A DNA stretch of 64,000 bases from Albifimbria verrucaria (Eukaryota; Ascomycota; Sordariomycetes; Hypocreales; Stachybotryaceae), in contig JAHREC010000018.1 of assembly GCA_020081605.1 (NCBI GenBank), forward strand, positions 6,324,001 through 6,388,000, given 5' to 3'. The translations under genes and the position numbers were made by a program. Below are positions 1-64,000 of the stretch, piece after piece; the first letter of the stretch is position 1; every line of letters begins with the position of its first letter. Under the pieces are notes generated by a model. The model did no database searches, was not told the origin of the DNA, and worked only from the letters and a program-made list of their open reading frames with translations.

Positions 1-1390
1 AGTTGTCTCCCTCCCACGTAACCGTAGGTAAGTAGTCGGTATACCAGCTACCAATGCCCGAGAATGCTGAGTAGCCGTGGCCACCACAGGCACGACGGCA
101 GACTTCGAGGCCCTCGGCAGCAACAGTGGATGCAAAGGCTTTGAGTGCACATGAAATAGCGTGCAAATCAGCCAACAGATCGCTGCCAGGGTTGAGCTCT
201 TCGGGGCCGGCCCCACGCTTGGTCTCGTTCGCGTCTTGCGCGTTGCGACCCTGAGCCATTCGTTTCTGGTTTTCATTATAGATATTAATCATGGCACGTC
301 CGGTGAAGTGAAGGGCATAAGAGGCTGCTAGGAGCGGCAGGATACGGTGTTGCACCATGGTATAGTCAAGGACCTGGTTCTCTCCGCTCTCACTCTCGTC
401 AGCATCACGATCCCGGAACTGCCGGCGCACGGAACAGTATCTAGCTGCGATGGTTACGCCTCGCGCAAGCACGGATCCAGATTGCAGCACGATGGACGAG
501 CGAATGTAAGTCAAGGTGCCGTAGACCAGGGCCGGGTTCGCTGGTCGGATATATTGGCTGGTTACAGGGTCGACACCGGAGAAGCGGCTGAGCATGTTAA
601 TGTGGGGGATTTTTACATGGTTGAACAGCAGGAAGCCGTTGTCCATAGTGTTGTAACCGAACTTGGGGCCAATATCTCCGACGTGGATATTAGGTAGAGG
701 CTCATGGGTCTTGAGATCGCGGACCTGCACAACAAACGGGTGTGGCCCATGAGACTTGCCGTTCAGGATGAGTTGCGCGACAACGACGGCATGGTTCGCA
801 GCCTTGCCGAGCGAGCCGATCCACCACTTGGAAGCGGTTAGGTGAGGTGAATGGATCGTAAAGGTCTTGTCTTCTGGGTTCCAGGTAGCCGTGGTCTCCA
901 GACCACGAACGTTTGAGCCGTGCCCCAGCTCTGTCTGCGCGTAGCAGCCAATGTACTCATAGTTCTCCGCCTTTGTCAGGAACAACTCGTGCTGTTCAGG
1001 TGTGCCCTGCTCCTGAAGCGTCTTCAGGAACATGCTTGCATGCAAGCCGTACGGAGTCGGCTCACTAATGAGATCATTGGCAACTTGGTAGTCCTCCCGA
1101 CTCCATTGGTGCTCGACGGACAACCGCCTCAATGCCTTTGCTCGAGCAAGGGCAGCCTCGATCCTCTCTGTCCGACCTCGGAAGTAGTTCTGGGTCTTGT
1201 CGAAGACAGGGTTGGATTGAAGGATGTCGAGGATTTTGGCATTTCGGTCCAGGGCTTCCTGGGTAAACAAAAACGCCGCCAGCTGGTCTACGTTGAGGTT
1301 CGATTTGGCTCTCTCCTGCTCGAGGAGCTCATAGCCTTGGGGGCCTGAAGGCTTGAGGGCCTTGACCCACTCCGGGTTTGGTGGAGGCAT
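1..1390 (-). CDS. Peroxisomal acyl-CoA oxidase, N-terminal 463 residues (cut by window edge)
   Basis: Flavoenzyme of the first step of peroxisomal beta-oxidation (acyl-CoA to trans-2-enoyl-CoA with H2O2 release). The reverse strand reads as one uninterrupted frame from an ATG at 1390 to the window edge, without introns or frameshifts. Visible signatures are TELGHGSNVRGLETTA at residues 153-168 (FAD/substrate region of the acyl-CoA oxidase/dehydrogenase fold), a cysteine-glycine motif CGGHGY at 435-440, and TWEGDN at 458-463, whose glutamate is the expected catalytic base. The family is usually about 680-700 residues, so roughly the last third, including any peroxisomal targeting tail, lies outside. 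The 5' flank carries CCTCGG hexamers that fit fatty-acid control. The family call is firm; the chain-length preference cannot be told. Confidence 0.95.
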   Translation of the reverse strand, partial: MPPPNPEWVKALKPSGPQGYELLEQERAKSNLNVDQLAAFLFTQEALDRNAKILDILQSNPVFDKTQNYFRGRTERIEAALARAKALRRLSVEHQWSREDYQVANDLISEPTPYGLHASMFLKTLQEQGTPEQHELFLTKAENYEYIGCYAQTELGHGSNVRGLETTATWNPEDKTFTIHSPHLTASKWWIGSLGKAANHAVVVAQLILNGKSHGPHPFVVQVRDLKTHEPLPNIHVGDIGPKFGYNTMDNGFLLFNHVKIPHINMLSRFSGVDPVTSQYIRPANPALVYGTLTYIRSSIVLQSGSVLARGVTIAARYCSVRRQFRDRDADESESGENQVLDYTMVQHRILPLLAASYALHFTGRAMINIYNENQKRMAQGRNAQDANETKRGAGPEELNPGSDLLADLHAISCALKAFASTVAAEGLEVCRRACGGHGYSAFSGIGSWYTDYLPTVTWEGDN

Positions 1391-1559
1391 GGTGATAAGG
1401 TGGTGAGCCGCTGTAGACTTGATGTAAGGATTAAATGGCTGACAGGGTGAAGCAAGGAGGAATTGCAGTTAAATAGGTTTCACAAGAAGTCGCTAGGAAG
1501 CCCGCGGTGCTGGTGCTTGGTGGTTTGGCCCCCGCGGTCGTCAGTCGCGATTCAGGTAT

Positions 1560-1565
1560 CCTCGG
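1560..1565 (+). promoter_or_regulatory. CCTCGG hexamer, candidate FarA/FarB (Ctf1) site
   Basis: CCTCGG lies 170 bp upstream of the acyl-CoA oxidase start. In Aspergillus the fatty-acid regulators FarA and FarB act through this core in beta-oxidation promoters. The hexamer is seen; the function is inferred. Confidence 0.45.
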
Positions 1566-1623
1566 TAATCCACTGGTCATCGGGCGGTACGCGTCTTGGG
1601 GCAGCCCACCCGTTGACGAGATG

Positions 1624-1629
1624 CCGAGG
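1624..1629 (-). promoter_or_regulatory. CCGAGG (reverse CCTCGG), candidate FarA/FarB site
   Basis: Second copy of the hexamer, in the opposite orientation, 234 bp upstream of the acyl-CoA oxidase start. Two copies within 70 bp near the start raise the chance that they are functional. Confidence 0.45.
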
Positions 1630-1696
1630 GACCTGGTCAGAATGACGCTAGCGCGCTCTAGGGCACCGTATATCGGAGCCTTTGTCTTGCGCATTG

Positions 1697-1726
1697 TCTG
1701 GGGCAATTCTGGGGCAATTCTGGGGC
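1697..1726 (+). repeat. 11-bp tandem repeat, about 2.7 copies
   Basis: The unit tctggggcaat occurs twice head to tail, followed by a partial third copy, about 310 bp upstream of the acyl-CoA oxidase start. It may be a small minisatellite or clustered binding sites; nothing in the sequence decides which. Confidence 0.6.
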
Positions 1727-2501
1727 GCTTGCGGAAAAGCCGGGGTAATTATGAAAGGGTAAGTTGAGTCGAGTCGGCCGTGGATCTCAATAAAGGATGA
1801 CGATAAAGTAGGTCCCAGGTGACAAGTTAGCTACCCTATAGCGCATTTCTGATGCATCAACAGCTACCACTTCTCTGTGCTTTATGTCCATTGCGCATAC
1901 CACGACTAGGAGATGACTTTTTGTGTCGTCCTCAAGTGTCAAATTAAGAAGCAGGGGTTATTATAATACCTTGTAGTTTTTTTAGTTTTTTATTTTTTTC
2001 GTCAGCCGCTAGAAATATCAGCGTGCTGTTCGTTGTTTGGGTGTTCATGGATAATTAGGTGCTGTAAGCCATCAGTTGTCCCCTTCACTGGTCACTGCCC
2101 AGTCAGTGCCGTAGCTACGCTCGCACAACCGACCAGTTCATATGGTAAATAATATGTGATCGATACTAAAGGAGGTTTGGATGGGAAATTCTAGGCTTCC
2201 CAGGTTTTTCGACCCCGATTCTACGGTACAGACAGTTTAGATTCGAAATAGTGTCTGACCAACGGAAATATGTCGCTTGGGTATGCGGGAGCCACAATCG
2301 TGGTATTGAAAATGGATCAGATAATTATAGCCAAAGGCTGCAAACAGAATGATGTCACCAAATTGATTAGTCTATTGACAAAATATTATAGTTCCAGCAT
2401 GTAATGATTTGGTTAAGTGTACGTGATGCAAATGGTAATTGAAAGCAGTCTTAATGAGTTAACCGTACCAAGACGTTCACTGCGTTGTAGTGGGACCAAT
2501 G

Positions 2502-2507
2502 CCTCGG
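2502..2507 (+). promoter_or_regulatory. CCTCGG hexamer, distal copy
   Basis: Third CCTCGG of this intergenic region, 1.1 kb from the acyl-CoA oxidase start and 0.28 kb past the P450 stop. The distance makes it a weaker candidate than the two proximal copies. Confidence 0.25.
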
Positions 2508-2782
2508 TTCGGCCCCTACACATCTTAACCGGCTTCAAATTACTCTCAACTTCATTTCACACAGAAACAGCATCTACTGCAGTAATATAGAACCAACCAA
2601 GTGACCAATATTTCCGTCTATGCAGAGCCATTTTTTCTCTCATGACGAAAAGACAAGCAGAAAGTGCCTTCAGCCATAACCCATCCTATACCGCAGATTT
2701 TAATCCAAAATACTGTTTCCGAAAACCTACAAAAGTATAGCAATTGCCTAATTACATGAAAGACCTATCCTTCACCAGCCGT

Positions 2783-4442
2783 CTACTTTTGTGGGAGATC
2801 TGCTCCGATCTGGGTGAGCAGAGGAGCAATGTCGATGTCGTGTGTGTAGCATTCTCTCTCAATAATCTCCCGCGCCTTTTGATCCCGTGGCTTGATCGAA
2901 GTCGTGAATGGCATTGCTCTCATAACGAGACCATCTGTGGAATTCACCCAGTCCACGTCAGTCGGCTCTCCTGTCTCTGACAGACCAGCTTTGATGTCGA
3001 ATGCCCACAGCAGGCGAGCCATCGAAATCCATAGCCCATTGCGAGCAAAATGTCGGCCTGGGCATAGACGTCTTCCATATCCGAAACCTGCGACCGGAAG
3101 GTTTTGAGCTCTCCCGGAGAGTCTGGGTCAATCCAACGGTCTGGGATAAAAGATTCCGTGTCAGGACCAAAAGCTGCCTCCTCTCGCGAAATTGCCCAAT
3201 GATTAGCTATGACGACCGAGTTTGCAGGGATTGTGTATCCGCCATAGTTGCTCTCTGTTTTAGTGAAGTGCGGGACGCCGCCTGCCCCTGCTGGGCGCCA
3301 TCGGAGCACCTCTTCGAGGATGGCACTGACATATGGCAGATTGGGCTTATCTTCAAAGGTAGGCAAGCGATCGCGGCCTACAACCCTGTCCAATTCTTCT
3401 CGTGCCTTGGCAACAAAGCCCTTGTCTTGAGTGATGCAAGCAATCAAGAACCATATGATTGACTCCACAGTTCCGTCAAGGGCAGCGTCAAACATGGTTC
3501 CAAATTCGAACGCGAGTTCTTCAAACGGCATCGGAAGCTTTTCCTCTTCAACTGTGCCGTGCAACTGCTTCGCAAAAGTCCATCCTGGCTCTTTGAGACC
3601 GCGATTAAGGTTGGTGATGTGCAATGAACGTTGCCGTTGGTAGTGTGCTTCAGCCTTCGCCTTCCACGGTGCAAGAGGGGCAGGGAGGATGTTAAGCACC
3701 GGAAATGAGTCCACCAAGAACGCGCCGACTTGAACGAACTCGGAAAACTCCTCGTCGATAGTCAGCGCTTCCAACAGCTCAGGCGCTTTCTCACTTTTGA
3801 TGCGGTACCCGTAAAACAGGGCGAGGAGATTGCTGGCGGTTACGCGTTCCAAATGCCCACGGACATCACTTCCGGGTCCATCACCTGCTTTTAGCAAATC
3901 AAAGAGCAATTGCTTTGATTCTATCGACTGAAAGTCGCGGTACTTGGCCGACGCATTCTGATTGAGAACTGTGCTCTCAAGTTTTTGATGAAGTTTGAGG
4001 CGATCATCGTAATCCATCAGTAGCGTATTCATGTGTTTCAGAGCCAGTTCTTGAGCTACCTATATACAATATTTAGCTAAAACGTCACCCGAAGAAGGAT
4101 TCTTCGCTAGAATATACGAAAAACCACTTACAAACATCTTTGGACGGTCGGAAAAGGTAGCTCCTCGCTTTGCCAGAAGGTCATGGGCGGCTTGTGATGT
4201 GGACAGTACAATCACATGCTGCCCAAGCATGTTGAGATGAATCACAGGTCCATATTGCTTTCCCCATTCCGTGAACTGAAGCCACGCGTGTGACTTGGGT
4301 GCTTGATGGATATTGCCAATGACGGGAAGCGGAGGGGTCCAGGAGGAAGAGGTAGCGACGAGCCTGAGGATCGTCGAGTAATGAAGTACCAAATGAGAAG
4401 CCCCGCAACTCCAGCGCCTAGTAAGGAGGTAGCAGAAGACAT
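2783..4442 (-). CDS. Cytochrome P450 monooxygenase (two single-base frameshifts)
   Basis: Membrane-anchored microsomal P450 of about 529 residues. Exon 1 is 4132-4442 and exon 2 is 2783-4059, with a GT-AG intron at 4060-4131. In order: an N-terminal hydrophobic anchor followed by PLPPGP; the substrate-proximal motif GNIHQAPKSHAW; an I-helix region with DGT; the ExxR motif EEVLRWRP; a PxRW segment (PDRWIDPDSP); and the haem loop FGYGRRLCPGRHFA with its ligand cysteine. The proline-rich hinge and the next segment lie in different frames (break near 4324-4334), and the haem loop lies in another frame from ExxR (break in TTTT at 3102-3105). Each is repaired by adding one base. It resembles fungal P450s of secondary metabolism. 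It lies 3 kb from the tryptophanase-DMATS gene and could act on its product, but this is inference. Confidence 0.88.
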
Positions 4443-4975
4443 ATTGATCGTGCAGCTAAGAGAGGGCGCAGAGTCAGATCGGCGGTTTCCAGATGGCAGA
4501 GCATGAAAGCAGGAATCTTGCTGAATGTGCTACTGGAACCCGTGTGGGAAGGGTCCCTTTTGGTGCTGAGCATGGCAGGTTGGTCCAGTGTCCCAACTGA
4601 AGTTGTTCGGAATAACATGCAGCTTGAAGTTTAATAATAGATGCATATTCATACCGCGCGTATGGCCAAGCTGCATCCGCAGCTACTGCTGCAGGGTTGC
4701 GCCCGTGTGTAGCAGGTGGTGTGATGACTGCCTCCCCTACATGCAGGCATGTGGTCTGTGACCTGCAATCCATGCGTGCGTTTATGCACATTTGTGGGAG
4801 GTGAGGGGATATTACCGCTCTTGGCGAGATTCCTTCTGCCATTCATTCAATGTGCAAAAACTAACAGCCGTTCTAATGTACACGTCTCCCATCATTACCA
4901 AGAAGCGCGCATCTGGCCTTCTGTCTGTCTTGAACAACTCCACACACACACTAGTGCCCTCCTTTCCGAAGTCCC
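4443..4975. other. Intergenic between P450 start and receptor 3' end
   Basis: Upstream region of the P450. No gene or clear element seen. Confidence 0.5.
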
Positions 4976-6361
4976 TTAGTTAAAGTTTCTACTGGCGGAG
5001 ATCTTCGTCTGGGATCCAGGGTGCTTATATGCCAAGCTTGTTGGATCCGACAGCTCAATGTAGTGATCCGTCCTGACCTGGATTGACCCGTTTGCGTTAT
5101 CAGTACCAAACGGGGTGAAGTCACCCTGCGTTTCGACAATCTGCTCTCAGAGTGCCCTGAGCGTGGCTCGCTAGCCTTTGTGCTCAGACGCGTCAGCCCC
5201 AGACGAGCGCGCAGCCGGCCAGCCTGTTTTGTCCAGAACAAATGGAGGGATGGAGCACAGCTGACAAGGATAACAATGGCGCTTTCGATCACCCTTGAAG
5301 AAGCAGGTTAGCATACCACGGCGGGAGTTTTGTCGAAGAGCAGACTTACGTGAAGATCAAGGCGTTCGCAAAATTGTCAGAGCTTCCTCCTGTCTGCGCA
5401 TTTTGGAAATACAAGCCCACTGCACTGGCGGTGATGGCCCTGTGAGATTGTTAGACCGCGTCAATGAAAAGCTGCGCTCGTAGTGGTTCGACTCACAAGA
5501 GACCTGCCATGAACACCAAAGTTAACCCAGCCTTTCTGCGAAAGGGCAGTTTCAAGTTTTTGATGACAGGAAGTGGCAGGAAAAACATGACAAGATCCAT
5601 GGTCAACGACACGGAAGCGCGCGCCAGGCATGCATTTGTGATTCCCGTGATGCACCCGCCGAAGAAGACTGGGGAAACTCATGGCCATGAATTTGAGGAC
5701 TGCATGTTACGCTCGCATACGTCGCCGTCGAGACGAATCCCAGGCCCCAACAACCACCAGGGTGATGCAAGTATACCGCAGCCACTTGATGATGCTGAAA
5801 GTACGGATGTACAAGAAAAGCAAAGGAGTTTCGCCGTGTATAATGCCATGTTTCCGGCAAAGATACCTAGAGCGCAGCGCTGAAGACCCGCTCGTTAGTA
5901 TCGTTCAGAAGATACGTGAAAAAGACTGCCCGCAGAAAGACCACTTACAGGCGTGAACCAATTAATCGTGACATCTCTCGCGTCCATGTTCATGGCTGTG
6001 TCCATGGTTAGTATACCGATGTTTCACTTCGTTCTAGATCGAAACCGTACCCGCAACCAAAAGGTAGAACACCACGACGTTCCAGATCAGGAACGCGAAT
6101 GCAACGACGCACAAATCTGGTGAGAGGGTCAGCATCGGCTGGACAGCTTGGTTCCGTGCTCTGGGTTCGTACAGTCGTCCAGAAACACCCGTCCCGCGTG
6201 GTTGTAGTTTGCCCAGATTCGCAAAGTGCCAGTAGCAGCAACCATGACGACAAGAACGACCGAGACCGCCAGGAAGCCGGATGGTGTTAATTTCGTTGGC
6301 TGGATGATCTGAGAAATTGCAAAAATGCAGCCTCATCAGGGCTCATATTTTCCAGACTCAT
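4976..6361 (-). CDS. Rhodopsin-like (PTH11-type) fungal integral membrane protein (several single-base frameshifts)
   Basis: Seven-helix plasma-membrane protein of the fungal rhodopsin-domain family that includes PTH11-like receptors. The frames can be read as consecutive family segments: TPSGFLAVSVVLVVMVAAT (helix 1), LLFLYIRTFSIIKWLRY, GLGFVSTATYASVTCSP, a segment with LVMFFLPLPVIKNLKLPFRR, and FANALIFT before the last helix. Clear GT-AG introns are at 5296-5349 and 5440-5496. Single missing bases are needed near 5133-5141, in CCCC at 5671-5674, in CCCC at 5743-5748, in the T run at 5822-5826, and near 6312-6320. The start at 6361 is the first ATG that leads into helix 1. The exon layout at 6030-6200 is uncertain. 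The ligand is unknown. Confidence 0.75.
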
Positions 6362-7567
6362 CTTGTCGTCAACGCTGCAGATCTGTCGAGACACTCAGCT
6401 TCTAGTCCTTGAGTGAATGGAGTTGCTTCGTCAAGTCGATGGAGGTAGAACAGAGTGATAAGAAAAGCTCTACAGCCAGCGTCGCACTGAGGAGGCTCCC
6501 TCCCAATGTGGAGTGTTGAACTGCCAAAATTGTCAACGAATACTAATGGGTAATTTCAGTACGTTAACCAAGACGTCTCTCATTTCGCATGACGGAGCAG
6601 GATGCCCACTTGGCGGGTGCGAATGGAAGATGAAGGAGTCTCCTGCCCGCGGGCGGCGCAGTGATACTGGCATTAGGCGTGATCTACTGCCGTTCCGCCC
6701 CGCCCCTGCACCGTTGGATTCGAAGGAGCTGCGAATGCTACGTTAATCAGTACGCTTTAGTCAATCGGGCCTTCCGGTCAGCCCGCCCTGTGCCGGGCTT
6801 TGTTGCGTTGCACATGCCTAGGAAGGATTGTTTTACCGAACCGACCAATAACTAGACTATGCTTACAGGACGATCGCATGTTGTTGCAGTCCCATTTCCT
6901 GCCCTTGAAAATAGCAACTCCTGCGCTCTCTGCCAAGTCGTAGTACCTGCTAGTTTCCGACTGTGACCTGGGAAACTGTTGAACAAGGGCCACATGCAGC
7001 TTGCTGTATTTCGAAACATGATGATGTGCGCTACATTCATCATGTAGCATTACTTATGGGCCGCCAAGCCTCGTGAAAGCTTCAGGGCAAAGAATAGTTC
7101 TCCTTTGCCATTCCTGACGACTTGGCGGCAATTGTGTTATGCGTATATCCTGTCCCCACTACCTTAACTCCTGTCTGACCGAGGCTCGCCGAATGGCATG
7201 CAAGGCTTGAGTCCACCATTTCGGAAAAAATCAAAAGTGCTGAGGTAACAACCGCAGGGGTAGTAGATCGTGAAGTTCGATGCAGAGGGTGTCCTGTGGG
7301 TCAATCCTACGGAAGTCCCTGAGTATGCAGCAGTGCCCGGCATATAGCAGGGGTTATAGGTAGACGCATCAAGGTTGTCGCACTGTGCTGCTGTATTGGG
7401 GAGGCTCGAGGAGCCTTTGCTTAGTGAAGAAGAGGCATCTACAAACAGGATAAAGGACAGACCAACCCAGAAGCCACTGAATCACTGAAGCTCACTCCCA
7501 AGCATTTCTTTGGAGCAACGGAGACGATAACGTCTCTTTACTCGGCTTCGAGATTGTCTATTGCAAT
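6362..7567. other. Intergenic, shared upstream region of the receptor (-) and the fusion gene (+)
   Basis: The two genes diverge from this 1.2-kb stretch, which should hold both promoters. I recognise no coding sequence and no binding site I would trust. Confidence 0.5.
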
Positions 7568-10446
7568 ATGGCTTCCTTCGTTCAGTCCCCTTCCAAGTCC
7601 ACCCACACACCAAAGTGTGATAGTCCGGTCTCTACCAACTGTGACAGTTGAAGAGCGTGAGGCCATTCTCAAAGATGTGGAATACAACATATTCAACTTC
7701 CCGGCTGGGCTGCTCACGGTGGACTTCCTGACAGATTCCGGTACCTCAGCTATGACGGATTTGCAATGGACAGCCCGTAAGATCCCCTTTGCGTAGTTAC
7801 GGCCACATATCTATCTAGCCCGTGGCTTTTCCCAATTTGAAGCAGAACAGTTACTGACGCTTCTACCAAAAGTAATGAGAGGTGATGAAAGCTATGGTCG
7901 CAATTGGGGTTACTTCTGCATTCTGGATGCCTTCCGGGACGTTTTTGAACGGGGCAGTGACCAGAAGCGTTTGTTCCATGCTGTCACTATGGGGACAGTA
8001 GATGCCAGCTTTTACCGCAAGGAGGTTCTCAAGCATTATGAGGGCGGCTTTGTCAATGGTGGTGTTCATCAACTAGAACGCCCCAACTTCTTTATTGTTC
8101 CTCAGGGACGGTGTGCTGAGACTTTGCTGTTCTCTTGTCTTGCAGATTCCATTACACGCAAAGGTGGCAACCCTGCCGAATCGACCATCATCAGTAACGG
8201 ATTCTTTGACACTACTGCTGCCAATGCATCCACCGCAGGGTTCAAACTCCAACCTTTTACGCAGCCAGGTCTGAGTGATCCCTTTCCGGCCGAACTGATT
8301 GGCAAGGAAAATCCATTCAAGGGGAACCTCGATATTGTTGCAACCAAGGATTTCCTTGATAAGAACGATCATGTCACCATGATTCTTATCACAATTACCA
8401 ACAATTGGGCTGCCGGGCAACCAGTTTCCATGGCGAATATCCGTGACGCAGCAGCACTCGCAAAGAGCAACGACATCCCTCTATTCTTTGATGCATGCCG
8501 CTTTGCAGAGAATGCATTTTTATCCACAAGTATGAAAAGGGGTTTTCCGAGAAGACAATTCCAGAAATTGTTCAAGAAATGTTCTCTTGTGTTGATGGAT
8601 TCACGATTAGCCTGAAGAAAGATGCTCTTGCCAATATTGAGGGTGTGTTGTGCTTCAAGGACAAAAGCTTATTTGCTTCTCGATATGAGGAAATCGGACT
8701 CAGCATTAAACAACGCCAGCTAATCAGCTATGGAAATGACGCTTATGGCGGTAGTAAGTTGCTCTCTTCCATTAATCCCCAATATCTTGTAGTCCTTCAA
8801 AATGCTGACTTATATCTAGTGAGTGGCCGTGACCTGATGGCAGCTACAGCTGGTCTTTATGAAAACACCAAGCTGTCTTTCTTGCAGCATAGAATTGGAC
8901 AAGTCCAGTCATTCGCTACCAAGCTTAATGAAAATGGCATTGATGTTCTCTCGCCACCAGGGGACACGCCGTCTATCTTGACATGGACAAGTTCTTCCAT
9001 GGCTGTGACAGAAAGCCGGAGGATTTTGCCTCTGTGGGTTTCACACTGGAGCTAATAAAAGAATTCGGTATTCGCTCTGCGGAGTCAGGCCCATTTGCGT
9101 GGGAGGCAGACAAGAAGACTCCCGAGGAGCAGTCCAAGATTCCCAATCTCGTACGGTTCGCCGTGCCGCGCAATGTATTTTCTGATGAGCATATAGACTA
9201 TTCTGTTGCTTCAATCAAAGAACTTCACAAAAGAAGGCACACAATCCCGAATGTAGTTATCACAAGAGGTAAAGACATGCGACTCCGCCATTTTGGAGCA
9301 GGAATGCAGCCTGTACCCCCGAAACATGTTAGGAGGTCATATTTAGACGAGTCGAGACGGCAATTGGAGCTTCTTTCCCAGGTAACTGGACAAGATGAAA
9401 AGCTGAAGAAACAATTACTTGACGCCCTAACAGTGGGTATGGGAAAATGGGGTCATGGTCTGATACCTGAGAAGTTAGACAGATCTGGCTGGCTATCTAA
9501 CCTCAGCAACGACCATTCGCCTATTGAATTCTCAATGGCTTTGGACCAGAAGACGGGAGAGTCAGAATTACGATTCATGTTGGAAGCTCAGTCAACCGAG
9601 AACAATATCGCAAAGCTCCAAGAAAGCGCTTTGCAATTGAACCAAGATATCACAGCAAAGTACGGCGATATGGTCTCATTCGACCGGTTCGACGTTATTC
9701 GTGACCTATTCATGCCACCCGGAGCCGATAAAAGACTGGCTGCATGGCACAGCTTCGCCATCTCCAAAGGTTTGGAGAAATGGAAGCTGTACTTGAATCC
9801 CTTCGCTTCAGGAGAGGATAAAGCATCGGCGGTGACACAAGAGACCCTTAGCCGCCTCGGTTATGATGGAGCATGGGATATTTTGAAAAGCATCATGTCA
9901 ACTCATGATTACATTGTGTACATTGGACTCGGATGCTTCCCTAATTCCGGCGATTCGGAGATGAAAGTATACATTGCGCACCCTAATGCTACGTCTTCCC
10001 AGATAGCTCGGAAGCATGTAGAAATCTGCCCGGAGGCCTCAACTTACGAGATTGAGCAGTTTCTTATCACACTCTCTGGACAATCAACGGGGCCTTACAT
10101 CCGGAAACCGGTGTTGACCACCCTTGCTTTCAAGCAGAAAGATATAAAGAACCCGATTCGCACAGTTCACTTCCCCATTGACAGTTATGTAACCAACGAC
10201 GCCGAGGCCCAGGATCGCATCGAACACTACATGGATTTGATATCAGCGCCTGTCACCTACCGTGAGAAATATAGGAGAGCTGTCGCAACAGTTCAGCGGA
10301 GACCTCTAGCTTCTGGGCGTGGTATTCACAGCTGGGTGAGCTTGAAACGTAAACTCGGTCCCAAAGGAAGAGTGACAAATACGTTCTACCTGTCACCGGA
10401 ATTCTATGGACCACTTGAAGCCCCAAAGACCAATGGAATTAAGTGA
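7568..10446 (+). CDS. Tryptophanase (PLP beta-eliminating lyase) - DMATS-type prenyltransferase fusion
   Basis: Predicted bifunctional enzyme of about 906 residues. Exons are 7568-7776, 7873-8753 and 8820-10446. The first half follows tryptophanase/tyrosine phenol-lyase: LLTVDFLTDSGTSAMTD, ALMRGDESYGRNWGYF across intron 1, FFDACRFAEN, the PLP-lysine segment TISLKKDALANI (KK codons at 8615-8620), NDAYGGMSGRD across intron 2, and LRHFGAG as the family's C-terminal end near 9290. After a short linker the same frame continues into a DMATS domain: SNDHSPIEFS, KWKLYLNPF, MKVYIAHP, and the typical end HSWVSLKRKLGP then TNTFYLSPEFYG. The junction lies in a 487-codon frame (8983-10446) with no break, so the fusion needs no repair. 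Elsewhere one base is missing at 8517-8521 (T run) and 8960-8963 (G run), and probably two in exon 1 (7587-7590 and near 7605); the ATG at 7568 is therefore tentative. Expected chemistry: tryptophan to indole, pyruvate and ammonia, then dimethylallylation of indole or tryptophan. Confidence 0.88.
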
Positions 10447-11632
10447 GAATTATATGGATTAGTTAGCATGGTTTTGTACCATGGATTTAGACAAGACAAA
10501 TAGTTTGAAGAGTGATAGCTCACTGTAAAATACTATATGATTGACTTGAAGATTCGAAGTCTGCCAGATGTAGAATTGGACATTGTATACTTGTTGCAAT
10601 GCCTTTAGATTAAGTTATGTCTGATTTCACCTCTACCTTGAGTTATGCTAATACTGCTCCATGAATAACACCAACATTCAGCTTAGCGCTTGTGAGACGT
10701 GTTCTTTTCCTCGCCAATAAGTGTGCATTTGAACAAATCCTCTGGTCTGAAACAGGTCTTGTTACTAGAGGGCTCATGATATGGTATTAATTACTCTTGC
10801 TATAAGTCCATGCAGATGATGTATCTTGTCAAGCACCTGGATCTATGTAGACATTGTAGGCATTAAACATTGCTTTATTCCGTAGTGAACAATAGTCAAT
10901 TTAAAGTGTGGTAGAAGTTAGCCATAACTCTCTTGTTAAACATTGGTTGACTTCTTGAGAACTCGATATTACTTTTTTCAATTTAGTCGAGAGCTTCGGC
11001 ATATCGTTGACCTTGCACCATATATCTAGCACCTAAAGCGGCAAAGAAGCTACAATCATCTTTCGTAGCCGATTGAATAGTTTTCATGTCTCTAAACGTA
11101 AGGTTATGCAGGGTGCAACCAGAAATTCAGCTCCGACTCAACCATACAGTACTCTCATTCGTTTGATTCAATGTTGCGCCGAGACCTGCTATAAGTGTTT
11201 CTGCTTGTTTAGAGTAGGGGTTTCACACCTTTATGAAAGCATCAGACACTGTGAGACATTGTAGAAGGAGAACTAGTGGTAACTAGCCATTTGCAAGAGA
11301 GTGTCTTATTCCATGGCCACCACTAGGTTATCAGGTTCTCAATCTTGACTAGGATGTCAGAAGATGGCTCGCCACCAATAGTTTCATTACTCAGACATAG
11401 TTGAATGAATTTCCGGAGATAGTTAATCTTGTTACGACCCTCTCTTGTAACGCCTTCACTACATCAGATGTGCTATGGCTCAGTGTAATCAACCAAGTAC
11501 AGTGGTATGTTTCCATGAAAATACTAAATTATTGGCGTTGTGAACTGTACACTGGTTATGAAATGCGCCAGCCTGTTCGTATTTTTAAAATCCAAAACTC
11601 CACATAGTGAGAAAAGATGTCGTACAAAACAT
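10447..11632. other. Intergenic, AT-rich, between convergent genes
   Basis: Lies between the 3' ends of the fusion gene and the CAP gene. Only short reading frames without family signatures. No repeat or element recognised. Confidence 0.5.
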
Positions 11633-12271
11633 CTAGTACGGATTCTGCCCAGTAAAATTTCCCTGCGGAGAATACCGACCCACGACATAAACGGTGCCTT
11701 TAGAATCCTCTGCCCAACCCATTCCCAGTTTCTCACTAGACCTCCACAAGCATTGTGCTAATAATAGTTAGAACACTGCAACAATAGGGCGTTGGGGTTG
11801 CTTTTCTTCGAGAATAACGTACTGTAATGGCCATATGACCCAAAATCGCCCTCACCTATCGGCTGGCCCTGGTAATTAGCCTCCTCCGATAACCACATGT
11901 TGGCACTAAGCTCGAGTGGAGGTGTTTCCATGCCAGATGCGCTATACGAAAAGTAAAGGTTAGAAACAAAGTATTCGTTATTTTAACGATTTGGCAATAG
12001 CATTGCGAAATTTATAAAACATAAAAGAAATATAGAAGGCATTTGATTAGTATTAGAAAAGGACTTACGCTGCAAGATTCTCACCCTGGTCTGGACGTTG
12101 ATCACCTGAAGAATGCTGCAGCTCACCGATATCTGCTAGATATTGGGCGTACTGAGTGGCTTGATTCGCCAGATCATCGTCCCAAGTCAGAGGTTCGAGA
12201 TCCTTCTCCCTGCGCTTGTCGTTGTGGAGGCTTAAAGCTTTCTCCTGATCTTGGCTCAAAGCTTCAGACAT
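11633..12271 (-). CDS. CAP superfamily (PR-1/GAPR-1-like) protein, apparently without signal peptide
   Basis: A 148-residue CAP-domain protein. Exons are 12069-12271, 11823-11941 and 11633-11757; both introns are GT-AG and no frameshift is needed. The N terminus reads straight into the CAP fold: ALSLHNDKRREK, LTWDDDLANQATQYAQ, QGENLAA (the HNxxR and GENL signatures), then ANMWLSEEANY, GHYTQCLWRSSEKLGMGWA (the H-Y-T-Q-W-type CAP signature) and the end YVVGRYSPQGNFTGQ. No hydrophobic leader precedes it, unlike secreted fungal Pry proteins. It is closer in layout to cytosolic or Golgi-associated GAPR-1 forms, which bind lipids. An upstream exon coding for a leader cannot be fully excluded. Confidence 0.88.
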
Positions 12272-13230
12272 TTTTATGTACTGGCAGTCGGAAGTAATAC
12301 TAAAGTATATAAGGACGGTTTGCGCAACTAGAACAACACAGCTCAGACAATATCCTGATAGTGTCGCCTTTTCCTAATTCTATGCGAGAGTCCGCCTTCT
12401 TATACTTTAGCTTCCATTTAGCCCATCTTACATGATCCTTCACGATGGTAGGTGTTTTTGTAAGATTTATCGCATGATGGAGCTCAAATCCATGCAAACA
12501 AGCATCTTGACTCTAGCGCTGCTGACATCTTCGTTATTTTACCTCGGCTAGGCCTACTGAAGCCAGCCCACAATCACCTCACGTAATACCAAAGATGACA
12601 GTTGCAGGAGAAAAGCAGCTTCGGCAATCCACTTCATACAAATTGACCTTATGACACTCAATGGAAGATTATGTGAGCATCAAAAAGATGGCCGAGCTGT
12701 TAAAATACCACCATTTTTGGATCTCATGTCAGCGCCCAAGCATCATCTTCATTTACTAGCTTTTAGGTTGCGCTACGCGTTGCAGATTTCCGGAATATTG
12801 CAATGCGGAGAAGATTGGACGCCGGTCGTGGTCAAATGAATATCAGCAAATTCATGGTATCACTGGGGTTGAGCAGTAAGTTCAAGGTCGATTGATTTTA
12901 TACGCATAATAATGCATAGGATGCGTACTATAAAACTCGGGAATCCAAGAGATGCCTCGGTGACCAATTGAAGTATTCTGGTATGAAGCAGGAGGTACTG
13001 CTACATTGTCAATTTGTAGATGCCCCATACCGAAGAACATTCTTTTCTAAGATTAAATTGTTGATATACAGAATAGTGATTGTGCTCCAGAAGTTCCCTC
13101 TATTACTATCTTTAAAGTTTCTACTTCTTAATAAACTGCATCTAGTAGACGTTATCTTATATAGACTGCTAGTTACCATCTAGAGAAATAGAGCATGTTG
13201 TTCCGCCAGGACACAACTCCCACGATGGAG
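12272..13230. other. Intergenic upstream of the CAP gene
   Basis: No gene seen. The part near 13000-13190 is markedly AT-rich and could be a decayed repeat, but I find no element ends or repeat arms. Confidence 0.45.
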
Positions 13231-15372
13231 CTAATGCGCAAATCTGAAATCCAACCTCTTGTTTCCCTGGTCTTTTGTGGTGTCTAAATAGTTTCGCTTC
13301 TCCTCCTCAGTCAGAGCATTCCACTTCTTATCACGACTCCTGTTTCTGAGGACGTAGTAGCTCTTGATAAACAGGTACATGCAAATATTCAGAACCACTA
13401 CGATTAGCAAATTCCTGTTGCCTGTTCGGTATCTCGGGGCATCATATTTTCGGTAAACATTAGACGCCATGATACCCGCAGACTGTACACACATATTATA
13501 GAGTGCAGCAGACACAGTCCGTAGCCGTACAGTGTTAGAATTACGAGAATTCCAACTCACTTGTATAGCATGCGCTTCAAAAAGTCAGACTCATAACTTC
13601 CAGGGTTTCAATTAGATCAGACTTACGAGAAGGATATGCCAACAGCAAACTCAAAACTGCCCAAGCAAGCCATCGATTGATCTGGGTGATATCTACAACA
13701 TAGACGTAAATTAAGAAGGAAGCACCCAAATCTGCGAGAGCATGGCCAAAAATGCCCTTTGGTTCCATTGTTCCGAAAGGTAAGTGAGACCTAAAAGCGT
13801 AGCAATAGCCAACAGCGTATAAGGTATTGTCAACAGATTAGTAATGACGACACTGAAGCCCAGGTTCCGAAGTGTCAAAGTTAGGTACTGAGCCGGGGTG
13901 TGACGGGAATGAGCCAAGTCAGTCCAATGGCATAGAGTGGCCAAAGATCGTAGTCAGATAAACATTGGAGAAGCAGCTTCGGTGTGATCGGTTGACGATT
14001 GTGCATATCTCCTTTGCTTGGATCATCGCGAATGACCCGGTTGACCATGATAGTTTCCTCACTGCAAATGAATCAGCGCCGTATCTCATGTGTCGCCTCT
14101 TAGGCCTTACCGGTCTGAAAACCATCCATTCTTGCCACGAAACCAGTGCTTTGTTTGCGTTGGCCCGGCGGGCATCAAACCCCAAGCGAGAATTCCAACC
14201 ACGAGAGTGAGTAACCCCTACCGATTCTTAGATAGTTCTGGTGCGTCTTGTCACCATTTTACTTACCTCGAAAAGAAAAAGCCAACGCCATCCTTCGTAG
14301 CCATGCCAGCCGCGGAGTTGTAAGAAGCCAGCACCAAGGAAACCAGAAATAATGTCTGCTACTTGAAGAGCTGACCAGAAATACGCAAGACGGACCGAAA
14401 GCTCACTTGACTTGTAGAAGTAGCTGAGGTATAAAATAATCTGGGGTCATGGTTAAAGCAGCTCTCGTGAAACACGGGGCCGGGCGAAGAAACTCACATC
14501 AGGAATGAAGCCCCTTGCTATTGAATCATGTTAGTAGCAAGCCTTTTTAATCGTTGAGAGAGCAGCCTTACAAAGATACCCAGGAGTGAGCGGCAGACGA
14601 GGAACGAAGTCTTACCACTCAGCCAGAATTGCCCCTGAACAAAGTATCAGTAAAATTCAGACCACCAGGGATAATCACGAACAGCAGAGACCAAGCTCCA
14701 AATGCAGAGCTGAGCAGGGATCCATCTATCTGGCCCTAGCCATTTACTAACGAGCTGTGAGGGAGTTCCGCACAAAGGAAAGAGAGCCTGAAGACGGTAT
14801 TGCCAAGATTGAAGTCTGCGATGAAAATGAGATGAAGCTTCCCTCAGTACAGTCTGGTGAGCCTTACCATCAGTGTCCATGTGGAGATCACCCAAAAAAT
14901 TATCCGAGACAGCCTGGCTAAGATTTGAACGGTCAAGCTCTAGAGCAATGAACATCACGCAAGCGAAGAACATTATTCGCAAGTCGATCTTTCTTATCAA
15001 CTTGGTTTCTTCGTTGTATGTCCATCTTGCGGACGGATCAAAGCGATGAATATTCTCCCAGTCGGCCCGAGGCTGATACCTTTTGCCAGCTCGGCATCAT
15101 CAAAAACTGATTTTTGTGTAGCAATTGCGTTGCCATCTAGTGGCTTAGGGATAAGTTGCCACCAGTATTTGCGAGAAGGAGGGGAAGGCCGAGTGCTAGA
15201 GGGTCATTGATAGGCTCTGCAGCTTTGGCTGCAGGTAAAACGCTTTCGTTCGTAGGAGGATCAAGCAATGAGGAGCTGTGTCTCGTTTATCACTGCTAAC
15301 GTCTGAATAAGATGAGCCCGGGACCCTACGCTCTGTATCCGGCGGCGCAGCCTTGTTGAAGAAAGATGACAT
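13231..15372 (-). CDS. MFS anion:cation symporter (Dal5/Tna1-like), frameshifted
   Basis: Plasma-membrane transporter of the allantoate/nicotinate/pantothenate symporter group. From an ATG at 15372 the N terminus [17 protein letters not shown] leads to the family segment [18 protein letters not shown], then [37 protein letters not shown], a central loop, [29 protein letters not shown], and the diagnostic end [20 protein letters not shown] and [13 protein letters not shown], followed by a charged tail to the stop at 13231. The coding frame changes several times. Some changes are introns; others, in the N-terminal 120 codons, need one added base each. The substrate is probably an organic anion or vitamin-like acid. 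It is divergent from the TauD dioxygenase gene, so the two may be co-regulated. Confidence 0.82.
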
Positions 15373-16649
15373 TTTAAATTCGACTTAAGGTCTATGGTGC
15401 TGCTGGATTATCTTGCTAACATGAACGAAGATGGTAGGAAACAACATCCCTATTCAAGATTTATACATGACAGACCGGTCAAGATCCAGAATACACTCCC
15501 ATTCCGTAGAGAAGGTGGCGTGCTAGAAGATTGCGACATTCATCATACCCTGGCACTTGATGTGCACGTACGCGAGATGCAATCTGGCACGTCTTGGCTG
15601 ATGGAAACTAACGATTCTGGTCATACAGAGGTGGATGCTAGAACTGCATATTCCATCATTCAGCTGGAGATTCACACAAAGATGTGCGAAAAGTTCTTAG
15701 ATGGTACATCGTGATTTGACACGAAACATCGTTCCAGTTTTGCAATTCTAGCAGGTCACCGGAAAGTTGAGTTGAGAGATACATCAATGTTGACATTGAC
15801 GCATATTAGCATCTTGATGTCAAGTGGAAGGCGACGGCGGTATCGTCCCTGACAAGCCAAACAGGCTGAGTACCCAATTGTCTTCTACCATCTACCCAGT
15901 GATGCTACCCATTGTCCATTGAACTAAACCATTTTCTCAATGCCAAGAAATATTCTCATGCAAATGGATAATCGCACCATCATCACTAGCCGCCATTTCC
16001 AACGGCTATTGATGTAGAGGCCGCGATAACCGGATCAACCTACAGATTCCACTAAATAACATCGTGGGGGTGCCCAAGTACCGCAATCCAATCATGTTTC
16101 ATCGTCTTTGGTTGTATTTGGTTATCACTGATGGCGCCATTCGTTTCCGTGATTCATATCAGTGAATGCAATGTTGCAACTCACCAGCCAAGACTGCAGC
16201 ACGCAATCCGGGTGGCTCGATTGTTCAATTATGTGCGGAGCATCGGCATCACTGCTGACGGGTGGAGGGTAGTTGCGGGGTGATTAGGCGAATATGGGGT
16301 CAACTTGAGCTCATTCGTTGGAGCTTCGGAGCATAAGTTGTGGAGATCACGACATCTTGTAGAAGATTGTCACCATTCAGCATCCAAAGACCAAAGTGTG
16401 TGTCCTCGGTTCATGGGGCGATCGGCCGACGGTGCGGGGCGTTGGAAGCAGCTGAAATCAATCAACATATATGGTTTAGTAATGAGCTTCTGCCAAGCCA
16501 TTCGTTGAGAGCTTGGGTTCAATTACTCAGGAAGTCTTGTTCGAAGCATTTAAGACGACGATTGTCAGCCAAAAGAAAGTCCTGTAAAACCTCCCTCCCC
16601 AGTTTCACAGGCCTCACTAGATCTTGCAAGACACCCTTAACAAGCCATC
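15373..16649. other. Divergent promoter region of the MFS (-) and TauD (+) genes
   Basis: 1.3 kb with no gene that I can support; a 106-codon frame at 15394-15714 has no family features. It should hold both promoters. Confidence 0.5.
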
Positions 16650-17892
16650 ATGGCCCCATCAGCTACTGAGCCAGTGATTAATGTAAAGTCCGATCGACCA
16701 CAGCCACTTAAGCTATCAGGGGCTCTCAATGATTACGAAGCATTTGATGTAACTCCAGTCATTGGTCGCGAGTTCCCGAAAGCCAATCTCGTCGACTGGT
16801 TGAGTGCCGACAACGCAGATGAGCTGATACGTGACTTGGCCATTACGAGTGCGTCGTAGCAAGCACATTTCTAACAGCAATTGCTGACGAGGATCATAGT
16901 TTCCCAGCGTGGAGTTGTCTTCTTCCGTGCCCAGGATAATCTTACAAATGAGCTACAGAAGAAGTTGATTCGCCGCCTCGGCGAGTTGACAGGCCGCCCA
17001 GCATCATCTGGTCTTCATATACACCCCATCCTGAATTCGGAGCGCGAGTTGGGCGGCGACGATCTCGAGATTAGTACCATTAGCTCAAAACAGCACAAGA
17101 AATTGTACACGCGTGATGAAGTTGACGGTGTTGTTACTGGGCGACATGAGAGCAAGGAAATATGGCATTCAGATATTGCGTTCGAGCCTTATCCTGCCGA
17201 CTATACTTCTCTTCGCTTAACTGAGCTCCCAAAGACGGGAGGAGGTAAGAATTTTCCAACCCAAATTTTTTTGACTCCATGGCTGATATTGTGTCAGATA
17301 CATTGTGGGCGTCAGGTTATGACATATATGATCAATTGAGCCCAGCATATCAGAAGTTTCTCGAAACCCTGAACGCTACATTTCACCAGCCAAATTTCGC
17401 TAAAGCTGCAGAGAAAAACGGCTTTAAGCTCTATGATCAGCCTCGCGGCTCGCCAGAGAATATCGGGTCTGAGCTTAAAGCAATTCACCCTGTGATCCGA
17501 ACGAATCCAGTCACAGGCTGGAAGAGTGTCTTTCCTATCGGTGCACACGTTGGACATATCAACGGGGTGACCAAAACGGAGAGTGATCATTTACTCAAAT
17601 GGTTTTATGATCTTGCCAAGGACCACGTCGTTCAGGTTCGACTGAAGTGGCAAAATCCAAATGATATCGGTTAGTTGCCTATTAGGAGAGTGCACTGAAC
17701 TCTGCTAACTCGGATTTTGTTCTAGCGATATGGGATAATCGCAGTGTCTTCCACACTGCTACTTTTGATTACCTTCACATCGGTGATCGATTTGGTGTGC
17801 GAGTCGTCGGCATTGGTGAACGGCCATACCTTGATCCCAATAGTAAATCGAAGGCCGAAAGTCAGGACCCTCCTACCACTGAATCAGATTAG
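16650..17892 (+). CDS. TauD/TfdA-type Fe(II)/2-oxoglutarate dioxygenase
   Basis: Intact 360-residue enzyme. Exons are 16650-16848, 16900-17244, 17298-17669 and 17726-17892; all introns are short (51-56 bp) and GT-AG. The iron-binding HxD is in WHSDIAFEPYPADYTSLR. The distal part holds the third ligand, IWDNRSVFHTATFDY, followed by the 2-oxoglutarate-binding arginine region and the end GIGERPYLD typical of fungal TauD homologues. Family members cleave taurine or alkylsulphonates, degrade chlorophenoxy acids, or hydroxylate secondary metabolites, all with 2-oxoglutarate decarboxylation. The sequence does not tell which. The neighbouring divergent transporter would fit uptake and use of an organic acid or sulphonate; a tailoring role next to the prenyltransferase is an alternative. 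Confidence 0.93.
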
Positions 17893-18549
17893 TTCCTGTG
17901 CTAAGAACAACGAAGTCGTTGGGGCACATCCTGGACTATATCGTGACGGAAATTGTGGATGAACTTCTTAATATGCCTGGTTGTCTACTCAGCCCAACTC
18001 AAAGTATTTAGTTCATATCACAAATTGAGTTGCTGGTCATGAGAGATCAAAGTTATATAGTTAATATGCTTATGATGAATGGAAATTTATTATCACTATA
18101 ACCTGTCAAAGCGACGAATATTATAGCAGGTTGACGGACGATGTCAAGATAATGACATGTAGGTGGCAAACACACGCCTTATAACAGCTGGGAAATAGCT
18201 CATCATTCACCCCGTTGACATGTCCAACGTGTGTATCCTCATACCATTGGGGATCTTCAAGTATTTACAACTTACTGATTTCAGAAGTTTACATAAACCA
18301 AATGACGGACAACTTTTGCTCCATTTTCTGATTCTATAGGGTAAGGGCCGACGAAAGAGCTTACAAAGGGCAGTTCGTTTTGGGGGTAAGCACACGCAAA
18401 GAATACCACGAGGCAAATAACCATGACTAGATCTTCTCGAGGTAGAGATTCGCGAGCTGTGACGGAGCAAGATATAAACAGCATAATACAGAACGCTTCA
18501 ATATTAGGCGTATTACTGAGAGAAGTGATAGTTATCTAAAGTCGAGTAT
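17893..18549. other. Intergenic between convergent TauD and tyrosinase genes
   Basis: No gene supported. A short hydrophobic frame on the minus strand (18281-18484) has no family match that I can see. Confidence 0.5.
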
Positions 18550-19949
18550 CTAGGCATAAATATAGCAAAATGGCGCACCACCCAGTGTGTTTAACGCGTC
18601 CTTGATGTTAATGATAGGAGCATTCACACCGAGGTCTAGGGGTCTGTCTTGAGAGCATCGCGGCTCGGAGGCTGGTTAAGAATCGTAATGGTGCCTGCAA
18701 TGTCAAATGCCTTGGGGAGGTGGAGGGCCTGCCAGATCCAGTATAGACGATCGACCATGGAATGGTGAAGGAAGAAGGAAGGGTCAGTTGGCGAGGAAAG
18801 AGATCGGTCGCGTCACCTCCAGCCGTGAAGTGGCCTGCGGCATGCATACCCAAGAAACCATCACTAAAGCGTCCCTGGAACTCATCCTGGAACAGCTTGA
18901 TAGAACCAGAAGCGTCACCGAGAGTGACGTTGAACAAGTTGGCAGTAGTCATCCAAGTCTTTGTGGCATACGAGGTGAGATCGCGACGAAGGCATCTCGG
19001 GTTATGGGCCATAGGACCATTGGGATTTGGTAAGAGCCCATCCATCCCAGGTGCTAAAGGACCAAGGTTGACGACCATACTACAACGGTGAGCGATTAGT
19101 TTGTGCAGAGAATACAATCAGAGGGAATTACTTACTCCTTGAAAGGGCCACTCTTAACGCAACCACCACCTTTGCCAGAGGGCAAGAAAATATTGTTCGA
19201 ACCGGAGAGACTGCCATTATGCGCAACAAACTCTCCGTCACCACTCATGCTGGTGTCACTGCCATCGTAGACTGGTGACTTGGATATGTCATCCTGATGA
19301 GCAAAGTAGTTCCAGTACTACACCACAAAATGTCAGCTTCCTCGTGTCAATAGGCCGAAAAACTGTACATACAGGCTGAGTGCCCCGATAGCCACATTCG
19401 GTTTGGAGCGCATTCTCATAAGCCCAGGTAAAGTATCGATGCCATGTCAAGAAATTACCCTGTACAAGTTCGTTAAATCCTATCCATTTACACTTGGAGG
19501 AGATCGTCTTACGGTCCCATGAATTTCCAGGGTCTTGTTAATGTGGATGGCAACAAAGTCATCGTACCTCGTACGAGCACCAGGAGCAAAAGCTGGGTCC
19601 GATTTTGATGGCAACTTCTGGAGGCACTGGACAGCCTTGATGTACGACTTGCGCTCATTGGCACTCAATGCAGCCCTAACATGGGAACACTACCGTCAGC
19701 TAAATCTTGAACTCGAATGAATGTCCAGGTATGCTCACCAATCCTTACGAATGCGAGCATTAGCCAGTGAGCAGGCACGCTTTCCAACATTACCATCGCC
19801 CGTAGAGGCTTCTAAAGAATCAATCGCCTGCTGCTGGAGGTTTGAAAGCAAAGTTAGAGCATCCTCGTCTGCACGAAGCTGCAGAGGGCTTGCACTGGTA
19901 ACACTAGCGAACAAAAGCCCGAGGGGACGACGAAGCGAGGGAGCTGCAT
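18550..19949 (-). CDS. Secreted tyrosinase/catechol oxidase A (three single-base frameshifts)
   Basis: Type-3 copper oxidase that hydroxylates phenols or oxidises catechols. The start at 19949 gives a signal peptide (MQLPRFVVP, then LLFASVTSA). CuA histidines sit in FVAIHINKTLEIHG and FLTWHRYFTWAYENAL; CuB in GMHAAGHFTAGGD and FFLHHSMVDRLYWIWQ; the mature end is PFCYIYA. GT-AG introns split the CuA region and the central part. One base is missing in CCCC at 19923-19926 (signal peptide), near 18796 (before the second CuB part) and in CCCC at 18639-18642 (near the end). All catalytic histidines are present once the frame is followed, so an active enzyme is likely if these are assembly errors. 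It differs clearly from the second tyrosinase at 30181. Confidence 0.88.
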
Positions 19950-21273
19950 GACGACCGGTTGCAGAATGCGAATGGGGCCTTGTGGTGATGTGCTACCGAA
20001 ACCAGGGGTCGTCTTCAAGCAGGGTGTGACGCTAGGGGGAGACAGGCCTAAGACTAAATTGTCCTGTTGAACAAAACAGAGCGGACTGCAGGGCAAAAAT
20101 GGCAAGACGAATCATATATATTGTCCTCCAGGTACGATCATACATTGCTCAACTAGACCCATCGAACTACGAGCTATGTTAGCTCCCCTTGTCGCAGACT
20201 ATTGATATTAGAAGTCATGCTACACAGTTATTGCCAGCATGGGTGAGAAGAGAGCTATTCGTGGCTGTACCCATTAAATGATTCCACAGTTAGAGCCAGA
20301 TGGATGGGCAAAGGGATATTAGCAGATACGGAAGCCAATCATCGTGGCCAAACCCCTTGTTCACTTTACCCTGGCTGTACCAGATGTCCGGATGGTTGCA
20401 TCGCTGCCCCGCTTCATTCTCCTTCACACAGAGGGCACAATGTGGCGAACTCTGGCCGAGTCTGGTTATCTGATCCGTGGATCAAGTCTTGTTGGTTGTG
20501 CAATGATCCCAATCCAGGATCAGTCCCGCGACCCACAATGAGTAGACTCTCCTCCTTGGCTTAATATACAGTATCGGTGTAATTGGTGCCGGGAGAATCG
20601 GGGATTGCGAGGACTGGATTGCCGTGTGTGGGGTCGATGGAGACTTCGTTGCGAGAGCCAGTTGGCGGCCGATATTCGCAGCAGGGGTTAGAAACCCTTA
20701 AGACGCGGCAGCTGAATGCCGCTATTCCGGGTAAAACCCAGGCGGAAGAGCGTAAACTACCAGATTGCAACCAAGAGGGTAAATACGAGAGGCTGTGGCC
20801 CGGAACCCCTGTTCGGTCGCAAGAGATCTTGAATAATACAGGCGGTGGCCAGCAAAAGGTTCCGTCACACCGGTCCAGGGATGCAGCACATGAAATCTGT
20901 CTCCCTGCATGCCATCGGGGATTCAACCCAAAGTAGAATATGGAAGACGTCTGAAGCTTCAATGGACACCAGTAACGTCCATTTTGTCCATCTCGCAACC
21001 CATATACAGGGCTATACGTTTCATCCTAACCAAAAGCGGTTTCATTATTGGTTTTATATGCTGAGGAAGCACATATAGTGATCATATAGAAATCTCTGGT
21101 CTTCGAGGTTGCCGTAATATCAAGAAACTTCAACAGTCACTTTGTGTCGTACAGCCTATTTCTAGTGCCGCTTGTTTTACTCATATCTTGGTTATGGTAA
21201 ATAACCGCATGGTCTAGGCCATCTGTGGCATCTCCAGTGCTTTACCCTTTCTATCACTTTGTCGCAAATCACC
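19950..21273. other. Divergent promoter region of tyrosinase A (-) and receptor 2 (+)
   Basis: 1.3 kb. Reading frames of up to 145 codons on the minus strand (20561-20998) show no domain or compositional support. No gene called. Confidence 0.5.
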
Positions 21274-22784
21274 ATGACCGGTCCAGGGCCGCCTCCATTA
21301 CCAACTTTGACGGCTGAACAAAGAGCAGAGTCGAACTTGGCACGAATTTTAGCTGTCTCTTCGGTCTTCAATATCATTGCGCTCGTATCAGTCGGTGTAC
21401 GATTATACACTCGTCTTGTCATCGTCAAGTCACCCGCCAGTGACGATGCCGTCATGGTTTTTGCCGGCGTACGTCGATTCTTCTATCTTAATTGCAACCA
21501 GCATCCGGCGTTCTCGAGTCAAGAAGGTTTGCTGATATGATGTCGGACTTTCTAGTTGGGGGCTCTCGGTGGTCTCATCTGCTTTATACTGCAGGGTTAT
21601 CATGGCCTAGGGAGGCATTTTCAGGTCATTGAGCAAGATGACTTCGTCGAGCTTCTCAAACTCAATTTCGTCCAATCTATTGTCAGCCATATCGTTGCTC
21701 TTGGCCTCCTCAAGATATCCCTTGCCATCACACTGCTGCGCTTGAGTCGCGGTCGATGGTATACTTGGTCCTTGTGGGCTCTCATAGGTGCGCCTCATCT
21801 TCAACGACTTTCTAAATTTACCATCAGCCGTACAATTCATAATGGCTAACAGATACACCGCCGTGCAGTTTTCGTTGGGTGTTACACGCTTATGGCTTGC
21901 CTGACCTTCTTCTTCCATTGTAACCGAATTGAAGGTAATTGGGACTTAATGTCGGGCGCCAAGTGCTACAGTATCGACCTTTTCGTGGATTTTGCTCTTG
22001 TCAACACATGTAAGTTCTCGCAATGCTCTATTTGGGCATCACTGACCAACTTAGCTTTCAACATCTTCACAGATATCGTCTCGGCTACCTTGCCCATTCC
22101 CATCATTTGGACTTTGAAGATGAAGCGCCGCACTCGTGTGTACCTGATTGGCATATTGAGCTTGGGCTATCTGTGAGAACAGCCATCGATCAACACGTGG
22201 CCTTGATGCTAATATATTGTGATAGGGCAGTAGCTGCTGGCGTGGTCAAAGCAGTTTACCAAATTGGGTTTGCAGGTGAAATGGATTCGCAATTGTGAGC
22301 CTACCTGTTGCGCTGGATTTGCTGAGTACTAACAAGAGCTTGTAGCGAGCAATCAGTTCAATTTTGGGGATTGTATGTCGAGCAACTTATGTGTCCTTCT
22401 TCTCGGGGACAAGTCACTAACGTGTGTAGTCTACAACTCAACCTTGCCATCATCGCAGCCTGCGCTCCAACCTTCAAACCCTTGGTTGGCCACGCGCTCA
22501 AGCTTTCAAGCACAGACAAATATTACGCTGGCTACTATGGGCAAAACTCGAGAGCCACAGCATCACGACGAACTAGAAACACAGCGAACCCCGAGAATGA
22601 GTGGGAGCTCGAGGACAATGCATTCACGCGCGCAAACAATCCCAATAATACCACGCATATCAGTAGAAACACACCTATGTGGGATAAGACGAGTGGTGAA
22701 CGATCTGGTAGCGAGGAGATCATACTACAGGGTGGAGACGAGCATGGGATCCGAAAAACGACTGAGATCTCTGTGCAAAGATAG
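21274..22784 (+). CDS. Rhodopsin-like (PTH11-type) fungal integral membrane protein 2
   Basis: Second member of the fungal rhodopsin-domain family. Exon 1 (21274-21468) codes for an extracellular N terminus and a first helix ending in the family signature RLYTRLVIVKSPASDDAVM. Exon 2 starts at 21556. Later segments are FVQSIVSHIVALGLLKISLA, MACLTFFFHCNRIEGNWD, FNIFTDIVSATLPIPIIWTL, AAGVVKAVYQIGFAGEMD and LQLNLAIIAACAPTFKPLVG, followed by a polar cytoplasmic tail of about 90 residues rich in Asn, Thr and Arg. At least five GT-AG introns are visible. One base is missing in TTTT at 21869-21872 and perhaps one near 21787. The family contains receptor-like proteins such as PTH11; the ligand is unknown. 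It is divergent from tyrosinase A. Confidence 0.85.
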
Positions 22785-25363
22785 ACTAGGCATATACAAT
22801 ACACCCTGTACGGACCTGTATAATAGAAAACGTCTCAATAATCGAGTACGAGCGGGTAGGTCTGACAGCTAACGTTCCTGACTTCCAAGTGAAAATTCCA
22901 GACAAGGGAGGAGGTTTTATTCCGTGTGCCACATGAAACATGGTCAGGGGAGACCACCCTCCCTACTCCATACTTGCAGTACATGGGTCGGCAAATCGGT
23001 TATTTGATGGTTGAGGTCCCCACAAAGCGGAGGCAGAGTCCGTGAAGAGCCAAACAGGACAAAACTACCTGATTCAGCTTGTTCGCCCGGTAATGATGAA
23101 CCGAACCCCAGAAATGGGGGCAGATCTGATCCAAAGATTTGATATGTCTGGTCACACGTTCGATTCACACGTGGTGAAATGGACAACTCTCTTGTCGTCC
23201 CAATTCGCCCAACGCAGCAAAAACTTCAATCCCTGTTCTCCATTAAGAGTGGATATGACAGGGCTCGACCTACGTCCGTTGCAAGAAATAATAATAATAG
23301 TCATCCTTGATAGCTTCGCTTTGTAGAGAGATGGCTGGTCATCTTCGAAACCCTCTAGATCACCAAATCAGTATTGGCAGGTTATAGTGGATAATATGCA
23401 TCTATTGCTATAAGGAACACAGCCAGACAACGTCTTCAGGGAAGAGCTATCCAGCTGGGACTAATCAACGCTGACCGAACAGCACTTATCTGTCCCTAAA
23501 AACCATCCCTTGGAAACTTGACGGGGCCTTGCAAGTTTGTCAAGGTATTCAGATTGAGCCCAATTCTCGCAGCTCTCAGCAACCAAGAAAAAATGAGGGG
23601 GCACCCTAGGGCCATTAGATGTGTATAGTTTCACAATACAGATCCGTCAGAGACCCGAGTAGCTACATGGTTGGATCATGACTATGGTCAATACAATATG
23701 CCCTAGTGAATTGGCAAGCTTACTGGTTTGGTATTAACGCAACTCTGTCACCGAGATCGAAGACTCTGCTACGAATATGACTCTGTGCTCAAGTAAGTAC
23801 GGATATGGCAAACTCGATTCCCCCACTCTGGGCCTTATCCCATCTGTCTTGGACTGGGGCTATTTTGAGGCGTCCTTGAAAACACTGTAATTTACTTCAT
23901 GATTGGAGACTTCCTTGGTTCCCCTCCTAAAGCCCCTGAGTCAGACCACCTCGCAGCACCTGTTGCTGGAATACATTGCAATAGACCTCGCTAAGTGGCA
24001 AGTTTGGCTTCCCTGTTGTTACCTGAGATGGACACCTTCCGCATACTGTGGAATGGAAGGCGAACTAGGCCGATCTTATTGCTATCGAAATACATTTGAC
24101 CGATTTGATCAGCTACATCGTTCAATGCCAGCGAATTGGTTAGATAATCATGACTCCACTGGTCGATAGCACGAGGTTCACAGCCGCTAGATTACCCGGC
24201 ATGCTGCCCTGATAATAATGATAAAAGACGAGATGAGACATATGACTGTTCGCAACGCTTGGTGGGCTCTCAAGCGACAATAAATCTGGGTTAGGGCCTA
24301 GCCAGTTCATAGGCCCTGGCGTCTGAAGCCAAGCTCACCCGAGGCATAACTTAAAATGTCTTGAACACTGGGACACGGTTCAATGTCATGTCCTAGGTGA
24401 AAAGAAAGGGCACCTGCCTCAATGGAAATACTAAGATCTCCGTAATTCCGTTCTTGAATAATGATCACTGGACTTCAGGAAAGAATTGTAAGTTTGACTA
24501 GATCCTCGTGCAGCTTCGCATCGCAGATTCATGCCCACCGACAGTATCATCACCTGGTAACATTGGTAAAATCTCCACAGCACTGGTGTTGCCTGATGTG
24601 CCGTAGGTTTTGGCCCACATTGTCCTGTGCGTTTGTGTTGGCATTTGCCCATGCTAGCAAGCCAACATAGAGAGACTTGTATCCCTGCACGATCCAGGGC
24701 AGTCGACGATCGTTATACTGTTATGAAATATCTCGCTTCTGGTATAGAATTGCGGATGAATGTCTCTCGCAGGCGTTTCCTATGCAAAGAGCCCATCTTC
24801 GACGCATAATGCGACAGCAGTAGATACTGCAGCTTAGCTTTCCTATGCGATTGTGATGATCTTCGGGGTGACAAGTGAGACGACGCCCTAACAGAACGTG
24901 ACCAGGGCCATATTCATGGGCCAAGAAGTCGGCAGTAGTTCAGAGTTGACGGTCCGAGTTTCATGCAAACCACTGTATTGAAGCACTCCTGGAGACGGGG
25001 AAATAAAAATTCAATGTCTTTAGTGAACGTTTTTTGCCAAACTGTGTCAACTGTCGCGTTAAAGTCAAAACAAGACCTACAAGTATCCTGCCATAAGTTC
25101 AAGTCAATTGATCATGCCACATGACCCATTTAAGTTGTTGATGTAACCCCATCTAAGAACCCTAACATACATAGGCTGAATGGTGGAGCTCATCAAGATC
25201 CGATTCTCGTCGTCGGGTGGTCACGGTCAACAGGCAAAATTGATAATGTAGCAAATTTCCATTTGTAAACTTGGAGAATCAAGTTATAATCACAATCCTA
25301 CCCGCTCTAGTACACTGTCAAGAAGAATACATCAACTCATAGTCCTTCTTGAGTGGCGGCCAA
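22785..25363. other. Gene-poor intergenic stretch, 2.6 kb
   Basis: I searched both strands for exons, repeat arms and transposase motifs and support nothing. Reading frames stay below about 170 codons and lack recognisable domains. Confidence 0.5.
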
Positions 25364-26784
25364 TATTATTCATCTCTTTTTTATGAACTCAATGACGTTC
25401 TCGGTTACGAAGAAACCATTATCATCTTTCAAATCGCGACTGGGCTCTATGCCAAAGCTTTCGTCCCCCTCAAGAATGATCTTCTTCAGAGCTCTCAGGA
25501 GATTGCTGCGGTGCTCCACCCTGCTAGATCCGAAGAGTTAGGCACAGGAACGGAGGTTTTGATGACGTTATTCCAGATATAGACCTTCTGTTCTTCAATC
25601 AACCATTGAGACCGGCGTGTGTAATATTCGTTTTTGATATTAAACCGCTCCATTGCTTCATCGGTGATTTCGTCCCTCGTGGTCCGTTGGTGGAGGTATC
25701 GCTGCTCAGACCGACAACGAGGGATAAAATCATCAATCCATTGTCGAAAAAATGGCCGATGCTTCATCCGTTTTCGGTCATTGGACTTGAGTTGTAGAGG
25801 AAATTCAGTAGATGCAGAATCCGTTTGGTGTCCAGCATGGAACATGCGGCATTGGGCAATGTACTCGTACATCTCTTCCACATCATCAAATGGCTTCTCC
25901 CAATAATCTTCTATGGGCAAACCAAGAAAATTAAGAACATCGGCAGGTTCAGAGGAAAGAAATACCTTGGCCTGTTTCTTGTTCTTAGTCTCGATCTCGG
26001 GGATTCTCAGCCACATCGCATCGTCGTCAACGGTGAGACCGTACGGGCGAATCACAGTTCCAAGCAAATTCCAAATGTCTCCGTGAGAATGCTTGAAGAG
26101 CATCCACTGAAGCTGCTGAAGCGAATTGCAGATTTTGATATCGACTTGGATGAATTTTTCCAGTTCTGCACAATCTCCAGGCGAACCAGCTTCCTTGGTT
26201 GTGGGTTCGTCATTTTGTAGATCCGATGGCCATGGGATCGCAAAATTTGCTGAAGTGCTTTTACCTTTCTCGTGAATCAGTCTCGTAGCACCGATAGCAT
26301 CTTTGATAGTATTGAAAGCGTGCTTGATGTCGCTGCTGGCGTATAGTGGCCAAGCAACTACAATATCGATGTCGCCAAAATCTAGTTTGCTTGCACCCTC
26401 AATCGGTGTTGCGACACATGAGTATAATTGTCTTAATATTTCATGGTATCGTGCTTTCACAGCGGTGTAAACCTGTCTTGACATCCTGGGTGTAAGGATG
26501 GGGTCTGTGCCCGACGAGAAAGCAGAGCCACCCATATCGTGCCAGTGGAGCGCAGTCCAATCTAGGTTGGTCCCTGGGAGTTGGAAAAGCGGAGAGATAT
26601 CGTAGGGCCGTATACGAAGTGGTTAGCTGTGACACTCTTGTGTAATGGACGCGTAATGTCCAAGTTTTGGAGCGATTCAAAGGTGGGTAGATTTTCTGGG
26701 GAAAGAAAGTTAGTGCTGCATGTTGTAAAATTATTTTCGACACTTGACCATATGATGATATAGCCTCCAACTGCTGAGCTGCAT
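25364..26784 (-). CDS. Nucleotidyltransferase-fold protein of unknown function (three single-base frameshifts)
   Basis: Predicted 456-residue protein. The large central frame (25495-26535) contains LDFGDIDIVVAWP, a D-x-D signature of the nucleotidyltransferase (pol-beta-like) fold. Two helices earlier is the segment SGTDPILTPRMSRQVY, and later RPYGLTVDDDAMWLRI and a Lys/Arg-rich part (SNDRKRMKHRPFFRQW). Upstream, TRPLHKSVTANHFVYGPTIS and FQLPGTNLDWTALHWHD join it if one base is added in AAAA at 26585-26588. A first small exon (26749-26784) with an intron at 26696-26748 gives the start, again with one missing base. The 3' end continues beyond the apparent stop if one base is added at CCC 25519-25521. 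The substrate (nucleic acid, protein or small molecule) cannot be told. It stands alone in gene-poor DNA. Confidence 0.68.
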
Positions 26785-29700
26785 TGTTTTACAAGAAAAT
26801 CATGCTAGCAATACAAAAACGAAACCCGGTGAGCACCCACAGCAGGGTAAGTTTTATTGCGAAGGAGACAACACGAAGCCTTACCTCAGAGCTTTGCAAC
26901 AAGACAAAGGATTTGTCTCTTATAATTTTCTGTTCCTATCGCCTTTTGATTCTCGTCTCGGGTTTCTTCCACTTGTTCCCATTCGTGTGTCTCCCCGTTT
27001 GAACCAAGGCAATTGATGCTGGCCTATCACTGCCGAAAGGTTAGCAGCGCATCACACAAATGGAATTGATGAATCCATGTTACTAACAGCCAACAACACT
27101 GATTGAAGATCGTGTACTCGTCTTCTGACTCATGAGCAATGACAGGGCGACCAATCCCAAGCTCTAGGTTAGGTTGGATTGCCCGTAAGTGAGTCGTAAA
27201 AGAAGGACTGATGTGGGAGATTTGATGATTGATAGTGTTAATAATTTGGAAAGGATTCGCAAAAGTGATACTTTACTGAGGCCGCAAATTGTTGCGCTCA
27301 AAGGAGACGAGAGAAAATGTCGACTTGCAAGATGATTCAGAGCGTATAATGGTTGGGGCTGAGCCGCAAGTAGTCTGAATGACCTCGTAGCAATACGGAT
27401 AAAACGACGCTCCGTGAATCACTCAAGGGACTGTATGCTTACGTGAGGTACCCCAGTGAGCATACTAAGTAAGGTAGGTAGGTACTTGCAACTTACAGTC
27501 TACATACTTGAGTCCTTCAACGAAATGAAAAGAGGAATTGAATGGTACGATGTAATGTTTCTTATGATCTTGAGTTAAATGGCTCATACCACTTGAAATT
27601 TTACTGCCTACCCATTGTCTCTCGGTACCGTAGGTGTTAGTCGTGGGCACGTATTTCCTGGATTTGTGCGGTCGTTTTTCATGGATTTCGGACAGCCGGC
27701 CTGTGATGAAAAGACTACTCAATCAATTCACGAACATGTCGCTAGACAATAAAATTTATACAAAAATTATCTACTGGTTTTTAGTCATATGCAAAGGTCT
27801 CATTATCATGATACCAACTCGTTATATAACCTTACAGGCGCCATACATTTGTCGTAGGCATCTAGTTTCCCAGACCATTGCGACCATTACGAACATTACT
27901 CGTGAGGGAGTCTTCCAGCGAAGCTGAGGACGGGGTTGACCGGGAGTGGAACACACTGCAATTTGGGGCCGGCAACAGAGAGTCGGGTCTGATGGTCAGC
28001 TAGAATCACGCACTTCTGTCTATAGAATGGACTCTTACCCCTACGGAGAGTGAAAAACCAGAGGCAGCCGGAACAGGATCCGGGCTGTTTAAAGGCTTCT
28101 AAGTTTCCAATCAAGTGTAATCGGAATGGCGCCGCAATTTTGCGTCTGTACGAGAAGGACAGTGTAAAGGCAAGACTGGGCGAATTGCACACTGAAGTCT
28201 TATGCCATGGCAATTAGCACTCATCTCAAAGAAAATGAATGGACTGTATAGCTATGGGAGGAGTGAAGTAAGTCTAAATACGTAATAATTTTGCCATGCA
28301 AGTACATCAGTCGTAGCTCCAAGGTAGTCTTTTCAGCTACTGTACATAGTAAGCTCGCTTGGACCATCGGGATTTGTTGCCCTGATCAACGGGACGCCCG
28401 AAGCTAATGGTCATGAGCAAACGCAGTACCATGGCTGAAGCCACTTCGCAGTGGCTTTGCAGAAAAAATAACAGATCGGATTGGAGGGATATTGTCAGAG
28501 AGAAAAGCTCCATGACACACGTAAAAGCAAATTCAAGACAAACGGTTGCCTGTACCTGGGGTAAATTTACATGCACTGCTGGCTGACTTATCGCGTACCA
28601 TCAACTGGAACCCGCCATTGCATTTTGGTCCACTTGAGTGTGGTGCAAATGGAAAGAGGTGTTTCTTTTGTCTCACATCACACCTTCGGGTGCGTCATAG
28701 TCTCAGAAAAGAGGCCTGTGATTTACCTTCAATACTATTGATAGATTCTTACGAAGTTGGGGATTCGTTCTGCCACATATCACTCAAGGCAATACTGGCA
28801 GCAAGTCTTCAGATGTTTTTAGTGGCAAGGCGTTAGAAGTATGCATAACCTCCTTAATCAACAGAAAGCGACTCAGAAAATAGTAACAGGAATCAACAAG
28901 TTTTCGGAATGCTCAATTGCAATTGATCTTGGACTGTTCACTTCAATTTATTGCAGCATCTCATCGGCCGTATCGGGATCTGTAGTTGTGCCGTTTAAGC
29001 TAGGCGCTAAATCTACACCTCAGTTATTATGACAAGGTCACCTAACGATGGAGAGCTGTTTCTTCTCATGCGCATGGGGCATTGCTGGAGCCGGTTGCAG
29101 GAAAGGTTTTAAAAGCGCTCATAGCAAATATACGAGGAAACAAATAAACGTCGAATAATGACTCGAACTTGAAGAAGATGTAAGCTGAGCTTACATTATT
29201 TATTTGATGTGAGCTCTGTGTGAATGTGTGTGGAGGGCTGGCAAATTATTGGATCTGATGGATGTCCGAGGGTTGAATCTCTCAACGAATTTTCTCAGTT
29301 TGCTGGTAAATGCTGTTGCCCATTATCCTTGTAACTGCTAAACTCGAACAGACAAAGATTATCTTCCTCAAATGCATGCCAAGTGATGAACCAGAGAGTG
29401 GGGTTGGCGCATTCGCAACAGCTCTTTGACAATGCCACTTTGCGGTCGGACTTGGCGAGCTTCTAATCATTGTTGCATGAACCTGCCGGCAAGCCTCTAG
29501 TATGGTAACCGATCCCGGCGCTAGTCACAATGCCGAGGAGAAAATCACATTTTCAAGAACCTCATAGGCCACGGATGCTCCTCAATTGACCAAATAACCC
29601 CACCGCTTCCTAGTCTCAAACTCACCCCCGATTAGCGGGCGTTTAGCAAGGAAGCTGCCTCGAGAACACGAGCAAAACGGGCCGCCTGAGTGTCAATACG

Positions 29701-30180
29701 AGAGCAAAACAAGCCCTGGCCAACTCTGGGACGGGAAAGATGGGGCGAGTAGGAGGCTTTTTAAGGGGCTGTCTTCTCAACACGAACTGCTAATAGAATA
29801 GAAGGGACGTCCCGGGGTCCCCGTGTGGCTGCAGGGCGGCTTGCATAAACGGGGCAATGACGATACAGCAGCAATTAAGGTGCTGTGCAGTCCAGGTACC
29901 CGCGAGTGTCGCTGAAATTACCCCATAATTATATATTGTTCTGGAAGAGCTCCAAGGACAGGATCCATCTCCAGACAGGCACCTCAGCTCGTAGGGCAAT
30001 ATATATAATGCGGAGGCTGTTGTCACATTGTTAAGGTTCTTGGTTTCCTCCACCACCCTCGTTCACCAGCTTTTGAGCAGTTGTTCCAAATTCATCGCCA
30101 CAGTCATTGCATCTTGGCTTGAATCGTCCTTCGTTATAAACAACTTGCTTGCCTTTCTTTCAGCATTTAACTCTTTCATA
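26785..30180. other. Gene-poor intergenic stretch, 3.4 kb
   Basis: The largest gap of the window. No frame longer than about 105 codons, no paired repeats and no transposon motif that I could recognise. The right end should hold the promoter of tyrosinase B, where TATATATAA lies near 30000. Confidence 0.5.
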
Positions 30181-31318
30181 ATGTTGTCCCGATCGATACT
30201 TACCGTCCTCTCTCTCGTGGCTGCCGCCGCCACGAGTGCAATTCCTCGTGCCGATAATGCCTGTACTAGCCCGGTCGTACGGAAGGAGTGGCGCGAGTTG
30301 ACCGACACGGAAAAGGCTGAATACATCCGTGCAGCCGTTTGTCTACGCGGCCTGCCCAAGGCGAAGTATGCTTATCTCGATGCTGTCACCACACGCATGG
30401 ATGATTTGGTATACACCCACTTTGCTCTCAACGAAGACATCCACTTTGTAGCCAACTTCCTCCCGTGGCACCGTTGGTTCGTGAAGCTACATGAAGATCT
30501 GCTTCGCGACGAATGTGGTTTCACCGGTACTCAGCCGTACTGGGATTGGAGTATCGATGCCGACAAGCAGGATATGCCCAACTCACCCATTTTCGACCCC
30601 GTCACCGGCTTCGGTGGTGACGGCAAGCGCACCAACAACACCGAGCCTGGTTTCCAGCGCTGTGTCATTGATGGACCATTTGCCAACACAAATCTCACAC
30701 TAGCTATGGGTTGGCCTGACATGAACGTCCGTGGCGATCGCTTGCATTGTTTCACACGCGAATTCAATGGCGGTTTAGGCCTTGATGAAAATGGCGAGAC
30801 CATCATCGGTGACATGCAGGTTACAGCCTATAACTCCAAAGTCATGAACACAATCTATGCCTTCGACAACTTCCCCAACATGGTCGAGATGCTTGAAGGA
30901 TTGCCGCACGCACAGAGTTTGTCACCCACTAGCTTGCTTGCCTATTCTAGCAGAGATGTTAACATGGAATGCAGTTCACAGCGTCATCTTCGGTGACATG
31001 GGCCCTGCTACCTCGCCCAATGAGCCGCTATTTTTCCTGCACCACGCCAACGTTGACCGTGCTTGGGCAAAGGTACGCCTTCCCTCGGCCACACCATACA
31101 GTCGAAACATAGAAGATTGCTAACATTCACGATAGTGGCAAGGGCGCAATGCCACACGCCTGGTTGACTACGCCGGCTTCCGAGACCGCGCCGATACTAT
31201 TCCTGCCTCGATCACTGACACCATGCCCATTTTGGAACTTGGTGAAGTTGAGCCAATTGTCAAGGATTACATGGATATTCAAGCTGGTCCTTTGTGCTAC
31301 ACCTATTCATCAATGTAA
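30181..31318 (+). CDS. Secreted tyrosinase/catechol oxidase B
   Basis: Intact 338-residue type-3 copper enzyme. Exons are 30181-30916, 30975-31072 and 31136-31318, with introns of 58 and 63 bp (branch sites gttaac and gctaac). The first 20 residues form a signal peptide (MLSRSILTVLSLVAAAATSA). CuA: YTHFALNEDIHFVANF and LPWHRWFVKLHEDLL. CuB: GLPHAQIHSVIFGDM across intron 1, and SPNEPLFFLHHANVDRAWAK. The end is GPLCYTYSSM. I chose the ATG at 30181 because it opens the signal peptide; an upstream non-ATG extension is not supported. The layout is that of the short secreted fungal tyrosinases used in melanin formation, phenol oxidation or tailoring of secondary metabolites. No frameshift. Confidence 0.94.
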
Positions 31319-32170
31319 CTTCTGCAGCAAATATGGGTTTGCCCTGTACTGTATAACATTTTTATGACTCGCATCGGACACGGTAAAAATAGACTGGAAA
31401 ATTTATGAGCATTTTGAATCAGAGTTAAGAGTAAGATGAGAAGTGAGTGGCCGCCATTAGTCACCGCTAAGGCGGGTCGACCAGAATTTTTGACATGAAA
31501 GAAATGGAACTTTTGAGGCCAACATGATCAAAATATTATGCGATGCACCTTGTCAAATGCTTTTGATGCAGCATCTTGTTCACTCTCAGTATCCATAATC
31601 GTACCCCAAGAATGGGAGACCTCTTACATTCTTCATAGAGCAATTTGATGAATTACCATAGCTCATAGATGTGGTAGTGCTGTCACAATTGAACCACGAT
31701 AAAGAAAGATGGGGAGGTAAAGCATGTGTCGCTTTCGTAAATGAATTATTGGCCCCAGTCTTTCACATTACACTGGCTACTGCGTAGGGATCTGGAAGAA
31801 CCTTCCGCGTGAAGAACAAAGAGGATGGCCGGACTCCAAGCAACTACCAACTACCCCTGCAAACTGACTGGGGCAATAGATTTGTGATCTTTGAGTGCCA
31901 CTGATGGTATCAAAATATACGAATTACTCCATTAGTACCTACCAATATTCTTCGAAAAAGGGTTTACAACTAGTAGTATCTCATACTAGTCCGAGATGCA
32001 AGGATCTGAATGTGCCGCAGTCACCATCAATGGATAATATGAAGTTGAATGAGTAATTCTTTGGATTGGTTCTATATGTCTATTGACTGAAGCTTCCAAA
32101 CCAATTAATTGATGAGACCATGTAAATCAAGAAGCTCGTGAATTCACGCGATGATGGGTATTTTTCGTCT
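31319..32170. other. Intergenic between convergent tyrosinase B and sugar transporter
   Basis: 0.85 kb, AT-rich, no gene seen; it should hold both 3' untranslated regions. Confidence 0.5.
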
Positions 32171-34475
32171 TCATGCCTTGGTCTGCTCAACCTTCTCAAT
32201 GATGGGCGCAGGCCTCTCAATCTTTGTCGCAAGATGTGTCGCTTGAAGAAGTATGGTAGCGAAACCCTTAGCTCGTGTGAGATGAAACTCTTTGTTGGGA
32301 CTGAAAAGACCTCTGTTCGTTTGTTAGCTTGGTGAAAATTGATAGACAATCAATGCACGTACGGTCTAGTTCTTCCAAAGTCATTTGCTTAGTCTCTCGA
32401 ACAAAGCAGAATATCATAAACCATGCTATCAGATTCAGTGCCGCGTAGAACCCAACTGGAATATAGTCAGCATGCAAGTCTTGGTGCCATTCATAGAAAT
32501 CTCTTACATGCTCCAGTCGGTGTCATAACTGTCTTCATTCGGGGAAGGTGAGGCCAAGAACTCCAGCTACGCGGTGTTAGCAATATTACCAAGCACAAAC
32601 ACGAGAGGTGAAACTAACCAAAGGTGTTGTTGATGCACACAGCCCAAGCCATACCCTGCTCACGCTGGATGGTAGGGAAGACCTCGGCAGAATACTGGAA
32701 AGCGACTGGACCTTCACCCAAGCAATACGCGATGGTGAAGAGGTAGACGAAGCTACTCTAATTAGCAGAGACCCAAGACATGATGCACAAGCATAACTTA
32801 CAGTACAACCGGCCCAATCTTGGCAGCACGATCATCGGTGTTGTTTAAGAGAGATAGACCAGCCGCGAGGAGGAACACACACATGAGCGGGAATGTCTGT
32901 GTAAAAGTTTAGTGAAGTTCACGTCAACTGTTTGAAGGGTGCAGCTTACAGCCAGTGTCAAAAATCTTCGGCCCTTGGTATCGATCAGGAATAGTGTAGG
33001 AATAGTGAAGACGACCTGGATGGCACCATAACCAAGAGAAGCGTACAAAGCTTGGTCTTGAGTGTAGCCAACATCTCTGAAGATGCTCGAACTGTAGAAT
33101 GAGATAACTGCGGGTGTGTGAGTCAATTGCTGGCATTTTATTGACTGAGCAACTTACTGTTGATTCCACACATTTGCTGTGCCAGCATGACCGTTGAAGC
33201 ACCATAGTTGGCTCTTCGGATTCTTGGAACCGCAAAGCAGTCCCAGAGACGAGCAAAGTATCCAGCACCTCTAGCCTCCTTAAGCTCTTCTTGATAGATG
33301 ACGTAAGAGTAGTAGAAGTCACGAGCTCCGATGATGGGATGCGCTCGAAGCTTGCACATAGATTCGAAGGCCTTGGCGTGCCTTCCGTGTTTCATCAGCC
33401 AACGAGGTGATTCTGGGCAGAAGTAAATACCGGCTGCCAGAACAAAAGCAGGGATGAAGGCGGATCCCAACTCCAGACGCCAGGCGATATCACCGACGTC
33501 CTTGACGATGACATTGGCGCAGAAACCAAGGAAAATACCTGAAAGGTTAGTCGATTTCCATTATATCAGTATCATTTCTCTTACCAATAGTAACCCAGAG
33601 TTGCCAGAACATAACAAGCGCTCCACGAATGCGGGCCGGGGCCATCTCTGCCGAGTAGATCGGAACTGTGGCATTCTTGGCGCCAATGCCAATACCCATG
33701 ACGAAGCGTGCTGCGAAAAGACCCTGCCATGACTGTGCAAAACCAGAACCAATGGGTGTAGCAATCAAACAGCAAGCAGTGATGAAGATTTCACCTCGTC
33801 TGCCGAAGTAGTGGTTGAGGGATCAACGATGAAGGCGCCACTAAGAGGAGTCAGTGCAAGGCCAGGTTAGTTATCGAGCGACAACATACATTAGTCCTGC
33901 GGTGAGGAAGATGATGGAGTTGATGATTCCCACAATCCACTCGTCTGTAGCAGTTTGGTCGATGCCGAATTCCTTCGGGAATGACAGATTGGCGCCGTTG
34001 GCACCTGTTTGATCCCATCCCTGTGTAGCAGCTCCGACGGCGCAAAGACCGATCGAGTACCAGAGCATCTTTGGTCCGTGCCATTTGTGTGTCTTTTCGT
34101 ACATGAGGGCATATCGCTCTTCGTCTGTCAAGTCAGGAATGGAGTCAAAGCCATCCATGTCTCTCGCGACAAGCGCTGCTCGGCCAAACAACTCCGCATG
34201 CTCCGACATGCCGTTCGATTCAGCGAAGGTGCGCGCCTCAGCAACGACGTCCTCAATTGATTTGTTCTGTAAAGGTTAGTATGTAGACATGGAAGAGCTT
34301 GACCAGAGAGCCGAACCTTCAGAGGATTCTCGACAATGTTGAGTGCGACGGATTTGCGACGGCCAGCTGGAGCATCTGCGTGTTCTACCACGCCGCTTGG
34401 CTCATGTAAGCCATCCGAGGCGTTCTTCTCATGGTGAGAAACATCGCTGTTTCCGGCAGCCAATTCTTTATCCAT
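32171..34475 (-). CDS. MFS sugar-porter family transporter (hexose/polyol type)
   Basis: Twelve-helix proton symporter of roughly 540 residues. Exon 1 is 34317-34475; further GT-AG introns separate the helices. Family signatures: [20 protein letters not shown] (helix 1 with the polar pair), the RxGRR-type loop [29 protein letters not shown] (helix 4), the PESPRWL motif after helix 6, [13 protein letters not shown] in the central loop, [11 protein letters not shown] (helix 7) and [12 protein letters not shown]. Just before the end is [14 protein letters not shown]. One base is missing in GGG at 33819-33821 and in TTT at 32223-32225; the latter moves the stop to 32171. The long N-terminal tail suggests inositol/polyol-like members, but I cannot fix the substrate. 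A TATA-like element lies near 34571. Confidence 0.87.
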
Positions 34476-36220
34476 GGTGACTCGCTAATGAGAACCAGAC
34501 GTTGGAAGAAGGGATGGGTAAAGAAAAAGACAATCGAACGGAATCTTTCACAACTGCAAGTACTGTTGGGTTGTATATAAGTCGAGTTCAGAGCCTTGCA
34601 CAGGCCCACCCAACCTCCCACACTTAAACCTGCTTCCCGCCCTGACAGGGATGGCTTGGATGCCGGAGGCTAACACGGCACAAAACGTACTGTACTGCAT
34701 GGTACATACCTTGGCCGATCCCCTGAGGGCCCTATTGCAGCTGGGGATATGCTTATGTGCAGTAGGAGAGCACATGCATAGTGTGATTTGCTATTCCATA
34801 GTGGATCTCAATAACTTCAACTTGGTAGTTTCGGCCAGCATTGGTAACAAGACGAAAATGAATTGTTCATACCTGGACCAGAGACGAGGCCTTACGCAGG
34901 AGAACCCCTTTCCCATGGGGCGGCGTCTGTCCTGATTAGCTGTGTTGGTTTTAAGCATGGCTTCATCTGACGTCGTTGGCAGCACTTCCAACAGCGCCAT
35001 CGCGTGCCAAGACTGCGCTGCAACACAAACAAGGTTTAGGGCCTGTTTCCGTCGATCTTCCTTCGCCCTGTTTTTTCCACAATCGGTGGAGCCACGAGAG
35101 CTCAAGCGAATCCCATGGCTTGCCACGCATCCAGGATAGAATGCTCCGACCTCTAAGCCAATGCTCGGCCAAACCTGGGCAGAAGCTTAATCCGTTGATC
35201 TCCTTATTCAAACGACACGACCAGCCGGTGAACAATACGGGCATCCGAAAGGAAGGCGGGGAATGGATGATGATGGGGTAGCACAGGGCAGTGGTAGTGA
35301 TCGTGTGAGATGACAATAATGGGTCCGGTGCATCCGACCGTCATTTAACTGACCGGGGTCAATTGTTGCTGCCTAGTTGCCGATCCCACAATACAGCATC
35401 ACCGGGGCAAGCCTACCTCTGCACGGCATGGTCCGGGGCCAAAATTCGGCCTATCAACAGGAAGACAAGGAGAAGGAAGACGAGATGGAGGGTTCCAAGA
35501 AGTGATGCCTAAGGACCCGCGGCTATCCGAGCATTCTCAGTTGCCGGGCACTGAAAGTTGCTGCCCTTCCGGGGTGGCTTCGGTGGGTGTCTGTTGATTG
35601 AAGATTCCAGGTCACGGACTCGACCACACCCAGCATATTATGGTTCTCACCAATCAGAGAGCTATGACTGGGTTATGAATGACCAGCCAACAAGCGAGAC
35701 TGAAGGATGCCAAGCAGAAAAAAGAGAAAAAGAAGAATCCTTACAGTCTTGACAATGGGCAGGCATTAATCTTATCAACCCTTGGGCTCGCTACATAATA
35801 ATGGCGAATTTTTCTCCTAGGATCCCCGTGAAAATTTCCAGCGCGGAAGAATCAGACTGAGCACCGACATGAGCTCGGGAAGAATAACCTCACTCTCCTC
35901 AGAGAGCCACTACTTCGTCCTCTCTATGGAGTACCATGCAGACAAAAAGAGCAAGACGCGGGGAAACTGGAGATGCTCAGGGCCATTTAATCCGGTAGGC
36001 CCAGTGTTCTGCCACTAGGCCGGGACTACTCACCCTCTGGCTACTGCGCAACTTAGTGTTGTATGGAGTACTGAGTAGGTACATTCCCCATTGTGGGGAA
36101 AACATTACCCCATGAAGCATCAAGTATAAAGCAGTAAATGTTGGGATGTAACTCTCCCCATGCCTTGCCATAGTTCTATCCAAGTCGAGCCGTGTTCGGA
36201 GTTTTTGTGAATTGAACAAA
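34476..36220. other. Divergent promoter region of the sugar porter (-) and alpha/beta hydrolase (+)
   Basis: 1.75 kb, no gene seen. Contains a TATA-like element near 34571 and the inverted repeat at 36084-36100. Confidence 0.5.
36084..36100. promoter_or_regulatory. Perfect 7-bp inverted repeat, TTCCCCA-3-TGGGGAA
   Basis: The two 7-bp arms with a 3-bp spacer lie 121-137 bp upstream of the alpha/beta hydrolase start. This position and symmetry suit a dimeric regulator, but I do not recognise the factor. The symmetry is seen; the role is a guess. Confidence 0.35.
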
Positions 36221-37086
36221 ATGAAGGTCGCAGCATTCATCGCCTTGTTTGCGAGTCTGGTAACAGCATCATGCAACTCTACGTTCGTATCCCTCTTGTT
36301 TGGAACCCGCTGTATGATAGGATCGGTTTTGGAGATATACAGATTGAGAGTCGTACATCTTTAACAATTCACTGTTGCTGACACGCGCGCAGTTTTGACA
36401 AGTCCAAGTTGGCTTACTACCCTGCTCCAGAGAACAATGGTCTGGGCGTTGGCGTCCTCGTGATACCCGGAGGAGGGTACTCCCACGTTTCTCTTGAAAG
36501 AGAGGGTAGAAATTCAACAACCTACCTGAATGCGAAAGGCTACGATGCTTGGGTTCTCAACTATTCTGTTGCCACGACCTCGCCCACACCTCTGTACCCT
36601 GTCCCTCTGGACGAAGCTTTGGGCGCCGTCAGGTACATCCGAAGCCTAAACAAGGCCGTGAAACTTGGTATCTGGGGATACTCAGCTGGAGGACACTTGG
36701 CAGCTATTACGGTTACTAACCCCAGGGCTGAGCTTGATTTCGGCATTCTGACCTATCCGGTGATATCGATGGATCCCGCCATTACCCATCAAGGCTCGCG
36801 GGATAATCTTATCGGCACCAATCCTTCGCCAGAACTCGTCCAGAGCATGTCTGCGGAGAATGCTGTTACAGATACGACGCCTCCAATTTTCATCTATCAT
36901 TCTGCCAATGATGCGACTGTCCCTGTTGAAAACAGTCTCCGTTTCTTGAATGCCATGACAAATCATAGCCGTCCATACCAAGCACTCATCCTACCTGATG
37001 GCGCTCATGGAATTGCTCTGGCCCTTAATGACCCCAAGAGAAACTGGTCACCGGAGTTGGATAGGTTTATGAAGTACTCGATATGA
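36221..37086 (+). CDS. Secreted alpha/beta hydrolase (esterase, possibly acetyl-xylan-type)
   Basis: Intact 251-residue secreted hydrolase. Exon 1 is 36221-36282 and exon 2 is 36393-37086 (110-bp intron). The first 17 residues, MKVAAFIALFASLVTAS, are a signal peptide. The fold begins with an oxyanion-hole strand VLVIPGGGYSHVSLEREG, then the nucleophile elbow GYSAGGHLA (serine), the acid region HSANDATVPVENS (aspartate), and DGAHGIAL (histidine), giving a full Ser-Asp-His triad. The compact size and the GGGY-H motif resemble esterases of the BD-FAE/acetyl-xylan-esterase-like group, which deacetylate plant polysaccharides. The neighbouring sugar transporter and GH5 enzyme fit that role. A generic lipase/esterase is the alternative. 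Confidence 0.88.
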
Positions 37087-37757
37087 ATGACATAGTAAGT
37101 AATACTAAGTCGGGATCAAAGGACGAGTTGGTTAGGAATGGAGCATTTCGCTATTTAGGGTAGATAGCAGGTCGAATGGCGTAAGTAAGCAGCTTTTCAG
37201 AGTTATCTGACAATCTAGTCGATTTACAATTTTCCATGGGATGCGCGATTGTGATTCTATTCAGAGACAGTACCATACGCACGCTTGGCTGTAACAATTC
37301 AACACACCTGGCTCTTCGCTGGTGTTCCATTCGGTTACATTATTAAGTTGTATGGAATAGCCACAAGTTGATTCTTGGTACGTAATTGAACGATCCATGC
37401 TTTGATTCATCTCAGTTTATATTCCATCTCAAGCAAAGTAAAAGGTTCTCTCGCCATTGACGATAAATCTACCTACTTCTATAGAGGTCGCGGTGAGATG
37501 CTCTATTGCGTTCAAGTAGATAATCGTGGGCTGATTCCAAGGCCTTGGTAGAAATTTTTGAATTCCCTAATACATCATGCATTGCTTTTTTGCCATTCAA
37601 TCTGTTCTAAAGATAATTATAAAGCCTATACCACCTTGTGAAAAGATCTCAGAGGCAATATTGGAAATGAGACATAGTATTAATAATGTTAGTTACGATA
37701 TGGCTAAAAAATCATGAAAACCATCCATGGAAGTCACCCAATCCTGATGCTGACACC
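37087..37757. other. Intergenic between convergent genes
   Basis: 0.67 kb, AT-rich, nothing recognised. Confidence 0.5.
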
Positions 37758-38739
37758 TCACTCAATATCATGGTTAAAACGAGTCTTCAGTCTCTCCTTC
37801 GAGGCAAAGAGAATGCAACCAAATGCCACAAGTGGAATCCAGTTAAGCATGATTGTTGCTATAATGGGAAGGCCCTCCGGTATTTCCGGCAAGTAAGATA
37901 TGTCATCTTTGAGAAGTGCAAGATCATAAATGCCAGAAATGATAACACTATACAACGATCGTGCAAAAGAGGCAACAGCAGCAGCAACAAGTAAGAAGTA
38001 TATCTGATGATCAAAAAGGTTAGAAGATGGATAAAAAGCTAATTAGTGGTTAGAACCTACAGCGCGATGAGACACTTCTCGTACCGAAGCCGTATAGGCA
38101 AGGACAGTGAAAGCGCCAATACAAAGAAATAGGTAAATGACGAAGTTAAGGGCTAACATCGATTCATAGCCATGGTAAGAGCTTGAGGCATACATAGAGT
38201 CGGAAAGATATTCATGGCTGGTGGCAAGCTCTGCGATATTGAGGATTGTAACCAAGGCATATCCGAAAAGACCACAGACATGAGTAGTACGCCCAGTATT
38301 GGCGCCATCGCTAACATCACCGTAGCGGTAACCGATGGCAAGCCCAAGCTGAATCATGGTCATCGTCGCGAAAGCCTGGGTCTCGAAAAAATTGGCAACA
38401 AGGGGAATATTTCTAATGGTCTTTCTGTCTTTTCGCGAGATGGAGCCGGCATCGAGATGTATGAGGGCTATGGTAATGATCGCTAATAAAATGGAACTAT
38501 GCGACAGACTTTTAGCACGAGGCTTGGGTCAGGAACAGACTGGTAGGAAAGATATATGCTTACATGAGAAGTATGACCAAGCTGACACGGAACCAAGAGC
38601 TACCATGGCGAGCGCCGTTCGAATGGAGGCCACTCCTGACAAAGCTCAGTATAAGGATGAGAACACCTGCGACAAAGCCAATGGACCGCAGCACCAGGTT
38701 GGCTGTAGTTATGGCATCGAAATCATCCCACACGACCAT
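37758..38739 (-). CDS. Multi-pass membrane protein of unknown function
   Basis: Intact 285-residue protein. Exons are 38564-38739, 38061-38496 and 37758-38003; both introns are GT-AG. The translation shows about seven hydrophobic segments. The first lies in residues 14-34 after a short acidic N terminus (MVVWDDFDAITTAN), followed by ILLAIITIALIHLDAGS, TMTMIQLGLAIGYRYGD, GLFGYALVTILNIAELA, LNFVIYLFLCIGAFTVLAY, IYFLLVAAAVASFARSLYSV and GLPIIATIMLNWIPLVAFG. A basic tail follows. The arrangement resembles small fungal 7-TM families (RTA1-like, DUF7702-like), but I see no signature that assigns it. No signal peptide cleavage site is obvious. Function unknown. Confidence 0.82.
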
Positions 38740-40601
38740 ATTTCTGGATTTCTTGGAGATATTTGTAGAGGTGCGGCGAGGAAAAATGACAGAGGTTTTT
38801 TGAACTCTAAGCAGCTGGGATCTTGCAGGTAAAGATTCAGGTGGCTAATGATGGCGGCAGCGGCAAATGCGAGTTATTATACGGGCTTGGAGAGGCTGTG
38901 TTGAGACGGCATAGTTCAAGCAGGAATTGTTGGTTGATGACACTCTTGCACATCAAACATGTAATTAGAATGCCTGCGCCTTCCGATGTCATTTAAAAAA
39001 ACATTAGAAAGCAAATCCCGCGTTGGCTGCATGTTGTTGGTTGAATGACGCCCCTCGGTTGGCCCCCATGACAGCGTTTCGCATGCTCGAGTTGGGTAGT
39101 GTTGCTGCTAACATATGCTTACGCCAGGCAAAGGAGAAATTTTCATAGCCAGCATGCTAATTATAGAACCAACGAGTAGGTCTCATCAAGGGGCTTGGAA
39201 AGAAGGACATGGCCAAGCCAGGACAACGCTGCAGCACCCTCCCGCCATTAAGGGTGGTATCATTGATCACGACCAATCATTGCGAGCTATTTTTGCGCCC
39301 CAACACCTGTATTGAATTGACGTGGGCAGCAGCAAGCTGACTTTTGAGGCTACGCCTTCTTTGTGAACGACATTGCAGCTTTGCGACTTGCGCATGTGGT
39401 TAGGCAATGAGGCATGCAAGCAAGAGCAGTTGGCCTCCAAGCAATTGAGTCTATTGTGTGAAAACACCATACAATCTGGAACTAGATGGCTGCACAAGAC
39501 GTAGGATTGGAAGTGGGTTCTAAGCGACTTGCAGTACAAGCGCAGGTGACAGTCATCGTGGAAGCATTCCCTAGTCCTCGCAAGGCAATACCATAACTGG
39601 GTGATGGAGAAGGGCACCCCTGCTCCTTGGACTCGTGCGCAAATATACTGTGAGTTATACCAAAAGTTATCCTAATGAGGGCCCTTGGAATTACCAACTA
39701 TGAATGACTCTATGATATCAGAGAACAGATCACGAGTTCATGTTCCTTTCAAGTTGACTAGTCAAATACCCGAGGAACACATCACGAAGATTTAATCTTC
39801 AATCTGGAAAAAGAGAAAACAGCATGGGAACGTATCCGATGACAATCAAGTTTCGATGCACGGCCTTTCGTCTAATCGTAGCGCCTTGAACCCTGCGACC
39901 TTGAGGACTTACAGGCAGTCCAAGTCGTAAAATTCAAGTGACAAGAGAAATAATATATCTAACACGAGATCATTTTTAGTTTCGGCAGGTTCGTGATGAG
40001 ATAACTACTTCAAAGTCAGTGCAAACTCTGGGTCATTACCATGATGTACCATTAATGTAGATACACATTGTTACACTAGAAATTACCCAAGACTGATTTG
40101 GTCATCAATTGAGTACTTCGTATAGTTCTTATATTATCAGTTGACTCCTTTTAAGCCAAGCGATTCTACCCTACTGCTATAATATTTTCTCTCCAACACT
40201 TCCCGCAGGAATTCCCCAACCAGCATGATATTGTGTAAGTTACCCCTCCTGGTATTCCGGGCTATTAAACATCTCTATGTGAAGCTTTTACTTCTCCACA
40301 ATGCCGATCTCTTCCCTTAATGTTGATCTTTGATGCAGTTCCTTACCCTCGGAAGCCCCTAGGCCGTTGCGGAGTTCTGAGCCTGTATTTCCACCAAACA
40401 GAGTCACCCTGGTCGTAACATACCACGCAGATCCTCGACCAGGGTTCTCAATATGCATAAGGAATAGGAAATGATACCACCAGAGCTCCGAATTAGTAGG
40501 GTTAGATAGAAATAGTTTAAGAAGGCCGGCCAATTCTCTCTCAACTAAATGAGCTCGTTAGACAAGAGTATACACAGCCCTGGGTGAGCGAGCTTGCGAA
40601 A
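38740..40601. other. Divergent promoter region of the 7-TM gene (-) and GH5 (+), 1.9 kb
   Basis: No gene seen on either strand; reading frames are short and featureless. Confidence 0.5.
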
Positions 40602-42397
40602 ATGAGGTCCCGTCCCATGCTAGCAGTGACATTTCTCACGATTTCAACCCTCGTCGTTGCTGCTCCTACCACTTCAGGGAATCATGTTTTGAGACGCGCC
40701 CAAGTTCAGTGCAACGGCACATTCGAAGACATATCCGCAGCCGATTACATCGAAGCTGTCAATCCTGGGTGGAATCTGGGAAACACACTTGATGCAATTC
40801 CCGATGAGGGTTCATGGAACAATCCACCAGTCGTGGCTGCTACTTTCGATGCCATCAAGGCTGCCGGCTTCCGTAGCGTTCGCATTCCTGTCACTTACAC
40901 TCACCATTTCCTTTCAGAAGCGCCCGATTACCAAGTGGACCCCGCTTGGCTACAGCGAGTTGACGATGTAATCAATATGGCACTTGAACGGGATCTGTAC
41001 GTCGTGACAAATGTCCATCACGACTCGTGGGAGTGGGCAGACGTATCAAAGGAGGGTGCTGACATCCCTGCCATCAATGAAAAGTTTGAGAAATTATGGG
41101 TTCAAATTGCTACAAAGCTTGCATGTAAACCATCTCTTGTGGCTTTCGAGAGCATCAACGAACCTCCAGCCACGACTGCCGAGCATGGCGCCGCGATCAA
41201 CGAGCTCAATTCCATTTTCCTCAAGGCACTCGAGGCGACGGGTGGCTTCAATACTAAGCGTGTGGTAACCTTGTCAGGTGGAAACCAGGACGCTACAAAG
41301 ACCTCCCAGTGGTTTAAACCTCCTGCAGATATCGCCAATCCCTGGGCTCTGCAGTTCCACTACTACAGCCCGTATGACTTTACCTTCTCTGCCTGGGGAA
41401 AAACAACCTGGGGTTCGGAAGCAGACAAGAGTGCTGTGGAGGCAGAGATGGGCCTTGTGAGAGGCAACTTCTCAGATGTCCCACTCTATATTGGCGAGTT
41501 TAACACTCCCCATTCCATACAGAGAATGCAGCTAGGTGGCGCTGGTTCGATCATGTGATTCGCACCGCGAACGATATTGGTGCTGCCGTTGTCGTCTGGG
41601 ACAATGGTTTAGATCATCTCGATCGTGAAGCACGTACATGGCGCGATCCAACAACGCTTGAAATTCTGCAGAATGCAGTCGCGGGCACTACCAACTCTTT
41701 ACCTGATAGCACCGTCGATAATTCGGCACTGGAGCAGGCTAGTTCGGCGTACATTTTCAATCGAGTTGGAGATACAGTCAAGGACTATGAGCTGCCGTGG
41801 CTCTTCAACGGAAATACCCTGGCTGAGGTTACTTATGATGAGAAAGTCCTTGCTTTAGATACGGACTATACCGTTTCTGATTCATCTATCACTTTCAAGT
41901 CGAGCTTTTTATCGACTATTTTCTCCACTGACTCTGCTCCTGGATCCAAGGGTCTCTTATCTTTATCCTTCTCTGCTGGTGTAGACATCCCTGTAGAGCT
42001 TGTGCAGTGGGACACACCTGTCCTTGAGAAGACAAGCTCCCAAGCAGTAGGCGGCGCCGACCTGTTGGTGCCATTGAAGTGGAATGGCTTGCCGAAGCTG
42101 GCAACGGTGAAGATCGTTCAAGAAGATGGAACATATCTTGTGGACGACTGGACTAGTGTTCTAGGACCGTTGCAACAAGCCAGAGGTGTAAGTGTGCCCT
42201 TCCTAAAAAGATTTTTTCACATTTCCTGACGATATTCGTAGACATACGACAGCCAGTGGAAGTTTGAGGGCGACAATGTGATTATCAAGGCAGCTGCAGT
42301 TGACCTCGTCATTGCTAACAACAAGGCTACTACTTTTACTTTTGAATTCTATCCACGTGTGGATGGTAACCATGCCAACTACACATTAAATGTTTGA
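40602..42397 (+). CDS. Secreted GH5 endoglucanase with C-terminal beta-sandwich module (one frameshift)
   Basis: Predicted 580-residue secreted beta-glycanase, most likely an endo-beta-1,4-glucanase. The start at 40602 gives a signal peptide (MRSRPMLAVTFLTISTLVVA). The GH5 barrel shows NPGWNLGNTLDA, RIPVTYTHHF, TNVHHDSWEW, the acid/base region FESINEPP, and the nucleophile region LYIGEFNTPHS, followed by VVVWDNGLDH. A C-terminal region of about 190 residues (from LPWLFNGNTLAEV to the stop) resembles the CBM_X2/Ig-like modules of bacterial-type GH5 enzymes. One intron at 42188-42241. A missing base at about 41511-41523 splits the barrel just after the nucleophile into two frames; adding it gives RWRWFDHVIRTANDIGA. 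Probably acts on cellulose or mixed-linkage glucan outside the cell. Confidence 0.9.
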
Positions 42398-43094
42398 GCT
42401 TGTATAAATCTTTCCAGCTTCGGGTGAGGAACATACAAAGGACAAGATAATGCGTCCAGTTTTTGACTTCAACATGTTATATTATTCCTATTCTTAACCG
42501 TCATAGAACGATGATTGCGGTCATGTTGGGGTCCTCTCTCTTACAGTCGCACGTATGTCGAATTCATCTTAGCCGCTGGCAATCGACAAATATACACTGT
42601 TTTTGCCTCCGAATGTATTTTGTCCAAACTTTCTTAGAACCCTTATTACTTTCTCCATCCATGTATAATTGAACTATGTCCTGCTTAAATTTTCCCTCAT
42701 AGTGCCGTAGTTGTAATTGAAGTTGGGCTCGGAGTCTCTGCTATTTGTAGACTGCTTTCACAAATCCTCCTCGTGGCGTAGCGCAATTCACCACTGAAAG
42801 CTGGAGAATTGACATATTGAGCTATCAAAGATACGATTCCGCAACTTCGAGAATGGTAAATCACTAGATAAACCGTGATGGTAACTTTTCTATCTCTTTC
42901 CCTTGACTAAGTACCCAATTTCTGTAGTTTGGGGGCTGAGAAGTTAGGAGTACGGGCTTTCAGTAGTGGTGATAAGTGGGGAACCAGGCTTGGAATGGGT
43001 ACAGCTTGATATCAATCCCATAGTAAGAAATACTCCGGTCTGAAGTCATGGCAAGAGATGTTGTACATACTAGCCAATTCTTCTGACTGTTGGA
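42398..43094. other. Intergenic between convergent genes
   Basis: 0.7 kb with no supported feature. Confidence 0.5.
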
Positions 43095-43574
43095 TTATGG
43101 TGTCTTAAGATTGCTGGTAATACCCCGAGGCGACCAAGGTGATGCACGGGACTTAATCTTTTCATCTTCCACCTTATCCTCGTCATCGCGCCCGTTGGCA
43201 CTAAAGCCTGGAACGGCGTACCCAGAGCGCGATCCCTGCCACAGAAATATTCCAAGAGAGGCTGTCAACAAAACAAGGAAGACTCTTAAGCACCAATATG
43301 CCAGTCTACCATATGTAAGAACCCAGCTAGCCAGCCATCGAAGTACTGGCGTGACCAACGCTTGCCTCTCTTCTTCCAAATCAGGATTTACTGAATAGGC
43401 CAACCCAAGGATTGCAAGAAATGTGAGCGTCAAGAGCACACTTGTAAAGACTTGGATAAGGGCGAGGAGGATTGCTATGTTCTTGGTCGTTTGGAGAACG
43501 TCAAACCCCGCTGCAACCAGGGGTGTGACCTGTTCAAAAGCCTCATGAACCTCCTTCGAATAGGGTATTCCCAT
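43095..43574 (-). CDS. Small two- or three-helix membrane protein, conserved-looking, unknown function
   Basis: A 159-residue frame without introns or breaks. The chosen ATG at 43574 (MGIPYSKEVHEAFEQVTPL) opens an amphipathic segment. The in-frame region further upstream has no membrane character and looks like leader sequence. Hydrophobic segments are NIAILLALIQVFTSVLLTLT and FLAILGLAYSV, and a C-terminal one, AYWCLRVFLVLLTASLGIFL. A charged tail follows (DDEDKVEDEKIKSR). The pattern of a polar N terminus, an aromatic loop and an acidic tail is that of a genuine small membrane protein, but I do not know its family. Confidence 0.65.
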   Translation of the reverse strand: MGIPYSKEVHEAFEQVTPLVAAGFDVLQTTKNIAILLALIQVFTSVLLTLTFLAILGLAYSVNPDLEEERQALVTPVLRWLASWVLTYGRLAYWCLRVFLVLLTASLGIFLWQGSRSGYAVPGFSANGRDDEDKVEDEKIKSRASPWSPRGITSNLKTP

Positions 43575-44580
43575 TGTATTTGGCTGCCAATATTGATGCG
43601 TTGAAGTGGGATTGAAAGAAATTACCAAGGCCAAGATTCCACGTCTCTTTGAACCCGTGCGATTTATGTATTGACGCATGATGTCAACTCTGGCCATCGG
43701 ACGAATCATCATGACTCCAGTTGCAGAAATGCGCCACGCTTGCGCAAAATCCTGATTTGTTAGAATGGACTAGATGAGCTCAGCAATACGTGGTGTCCCC
43801 GCCTCAACCACCCTCACATCGTGCTTCACTCTACAAGATATAAAAAATTAATAAAAAAGGAGGGGGAGAGAATGGAGGGAGAAGAGCGTCAAGCATGAGC
43901 TGGCAGACGTAAGTCCACTCGACGCGACTGTGTCACTTGACTGCCTGGTAGTACAGTTTGTTCACGGAGAACTGTAGTGATCGTACGTACGTTGCTAATA
44001 GTGAAAATTGATAAGTTAAAGCTAATGCTGGTCGCAACTGTCATCGGCTCCTTATCCTACATAAATAAGTGCTCAAAGCTCGAGGTCTGGCCTTCCAATG
44101 CTGGAGAGCGATAAAAGGAGCAACTATGGGCCAATTATACGAGAAAATGACCTTTGTCTGCGCTGAGAGTCACAACACGCCGTTGGTCGTAAGCATTGAC
44201 CCTGGGGTATTGTCGTGCTCCCGGTAACTCCAAAAGCAGCCTGCATCCTGGGAGTAGGTTCAGGGGTCAAACAAAATAATTTACACTCGACAAGGGAACG
44301 ATAGGCTATATACTGATTATAAATAAAATTCAATAAATGCCACAGCAGAGCCATGTTCTATTAAATGAGATCAATGCGTCTGGTATGGACATCCAGACGC
44401 TGATGCCACCAGCCCAAAAAGACCCAGAGAGCGCTAAATAGGCAGGTATCTATTACCCTGTACGGATACCACGCCGGAGCGGAAGTAAAATCCCCGTCAA
44501 CACGCTTCGGTACATTCACCAGATTGTGACACCTCGGCTGGTTCAACGAGGCTCATTATCGTCGTGTCAACAACATCACG
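43575..44580. other. Divergent promoter region of the small membrane protein (-) and SDR (+)
   Basis: 1.0 kb; no gene supported. Includes A-rich and G-rich tracts near 43840-43880. Confidence 0.5.
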
Positions 44581-45638
44581 ATGAGCGCCACGCAATCCAG
44601 GAAAACCGTGTTAATCACTGGGTGGGTTCCCTTGGGTTGTGTTTGTATTTGATCAAAATCTGAACTGGGAAAGATGCTCGCCCGGCGGCATCGGCTGCGC
44701 CCTTGCCAAGGCCTTTGAGCTGCGTGGTGAGTAATGGCGCAGAAAATAATTCATCAAGGAAAATGCTAACAATCCCTTCCTCAACTCGTCAGGCTGCTAT
44801 GTCATCGCTACGGCCCGAAGACCTGAGGCTTTGGCCGAATTGCAAGACATGGGCCTGACCACTGTACAGCTAGACGTGAATGACCAAGAAAGCATCAAGG
44901 CAGCCACAGAACGTGTCAGTGAGCTTACAAGCGGGAGACTGGATATCTTAGTCAACAATGCGTAAGATTTCCGTCTGAAAGGTTTCTACTTAGTCGGTTG
45001 TTAACTCAACACAGTGGCGCCCGATATGTGATGCCCCTGACGGATGTCGACCTTGACCGTGTACGCGGCGTTTTTGAGACAAACGTCATCTCTGTGGTGG
45101 CTCTCACGAACAAAATGCTACCCCTCCTCCTCGCATCCGAAGGATTAGTTATTAACATCTCATCGGCTTCCGACCGCATAGCCTACCCGTTCAAGGCCAT
45201 CTATGCCATGTCTAAAGCTGCCCTCACCTCGTATTCACGCAATCTTTCCGTCGAGCTGGCGCACTACAACGTTCGTGTGCTCAACGTTGTCACATCTTTG
45301 TGGCGAGCAAGGGGATGGCAGGGGTAATGGAGCCGTGGCCCCAAAACAGCCTCTTCAAAAGCATGGAAGGCAATGCACAGAGAGCCGGGAGTGGGTCGCG
45401 TATGAGTGCTGAAGACTATGCGGAGAAGGTGGTCACCGAGGCCCTACGCGGGAAAGGATGGGAGCTTGCGGGGTGGAGATTCTTTGGAACTCGAGAATCA
45501 ATGCGGTTAGGGACAACGAGCTCACTCCTGGCCATCTTAGAATGGCTCGGTGATGGTTGGGCTAGGTTTGTCATGTTGAAAATGTGGCCCTTTTGGAAAC
45601 TGAGGGACGCGGTGCAGAACAGCAGGAAGAATGTCTGA
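44581..45638 (+). CDS. Short-chain dehydrogenase/reductase, AYR1-like (one frameshift)
   Basis: NADP(H)-dependent oxidoreductase of 295 residues once repaired. Exons are 44581-44621, 44674-44726, 44793-44961 and 45015-45638. Rossmann motif TGCSPGGIG across intron 1; LDILVNNAG across intron 3; catalytic serine in INISSASDR; YAMSKAAL with the catalytic Tyr-x3-Lys. The mid part CYVIATARRPEAL and the long C terminus ending in a hydrophobic WLGDGWARFVMLKMWPFW match 1-acyldihydroxyacetone-phosphate reductases (yeast Ayr1), which work on lipid droplets and ER in ether-lipid and phosphatidate synthesis. One base is missing at about 45289-45298, after the catalytic domain; without it the protein stops 8 residues later. 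The exact substrate is uncertain. Confidence 0.88.
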
Positions 45639-45743
45639 TCAAGGATTCGCCATAATATGCAACTCCCATGTTTTCATATTAATATAGTACACACAGCCTT
45701 CGTTTGCTGCTTTGGTAAAGCGCCAATGCCATTGAGGCTACTT

Positions 45744-46905
45744 TCAGCTGGTTTCTGGCACCCATCCAATTTCCTCAATGGGCCATCGAATCGTAAATCG
45801 GTGCTCGTTGTCAAGAACCATATAAATCCGCCGTATGAGATGAACCGCCCACCCTCGGCCCACCAGTACAACTCGAGTTGCTTCATCAGAACCGTAAAAT
45901 AAGCCAAAACACATAACGCCTCGCTGTCCCCATCTCGCAAGAGTTTAAAGTACCCGTCACTGAGGACAAAAAGCCAGTCAATGAACCCTATCATTCGATC
46001 CGTTTCTGAAAACCCTTTTCTGTTGAGGAGAGAATAGCTACGCTTCAGTCTGTCAATGACTTCCAGAAGGAGAGTCTGCTTAGCATGGTCATCTTTGGTA
46101 TAGGCCATGATGTCCGATTCTAAAATAGTAATACCTGGAGTTTCGCCCGCTGGGGTGTTTTGTAGGAGGTTAACAATTTCGTCCGATGCCTGGAAGATGA
46201 GAGATACGCTTGAGGCCCTGATCGCCGATTCCTCAGCATGTATTAACGCCCCAGTGCCTCGCAGGAGGTACAGCCACTCTGGCGTGACGCCGTTACCAAC
46301 AATGAGTATGTCTTCATCCTTTTGGGACTGGCTAGATTGAAGAAGAGGGTTAAAACGCCAAAGAGAAAAAGATCGCTGCTATTTTGTGGTGAGAGATTGC
46401 CGACAAGAGGGAGGGCCTTTTCCAATGAGGCATTGTGATATTGCATAGCTTGCGCCAGGAGCTCGTCTCTACGTCTTGGATTGAACCGACTGACGTGGAG
46501 AGCCGACAAGGCTAGAACGCCATCTAGAATGTATCGAGTAGTGAAACCGATTTGTGGTACGACAACTCTCCACAATTCTCGAATTCGCAGATCTCGGCTT
46601 AATGTTGAAGATGTCGAGATGGTCCAGTGATGTAGTAACTCAAGATCAAGACTTGCAGGCGCACTGATCGGTGAAGGCACACTAGGCTGCAGGAGAAAGT
46701 CACATCTAACTCCCCGCTTTATGCAGTTATGACAAGCGGGATGCTGCTCATCGCACTGGAAGCCGCGTCAGCAACGTGCGGTCGAACCATCTCTATCAAC
46801 ATACCTTAACTTTCCTTCTCTTGCATGACTGGCACCCACGCCGGGACTTGGTCCGCAATGTCCGGCGACCAGGGTGTAGGCTTTTGGGGCGGGCTGCTCA
46901 GACAT
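45744..46905 (-). CDS. Zn2Cys6 transcription factor, UPC2-like (three frameshifts)
   Basis: Nuclear regulator of about 371 residues after repair. The ATG at 46905 gives MSEQPAPKAYT, then a basic arm and the binuclear zinc cluster: GCQSCKRRKVK, intron (46756-46804), then CDEQHPACHNCIKRGVRCDF, i.e. the six-cysteine spacing of the Gal4 family. The body follows sterol-uptake-control (UPC2-like) regulators: LDLELLHHWTISTSSTLSRD, GVLALSALHVSRFNP, and the end WAVHLIRRIYMVL and IRWPIEEIGWVPETS. One base is missing in GGG at 46872-46874, in TTTT at 46320-46323 and in CCC at 45852-45854. It lies tail to tail with the AYR1-like SDR and head to head with the RTA1 gene, which suits a lipid-related role; that link is inference. 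Confidence 0.87.
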
Positions 46906-47445
46906 CATTAACGGAAACCCAATTATGGTATCCCATTGGCAGCGTTCACTTGTTAATGAGCAGGTATACGAGGCATAGGGATAGACTGGCTCAATCCGTC
47001 GGGTTCGGTGGAATCAACCGACTCTTCTGTCCGGTTGTCGGATGGTTCGGGAACGTGGACAGTGGGGGCCACTGGAAGGCTGATACTAGACTTCAAATGG
47101 CAAAGGGTTATATGGTTGAACCAATAATGGAGATAGATGTGGGGTTTTCCTACCATATAAACCCGAAGGAACCGAGAATGCGTTGGAATCCGAAACTGTG
47201 TAACTAAGCCACACCTCAATAGCCTACTGCAGTGCTGCCAATCCGACAAAGGCGAGGAAGCGAAAGGCTCCGATACTGATGATGCGTTATGGGTGGCCTT
47301 ACGAATCTGGGATTTTCTAAAACGAAACAAGGCAAGTTGGCACTGCCCGACATCCGTTGTTCTTAAATACATAGAATCCACCAACCTGCAGTCTCCATGT
47401 TTCTGGTGTTGTCTCAAGCACGAATCTCGAAACGACCTCTCCAGC
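46906..47445. other. Divergent promoter region of the zinc-cluster gene (-) and RTA1 (+)
   Basis: 0.54 kb. A 191-codon minus-strand frame (46953-47528) crosses it and runs antisense to RTA1 exon 1; I treat it as chance. Confidence 0.5.
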
Positions 47446-48477
47446 ATGTCGTACCTCCCAAATGGTCTTATCGCCTTCGGGCCTAATGCGAATTGTACAC
47501 TCGAGACTTGTCCTCTGGAAGCAAGCATTCTCCACTACCGGCCTAACCAAGGGGCGAATGGCACATTCATCGGCCTTTTCGGCCTCGCCCTGATGATACA
47601 TGCTGCCCAAGGCCTTAGATTGAAATCGTGGGGTTTACAGTCAGTGTCATTCTAGGCTGTGCCATGGAAATTGCTGGCTATGTAGGAAGGTTGATCTTGT
47701 ACGATAATCCCTTCAGTTTTGGGGATTTTTGTGCCAAATCAGTGAGTATCCCAAACATTCTATCCAGTCTTCCTGACTAAAATTTGAAGTCTGCATCACG
47801 ATTGCTCCAGTTTTCTTCTGCGCCGCCATCTACGTACTTTTATCCCAGCTGTAAGTTCGAGTGCTTCAATAACACCCTTACCTTGTTCGCTAACATGTTC
47901 ACATCTAGAATCAACCATGTCGATCCTACCATTTCCCGCTTCAAACCTCAACTTTACTACTGGACCTTTATTCCTCTCGACATCGTCTCCCTCGTCCTTC
48001 AAGCCGTTGGTGGTGCCTTGTCCTGCGTAGCCAGCACAGCAGACGACGTGCAAACTGGTGTGGATATTTCTTTGGCAGGACTATGTTTTCAAGTCGTGAC
48101 CTTGACATTCTTCTGTGTTTTGTTTGGGGATTATCTATGGTCCTGGACACACTCAGATGCGAGAAGCAAGCTCACGAAGCGAATGTATTGCTTCTTGTTC
48201 TTCTTCTGTGCATCCATACTCCTGATCTTGATTCGATGCGTTTATCGTATTGCGGAATTGAGGGAAGGTTATTTTAGCGAGCTATTTCGAGATGAGCCGT
48301 TATTTGTGGCCTTGGAGTCATGGTAAGCAGTTTTGAATGATTAAAGGCATTACGCTAACGATACACAGTGTGATGAGCTTGGCTGTACTTACAATGATCG
48401 GTGTAAACCCTGGTCTCGTCCTGGGGAGAAATAATATCGAGTGTAAGAAAGAGGAAACTAATGAATCATTTAGCTAG
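47446..48477 (+). CDS. RTA1-like lipid-translocating exporter family protein (two frameshifts)
   Basis: Seven-helix membrane protein of 293 residues once repaired. Exons are 47446-47741, 47790-47850, 47909-48322 and 48369-48477. Features in order: a Cys-containing extracellular N terminus (NCTLETCPLEAS), a first helix with FIGLFGLALMIHAAQGL, the family motif ILGCAMEIAGYVGR, ICITIAPVFFCAAIY, a GGALSCVAST helix (the usual G-x-G loop region), and the late motif IRCVYRIAELREGY, which is a hallmark of RTA1 proteins (RxxYRxxE). One base is missing in GGGG at 47630-47633 and in TTTTT at 47726-47730. Yeast relatives (Rsb1, Rta1) move sphingoid bases and affect azole or aminocholesterol tolerance. Confidence 0.9.
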
Positions 48478-49023
48478 ACTGAGGATGCGACAAGAGGTAT
48501 ACTTCATTACATGGGCAGCTGTTTCTAAGATCATTACGGATTGTTTACAGGACGAATGTTTGGGTTATTTACAAATAGAATTAGATCATTGTAAACAATA
48601 TATTCAACTCCAAATTTACTAGAGTTTTGTTGACAAAACACGACCCTGTTCTAATTAAGCAACAATTTGGCGTTGTTGTTGATGGAGCACCTATTTTGGA
48701 GGCTGATCCCAATTGCTGTTCCCACTCCTGATGCTCATTAACTTGTTACCAGCAATTAAGCATGGTTGATTTCTTGGTTCTCCTCCAAGACTACTGTATA
48801 TTAATAAGCCTAAATGTTAATTTCCCAACATTATACTTGAGTGCAATATTGGCTTACTATGCCTTCCTTTCAATGATCAAGAGAAAATATGGGAACGTTC
48901 ATAAGTTTTGTTCGCAAAAGAATACCATGGTATCATGAGGATAACTGGAACAGAGTCTATATATACGACAAGAAACATATGTAGAGAAATGATACACAGA
49001 ACTGTTTATCTAAAAGTGATCTT
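48478..49023. other. Intergenic between convergent RTA1 and MCT-type transporter
   Basis: 0.55 kb, AT-rich, nothing recognised. Confidence 0.5.
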
Positions 49024-50292
49024 TCATTTGTGCTGCTTCATTTTCGTCAGGATGAAAAATACCGAAGCAAGTGAAAGTGTACCTCCAGCATAACCCATCA
49101 TATGGAGCCAACAGGTCCTGGAGTAGTCCTTCAATATGGCTCCTGCAATTGGTGGCCCAACAAGCACTGCTATCCCTGTAACAAAGGTTACCATGCCCAT
49201 TCTTGTACCAAGATTGCGTAGGTCAGGGGACAAAGCAACTGTTACAGGAGCAAGAATGCTCATCATGCCTCCCGTGAATGCTCCATAGAAGATTGCGAAC
49301 ACTATTAAGCCGCCTGTATTGTGAACCCCCATCCAAGCATACATCATTACAGCTGTGAGGACTGACACCGCTATTTGTGTGTTCAATGGGCCAATGTGAC
49401 CAGCTATGAAATTTGAACCAAGCCGTCCAGGAATGCTGCCGACATTCAGGAGAGTGACGAAATTAGCTGAGAAGTTGGGCGATCCAATTGTGGCTTTGAC
49501 TGCGAATAATTGAATGTAGAAATATCCAATGTAAACCGACAAAAGGCCACAAACGACCCACACATAAACAGGAGGAATGGGCGGTCATGGAGCGCAGATC
49601 TATCCACCACCGATCTAACGGGTCCAGATGCTCGCGTTCGGGTCCTCAAAAAGGTGGCCGGGATAAGGCATAGGATGAGAATAATAAAGCCAATAATTCG
49701 ACATGTCCAACCAAATCCTATGGTAGGCTGCAGTCGAGCAAATAATGTTGGAAAAGCAATGCCCACGATGGGTGATCCTGTTGACGCGATACCGAGAGCC
49801 AAAGCTTGACGCTTATGAAAATACTGCGACAAGAGCGCCGCCGAGGGACGTAGGCGAGACCGCATCCGACTCCAATGCATATGCCTTGAGCAAATACAAA
49901 GTGCCAGTATTCGCGGGCTAGGGAGGTCAGGAGCTGCCCCAGCACGATGAGACACAATCCCACAAATAAAAGAGGCCGAAAGTATCCTGCATCATACATG
50001 GCTCCCGAAACGGGGCCCAATATCAGAAGCAGAGCGCCTTGAAGCGAACCAATCCATGAAATTACCGAAGGAGAGGTCGTGGAAAGCAAATGCTTTTCGT
50101 AATACGTTTGGAAGACACCGAAAGTATTGGCGAGACCCCAGGTGACTGCAAAAATGGCCCAAAGACCTAGAACCTGAAGCCACGCTGCACAACCCCATCT
50201 GGAGGTTTGCTGACTGAACTTTCCATTGCTGTGCATCCACCATCTTCTGTGATGTCTGTGTCGTTGCTGGACTCCTCAACTTTCGCGGCCAT
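49024..50292 (-). CDS. MFS monocarboxylate-transporter-like protein (three frameshifts)
   Basis: Intronless transporter of 423 residues after repair, with 12 predicted helices. The start at 50292 opens a polar N-terminal tail (MAAKVEESSNDTD), then WLQVLGLWAIFAVTWGLANT and FGVFQTYYEKHLL, the fungal monocarboxylate-permease signature of helix 1. Then SVISWIGSLQGALLLILGPV, HKRQALALGIASTGSPIVGI (loop and helix 4-5 signature of the Mch/MCT group), the central basic loop, and the second half with GSIPGRLGSNFIAGHIGPLN. One base is missing in CCCC at 50193-50196, in GGG at 49845-49847 and in AAAA at 49541-49544. Fungal members often carry riboflavin or unknown metabolites rather than lactate. It is divergent from the aminotransferase gene. 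Confidence 0.88.
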
Positions 50293-50977
50293 CTTGATGG
50301 TGGCAGTCGCAGTTGATGTCGAAGTTCTGCGCCAAGGTGAGACCTATCTGGATATGGATGTATGTGTATACCAAGAAAGATAACAAAAACCGTCTTATGA
50401 AGTTGTAATCCATGAAATAAACATTGAGAGAATAGAAATACCTAGAATAAATGCCCAAGATTTCGAGTCATGCCGATAGTCGGGGTGGAACCTTCGGCTA
50501 CTATTTGGATAGATGCATAAAAAGAATTGTTATCTTTGCTTTGCCTCTGTAAACCCTCTACGTCTGACAATCAAGAAAATTTCCCCATACCTGGCGACTC
50601 GTAGCATGTTGATAACTGTCGGTGTAAGCACAAATCGGAGAAAGCATCCAACCATAGGAGTTCCGCCCTAGAGCCACTTCCCCGAAACCCACCTTATCCC
50701 GTATTTGCCTATTATCGCTCCACATTATGCCGAACCGATGGAACCGCTATGTCTGATTTACACGATAACACAAAGACATGGCCGTTTTTGTGCGAGAGTA
50801 ACGGAGAATCTAGTGAAACTCGGAGTGTACCCATGGGAATCTCAAGTCCTATAAGTACTCTCATACAAGTCCATCCTTGATGCAAACCTTGGATTACATG
50901 CTGCATATCTGCTCATCCTCTCGTACTTATAAATACCTTGAAGCCGGTGATTCTTATCTATCAAGTTGCTCGAAAAG
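50293..50977. other. Divergent promoter region of MCT-type transporter (-) and aminotransferase (+)
   Basis: 0.69 kb, no coding sequence. A TATA-like TTATAAATA lies near 50928, about 50 bp before the aminotransferase start. Confidence 0.5.
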
Positions 50978-52407
50978 ATGGCGCCTTCAAGAACTAGCCT
51001 CGACGCTTCGACTTTACCCCATACGAGTCAACTCAAAGACCAGAGCACGCCCGCATCGGGTGCATCTCATTTGATGAACCGTTCTCTTGCTGTGCGACCC
51101 GATGAAGTTACCTATGCAAAAGGCTTGAGCCTCTTCTTGGAAGACGGACGAGAAATTCTCGATGCTTGTGCAGGCGCCGCAGTCTGTAGTATTGGGCACG
51201 GAAATCCAGAAGTCATAAACGCCATGGTAAAACAAGCACACAAAGTCTGCTATGTTCATACCCAATCATACACGACATCCGCTGCCGAGGATTTAGCTGA
51301 TCTGATCCTGGAGGGTTCTCCACACAATCTCACAAAGGCAATGTTTGTGGGGAGCGGTAGTGAAGCTAATGATTCTGCCATGAAGCTCGCGAGGCAGTAT
51401 TTCTATGAGAAGGGGAGCATCAACGCGTTCATTTTGTGGTGAGGCAGCAAACATACCACGGCGCTACCTTGGGTGCTATGTCCCTGTCGACAAATTCTGG
51501 AAGAAAAATACCCTACGCTGGGTTCTCTTATCCTCACGTTTCGCATGTATCACCAGCTTTTCCCTATCGTTTCCAAGATCGGAGCGAGAGCTCGGAAGAG
51601 TATGTTGAGAGGCTAGTTGCGGAACTTGAAGAGGAGTTTCTTCGTATAGGACCTGAAAAGATCATTGCATTCTTCGCAGAGACTGTTGTAGGAGCAACTA
51701 CAGGCTGTGTGGCTGCACCAGAAGGTTATTTCAAGAGAGTCCGGTCTCTCTGTGACAAGTATGGCATCCTACTCATTCTCGATGAGGTCATGTGCGGAAC
51801 GGGACGCACAGGAACGTACTTTGCGTTCGAGCAAGAAGGAATCGAACCGGATATCACGACAGTAGCCAAAGGCCTCGGTGGTGGGTTTGCAACCATTGCT
51901 GGGATATATATCCACCAGAAGGTTATAGATGTTCTATGGGGTGGCAGCAAGGCGTTTGCTCATGGTCACACCTATCAAGCACACCCCGTAAATTGCGCTA
52001 CAGCCTTGGCCGTTCAAAACATTATTCGCAGAGATGGCCTGGTGCAACGGTGTCGTGAGCTGGGTTATGTATTGGAGAAATTACTACGCTACGAGCTAGA
52101 AGGATGCAATTCAGTAGGTGATATTCGAGGACGTGGTCTATTCTGGGCGGTGGAATTCGTCAAGAATCGAGAGTCAAAGGAGCCATTTGACCATACCATA
52201 GGTTTTGGTAAGCATGTTCAGGAGGAAGCCTTCCGCAGAGGTGTTGCCATCTATCCGGGCTCAGGGACAGTCGATGGTATTCGAGGAGATCACATCATGC
52301 TGGCACCGCCCTTTACAGTTACGCAAGAACAGCTACATACTGTTGTACGAGTGCTGAAGGGTGCGATTCAATCGACGGAGGAACTGTACCTTGATGTCAG
52401 ACAGTAG
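50978..52407 (+). CDS. Class III PLP-dependent aminotransferase (one frameshift)
   Basis: Intronless 476-residue enzyme of the omega-aminotransferase family (relatives: 4-aminobutyrate, beta-alanine and diaminobutyrate transaminases). Seen in order: LAVRPDEVTYAKGLSLFLED at the start of the fold, GSGSEANDSAMKLAR (PLP phosphate binding), QQTYHGATLGAMS, the PLP-aspartate region LLILDEVMCGTGRTG, the Schiff-base lysine in TTVAKGLGGGF, and GHTYQAHPVNCATAL. A missing base in TTTT at 51432-51435 separates the first 150 codons from the rest. Adding it restores FVVRQQTYHGATLG. It faces the MCT-type transporter and lies tail to tail with a zinc-cluster regulator, suggesting catabolism or synthesis of an amino compound. 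Substrate unknown. Confidence 0.92.
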
Positions 52408-52446
52408 AGTTTCAATGTCTAAATTTGAGCCCTAGAAAGTATGTAC

Positions 52447-52462
52447 ATATATATATATATAT
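52447..52462. repeat. (AT)8 microsatellite
   Basis: Eight AT units between the aminotransferase stop and the regulator stop (52464), in the shared 3' region. Confidence 0.8.
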
Positions 52463-52463
52463 C

Positions 52464-54751
52464 TTAACTCAATAGTGTGGGATGCTCTGCGAGATTCGAC
52501 CAGAAGTCCATCTCGAAATCCCAAGGTTGTAACTCGGAGTAAGGATCCCATGGCTCTAGATCTGTCCCTTGCGGGATCTGCTGCGTGCCCGCCGGCACTG
52601 GACTTGTCCCCAGAATGTCTGGTTCTCGAGTAGAATTTTAATAGTATTTGTGGCACGTTCAAAAACCGAATAGTTTGCATCTCCGGCTTGTATCCAAGCC
52701 CCTATGGTGATCTCAGCATTCAATATTGTGAGGTTCTGCAGCATTTTGAATCGCTGGAAACTTCCAAAGTCTGTAGCAGAAGTGTTGAGGAGAGCTAAAG
52801 AAATGATCCCCGCTGCAGGCAGGCCAAAATGAGCCACCTACTTCATATTAGCTAGATCTCTCACAGATCAGATCTGAGTTTCACAGACCTTCCAAACAAG
52901 ACTTGATCCAGAATTCACAACTGAATCGCGGAGGATGACGACCTCTACCACCAGCGATAGCATCTCGGCCGCTGTGCTAATGATTGCTTCGTCGGGTTCT
53001 GAGACCTTGCGTTGTGTAGAAAGATCAAGCAGAAAGTTTGTATGCAAGTAGTCTAATCGCGTTCCAGCCAAGAAGTCTCTTTCGAAGGCAGATTGATGGC
53101 GGCAATCTTTCAAGGAGCCTGTCAATCTAAAATGACTGGGTAACATTTCCCATTGCTCGTCGATTTTACGGCGGAGTTCACTCAATAGGAGTTAATAAGA
53201 ACACTTGTATGCAAAAAATACGCCGATCTACTTACACTGCTTGGTGCACGTCGCTTGCCCGCTGTCTGTTGCGCAAGAGCTGCATGATCTCCTCTTTTAG
53301 ACGTGCGAATTGAGCTGAGCGGCGAGTATCTGCCGTGTAATTGATTGCTGCAACTGCCGTCAAGTTATCGGCGTCATTCGTAGACGAATGCAGGCATTCG
53401 CGAGAACTATTGGTAGCATAGTAGTCCCAAGGTAACTTGGACCATTCCGGCACTTGAAAAATACAATACTCTCCAATTATTCTCGAGGGTCGACCAAGGA
53501 ATATGGCCAGCTCTTTGTCTCCTGCGTATATACGCGCGAAGCAAGCCTTTCGTAATTCTGTTAGGAAACGTGGGGTATTGGGTGCATTACCTTCATCAAC
53601 AATTTTCTCGTGATAGCCGAGGGCGAACAGGAGCTAGCCGTGTCACCCATACTTCGCCATGACTTCAAGCCTAATCACAGGTGAGCTGGGTGAGACAAAG
53701 AGTGATCGAGTGTCAAAACTAACTCTGGTCTCCATCGACCTGCGAGTGAAGAATGGCATTTTCAAATTGCAACACAAGCTGTAAGTCAGTGAGAGTATCC
53801 AACGAAATGCATGAATCAAGGCAGGCATCGCTCAAAGATGCCAGTTTTCTGGCTAAACATCGTCGTTGCTCTCCATTATTGAACAAGCTGATAAAAGACG
53901 GTATTTCAATGCAAGCTCTGCCAACAGCCGTGATAAAAAACCAATTACTTCCCAACGTAAGTTGGAAGACAGGTATGCCGTCAAGTCGTCCATTGTCGAG
54001 TCTTTGTTGAGGTGAATGAGCGACTGCGTGTTTACGACGATTAATTGTACAAGACGTTCCAAGTGCTCTTCTTGTTCATTAGGCCTTGCGAAGATGGAGG
54101 CTAGAGATATGCTGAGATTCAGAACTGCTTCAGTACTACATCGGATAAACGGTTGTGCCAAGGTTAAGCTCGCCCCGGTAACTGTCCAGGATTCTAAAAG
54201 TCGTGCAAGCGAGGATATGTCTAGTTGTCCAAGGCGCTTCAGAGTAGTTATGTCTTGTGTCCGTACCGGTTCTCTTTCAAGTCGGCTCTTTGCTACATGA
54301 GAAGATAGAGGTCTTTGAACGTGTGTAACATTTTGGTTAGGACTCGACTCTGAATGCGTTGACACCTGCTTGAATATCGCAGAGTGACTATACGCGCCCA
54401 GAAACCCAGGGTTTGGATAACGATGCGTTGAAGCTGTGGGTGATAGGTTTTCTTGTTCACTAGGAACGCTGATCCCATCATTGCTTGCGAGGGAATCACT
54501 AGGCGGCCATGCTGTAATACGACTGTGACTACTGCTACCGTTAGGTGGTGATGCCACTACAATTCGGAGAAATAATTTGCAACGCACTTGGAAGGCGATT
54601 GCTCTGGACACTTTCGCCTGAACGGCTTTGACCGATAAACACAACAATCGGCTCGTCCACGAGATGTACAGCGCGTGCATGCCGGCAGCTTGTGGTCACA
54701 AGCAAGCTTGGACTTACGACAAGGGTCGCAAGCGGCACGCCTAACACTCAT
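52464..54751 (-). CDS. Zn2Cys6 transcription factor with fungal-specific regulatory domain (frameshifted)
   Basis: Nuclear regulator with the zinc cluster at the very N terminus: MSVRRAACDPCRKSKLACD, then PACTRCTSRGRADCCVY. Next comes a variable linker with PNPGFLGAYSHSAIFKQV, a segment often found at the start of the fungal regulatory domain. The middle-homology region is spread over several exons (ISSLARLLESW, FFITAVGRACIEIPSFISLF, IFLGRPSRIIGEYCIFQVP, REKE-like SELRRKIDEQWEMLPSHF, GTRLDYLHTNFLL). The tail ends in an acidic, aromatic stretch (PWDPYSELQPWDFEMDFW) that could be an activation domain. One base is missing in AAAAAA at 53934-53939 and in CCCC at 52608-52611; another break probably lies near 54560-54620. 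Its closeness to the aminotransferase and MCT gene suggests it regulates them. Confidence 0.83.
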
Positions 54752-55578
54752 TCTTGTCCGAAGACACCGATGCTACTGTATAGTTACGTTTTGAATGACA
54801 AGATAACTTGGTGGAAAGAATAGCGAGCTCCAGATGTCTCTGTGCGTATCGGAGTTTGTTTCTGTAGCGGGCCCCACATCACTCCGACCAAGCCCCGGAA
54901 TCGGTATCACTGCATTCGAAAGTCTGGGCTAGTGAGGTCCATCAGCCATTGATGATCATGTGACCAGGTACCTAGGTGATGATGGTGTCAAAAGAGATGG
55001 TCATCTCCTAGTGCTTAGGGATACATAGAGGCAACCAAGTCAATACTAGGCCATTATAAATACCTTGCATTAGCTACCACTAGAAACTATGAGACTCTCG
55101 ACAGGTTATGATGGTGCTGTGACCTGTTTTACCAATATAAGATCATTTCTGCGGATCGCTTCGCTCATCATTTGTGTTGACATCAATGTAGTAGCAGTCA
55201 ATCGTTATGTTTTCGCGGATCTAAACACCAGCCTGATCTGGGCAGCGACTTTTTAACTGAACATATTCTGAGGGACTAAAGAAGCATAGCTTAGCAGCTG
55301 GTGCTGATATTGAAACCTAACAAATTACCCTGACTGTCTCTTGTACAACCTCATGACCACGCTTCCAAGACGTACAGGGTAGGCAATATCTGATCTCGAG
55401 AGGCACGGCACAGACATTGCCCTGGTGTCCAACTGTATTGTATCATGGACCTCAGTCGTGTCACAGCAAGGTGCTGTGACCAGCAATCTTTCTGTAGGGT
55501 AGTCCAGTCCAAAGCGACAGAAAGCTGAGCTTCATACAGCCCACTACAATTTGCTGCCACCCAAAAATCTAGTCGACC

Positions 55579-55587
55579 ATCTGATAA
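55579..55587 (+). promoter_or_regulatory. ATCTGATAA, candidate SreA/Urbs1-type iron repressor site
   Basis: Exact match to the ATCWGATAA element bound by GATA-type iron repressors (Urbs1 of Ustilago, SreA/Sre of ascomycetes). It lies 585 bp upstream of the siderophore transporter start. The match is seen; the binding is inferred. Confidence 0.6.
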
Positions 55588-55733
55588 CGGAAACAATTTA
55601 ATCTGACGCAATCATAATGTGGATATCTGATTTTGGATACAGCAGAAAAAGCTTTGTGGCCGAAGGCGACCCACCAAGTTAAACTCTTCTAAATAGTAGC
55701 GCCAGCGGAGACTCCCAGTAATCATATCTGATC

Positions 55734-55742
55734 ATCTGATAA
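55734..55742 (+). promoter_or_regulatory. ATCTGATAA, second candidate iron repressor site
   Basis: Second exact ATCTGATAA, 430 bp upstream of the transporter start. Shorter ATCTGAT half-matches lie beside it (near 55726) and near 55625. Paired sites are usual in iron-controlled siderophore promoters. Confidence 0.65.
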
Positions 55743-56171
55743 GATCCACATAGCCTTCATCTGCAATCCCCTACGACGCGTGATTCCGGGTCCGGAGCGG
55801 AGCCAACGATTGCCGACATATCCGTTCTGCGGCAGAGGCACGAAGTGCCCACTCTACATGTCGAAACCAGTCCGGGATGTATGTTGCTAGCAGCTCCATG
55901 GGTGAATCATGAAAATTTTCTTAAGTGCAATTCTACCCAATCGGTAGACCACGGAATGTGTGAGTGATCCAATGGCATAGTCGACGCTAGCGTTGTGGGA
56001 ACGGACAACCTAAGCCTGCAGCTACGCCAGTTATTGTGGTGCTGAGCATGGACAGAAGTGTTGCCCATATAAACGCCTACTCCCTGACTTGGTGGTGTTT
56101 CTCTTTGGTTGCACCTACCAATCCATTTTCTTTCGCCTTCTTTCTACCCTTGTTTGCTCACAAACAACAAC

Positions 56172-58013
56172 ATGAGGTTTCGAATCCCGGGCATGGTCAA
56201 CAGCCCTCCTGCTGTGAAGGAGAATGCTCCTCAAGATGTCGAGACTCCCATACCCGACAGCAAGGAGGATCCGGGGTCTGAAAGGGTCAATGCAGGGGGT
56301 CTGACAGCGAACGACCGTCGACTGAATACCAACATGGTGACCTAGCCATTCGCGCCATGACGCAGATGTGGGAGAGGAAGCATTTGATTGCTGCTTACAT
56401 CCTGTAAGTAGTTTGGGATTGCAACAACAATAGAAGTGGTTCGGTAAAGCTCACAACCATTCAGCATCTGGCTCATCTGCTTCATCCAAGCTTTTTCCTC
56501 GGGAATTATTAACACTATGACACCATACGTCACTAGCAGCTTCGCGGCACACTCGCTGACCGCTACAATGGGAATCGTTTCTGGCCTCGTCTCCGGCTTG
56601 TTTAAGCTGCCCTACGCCAAGCTGCTTAACGTTTGGGGACGTCCTCAGGCTTTCGGTTTGATGATTATCATCATGACCGCAGGTCTCATCATGATGGCTG
56701 CATGCCAGAATGTGGAGACATACGCTGCCGCACAAGTATTCTACAACGTAGGATATAGCACCATCGACTTCACAATCACCATCTTCATCGCCGACACATC
56801 GTCTCTCAAGAGCAGAGCCTTCATGATCGCATTTGCGTCATCTCCGTACCTGGCAACTGTCTGGGCTTATGGTCCTGCCGCGCAAAGTATTCTTGACGGA
56901 CCAGGTTTCCGTTGGGGTCTCGGCGTGTGGGCAATCATCTACCCTGTTGTTTGCACTCCTCTTTGGGCACTGTTTTACTACTACCAAAGGAAGGCTATCA
57001 AGAACGGAATGATGCCAAAGGAAAAGAGCGGCCGTTCCAAGGCTCAGTCCATCGTGTACTGGATCAAGCAGTTTGATGTCATTGGAATTCTTCTTCTGGC
57101 GGCTGGACTCGCTTTGTTCCTTCTCGCGTTTGCCCTATACTCTTACCAAAGCAACACGTGGAAATCCCCACTCATTATTTGCTTCCTCATTTTTGGAGGA
57201 TTACTGGTCATCGCATTTGCGCTCTGGGAAAAGTTCCTTGCACCGGTAACTTTCATTCCTTGGGAGTTGATGACAAATAAGACGGTGTTCTTCACCTACA
57301 CCATGGTGGCCAGTATCTATACTGCCTGGTATATCTGGGACAACTATTTCTACTCTTTCCTCATTGTTGTGTTCAGAGAGAGTGTCACACATGCAACATA
57401 CATCACAAACATTTACACTGTTGGATCATGCTTTTGCGCCCTTGTCATGGGTGTCATTATCCGATTCAACGGTCGTCTGAAATGGCAGGCACTTTACTTC
57501 GGTGTGCCTCTCACCATCTTAGGTGTTGGTCTTATGATCAACTTCCGTCAGCCAGATTCACACATCGGCTATATTGTTATGTGCCAAATTTTCATTGCTT
57601 TTGGCGGAGGTATCCTTGTCATCTGCGAGCAAATGACTGTTATGGCGGTGTCTACTCAACGAGATATCCCCGCTATTCTTGCCATGGAGAGCATGATTGC
57701 TTCTGTGGGTGGATCGATTGGCTCAGCAATTGCCGCTGCGATGTGGACTGGCATCTTCCCGAACAAGTTGGAGAAATATCTGCCTGCTGATGCCCAGTCT
57801 AGTCTGGCCAACATATACGGTAGCATTGATGTTCAGTCCTCGTACCCTCCTGGATCGGCCACTAGAGACGCCATCAACCAAGCGTATGGTGACACCCAGC
57901 GTCTGATGTTGATCACTGCTACCTGCTTGTACTCGATTACAATTACTTCTGTTCTCATGTGGAAGAACATCAACGTCAAGAACATCGAACAAGTCAAGGG
58001 AATGATTTGGTAG
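56172..58013 (+). CDS. MFS siderophore-iron transporter (Sit/Mir type, one frameshift)
   Basis: Plasma-membrane siderophore:proton symporter of 593 residues with about 14 helices. Exons are 56172-56403 and 56465-58013. The N-terminal tail is polar (ENAPQDVETPIPDSKEDP). Family signatures: ERKHLIAAYILIWLICF (helix 1 across the intron), KLPYAKLLNVWGRPQAF, AAAQVFYNVGYSTIDFTITI, FAPVTFIPWELM-like loop, YIWDNYFYSFLIVVF, and GSIGSAIAAAMWTGIFPNKL near the end. One base is missing at GG 56336-56337, before helix 1. Without it the N-terminal tail is cut off, but all helices remain in one 498-codon frame. The two ATCTGATAA sites upstream support repression when iron is plentiful. Confidence 0.94.
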
Positions 58014-58505
58014 GGGAAATTAGCGTAACTTTTTGGGCTAATAGTTTTGCCCTTTTAATATTTATCTATGCGAAACGAGAGGAATACTTTGGTGATGGTG
58101 CTACTGTGTATTGAAGATCAAATATGGTACCATTTGAATTACTCTCAAACATGGGATCTTTATTGTCCATGTTCCCTCCTGTGAAGCCTGCCGGCTACAT
58201 GTTGGACAGAATGAATTTTGCGTACTATAATTAAAGAAAATTTGTCACACATTGGAGGCTAGGAACTTGTAGAACAAAGGACCCAAATACTCGGGTAATT
58301 ATGCTAGAACTAGATTAGGCCAGGTCACTCAAGCCACTCACCAACTTGTCGCCTATGTACTATACCGGTATCTATCACGAGTAGTTAGGAAACTTGTGGT
58401 CTGGCGATGTCATACAAATTCAGCCACGAGCACAAATCGTATCTATTAGGACAAAATTCATACACGAAAAGACCGACCATTACCACCCGAAACATGAACA
58501 CTGTT
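58014..58505. other. Intergenic between convergent siderophore transporter and pectate lyase
   Basis: 0.49 kb, nothing recognised; the two 3' untranslated regions meet here. Confidence 0.5.
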
Positions 58506-61474
58506 CTAGGTGGCGTTTTCAGCATTGGCAAAAATTGCGACGCCAATCTTTCGTGTCCACGAACTGCCTTCGGTGTCCTTGATAACCACACTCACATAGT
58601 CAATGCCAGTAGATGAACCGGCAGTGTATGTTGCTGTAGATCCACTAACCGTGGTTGCTCCTTGGTGGCGCCAGAGACAGTGAAAGAAGGACTCTTGAAC
58701 CCGGACGAGAGAGCTGCGAGGTCGATCTTGACTGCTTTGGACGGAGATACAAACACGTGTGGCTCAGCCATAAAGTTTAGATACCCATCAAGCGGAGTGT
58801 AACCGGTACCTCCAGTAGACCCATCCCACCAGTCGGCGATACCATCGTTGTTGCTGTCCCATGAAGCGGAACGAGAAGCAGTAGGAAATGACTCAAGTCC
58901 TCCTGCATCTTTGGGGTTATCAATGAGACCCTTCTTGCCACTCTTGGATCCGACGTATGTTGTTGTCCCTGCAAGTGTTTCTTTAACGATGCGCTTGTCA
59001 TGATCGTCGAAAACAGGCTGCTGGGCACCAGAATCAGACAGAACCCGCTTGTAAGCCTCGGTAGACGTTTGCGTTTCGACAAAAGAATCGAAAAATCTAA
59101 ACAGTCAATCAGATAAATCTTCATAATTGCCTGTGTGTTCTTACGGTTGAGCGAAAAACTTTTGATATGTTGGAGCGGGCGAAAACGACACGCGGGCGAA
59201 GCATGCAATATTCGATGTTGTGCCAGTGCCGTCACCGCCGGGAAACTGAGTCGAGTCTTGCGTGAAAACACCTGGCATAGAATTGCCGGCACAGTGATAC
59301 TGCTGCATGCCAGGAAATTATCTTCGTACTACGTACTATTAGATTGTTCTAGAAGCATTTGAAAGTTGGATACTTACCGTAGCAGATAGGGCGTATGTAA
59401 GTGTGCTTGCAGGTCCTCGCTTGTAAAGATTGCCAACGAAATTGACCTTTTGTGCTCCACCATCAGTTACTCGTCCACCTATCGAAAAATTAGCATACGA
59501 ATAAGATGAGCTTGGGGCTGTTGATGGCAGCTACCAAAGTTGTAAACAACATTGTTGCGAATGTCCAGTCGACCAGCGAAATTGCCTGCTTCATCAAGGC
59601 CACCTCCCATGCTCCAGCTTCGACCTTCAGCATGGGCAATTAGATTGTGGTGGAATGAGCCAACATTACCACCAATTGTGGCTGCGTATCCATGGGCGGT
59701 ACCGGCGGGATAATTCTGGTGGCCAGCAACATTGAGAGGTTCCGAAATCATGGTCCGTTGAAGCGTGATATTGTGCGCCGAGCGCGATGAAAAACACTCA
59801 TCAATAGCCCAACCCTACCGATCTCAATTAGTGAGAGATTCCAGTCGTGTTCAAGGACACTTACAATGGAGCACCTGTCCATAATGCAATGATTGGATCC
59901 TTGCATACCCATGCCATCGATTGTTTGACCGGAAATGGTCCCGGGCGCACACGAATATGTTGCATGATGACATCGGTGGCCCCAGAAAGACCCATTGGCA
60001 TGCCTTGAATAGCAATACCCTTGCCGGGAGCTGTTTGTCCAGCCAATGTGATGTATTGACCATTGATTGTAAGTCGCGAGGTCAGAGTAATGACGCCCCC
60101 AACATCGAAGATGATGGTTCTAGGGCCAGTGGCAACCGTTAACGCGTGTCTCAAGGTACCTTTGTCAGTGCTGTCTGCTAGAGACGTAACCTTGATAACA
60201 CTACCGCCACGACCACCTCTAGCATAGCGACTGGAAATGAGATTAGTTGTGCTAAATTCACGTGGTTGGATTGCAATGCTTACCCCCAGCCTTCGGCACC
60301 AGGAAAAGCGAGCTGTGCGGCCCGGAACATGAATACGCGACCAATTTCCGTTTGGCCCCGGAGACAACATCTACACGCCAATAAAATGTGTCAAGCGTGT
60401 TCAAGCCTTCCAGTTTCACACTTGTGCCGGTTTGCCCCAGGCTAACAGACTTTAATTTGGTGGGTGACTTTCCAAGATAGACATTGTAAGTAGGAGATGA
60501 CACAGCGCTGGGTGCTTTCCATGACGCAACGGAACTTGAGCCACCTTTCAAGTCAAGACGCTCATTCCGATGTTGTGGTGTCGGAAAACTTATCTGGCTG
60601 CCGAGTGAGGGCGTATCTATCTCGAAACCATTGAGGAATACTCTACCATCAGCCCCGCTGCCAGTGAATGTGATGGTCACACTCTGAGATGTTCCTGTAG
60701 TCGTAAACTTGACATACGATGATGCAGCCTCCCATAAATTATCCTTGCGTACTGTCTGGCTGACTTTTACGGAGGTGCCTCCGCTAACGGCCACTTGTAC
60801 GCTTGCAGCCGACGAGAGACTGTCCCAAGCATTATGCCAGGCCAGGAGGCTATGAGTCCCGGCAGCAAGGCCCTTGATCGTGAGCGAAATCGTCTTACTA
60901 GCTGAGCTGTCTGGGTTGGTGCTGATTCCTTGGGCAATTACCCTCTCTCCAAGGGATGCCAGCATGCGAGCTAGAACTAGCTTATAGCTCGAACCTTTGA
61001 AACCTGCAGCAGCTGACAGAGTAAACGTGACGCCATTGGCCGTGATACTGCTACTAGTAGCGTCGGCAATTGTCCATGCTGTAAAGTCTGGCTCATCGGT
61101 AAGACGAATGTTGGCCGGGTTCAAACGCAGTCTAACCACAGAGGCAGGAGGCGAAGGGGCATCTGACCCCGTTGCTGGTGGCAGGCTGCTCGTAGAAGAT
61201 GTTTGGCGACTAGTGGTCGTAATAGACTGTAGCGTGGTAGCCGAAGTGGTTGGCAATGGCACCGAGTCGCTCGGTAGGCACTGCGAATACCATTCATTTT
61301 GCGGTCTTCAAATATTAGCAGGGAATGATATATCACAACCCTTCCCTAAACTTACGTGCATACTGCCCCGGCTACACAGGCGGTACCGCCTGTCCAGCCA
61401 TTACCCCCGCACTGTTCCCACATGCCCTGTTGGCCAAGGGCTGAAGGCAGTGCAGCCAGTAATACGGCCAGCAT
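58506..61474 (-). CDS. Multi-domain CBM1 - pectate lyase (PL1-type) (several frameshifts)
   Basis: Large secreted pectinolytic protein of about 900 residues. In order: a signal peptide (MLAVLLAALPSALGQ), a fungal cellulose-binding CBM1 with QGMWEQCGGNGWTGGTAC before and NEWYSQCLP after intron 61306-61355, a Ser/Thr-rich linker, a beta-rich module ending in DGRVFLNGFEID (carbohydrate-binding-like), a fibronectin-III-like module (TYNVYLGKSPTKLKSVSLG), and the lyase beta-helix FPGAEGWGRYARGGRGG, FDVGGVITLTSRLTI, IMQHIRVRPG and HHNLIAHAEGRSWSMGGG. A C-terminal tail includes DSNNDGIADWWDGS, a calcium-loop-like motif. At least four GT-AG introns. One base is missing near 60345-60347, 59940-59942 and 58660-58665. 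The true start may lie 21 bp upstream at another ATG if one more base is missing. Confidence 0.85.
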
Positions 61475-62688
61475 GGCCCCAAAGCTGACTGCATGGTTTA
61501 CGACCTTAGCCTATGTAGTCGATAAAGAGGCGGATAGCGACTCAAGAACTCGTTCGTAAAATTTAGCCTTGGCCAAGAACGAGTTTACTACTTGGCAGTT
61601 TGTAGGATCTTAATATCCCCACCGGCCTCGTTGTCCTTTACTGCCCTGCCGAGCAAGCTACGGAGAAATTGAAGAGGTAAACTACATATTTCCTATCTTG
61701 GCAACTCACAAACTTCATCCGGTGTCCAAAGCTATTACAGCCATACATGGGCACATATTATTGGCGGAAAGTGCCTCCACGCTTAGGAGACATAAATTAC
61801 CCTGAATATGGAGTCGCTCATTAGGTCGAGGAAGTGCCAAGTCTAATGCGGCGGACTATGAATCAAAGGATTGGTTTCTGAACATACCATTACCATACGA
61901 AATAAGCAAGAAACCTTTAAATGCCGAGATGATTGCTTTTATTCAGGCAACTTTGCTTGCTCGTCTTTCAATGGTTCAGGATTGGTCAAGGGTTCTCCGC
62001 CTCACATACAGATCTTGCACAGCCAATGTGCAGCCAATTGTGCGCAACGAGAAAATTTATGTTGGACAAATCCTTAGTTCAAGCAAAAGATATTGATGTA
62101 GTCAAGAAAGCCATAGCTAGCAGGTAGCCGCGTGTTAGTGCCAGTCCTTATTGATGCTACAAATACGACCACAAAATTCGTCAGGGTCAAGCCCAGTATT
62201 CTCCATCATTTCTAAAATAATGTTTGTTGTATCCGGGAAATCAGATTTGCTGAAACTAGCCTTCAATAGTTGCGAATTACAGTGTATAAGATTGTTGTCC
62301 GCGAACGTGGTGGGAAGCAGTGTATCGGAAGGAAATTAGAACGCAACTCAAGAATGCCTTTGCATCATCAGCATGAAGAACGAAGTGGGTTTCGCCCACA
62401 AGGTGGGAACGTTTTCGCGGTAAGGGTTTAGGTTTAGTTTAGCTTGCAGTTTATTATTTATCCCAGTTATGTGGCCTCCATGGATTCTCGAGCTCTGCAT
62501 GAACCAGCGCAGTGGCCTCTCAATGGAATCGCCCAGCTCCTCACCAGCCTCCCCTTTCGTCATATGCGGGAGCAAGTGGAGCACTCGGTTGTTGATGGCC
62601 CGAGTATTTACGGTTCACTCTATACTTATGATTGATGCTTTTCAACAGCTAGCATAGCATAGGATAACTTTTTCTTCGTCATTTTGAA
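61475..62688. other. Divergent promoter region of pectate lyase (-) and GH78 (+)
   Basis: 1.2 kb. Short frames at 61871-62127 show no domain. A common promoter for two pectin-related enzymes is plausible. Confidence 0.5.
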
Positions 62689-64000
62689 ATGAAGGCTCTT
62701 CAGCTCCTCGCTGCTCTCTCGGCAGTGGCTCTTGGTGTATTCGGTCAAAATGACTCCACGCCCTGGCAAAAATACATCCTCAGTCCCAGCAGCCGAAATC
62801 CAACGCCTGTTGCTGTTCACTCTGTTGTCGGCGATGCATCTGTAAGAGAATGCAAGCAGGGAAGTCATGTTCTTAACCTGCGTGCCGGTTCTCGGGTGTC
62901 TATGGATTTTGGGGTTGAGGTCGGCGGTCTTGTGTCATTTAATGTCGTGTCGGACTCATCGAAGCCATTGTCGCTTGCCTTCTCTGAGTCCCCCTTGTTT
63001 GTTCGCGAAATTAGTGATGATACAGGTTCAACCCCAACAATGGATTGGGATCAGGCTATGGAGGTGGTGTTGAAGGAAAGCGACCGTGGAACCGCTGCTT
63101 TTACCGCATGCCTGATGCGCAATTTCGTGGAGGCTTCCGTTTTGTCACTTTCAATGCCATCGAGGACGTCAAGATTTTCAACATCACTTGTGAAATTGGA
63201 TTTGCCCCAAACATGCCAGATCTTCGGGCTGGCAATGGCTATTTCTATACGGCTGACAAGCAATCTGAGCTTCTGAACCGAATCTGGTGGGCCGGGGCCT
63301 ACACAACGCAAACAAACATGGTCCCAGCTAACACTGGTCGCTGGCTACCCCAAGTGCGGCCAGGATGGGCATACAATAATACAATTGGTGTGGCTTCACC
63401 AATCTTAGTGGATGGCGCAAAAGAGACAGAGCCATATGGCCAGGTGATATGGGTATCTGTGGACCCGTCGCGATGAAAGCATTTGGTGGCTTTGGCAGAC
63501 AAGCTGTTCTCAATGCCCTTGAAACCCTCTTTTACTATCAGAATGCCACGACAGGCCTATTGCCGTTTGCTGGTCCCGCAACAGGCAGTTTCAGGAACGG
63601 CGCCAAGAGTAATACATATCATGCTTGGGCACTCATCGCCATATATGACTATGCTATATACTCGAACGACAAGTCGTGGCTTGAGCTACACTGGGAAACA
63701 TTACTCGAGGTGTAGAGAACATTGTTACACGGCTGGATCCACAGACTGGCTTGCAATATCAAGAGCACCAGAATGACTGGGCTCGTCGCAACACGGGCAA
63801 CTTCAACTCAGCTCTCAACGCCCTGAACTATCACGCCATTATTTCGTTAGCATCGCTTGCCCAGGACTCGAAACAAATAGACAGGTGGCTGGCTGCAGCA
63901 GAAAGGCTCAAAGCACAATTCAATGCTCTTCTGTGGGACAATTCAGCGGGACTTTACCGTGACAATCCTGATAGCACTTTGCATCCACAGGACGGCAATT
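62689..64000 (+). CDS. Secreted GH78-type alpha-L-rhamnosidase, N-terminal part (cut by window edge, three frameshifts)
   Basis: Six-hairpin glycosidase that removes terminal rhamnose from pectin (rhamnogalacturonan) or plant glycosides. The ATG at 62689 starts a signal peptide (MKALQLLAALSAVALGVFG). An N-terminal beta-sandwich follows with GGLVSFNVVSDSSKPLSLAF and RMPDAQFRGGFRFVTFNAIE. The catalytic barrel begins with RIWWAGAYTTQTNMVPANTG and, after repair, the key motif DRAIWPGDMGI, then NTYHAWALIAIYDYAIY and NDWARRNTGNFNSALNA. One base is missing at 63070-63076, in AAAA at 63419-63422 and at TT 63701-63702. The gene runs off the right end after about 440 residues, at roughly two thirds of the usual length. 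It is divergent from the pectate lyase, which fits joint use on pectin. Confidence 0.87.

Follow-up and report, generated by a model that had tools for sequence, protein, structure and literature searches.

Among the closest described systems is a bacterial one. In Streptomyces, Type A gene clusters pair an IptA-type gene with a tryptophanase, and the available part of the report on these clusters gives 6-dimethylallylindole-3-carbaldehyde as the product of the Type A cluster of Streptomyces sp. SN-593, names 6-prenylindole as a likely intermediate of the two-gene pathway, and mentions that a P450 is also present in some actinomycete clusters (PMC3617294). According to the same part of that source, IptA puts the dimethylallyl group on C-6 of tryptophan itself, and several products were formed from indole-3-acetonitrile by SCO7467, a relative of IptA (PMC3617294). 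In the open-access full-text literature, outside of which most subscription papers lie, we found no eukaryotic prenylindole pathway. Here we describe a gene from Albifimbria verrucaria, located in a stretch of 64,000 nucleotides that was analyzed as a whole (hereafter the window), in which a tryptophanase and a DMATS-type prenyltransferase are joined in one protein. An earlier note on this DNA had drawn the parallel with tryptophanase plus IptA in Streptomyces, which holds for the Type A clusters as far as they are covered by the part of the report that was available (PMC3617294).

Materials and methods

Relatives of the gene were collected with two queries. The first was a 907-residue composite of the window gene, with an X at each frame change and with residues 9–21 taken from the wrong frame, for which 1516 matches were obtained among 8000 scored candidates and the best 120 of the 1516 were used. 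The second, the DMATS half, had at least 51 matches, and both queries together gave 160 distinct proteins (the matches listed, below). The tryptophanase tree comprised 43 rows. A first DMATS tree comprised 67 rows, and for the DMATS tree discussed below nine similar bacterial rows and the host classical DMATS were left out of these 67; the two host DMATS, on contigs C10 and C33, were judged classical by their PF11991 score. As a control, PF00118 (chaperonin) and PF00012 (HSP70) were searched in the same assembly, which resulted in 46 matched stretches (25.8 kb).

Results and discussion

Both domains in one reading frame

In an open reading frame at 8944–10446 on the + strand (stop to stop, 500 codons), the C-terminal third of a tryptophanase is joined to a DMATS-type prenyltransferase without a change of frame between the two. 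In a PDB sequence search, its residues 4–124 matched the C-terminus of the tryptophanase 8sl7 (1.2e−29) and its residues 139–489 the DMATS prenyltransferase 6zrx (3.3e−25), followed among the best matches of the DMATS half by 6zry, PriB (2.4e−24), and the 6-dimethylallyltryptophan synthase 7w8u (7.9e−23); 6zrx, 6zry, PriB, and 7w8u are presumably all bacterial enzymes. PF11991 reached 31.3 bits on 8944–10443, above the Pfam gathering score of 25, and 23.1 bits, just under that cut-off, on the same stretch in a six-frame search of the genome, while PF01212 was found in two frames upstream of 8944 (88.8 and 49.8 bits). The domain names given in the earlier note were borne out. The frame is unbroken from 8964 on, across the domain junction, and the frame changes are all located elsewhere. 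The fusion is real: the matches to 8sl7 and 6zrx lie in one frame, without a stop or frameshift between them, as had been claimed, and the interval originally proposed (8983–10446, 487 codons) is open, but it is only part of the frame of 500 codons.

The whole gene is on the + strand. Exon 1 (7568..7776) encodes the tryptophanase N-terminus, with 81% identity to residues 7–70 of the relative P0002, and its likely start is the ATG at 7568 (MASF..., as in P0004), which is out of frame with the matching stretch PPTHQSVIVRSL...DFLTDSGTSAM. A putative first intron (7777..7872, 96 nt, GT...AG), the removal of which yields ...WTALMRGDESYG... as in relatives, is followed by exon 2 (7873..8753), containing the tryptophanase core with the PLP-lysine codon (K270 equivalent, 8618–8620) and a frame change at the T run 8517–8522. 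After a putative second intron (8754..8819, 66 nt, GT...AG), which is read through in the unspliced ORF P0001, exon 3 encodes the C-terminal third of the tryptophanase (8820..9315), with a frame change at the G run 8961–8964 and the His463-equivalent codon (LRHFGAG) at 9289–9291, then the approximate interdomain linker (9316..9360), without a stop and with the frame kept, and finally the DMATS-type prenyltransferase domain up to the stop codon (9361..10446), with the motif NDHSPIEFS at 9508–9534.

Frame changes in the window copy

The frame changes at the T run and at the G run leave no room for an intron, a third one at around 7570–7600 is present only if translation starts from the ATG at 7568, and the frame changes sit beside short homopolymers. 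In the control genes, 11 frame changes were found that leave no space for an intron, 10 of them clean and one (C15:3572102 to 3571233) possibly an intron, and a single chaperonin-family gene on contig C8 (G000:C8:4817798-4819084) had three. At the control rate of 10 in 25.8 kb, 1.05 frame changes are expected in 2.72 kb, the probability of two or more being 0.28 and that of three or more 0.09. The relative P0001, situated on a 33.7 kb contig, is 99% identical to the window gene in both domains and is open from MRGDESYG to its end, with intron 2 read through. Given that chaperonin and HSP70 genes are broken alike and that P0001 is open in spite of its 99% identity, assembly errors are a likelier cause of the breaks in the window gene than decay, and since this assembly has many single-base indels, frame-based claims drawn from it need care.

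It is unlikely, although compatible with the other readings considered here, that the window copy is a recent pseudogene. Two or three frame changes would fit such a status, as would the E at composite residue 328, a short distance past the PLP lysine, at a position with a G in each of the 76 other fused rows (this E is as compatible with error as with decay). The genome also contains another relative, in a decayed state, on contig C41. On the other hand, other genes of the assembly are broken in the same way, for instance the C8 chaperonin-family gene with its three frame changes, and the C41 copy looks quite different, while the window copy is nearly the same as an open relative. RIP was rejected as a cause of the breaks, as the dinucleotide indices of the gene (0.60/1.42) are unremarkable in comparison with those of the window (0.72/1.31). 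The C41 relative itself (L058:2084-3329; G000:C41:4228083-4229328) covers the lyase and extends into the beginning of the DMATS half, with 30–39% identity over long matches and several stops.

Conservation within the fused family

Among the 160 matches listed, 77 cover each of the two domains by more than 60%, 21 consist of part of the lyase plus the DMATS half and 5 of the lyase plus part of DMATS, while 23 are lyase only and 34 DMATS half only. In the 77 fused proteins together with the window (n = 78), the spacer between the His463 column and the DHSP column has a median of 75 (interquartile 74–75, range 43–94), and the PLP lysine is kept in 78/78 rows and His463 in 67/78, the window having both; we take the K270 (PLP-binding lysine) and His463 columns to have the roles that they have in tryptophanase. 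His463 is absent from 11 of the 77 fused rows (nine V, one L, one gap) and an exact DHSP is found in 34 of the 77, and given this variation within the family not all members need do the same. The rows with V (P0060–P0062, P0064, P0070, P0073, P0081, P0082, and P0090) are mostly from Colletotrichum, and in these nine the substitution may perhaps reflect a change of lyase specificity.

Prenyltransferase half and proposed order of the reactions

By sequence comparison, the DMATS half is nearer to bacterial DMATS of the IptA/PriB kind than to the classical DMATS of its host. On C10 and C33, the host genome carries two further DMATS genes, which have PF11991 in common with the window gene but reach approximately 160 bits in the best stretch of each (vs. 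31.3 in the window, or 23.1 in six frames). In the 67-row tree, the one on C33 forms a very long branch, remote from both the fused and the bacterial rows. The closest bacterial DMATS among the matches listed is 31% identical to the DMATS half of the window and thus too far for its substrate or prenylation position to be transferred; the prenylation position cannot be read from the sequence. The cut-off of TIGR03429 (DMATS family aromatic prenyltransferase, 163.85) was missed by the window piece (74.6 bits) as well as by P0002 (56.4), P0066 (92.5), P0041 (109.7), and P0001 (71.5). In six DMATS rows, including the window, two from Streptomyces, one from Penicillium, and one from Aspergillus, 64 columns are invariant. 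Another kind of DMATS fusion, PF14518 with PF11991, was seen in the metagenome proteins P0171, P0173, P0174, and P0175, of which P0171 and P0174 group with bacterial DMATS in the phylogeny.

In the DMATS tree, rooted by choice between fungal and bacterial rows, the fungal and Riccia rows fall on one side and the bacterial rows on the other (100/100). Seven Penicillium/Aspergillus-type DMATS without an attached lyase are nested in the fused clade (12-row clade including the window, 100/99), and a tree grouping the other 27 rows without those seven was rejected (AU p 0.003), this group of 27 having been named after inspection of the tree and including P0161, which is without a lyase stretch. This nesting suggests that in those rows the lyase half was lost or became separated, and the DMATS half can therefore persist unattached, meaning without a lyase in the same protein. 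Three of the free-standing Penicillium/Aspergillus DMATS (P0122, P0124, and P0127) are 48–54% identical to the window and belong to the same clade, but have no tryptophanase half in the same protein.

We lean towards a single bifunctional protein in which a PLP-dependent tryptophanase and an IptA/PriB-like DMATS would make prenyl-tryptophan first and dimethylallylindole second. In a first step, the DMATS half would use DMAPP to dimethylallylate L-tryptophan on its indole ring, and in a second step the lyase half would split prenyl-tryptophan into dimethylallylindole, pyruvate, and ammonia. TnaA is a tetramer, and if the lyase half were tetrameric like TnaA, the assembly would bear four prenyltransferase domains. 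If true, the conversion of tryptophan and DMAPP to a prenylindole within one protein would be a handy biocatalyst. Prenylation first is favored because IptA acts on tryptophan and because DMATS occur unattached in the Penicillium group.

For the same reasons, i.e., the prenylation of tryptophan by IptA and the nesting of lyase-free DMATS in the fused clade, the order assumed in the earlier note, in which indole is freed and then prenylated, is probably reversed. That the lyase frees indole and the DMATS prenylates it, perhaps by direct hand-over, appears improbable to us: the constant spacer would suit the hand-over of a small volatile intermediate, and His463 is kept in most rows (67/78), but IptA acts on tryptophan, indole-3-acetonitrile was turned into several products by SCO7467 according to the available part of its report (PMC3617294), and the clade retains DMATS relatives to which no lyase is attached.

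Lyase half, its class and lineage

The tryptophanase subfamily cut-off of NF009709 (PRK13238), 285, was passed by P0002 (497.8), P0041 (468.7), P0066 (455.4), and P0001 (382.8), while the window fragment 8944–10443 alone scored 100.3, the cut-off being one for full-length proteins. P0002 missed the equivalog cut-offs of TnaA (TIGR02617, 294.8 of 825.8; NF053783, 334.5 of 750) and of tyrosine phenol-lyase (TIGR02618, 287.1 of 720.7). E. coli TnaA and 8sl7 have the PF01212 family and the PLP-lysine and His463 columns in common with the fused lyase, and the QGR and FDTT stretches of 8sl7, a longer tryptophanase, are found there as well. In contrast to the fused lyase, E. coli TnaA is not attached to a prenyltransferase; it has 471 residues vs. 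approximately 525 in the lyase half of P0002 (i.e., about 55 more), and P0002 does not reach the equivalog cut-off of TnaA.

In the tryptophanase tree, the fungal rows, Riccia, and some further rows form one clade (27 rows, 96/98; 28 rows, 100/99), which adjoins Promethearchaeota proteins. A 100/100 branch separates this clade from E. coli TnaA as well as from the tryptophanases encoded next to DMATS genes in bacteria. That the fused lyase descends from these bacterial neighbors of DMATS was rejected, as the two lie on opposite sides of this branch. When 16 genomes with bacterial DMATS loci were searched for a tryptophanase of the Promethearchaeota type, 6 gave a match, with long matches at most 37% identical and a single 42-residue piece at 50% identity.

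Alternatively, the lyase half could have another substrate or work in the synthetic direction, in which case the product would not be a dimethylallylindole. The scores of P0002 far under the equivalog cut-offs of both TnaA and tyrosine phenol-lyase, the lineage near Promethearchaeota proteins and across the 100/100 branch from E. coli TnaA, and the V at His463 in nine rows, mostly from Colletotrichum, point in this direction, but P0002 passes NF009709 well above 285 and the window keeps both the PLP lysine and His463, and we consider this reading distinctly unlikely.

A tryptophanase-like gene was found in 14 of 30 bacterial DMATS loci, some of the loci being short. In 12 of the 30, all actinobacterial, it is located directly downstream on the same strand, 33–115 positions past the end of the DMATS match, and in one Nostoc and one Myxococcales assembly it is upstream of the DMATS gene. 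The IptA and tryptophanase of Streptomyces SN-593 bring together the same two activities as the window gene, but as two separate neighboring genes instead of a single frame running through the junction, and the tryptophanases of the bacterial DMATS loci sampled here (the SN-593 cluster itself being outside the sample) belong to another lineage than the fused lyase. Since the tryptophanases of the bacterial pairs and of the fungal fusion come from different lineages, either the pairing has at least two origins or an exchange of the lyase took place. Neighboring genes in bacteria vs. a fusion in eukaryotes would, if this holds, be a clear convergence on the same pairing.

Distribution of the fusion

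Named fused members among the matches listed come from Stachybotrys, Monosporascus, Hypoxylon, Xylaria, Podospora, Lentithecium, Corynespora, Diaporthe, Colletotrichum, and Metarhizium, as well as from Mycena pura and Riccia sorocarpa, and the database names of fused proteins are "beta-eliminating lyase" or "tryptophanase". With 77 fused proteins across many genera, the fusion in the window is not unique; of the single fungal fusion protein put forward in the earlier note, the fusion and the fungal host stand, but it is not a one-off (77 of the 160 matches listed are fused). It is extremely improbable that two neighboring genes were joined by mistake in gene models, and this was rejected, since, even if many of the listed relatives are gene predictions, the raw window frame is unspliced and open across the junction, P0001 is open there too with a translated intron still inside, the spacer is constant, and the same fusion is present in distant lineages.

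No paper describing the fused enzyme was recognized in open-access full text, with most subscription papers lying outside, in agreement with the earlier note, which knew of no characterized fungal enzyme of this type; a paper on Aspergillus that mentions the words for both halves (PMC11355416) is, judging by the part available, unrelated to the fused enzyme. The family is a conserved fusion, bifunctional by prediction and apparently uncharacterized so far, and provides candidate genes for prenylindoles, with intact homologues in named fungi, for example PODANS_4_1090 of Podospora anserina and P0002 of Stachybotrys elegans.

Riccia is a liverwort, and the available part of a review states that 6-prenylindole was first reported from a liverwort (PMC4491368). 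In Riccia sorocarpa, the fused protein P0041 is encoded on a 31.9 Mb contig, and P0084 (lyase only) and P0161 (DMATS with no recognizable lyase stretch) on one contig of 52.3 Mb, contig sizes which make fungal contamination unlikely. The Riccia loci of interest are R1sor_026645, R1sor_001468, and R1sor_001882. In the open-access full text, nothing was found on horizontal gene transfer in Riccia sorocarpa and nothing beyond a broad review on liverwort tryptophanase. A tentative scenario, possible rather than probable in our opinion, is that a Promethearchaeota-related tryptophanase and a bacterial-type DMATS became fused once, long ago, either within fungi or before entering them, and that horizontal transfer then carried this fusion from one fungal phylum to another and to liverworts, where it would make the known prenylindoles, while bacteria separately paired a different tryptophanase with DMATS. 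The fused Riccia gene is a directly testable candidate for liverwort prenylindole.

Genomic surroundings

Pfam matches of 20 other ORFs in the window (P450, CAP, TauD, tyrosinase, hydrolase, cellulase, aminotransferase, and transporter) revealed no convincing biosynthetic cluster around the fused gene. A cytochrome P450 (PF00067) at 2944..4455 on the − strand, divergent and approximately 3.1 kb upstream, is a possible partner. On the other side, Pfam indicated a CAP protein at 12 kb and a TauD dioxygenase at 16.9–17.7 kb, with tyrosinase pieces beyond; the tyrosinase-domain stretches are two separate ones, at 18611–19117 and 29995–30993. The TauD dioxygenase (16875–17674) lies in two frames about 50 bases apart, corresponding to a short intron or an indel, and a GH5 cellulase with CBM_X2 (40521–42229) in two overlapping frames with, by eye, no room for an intron.
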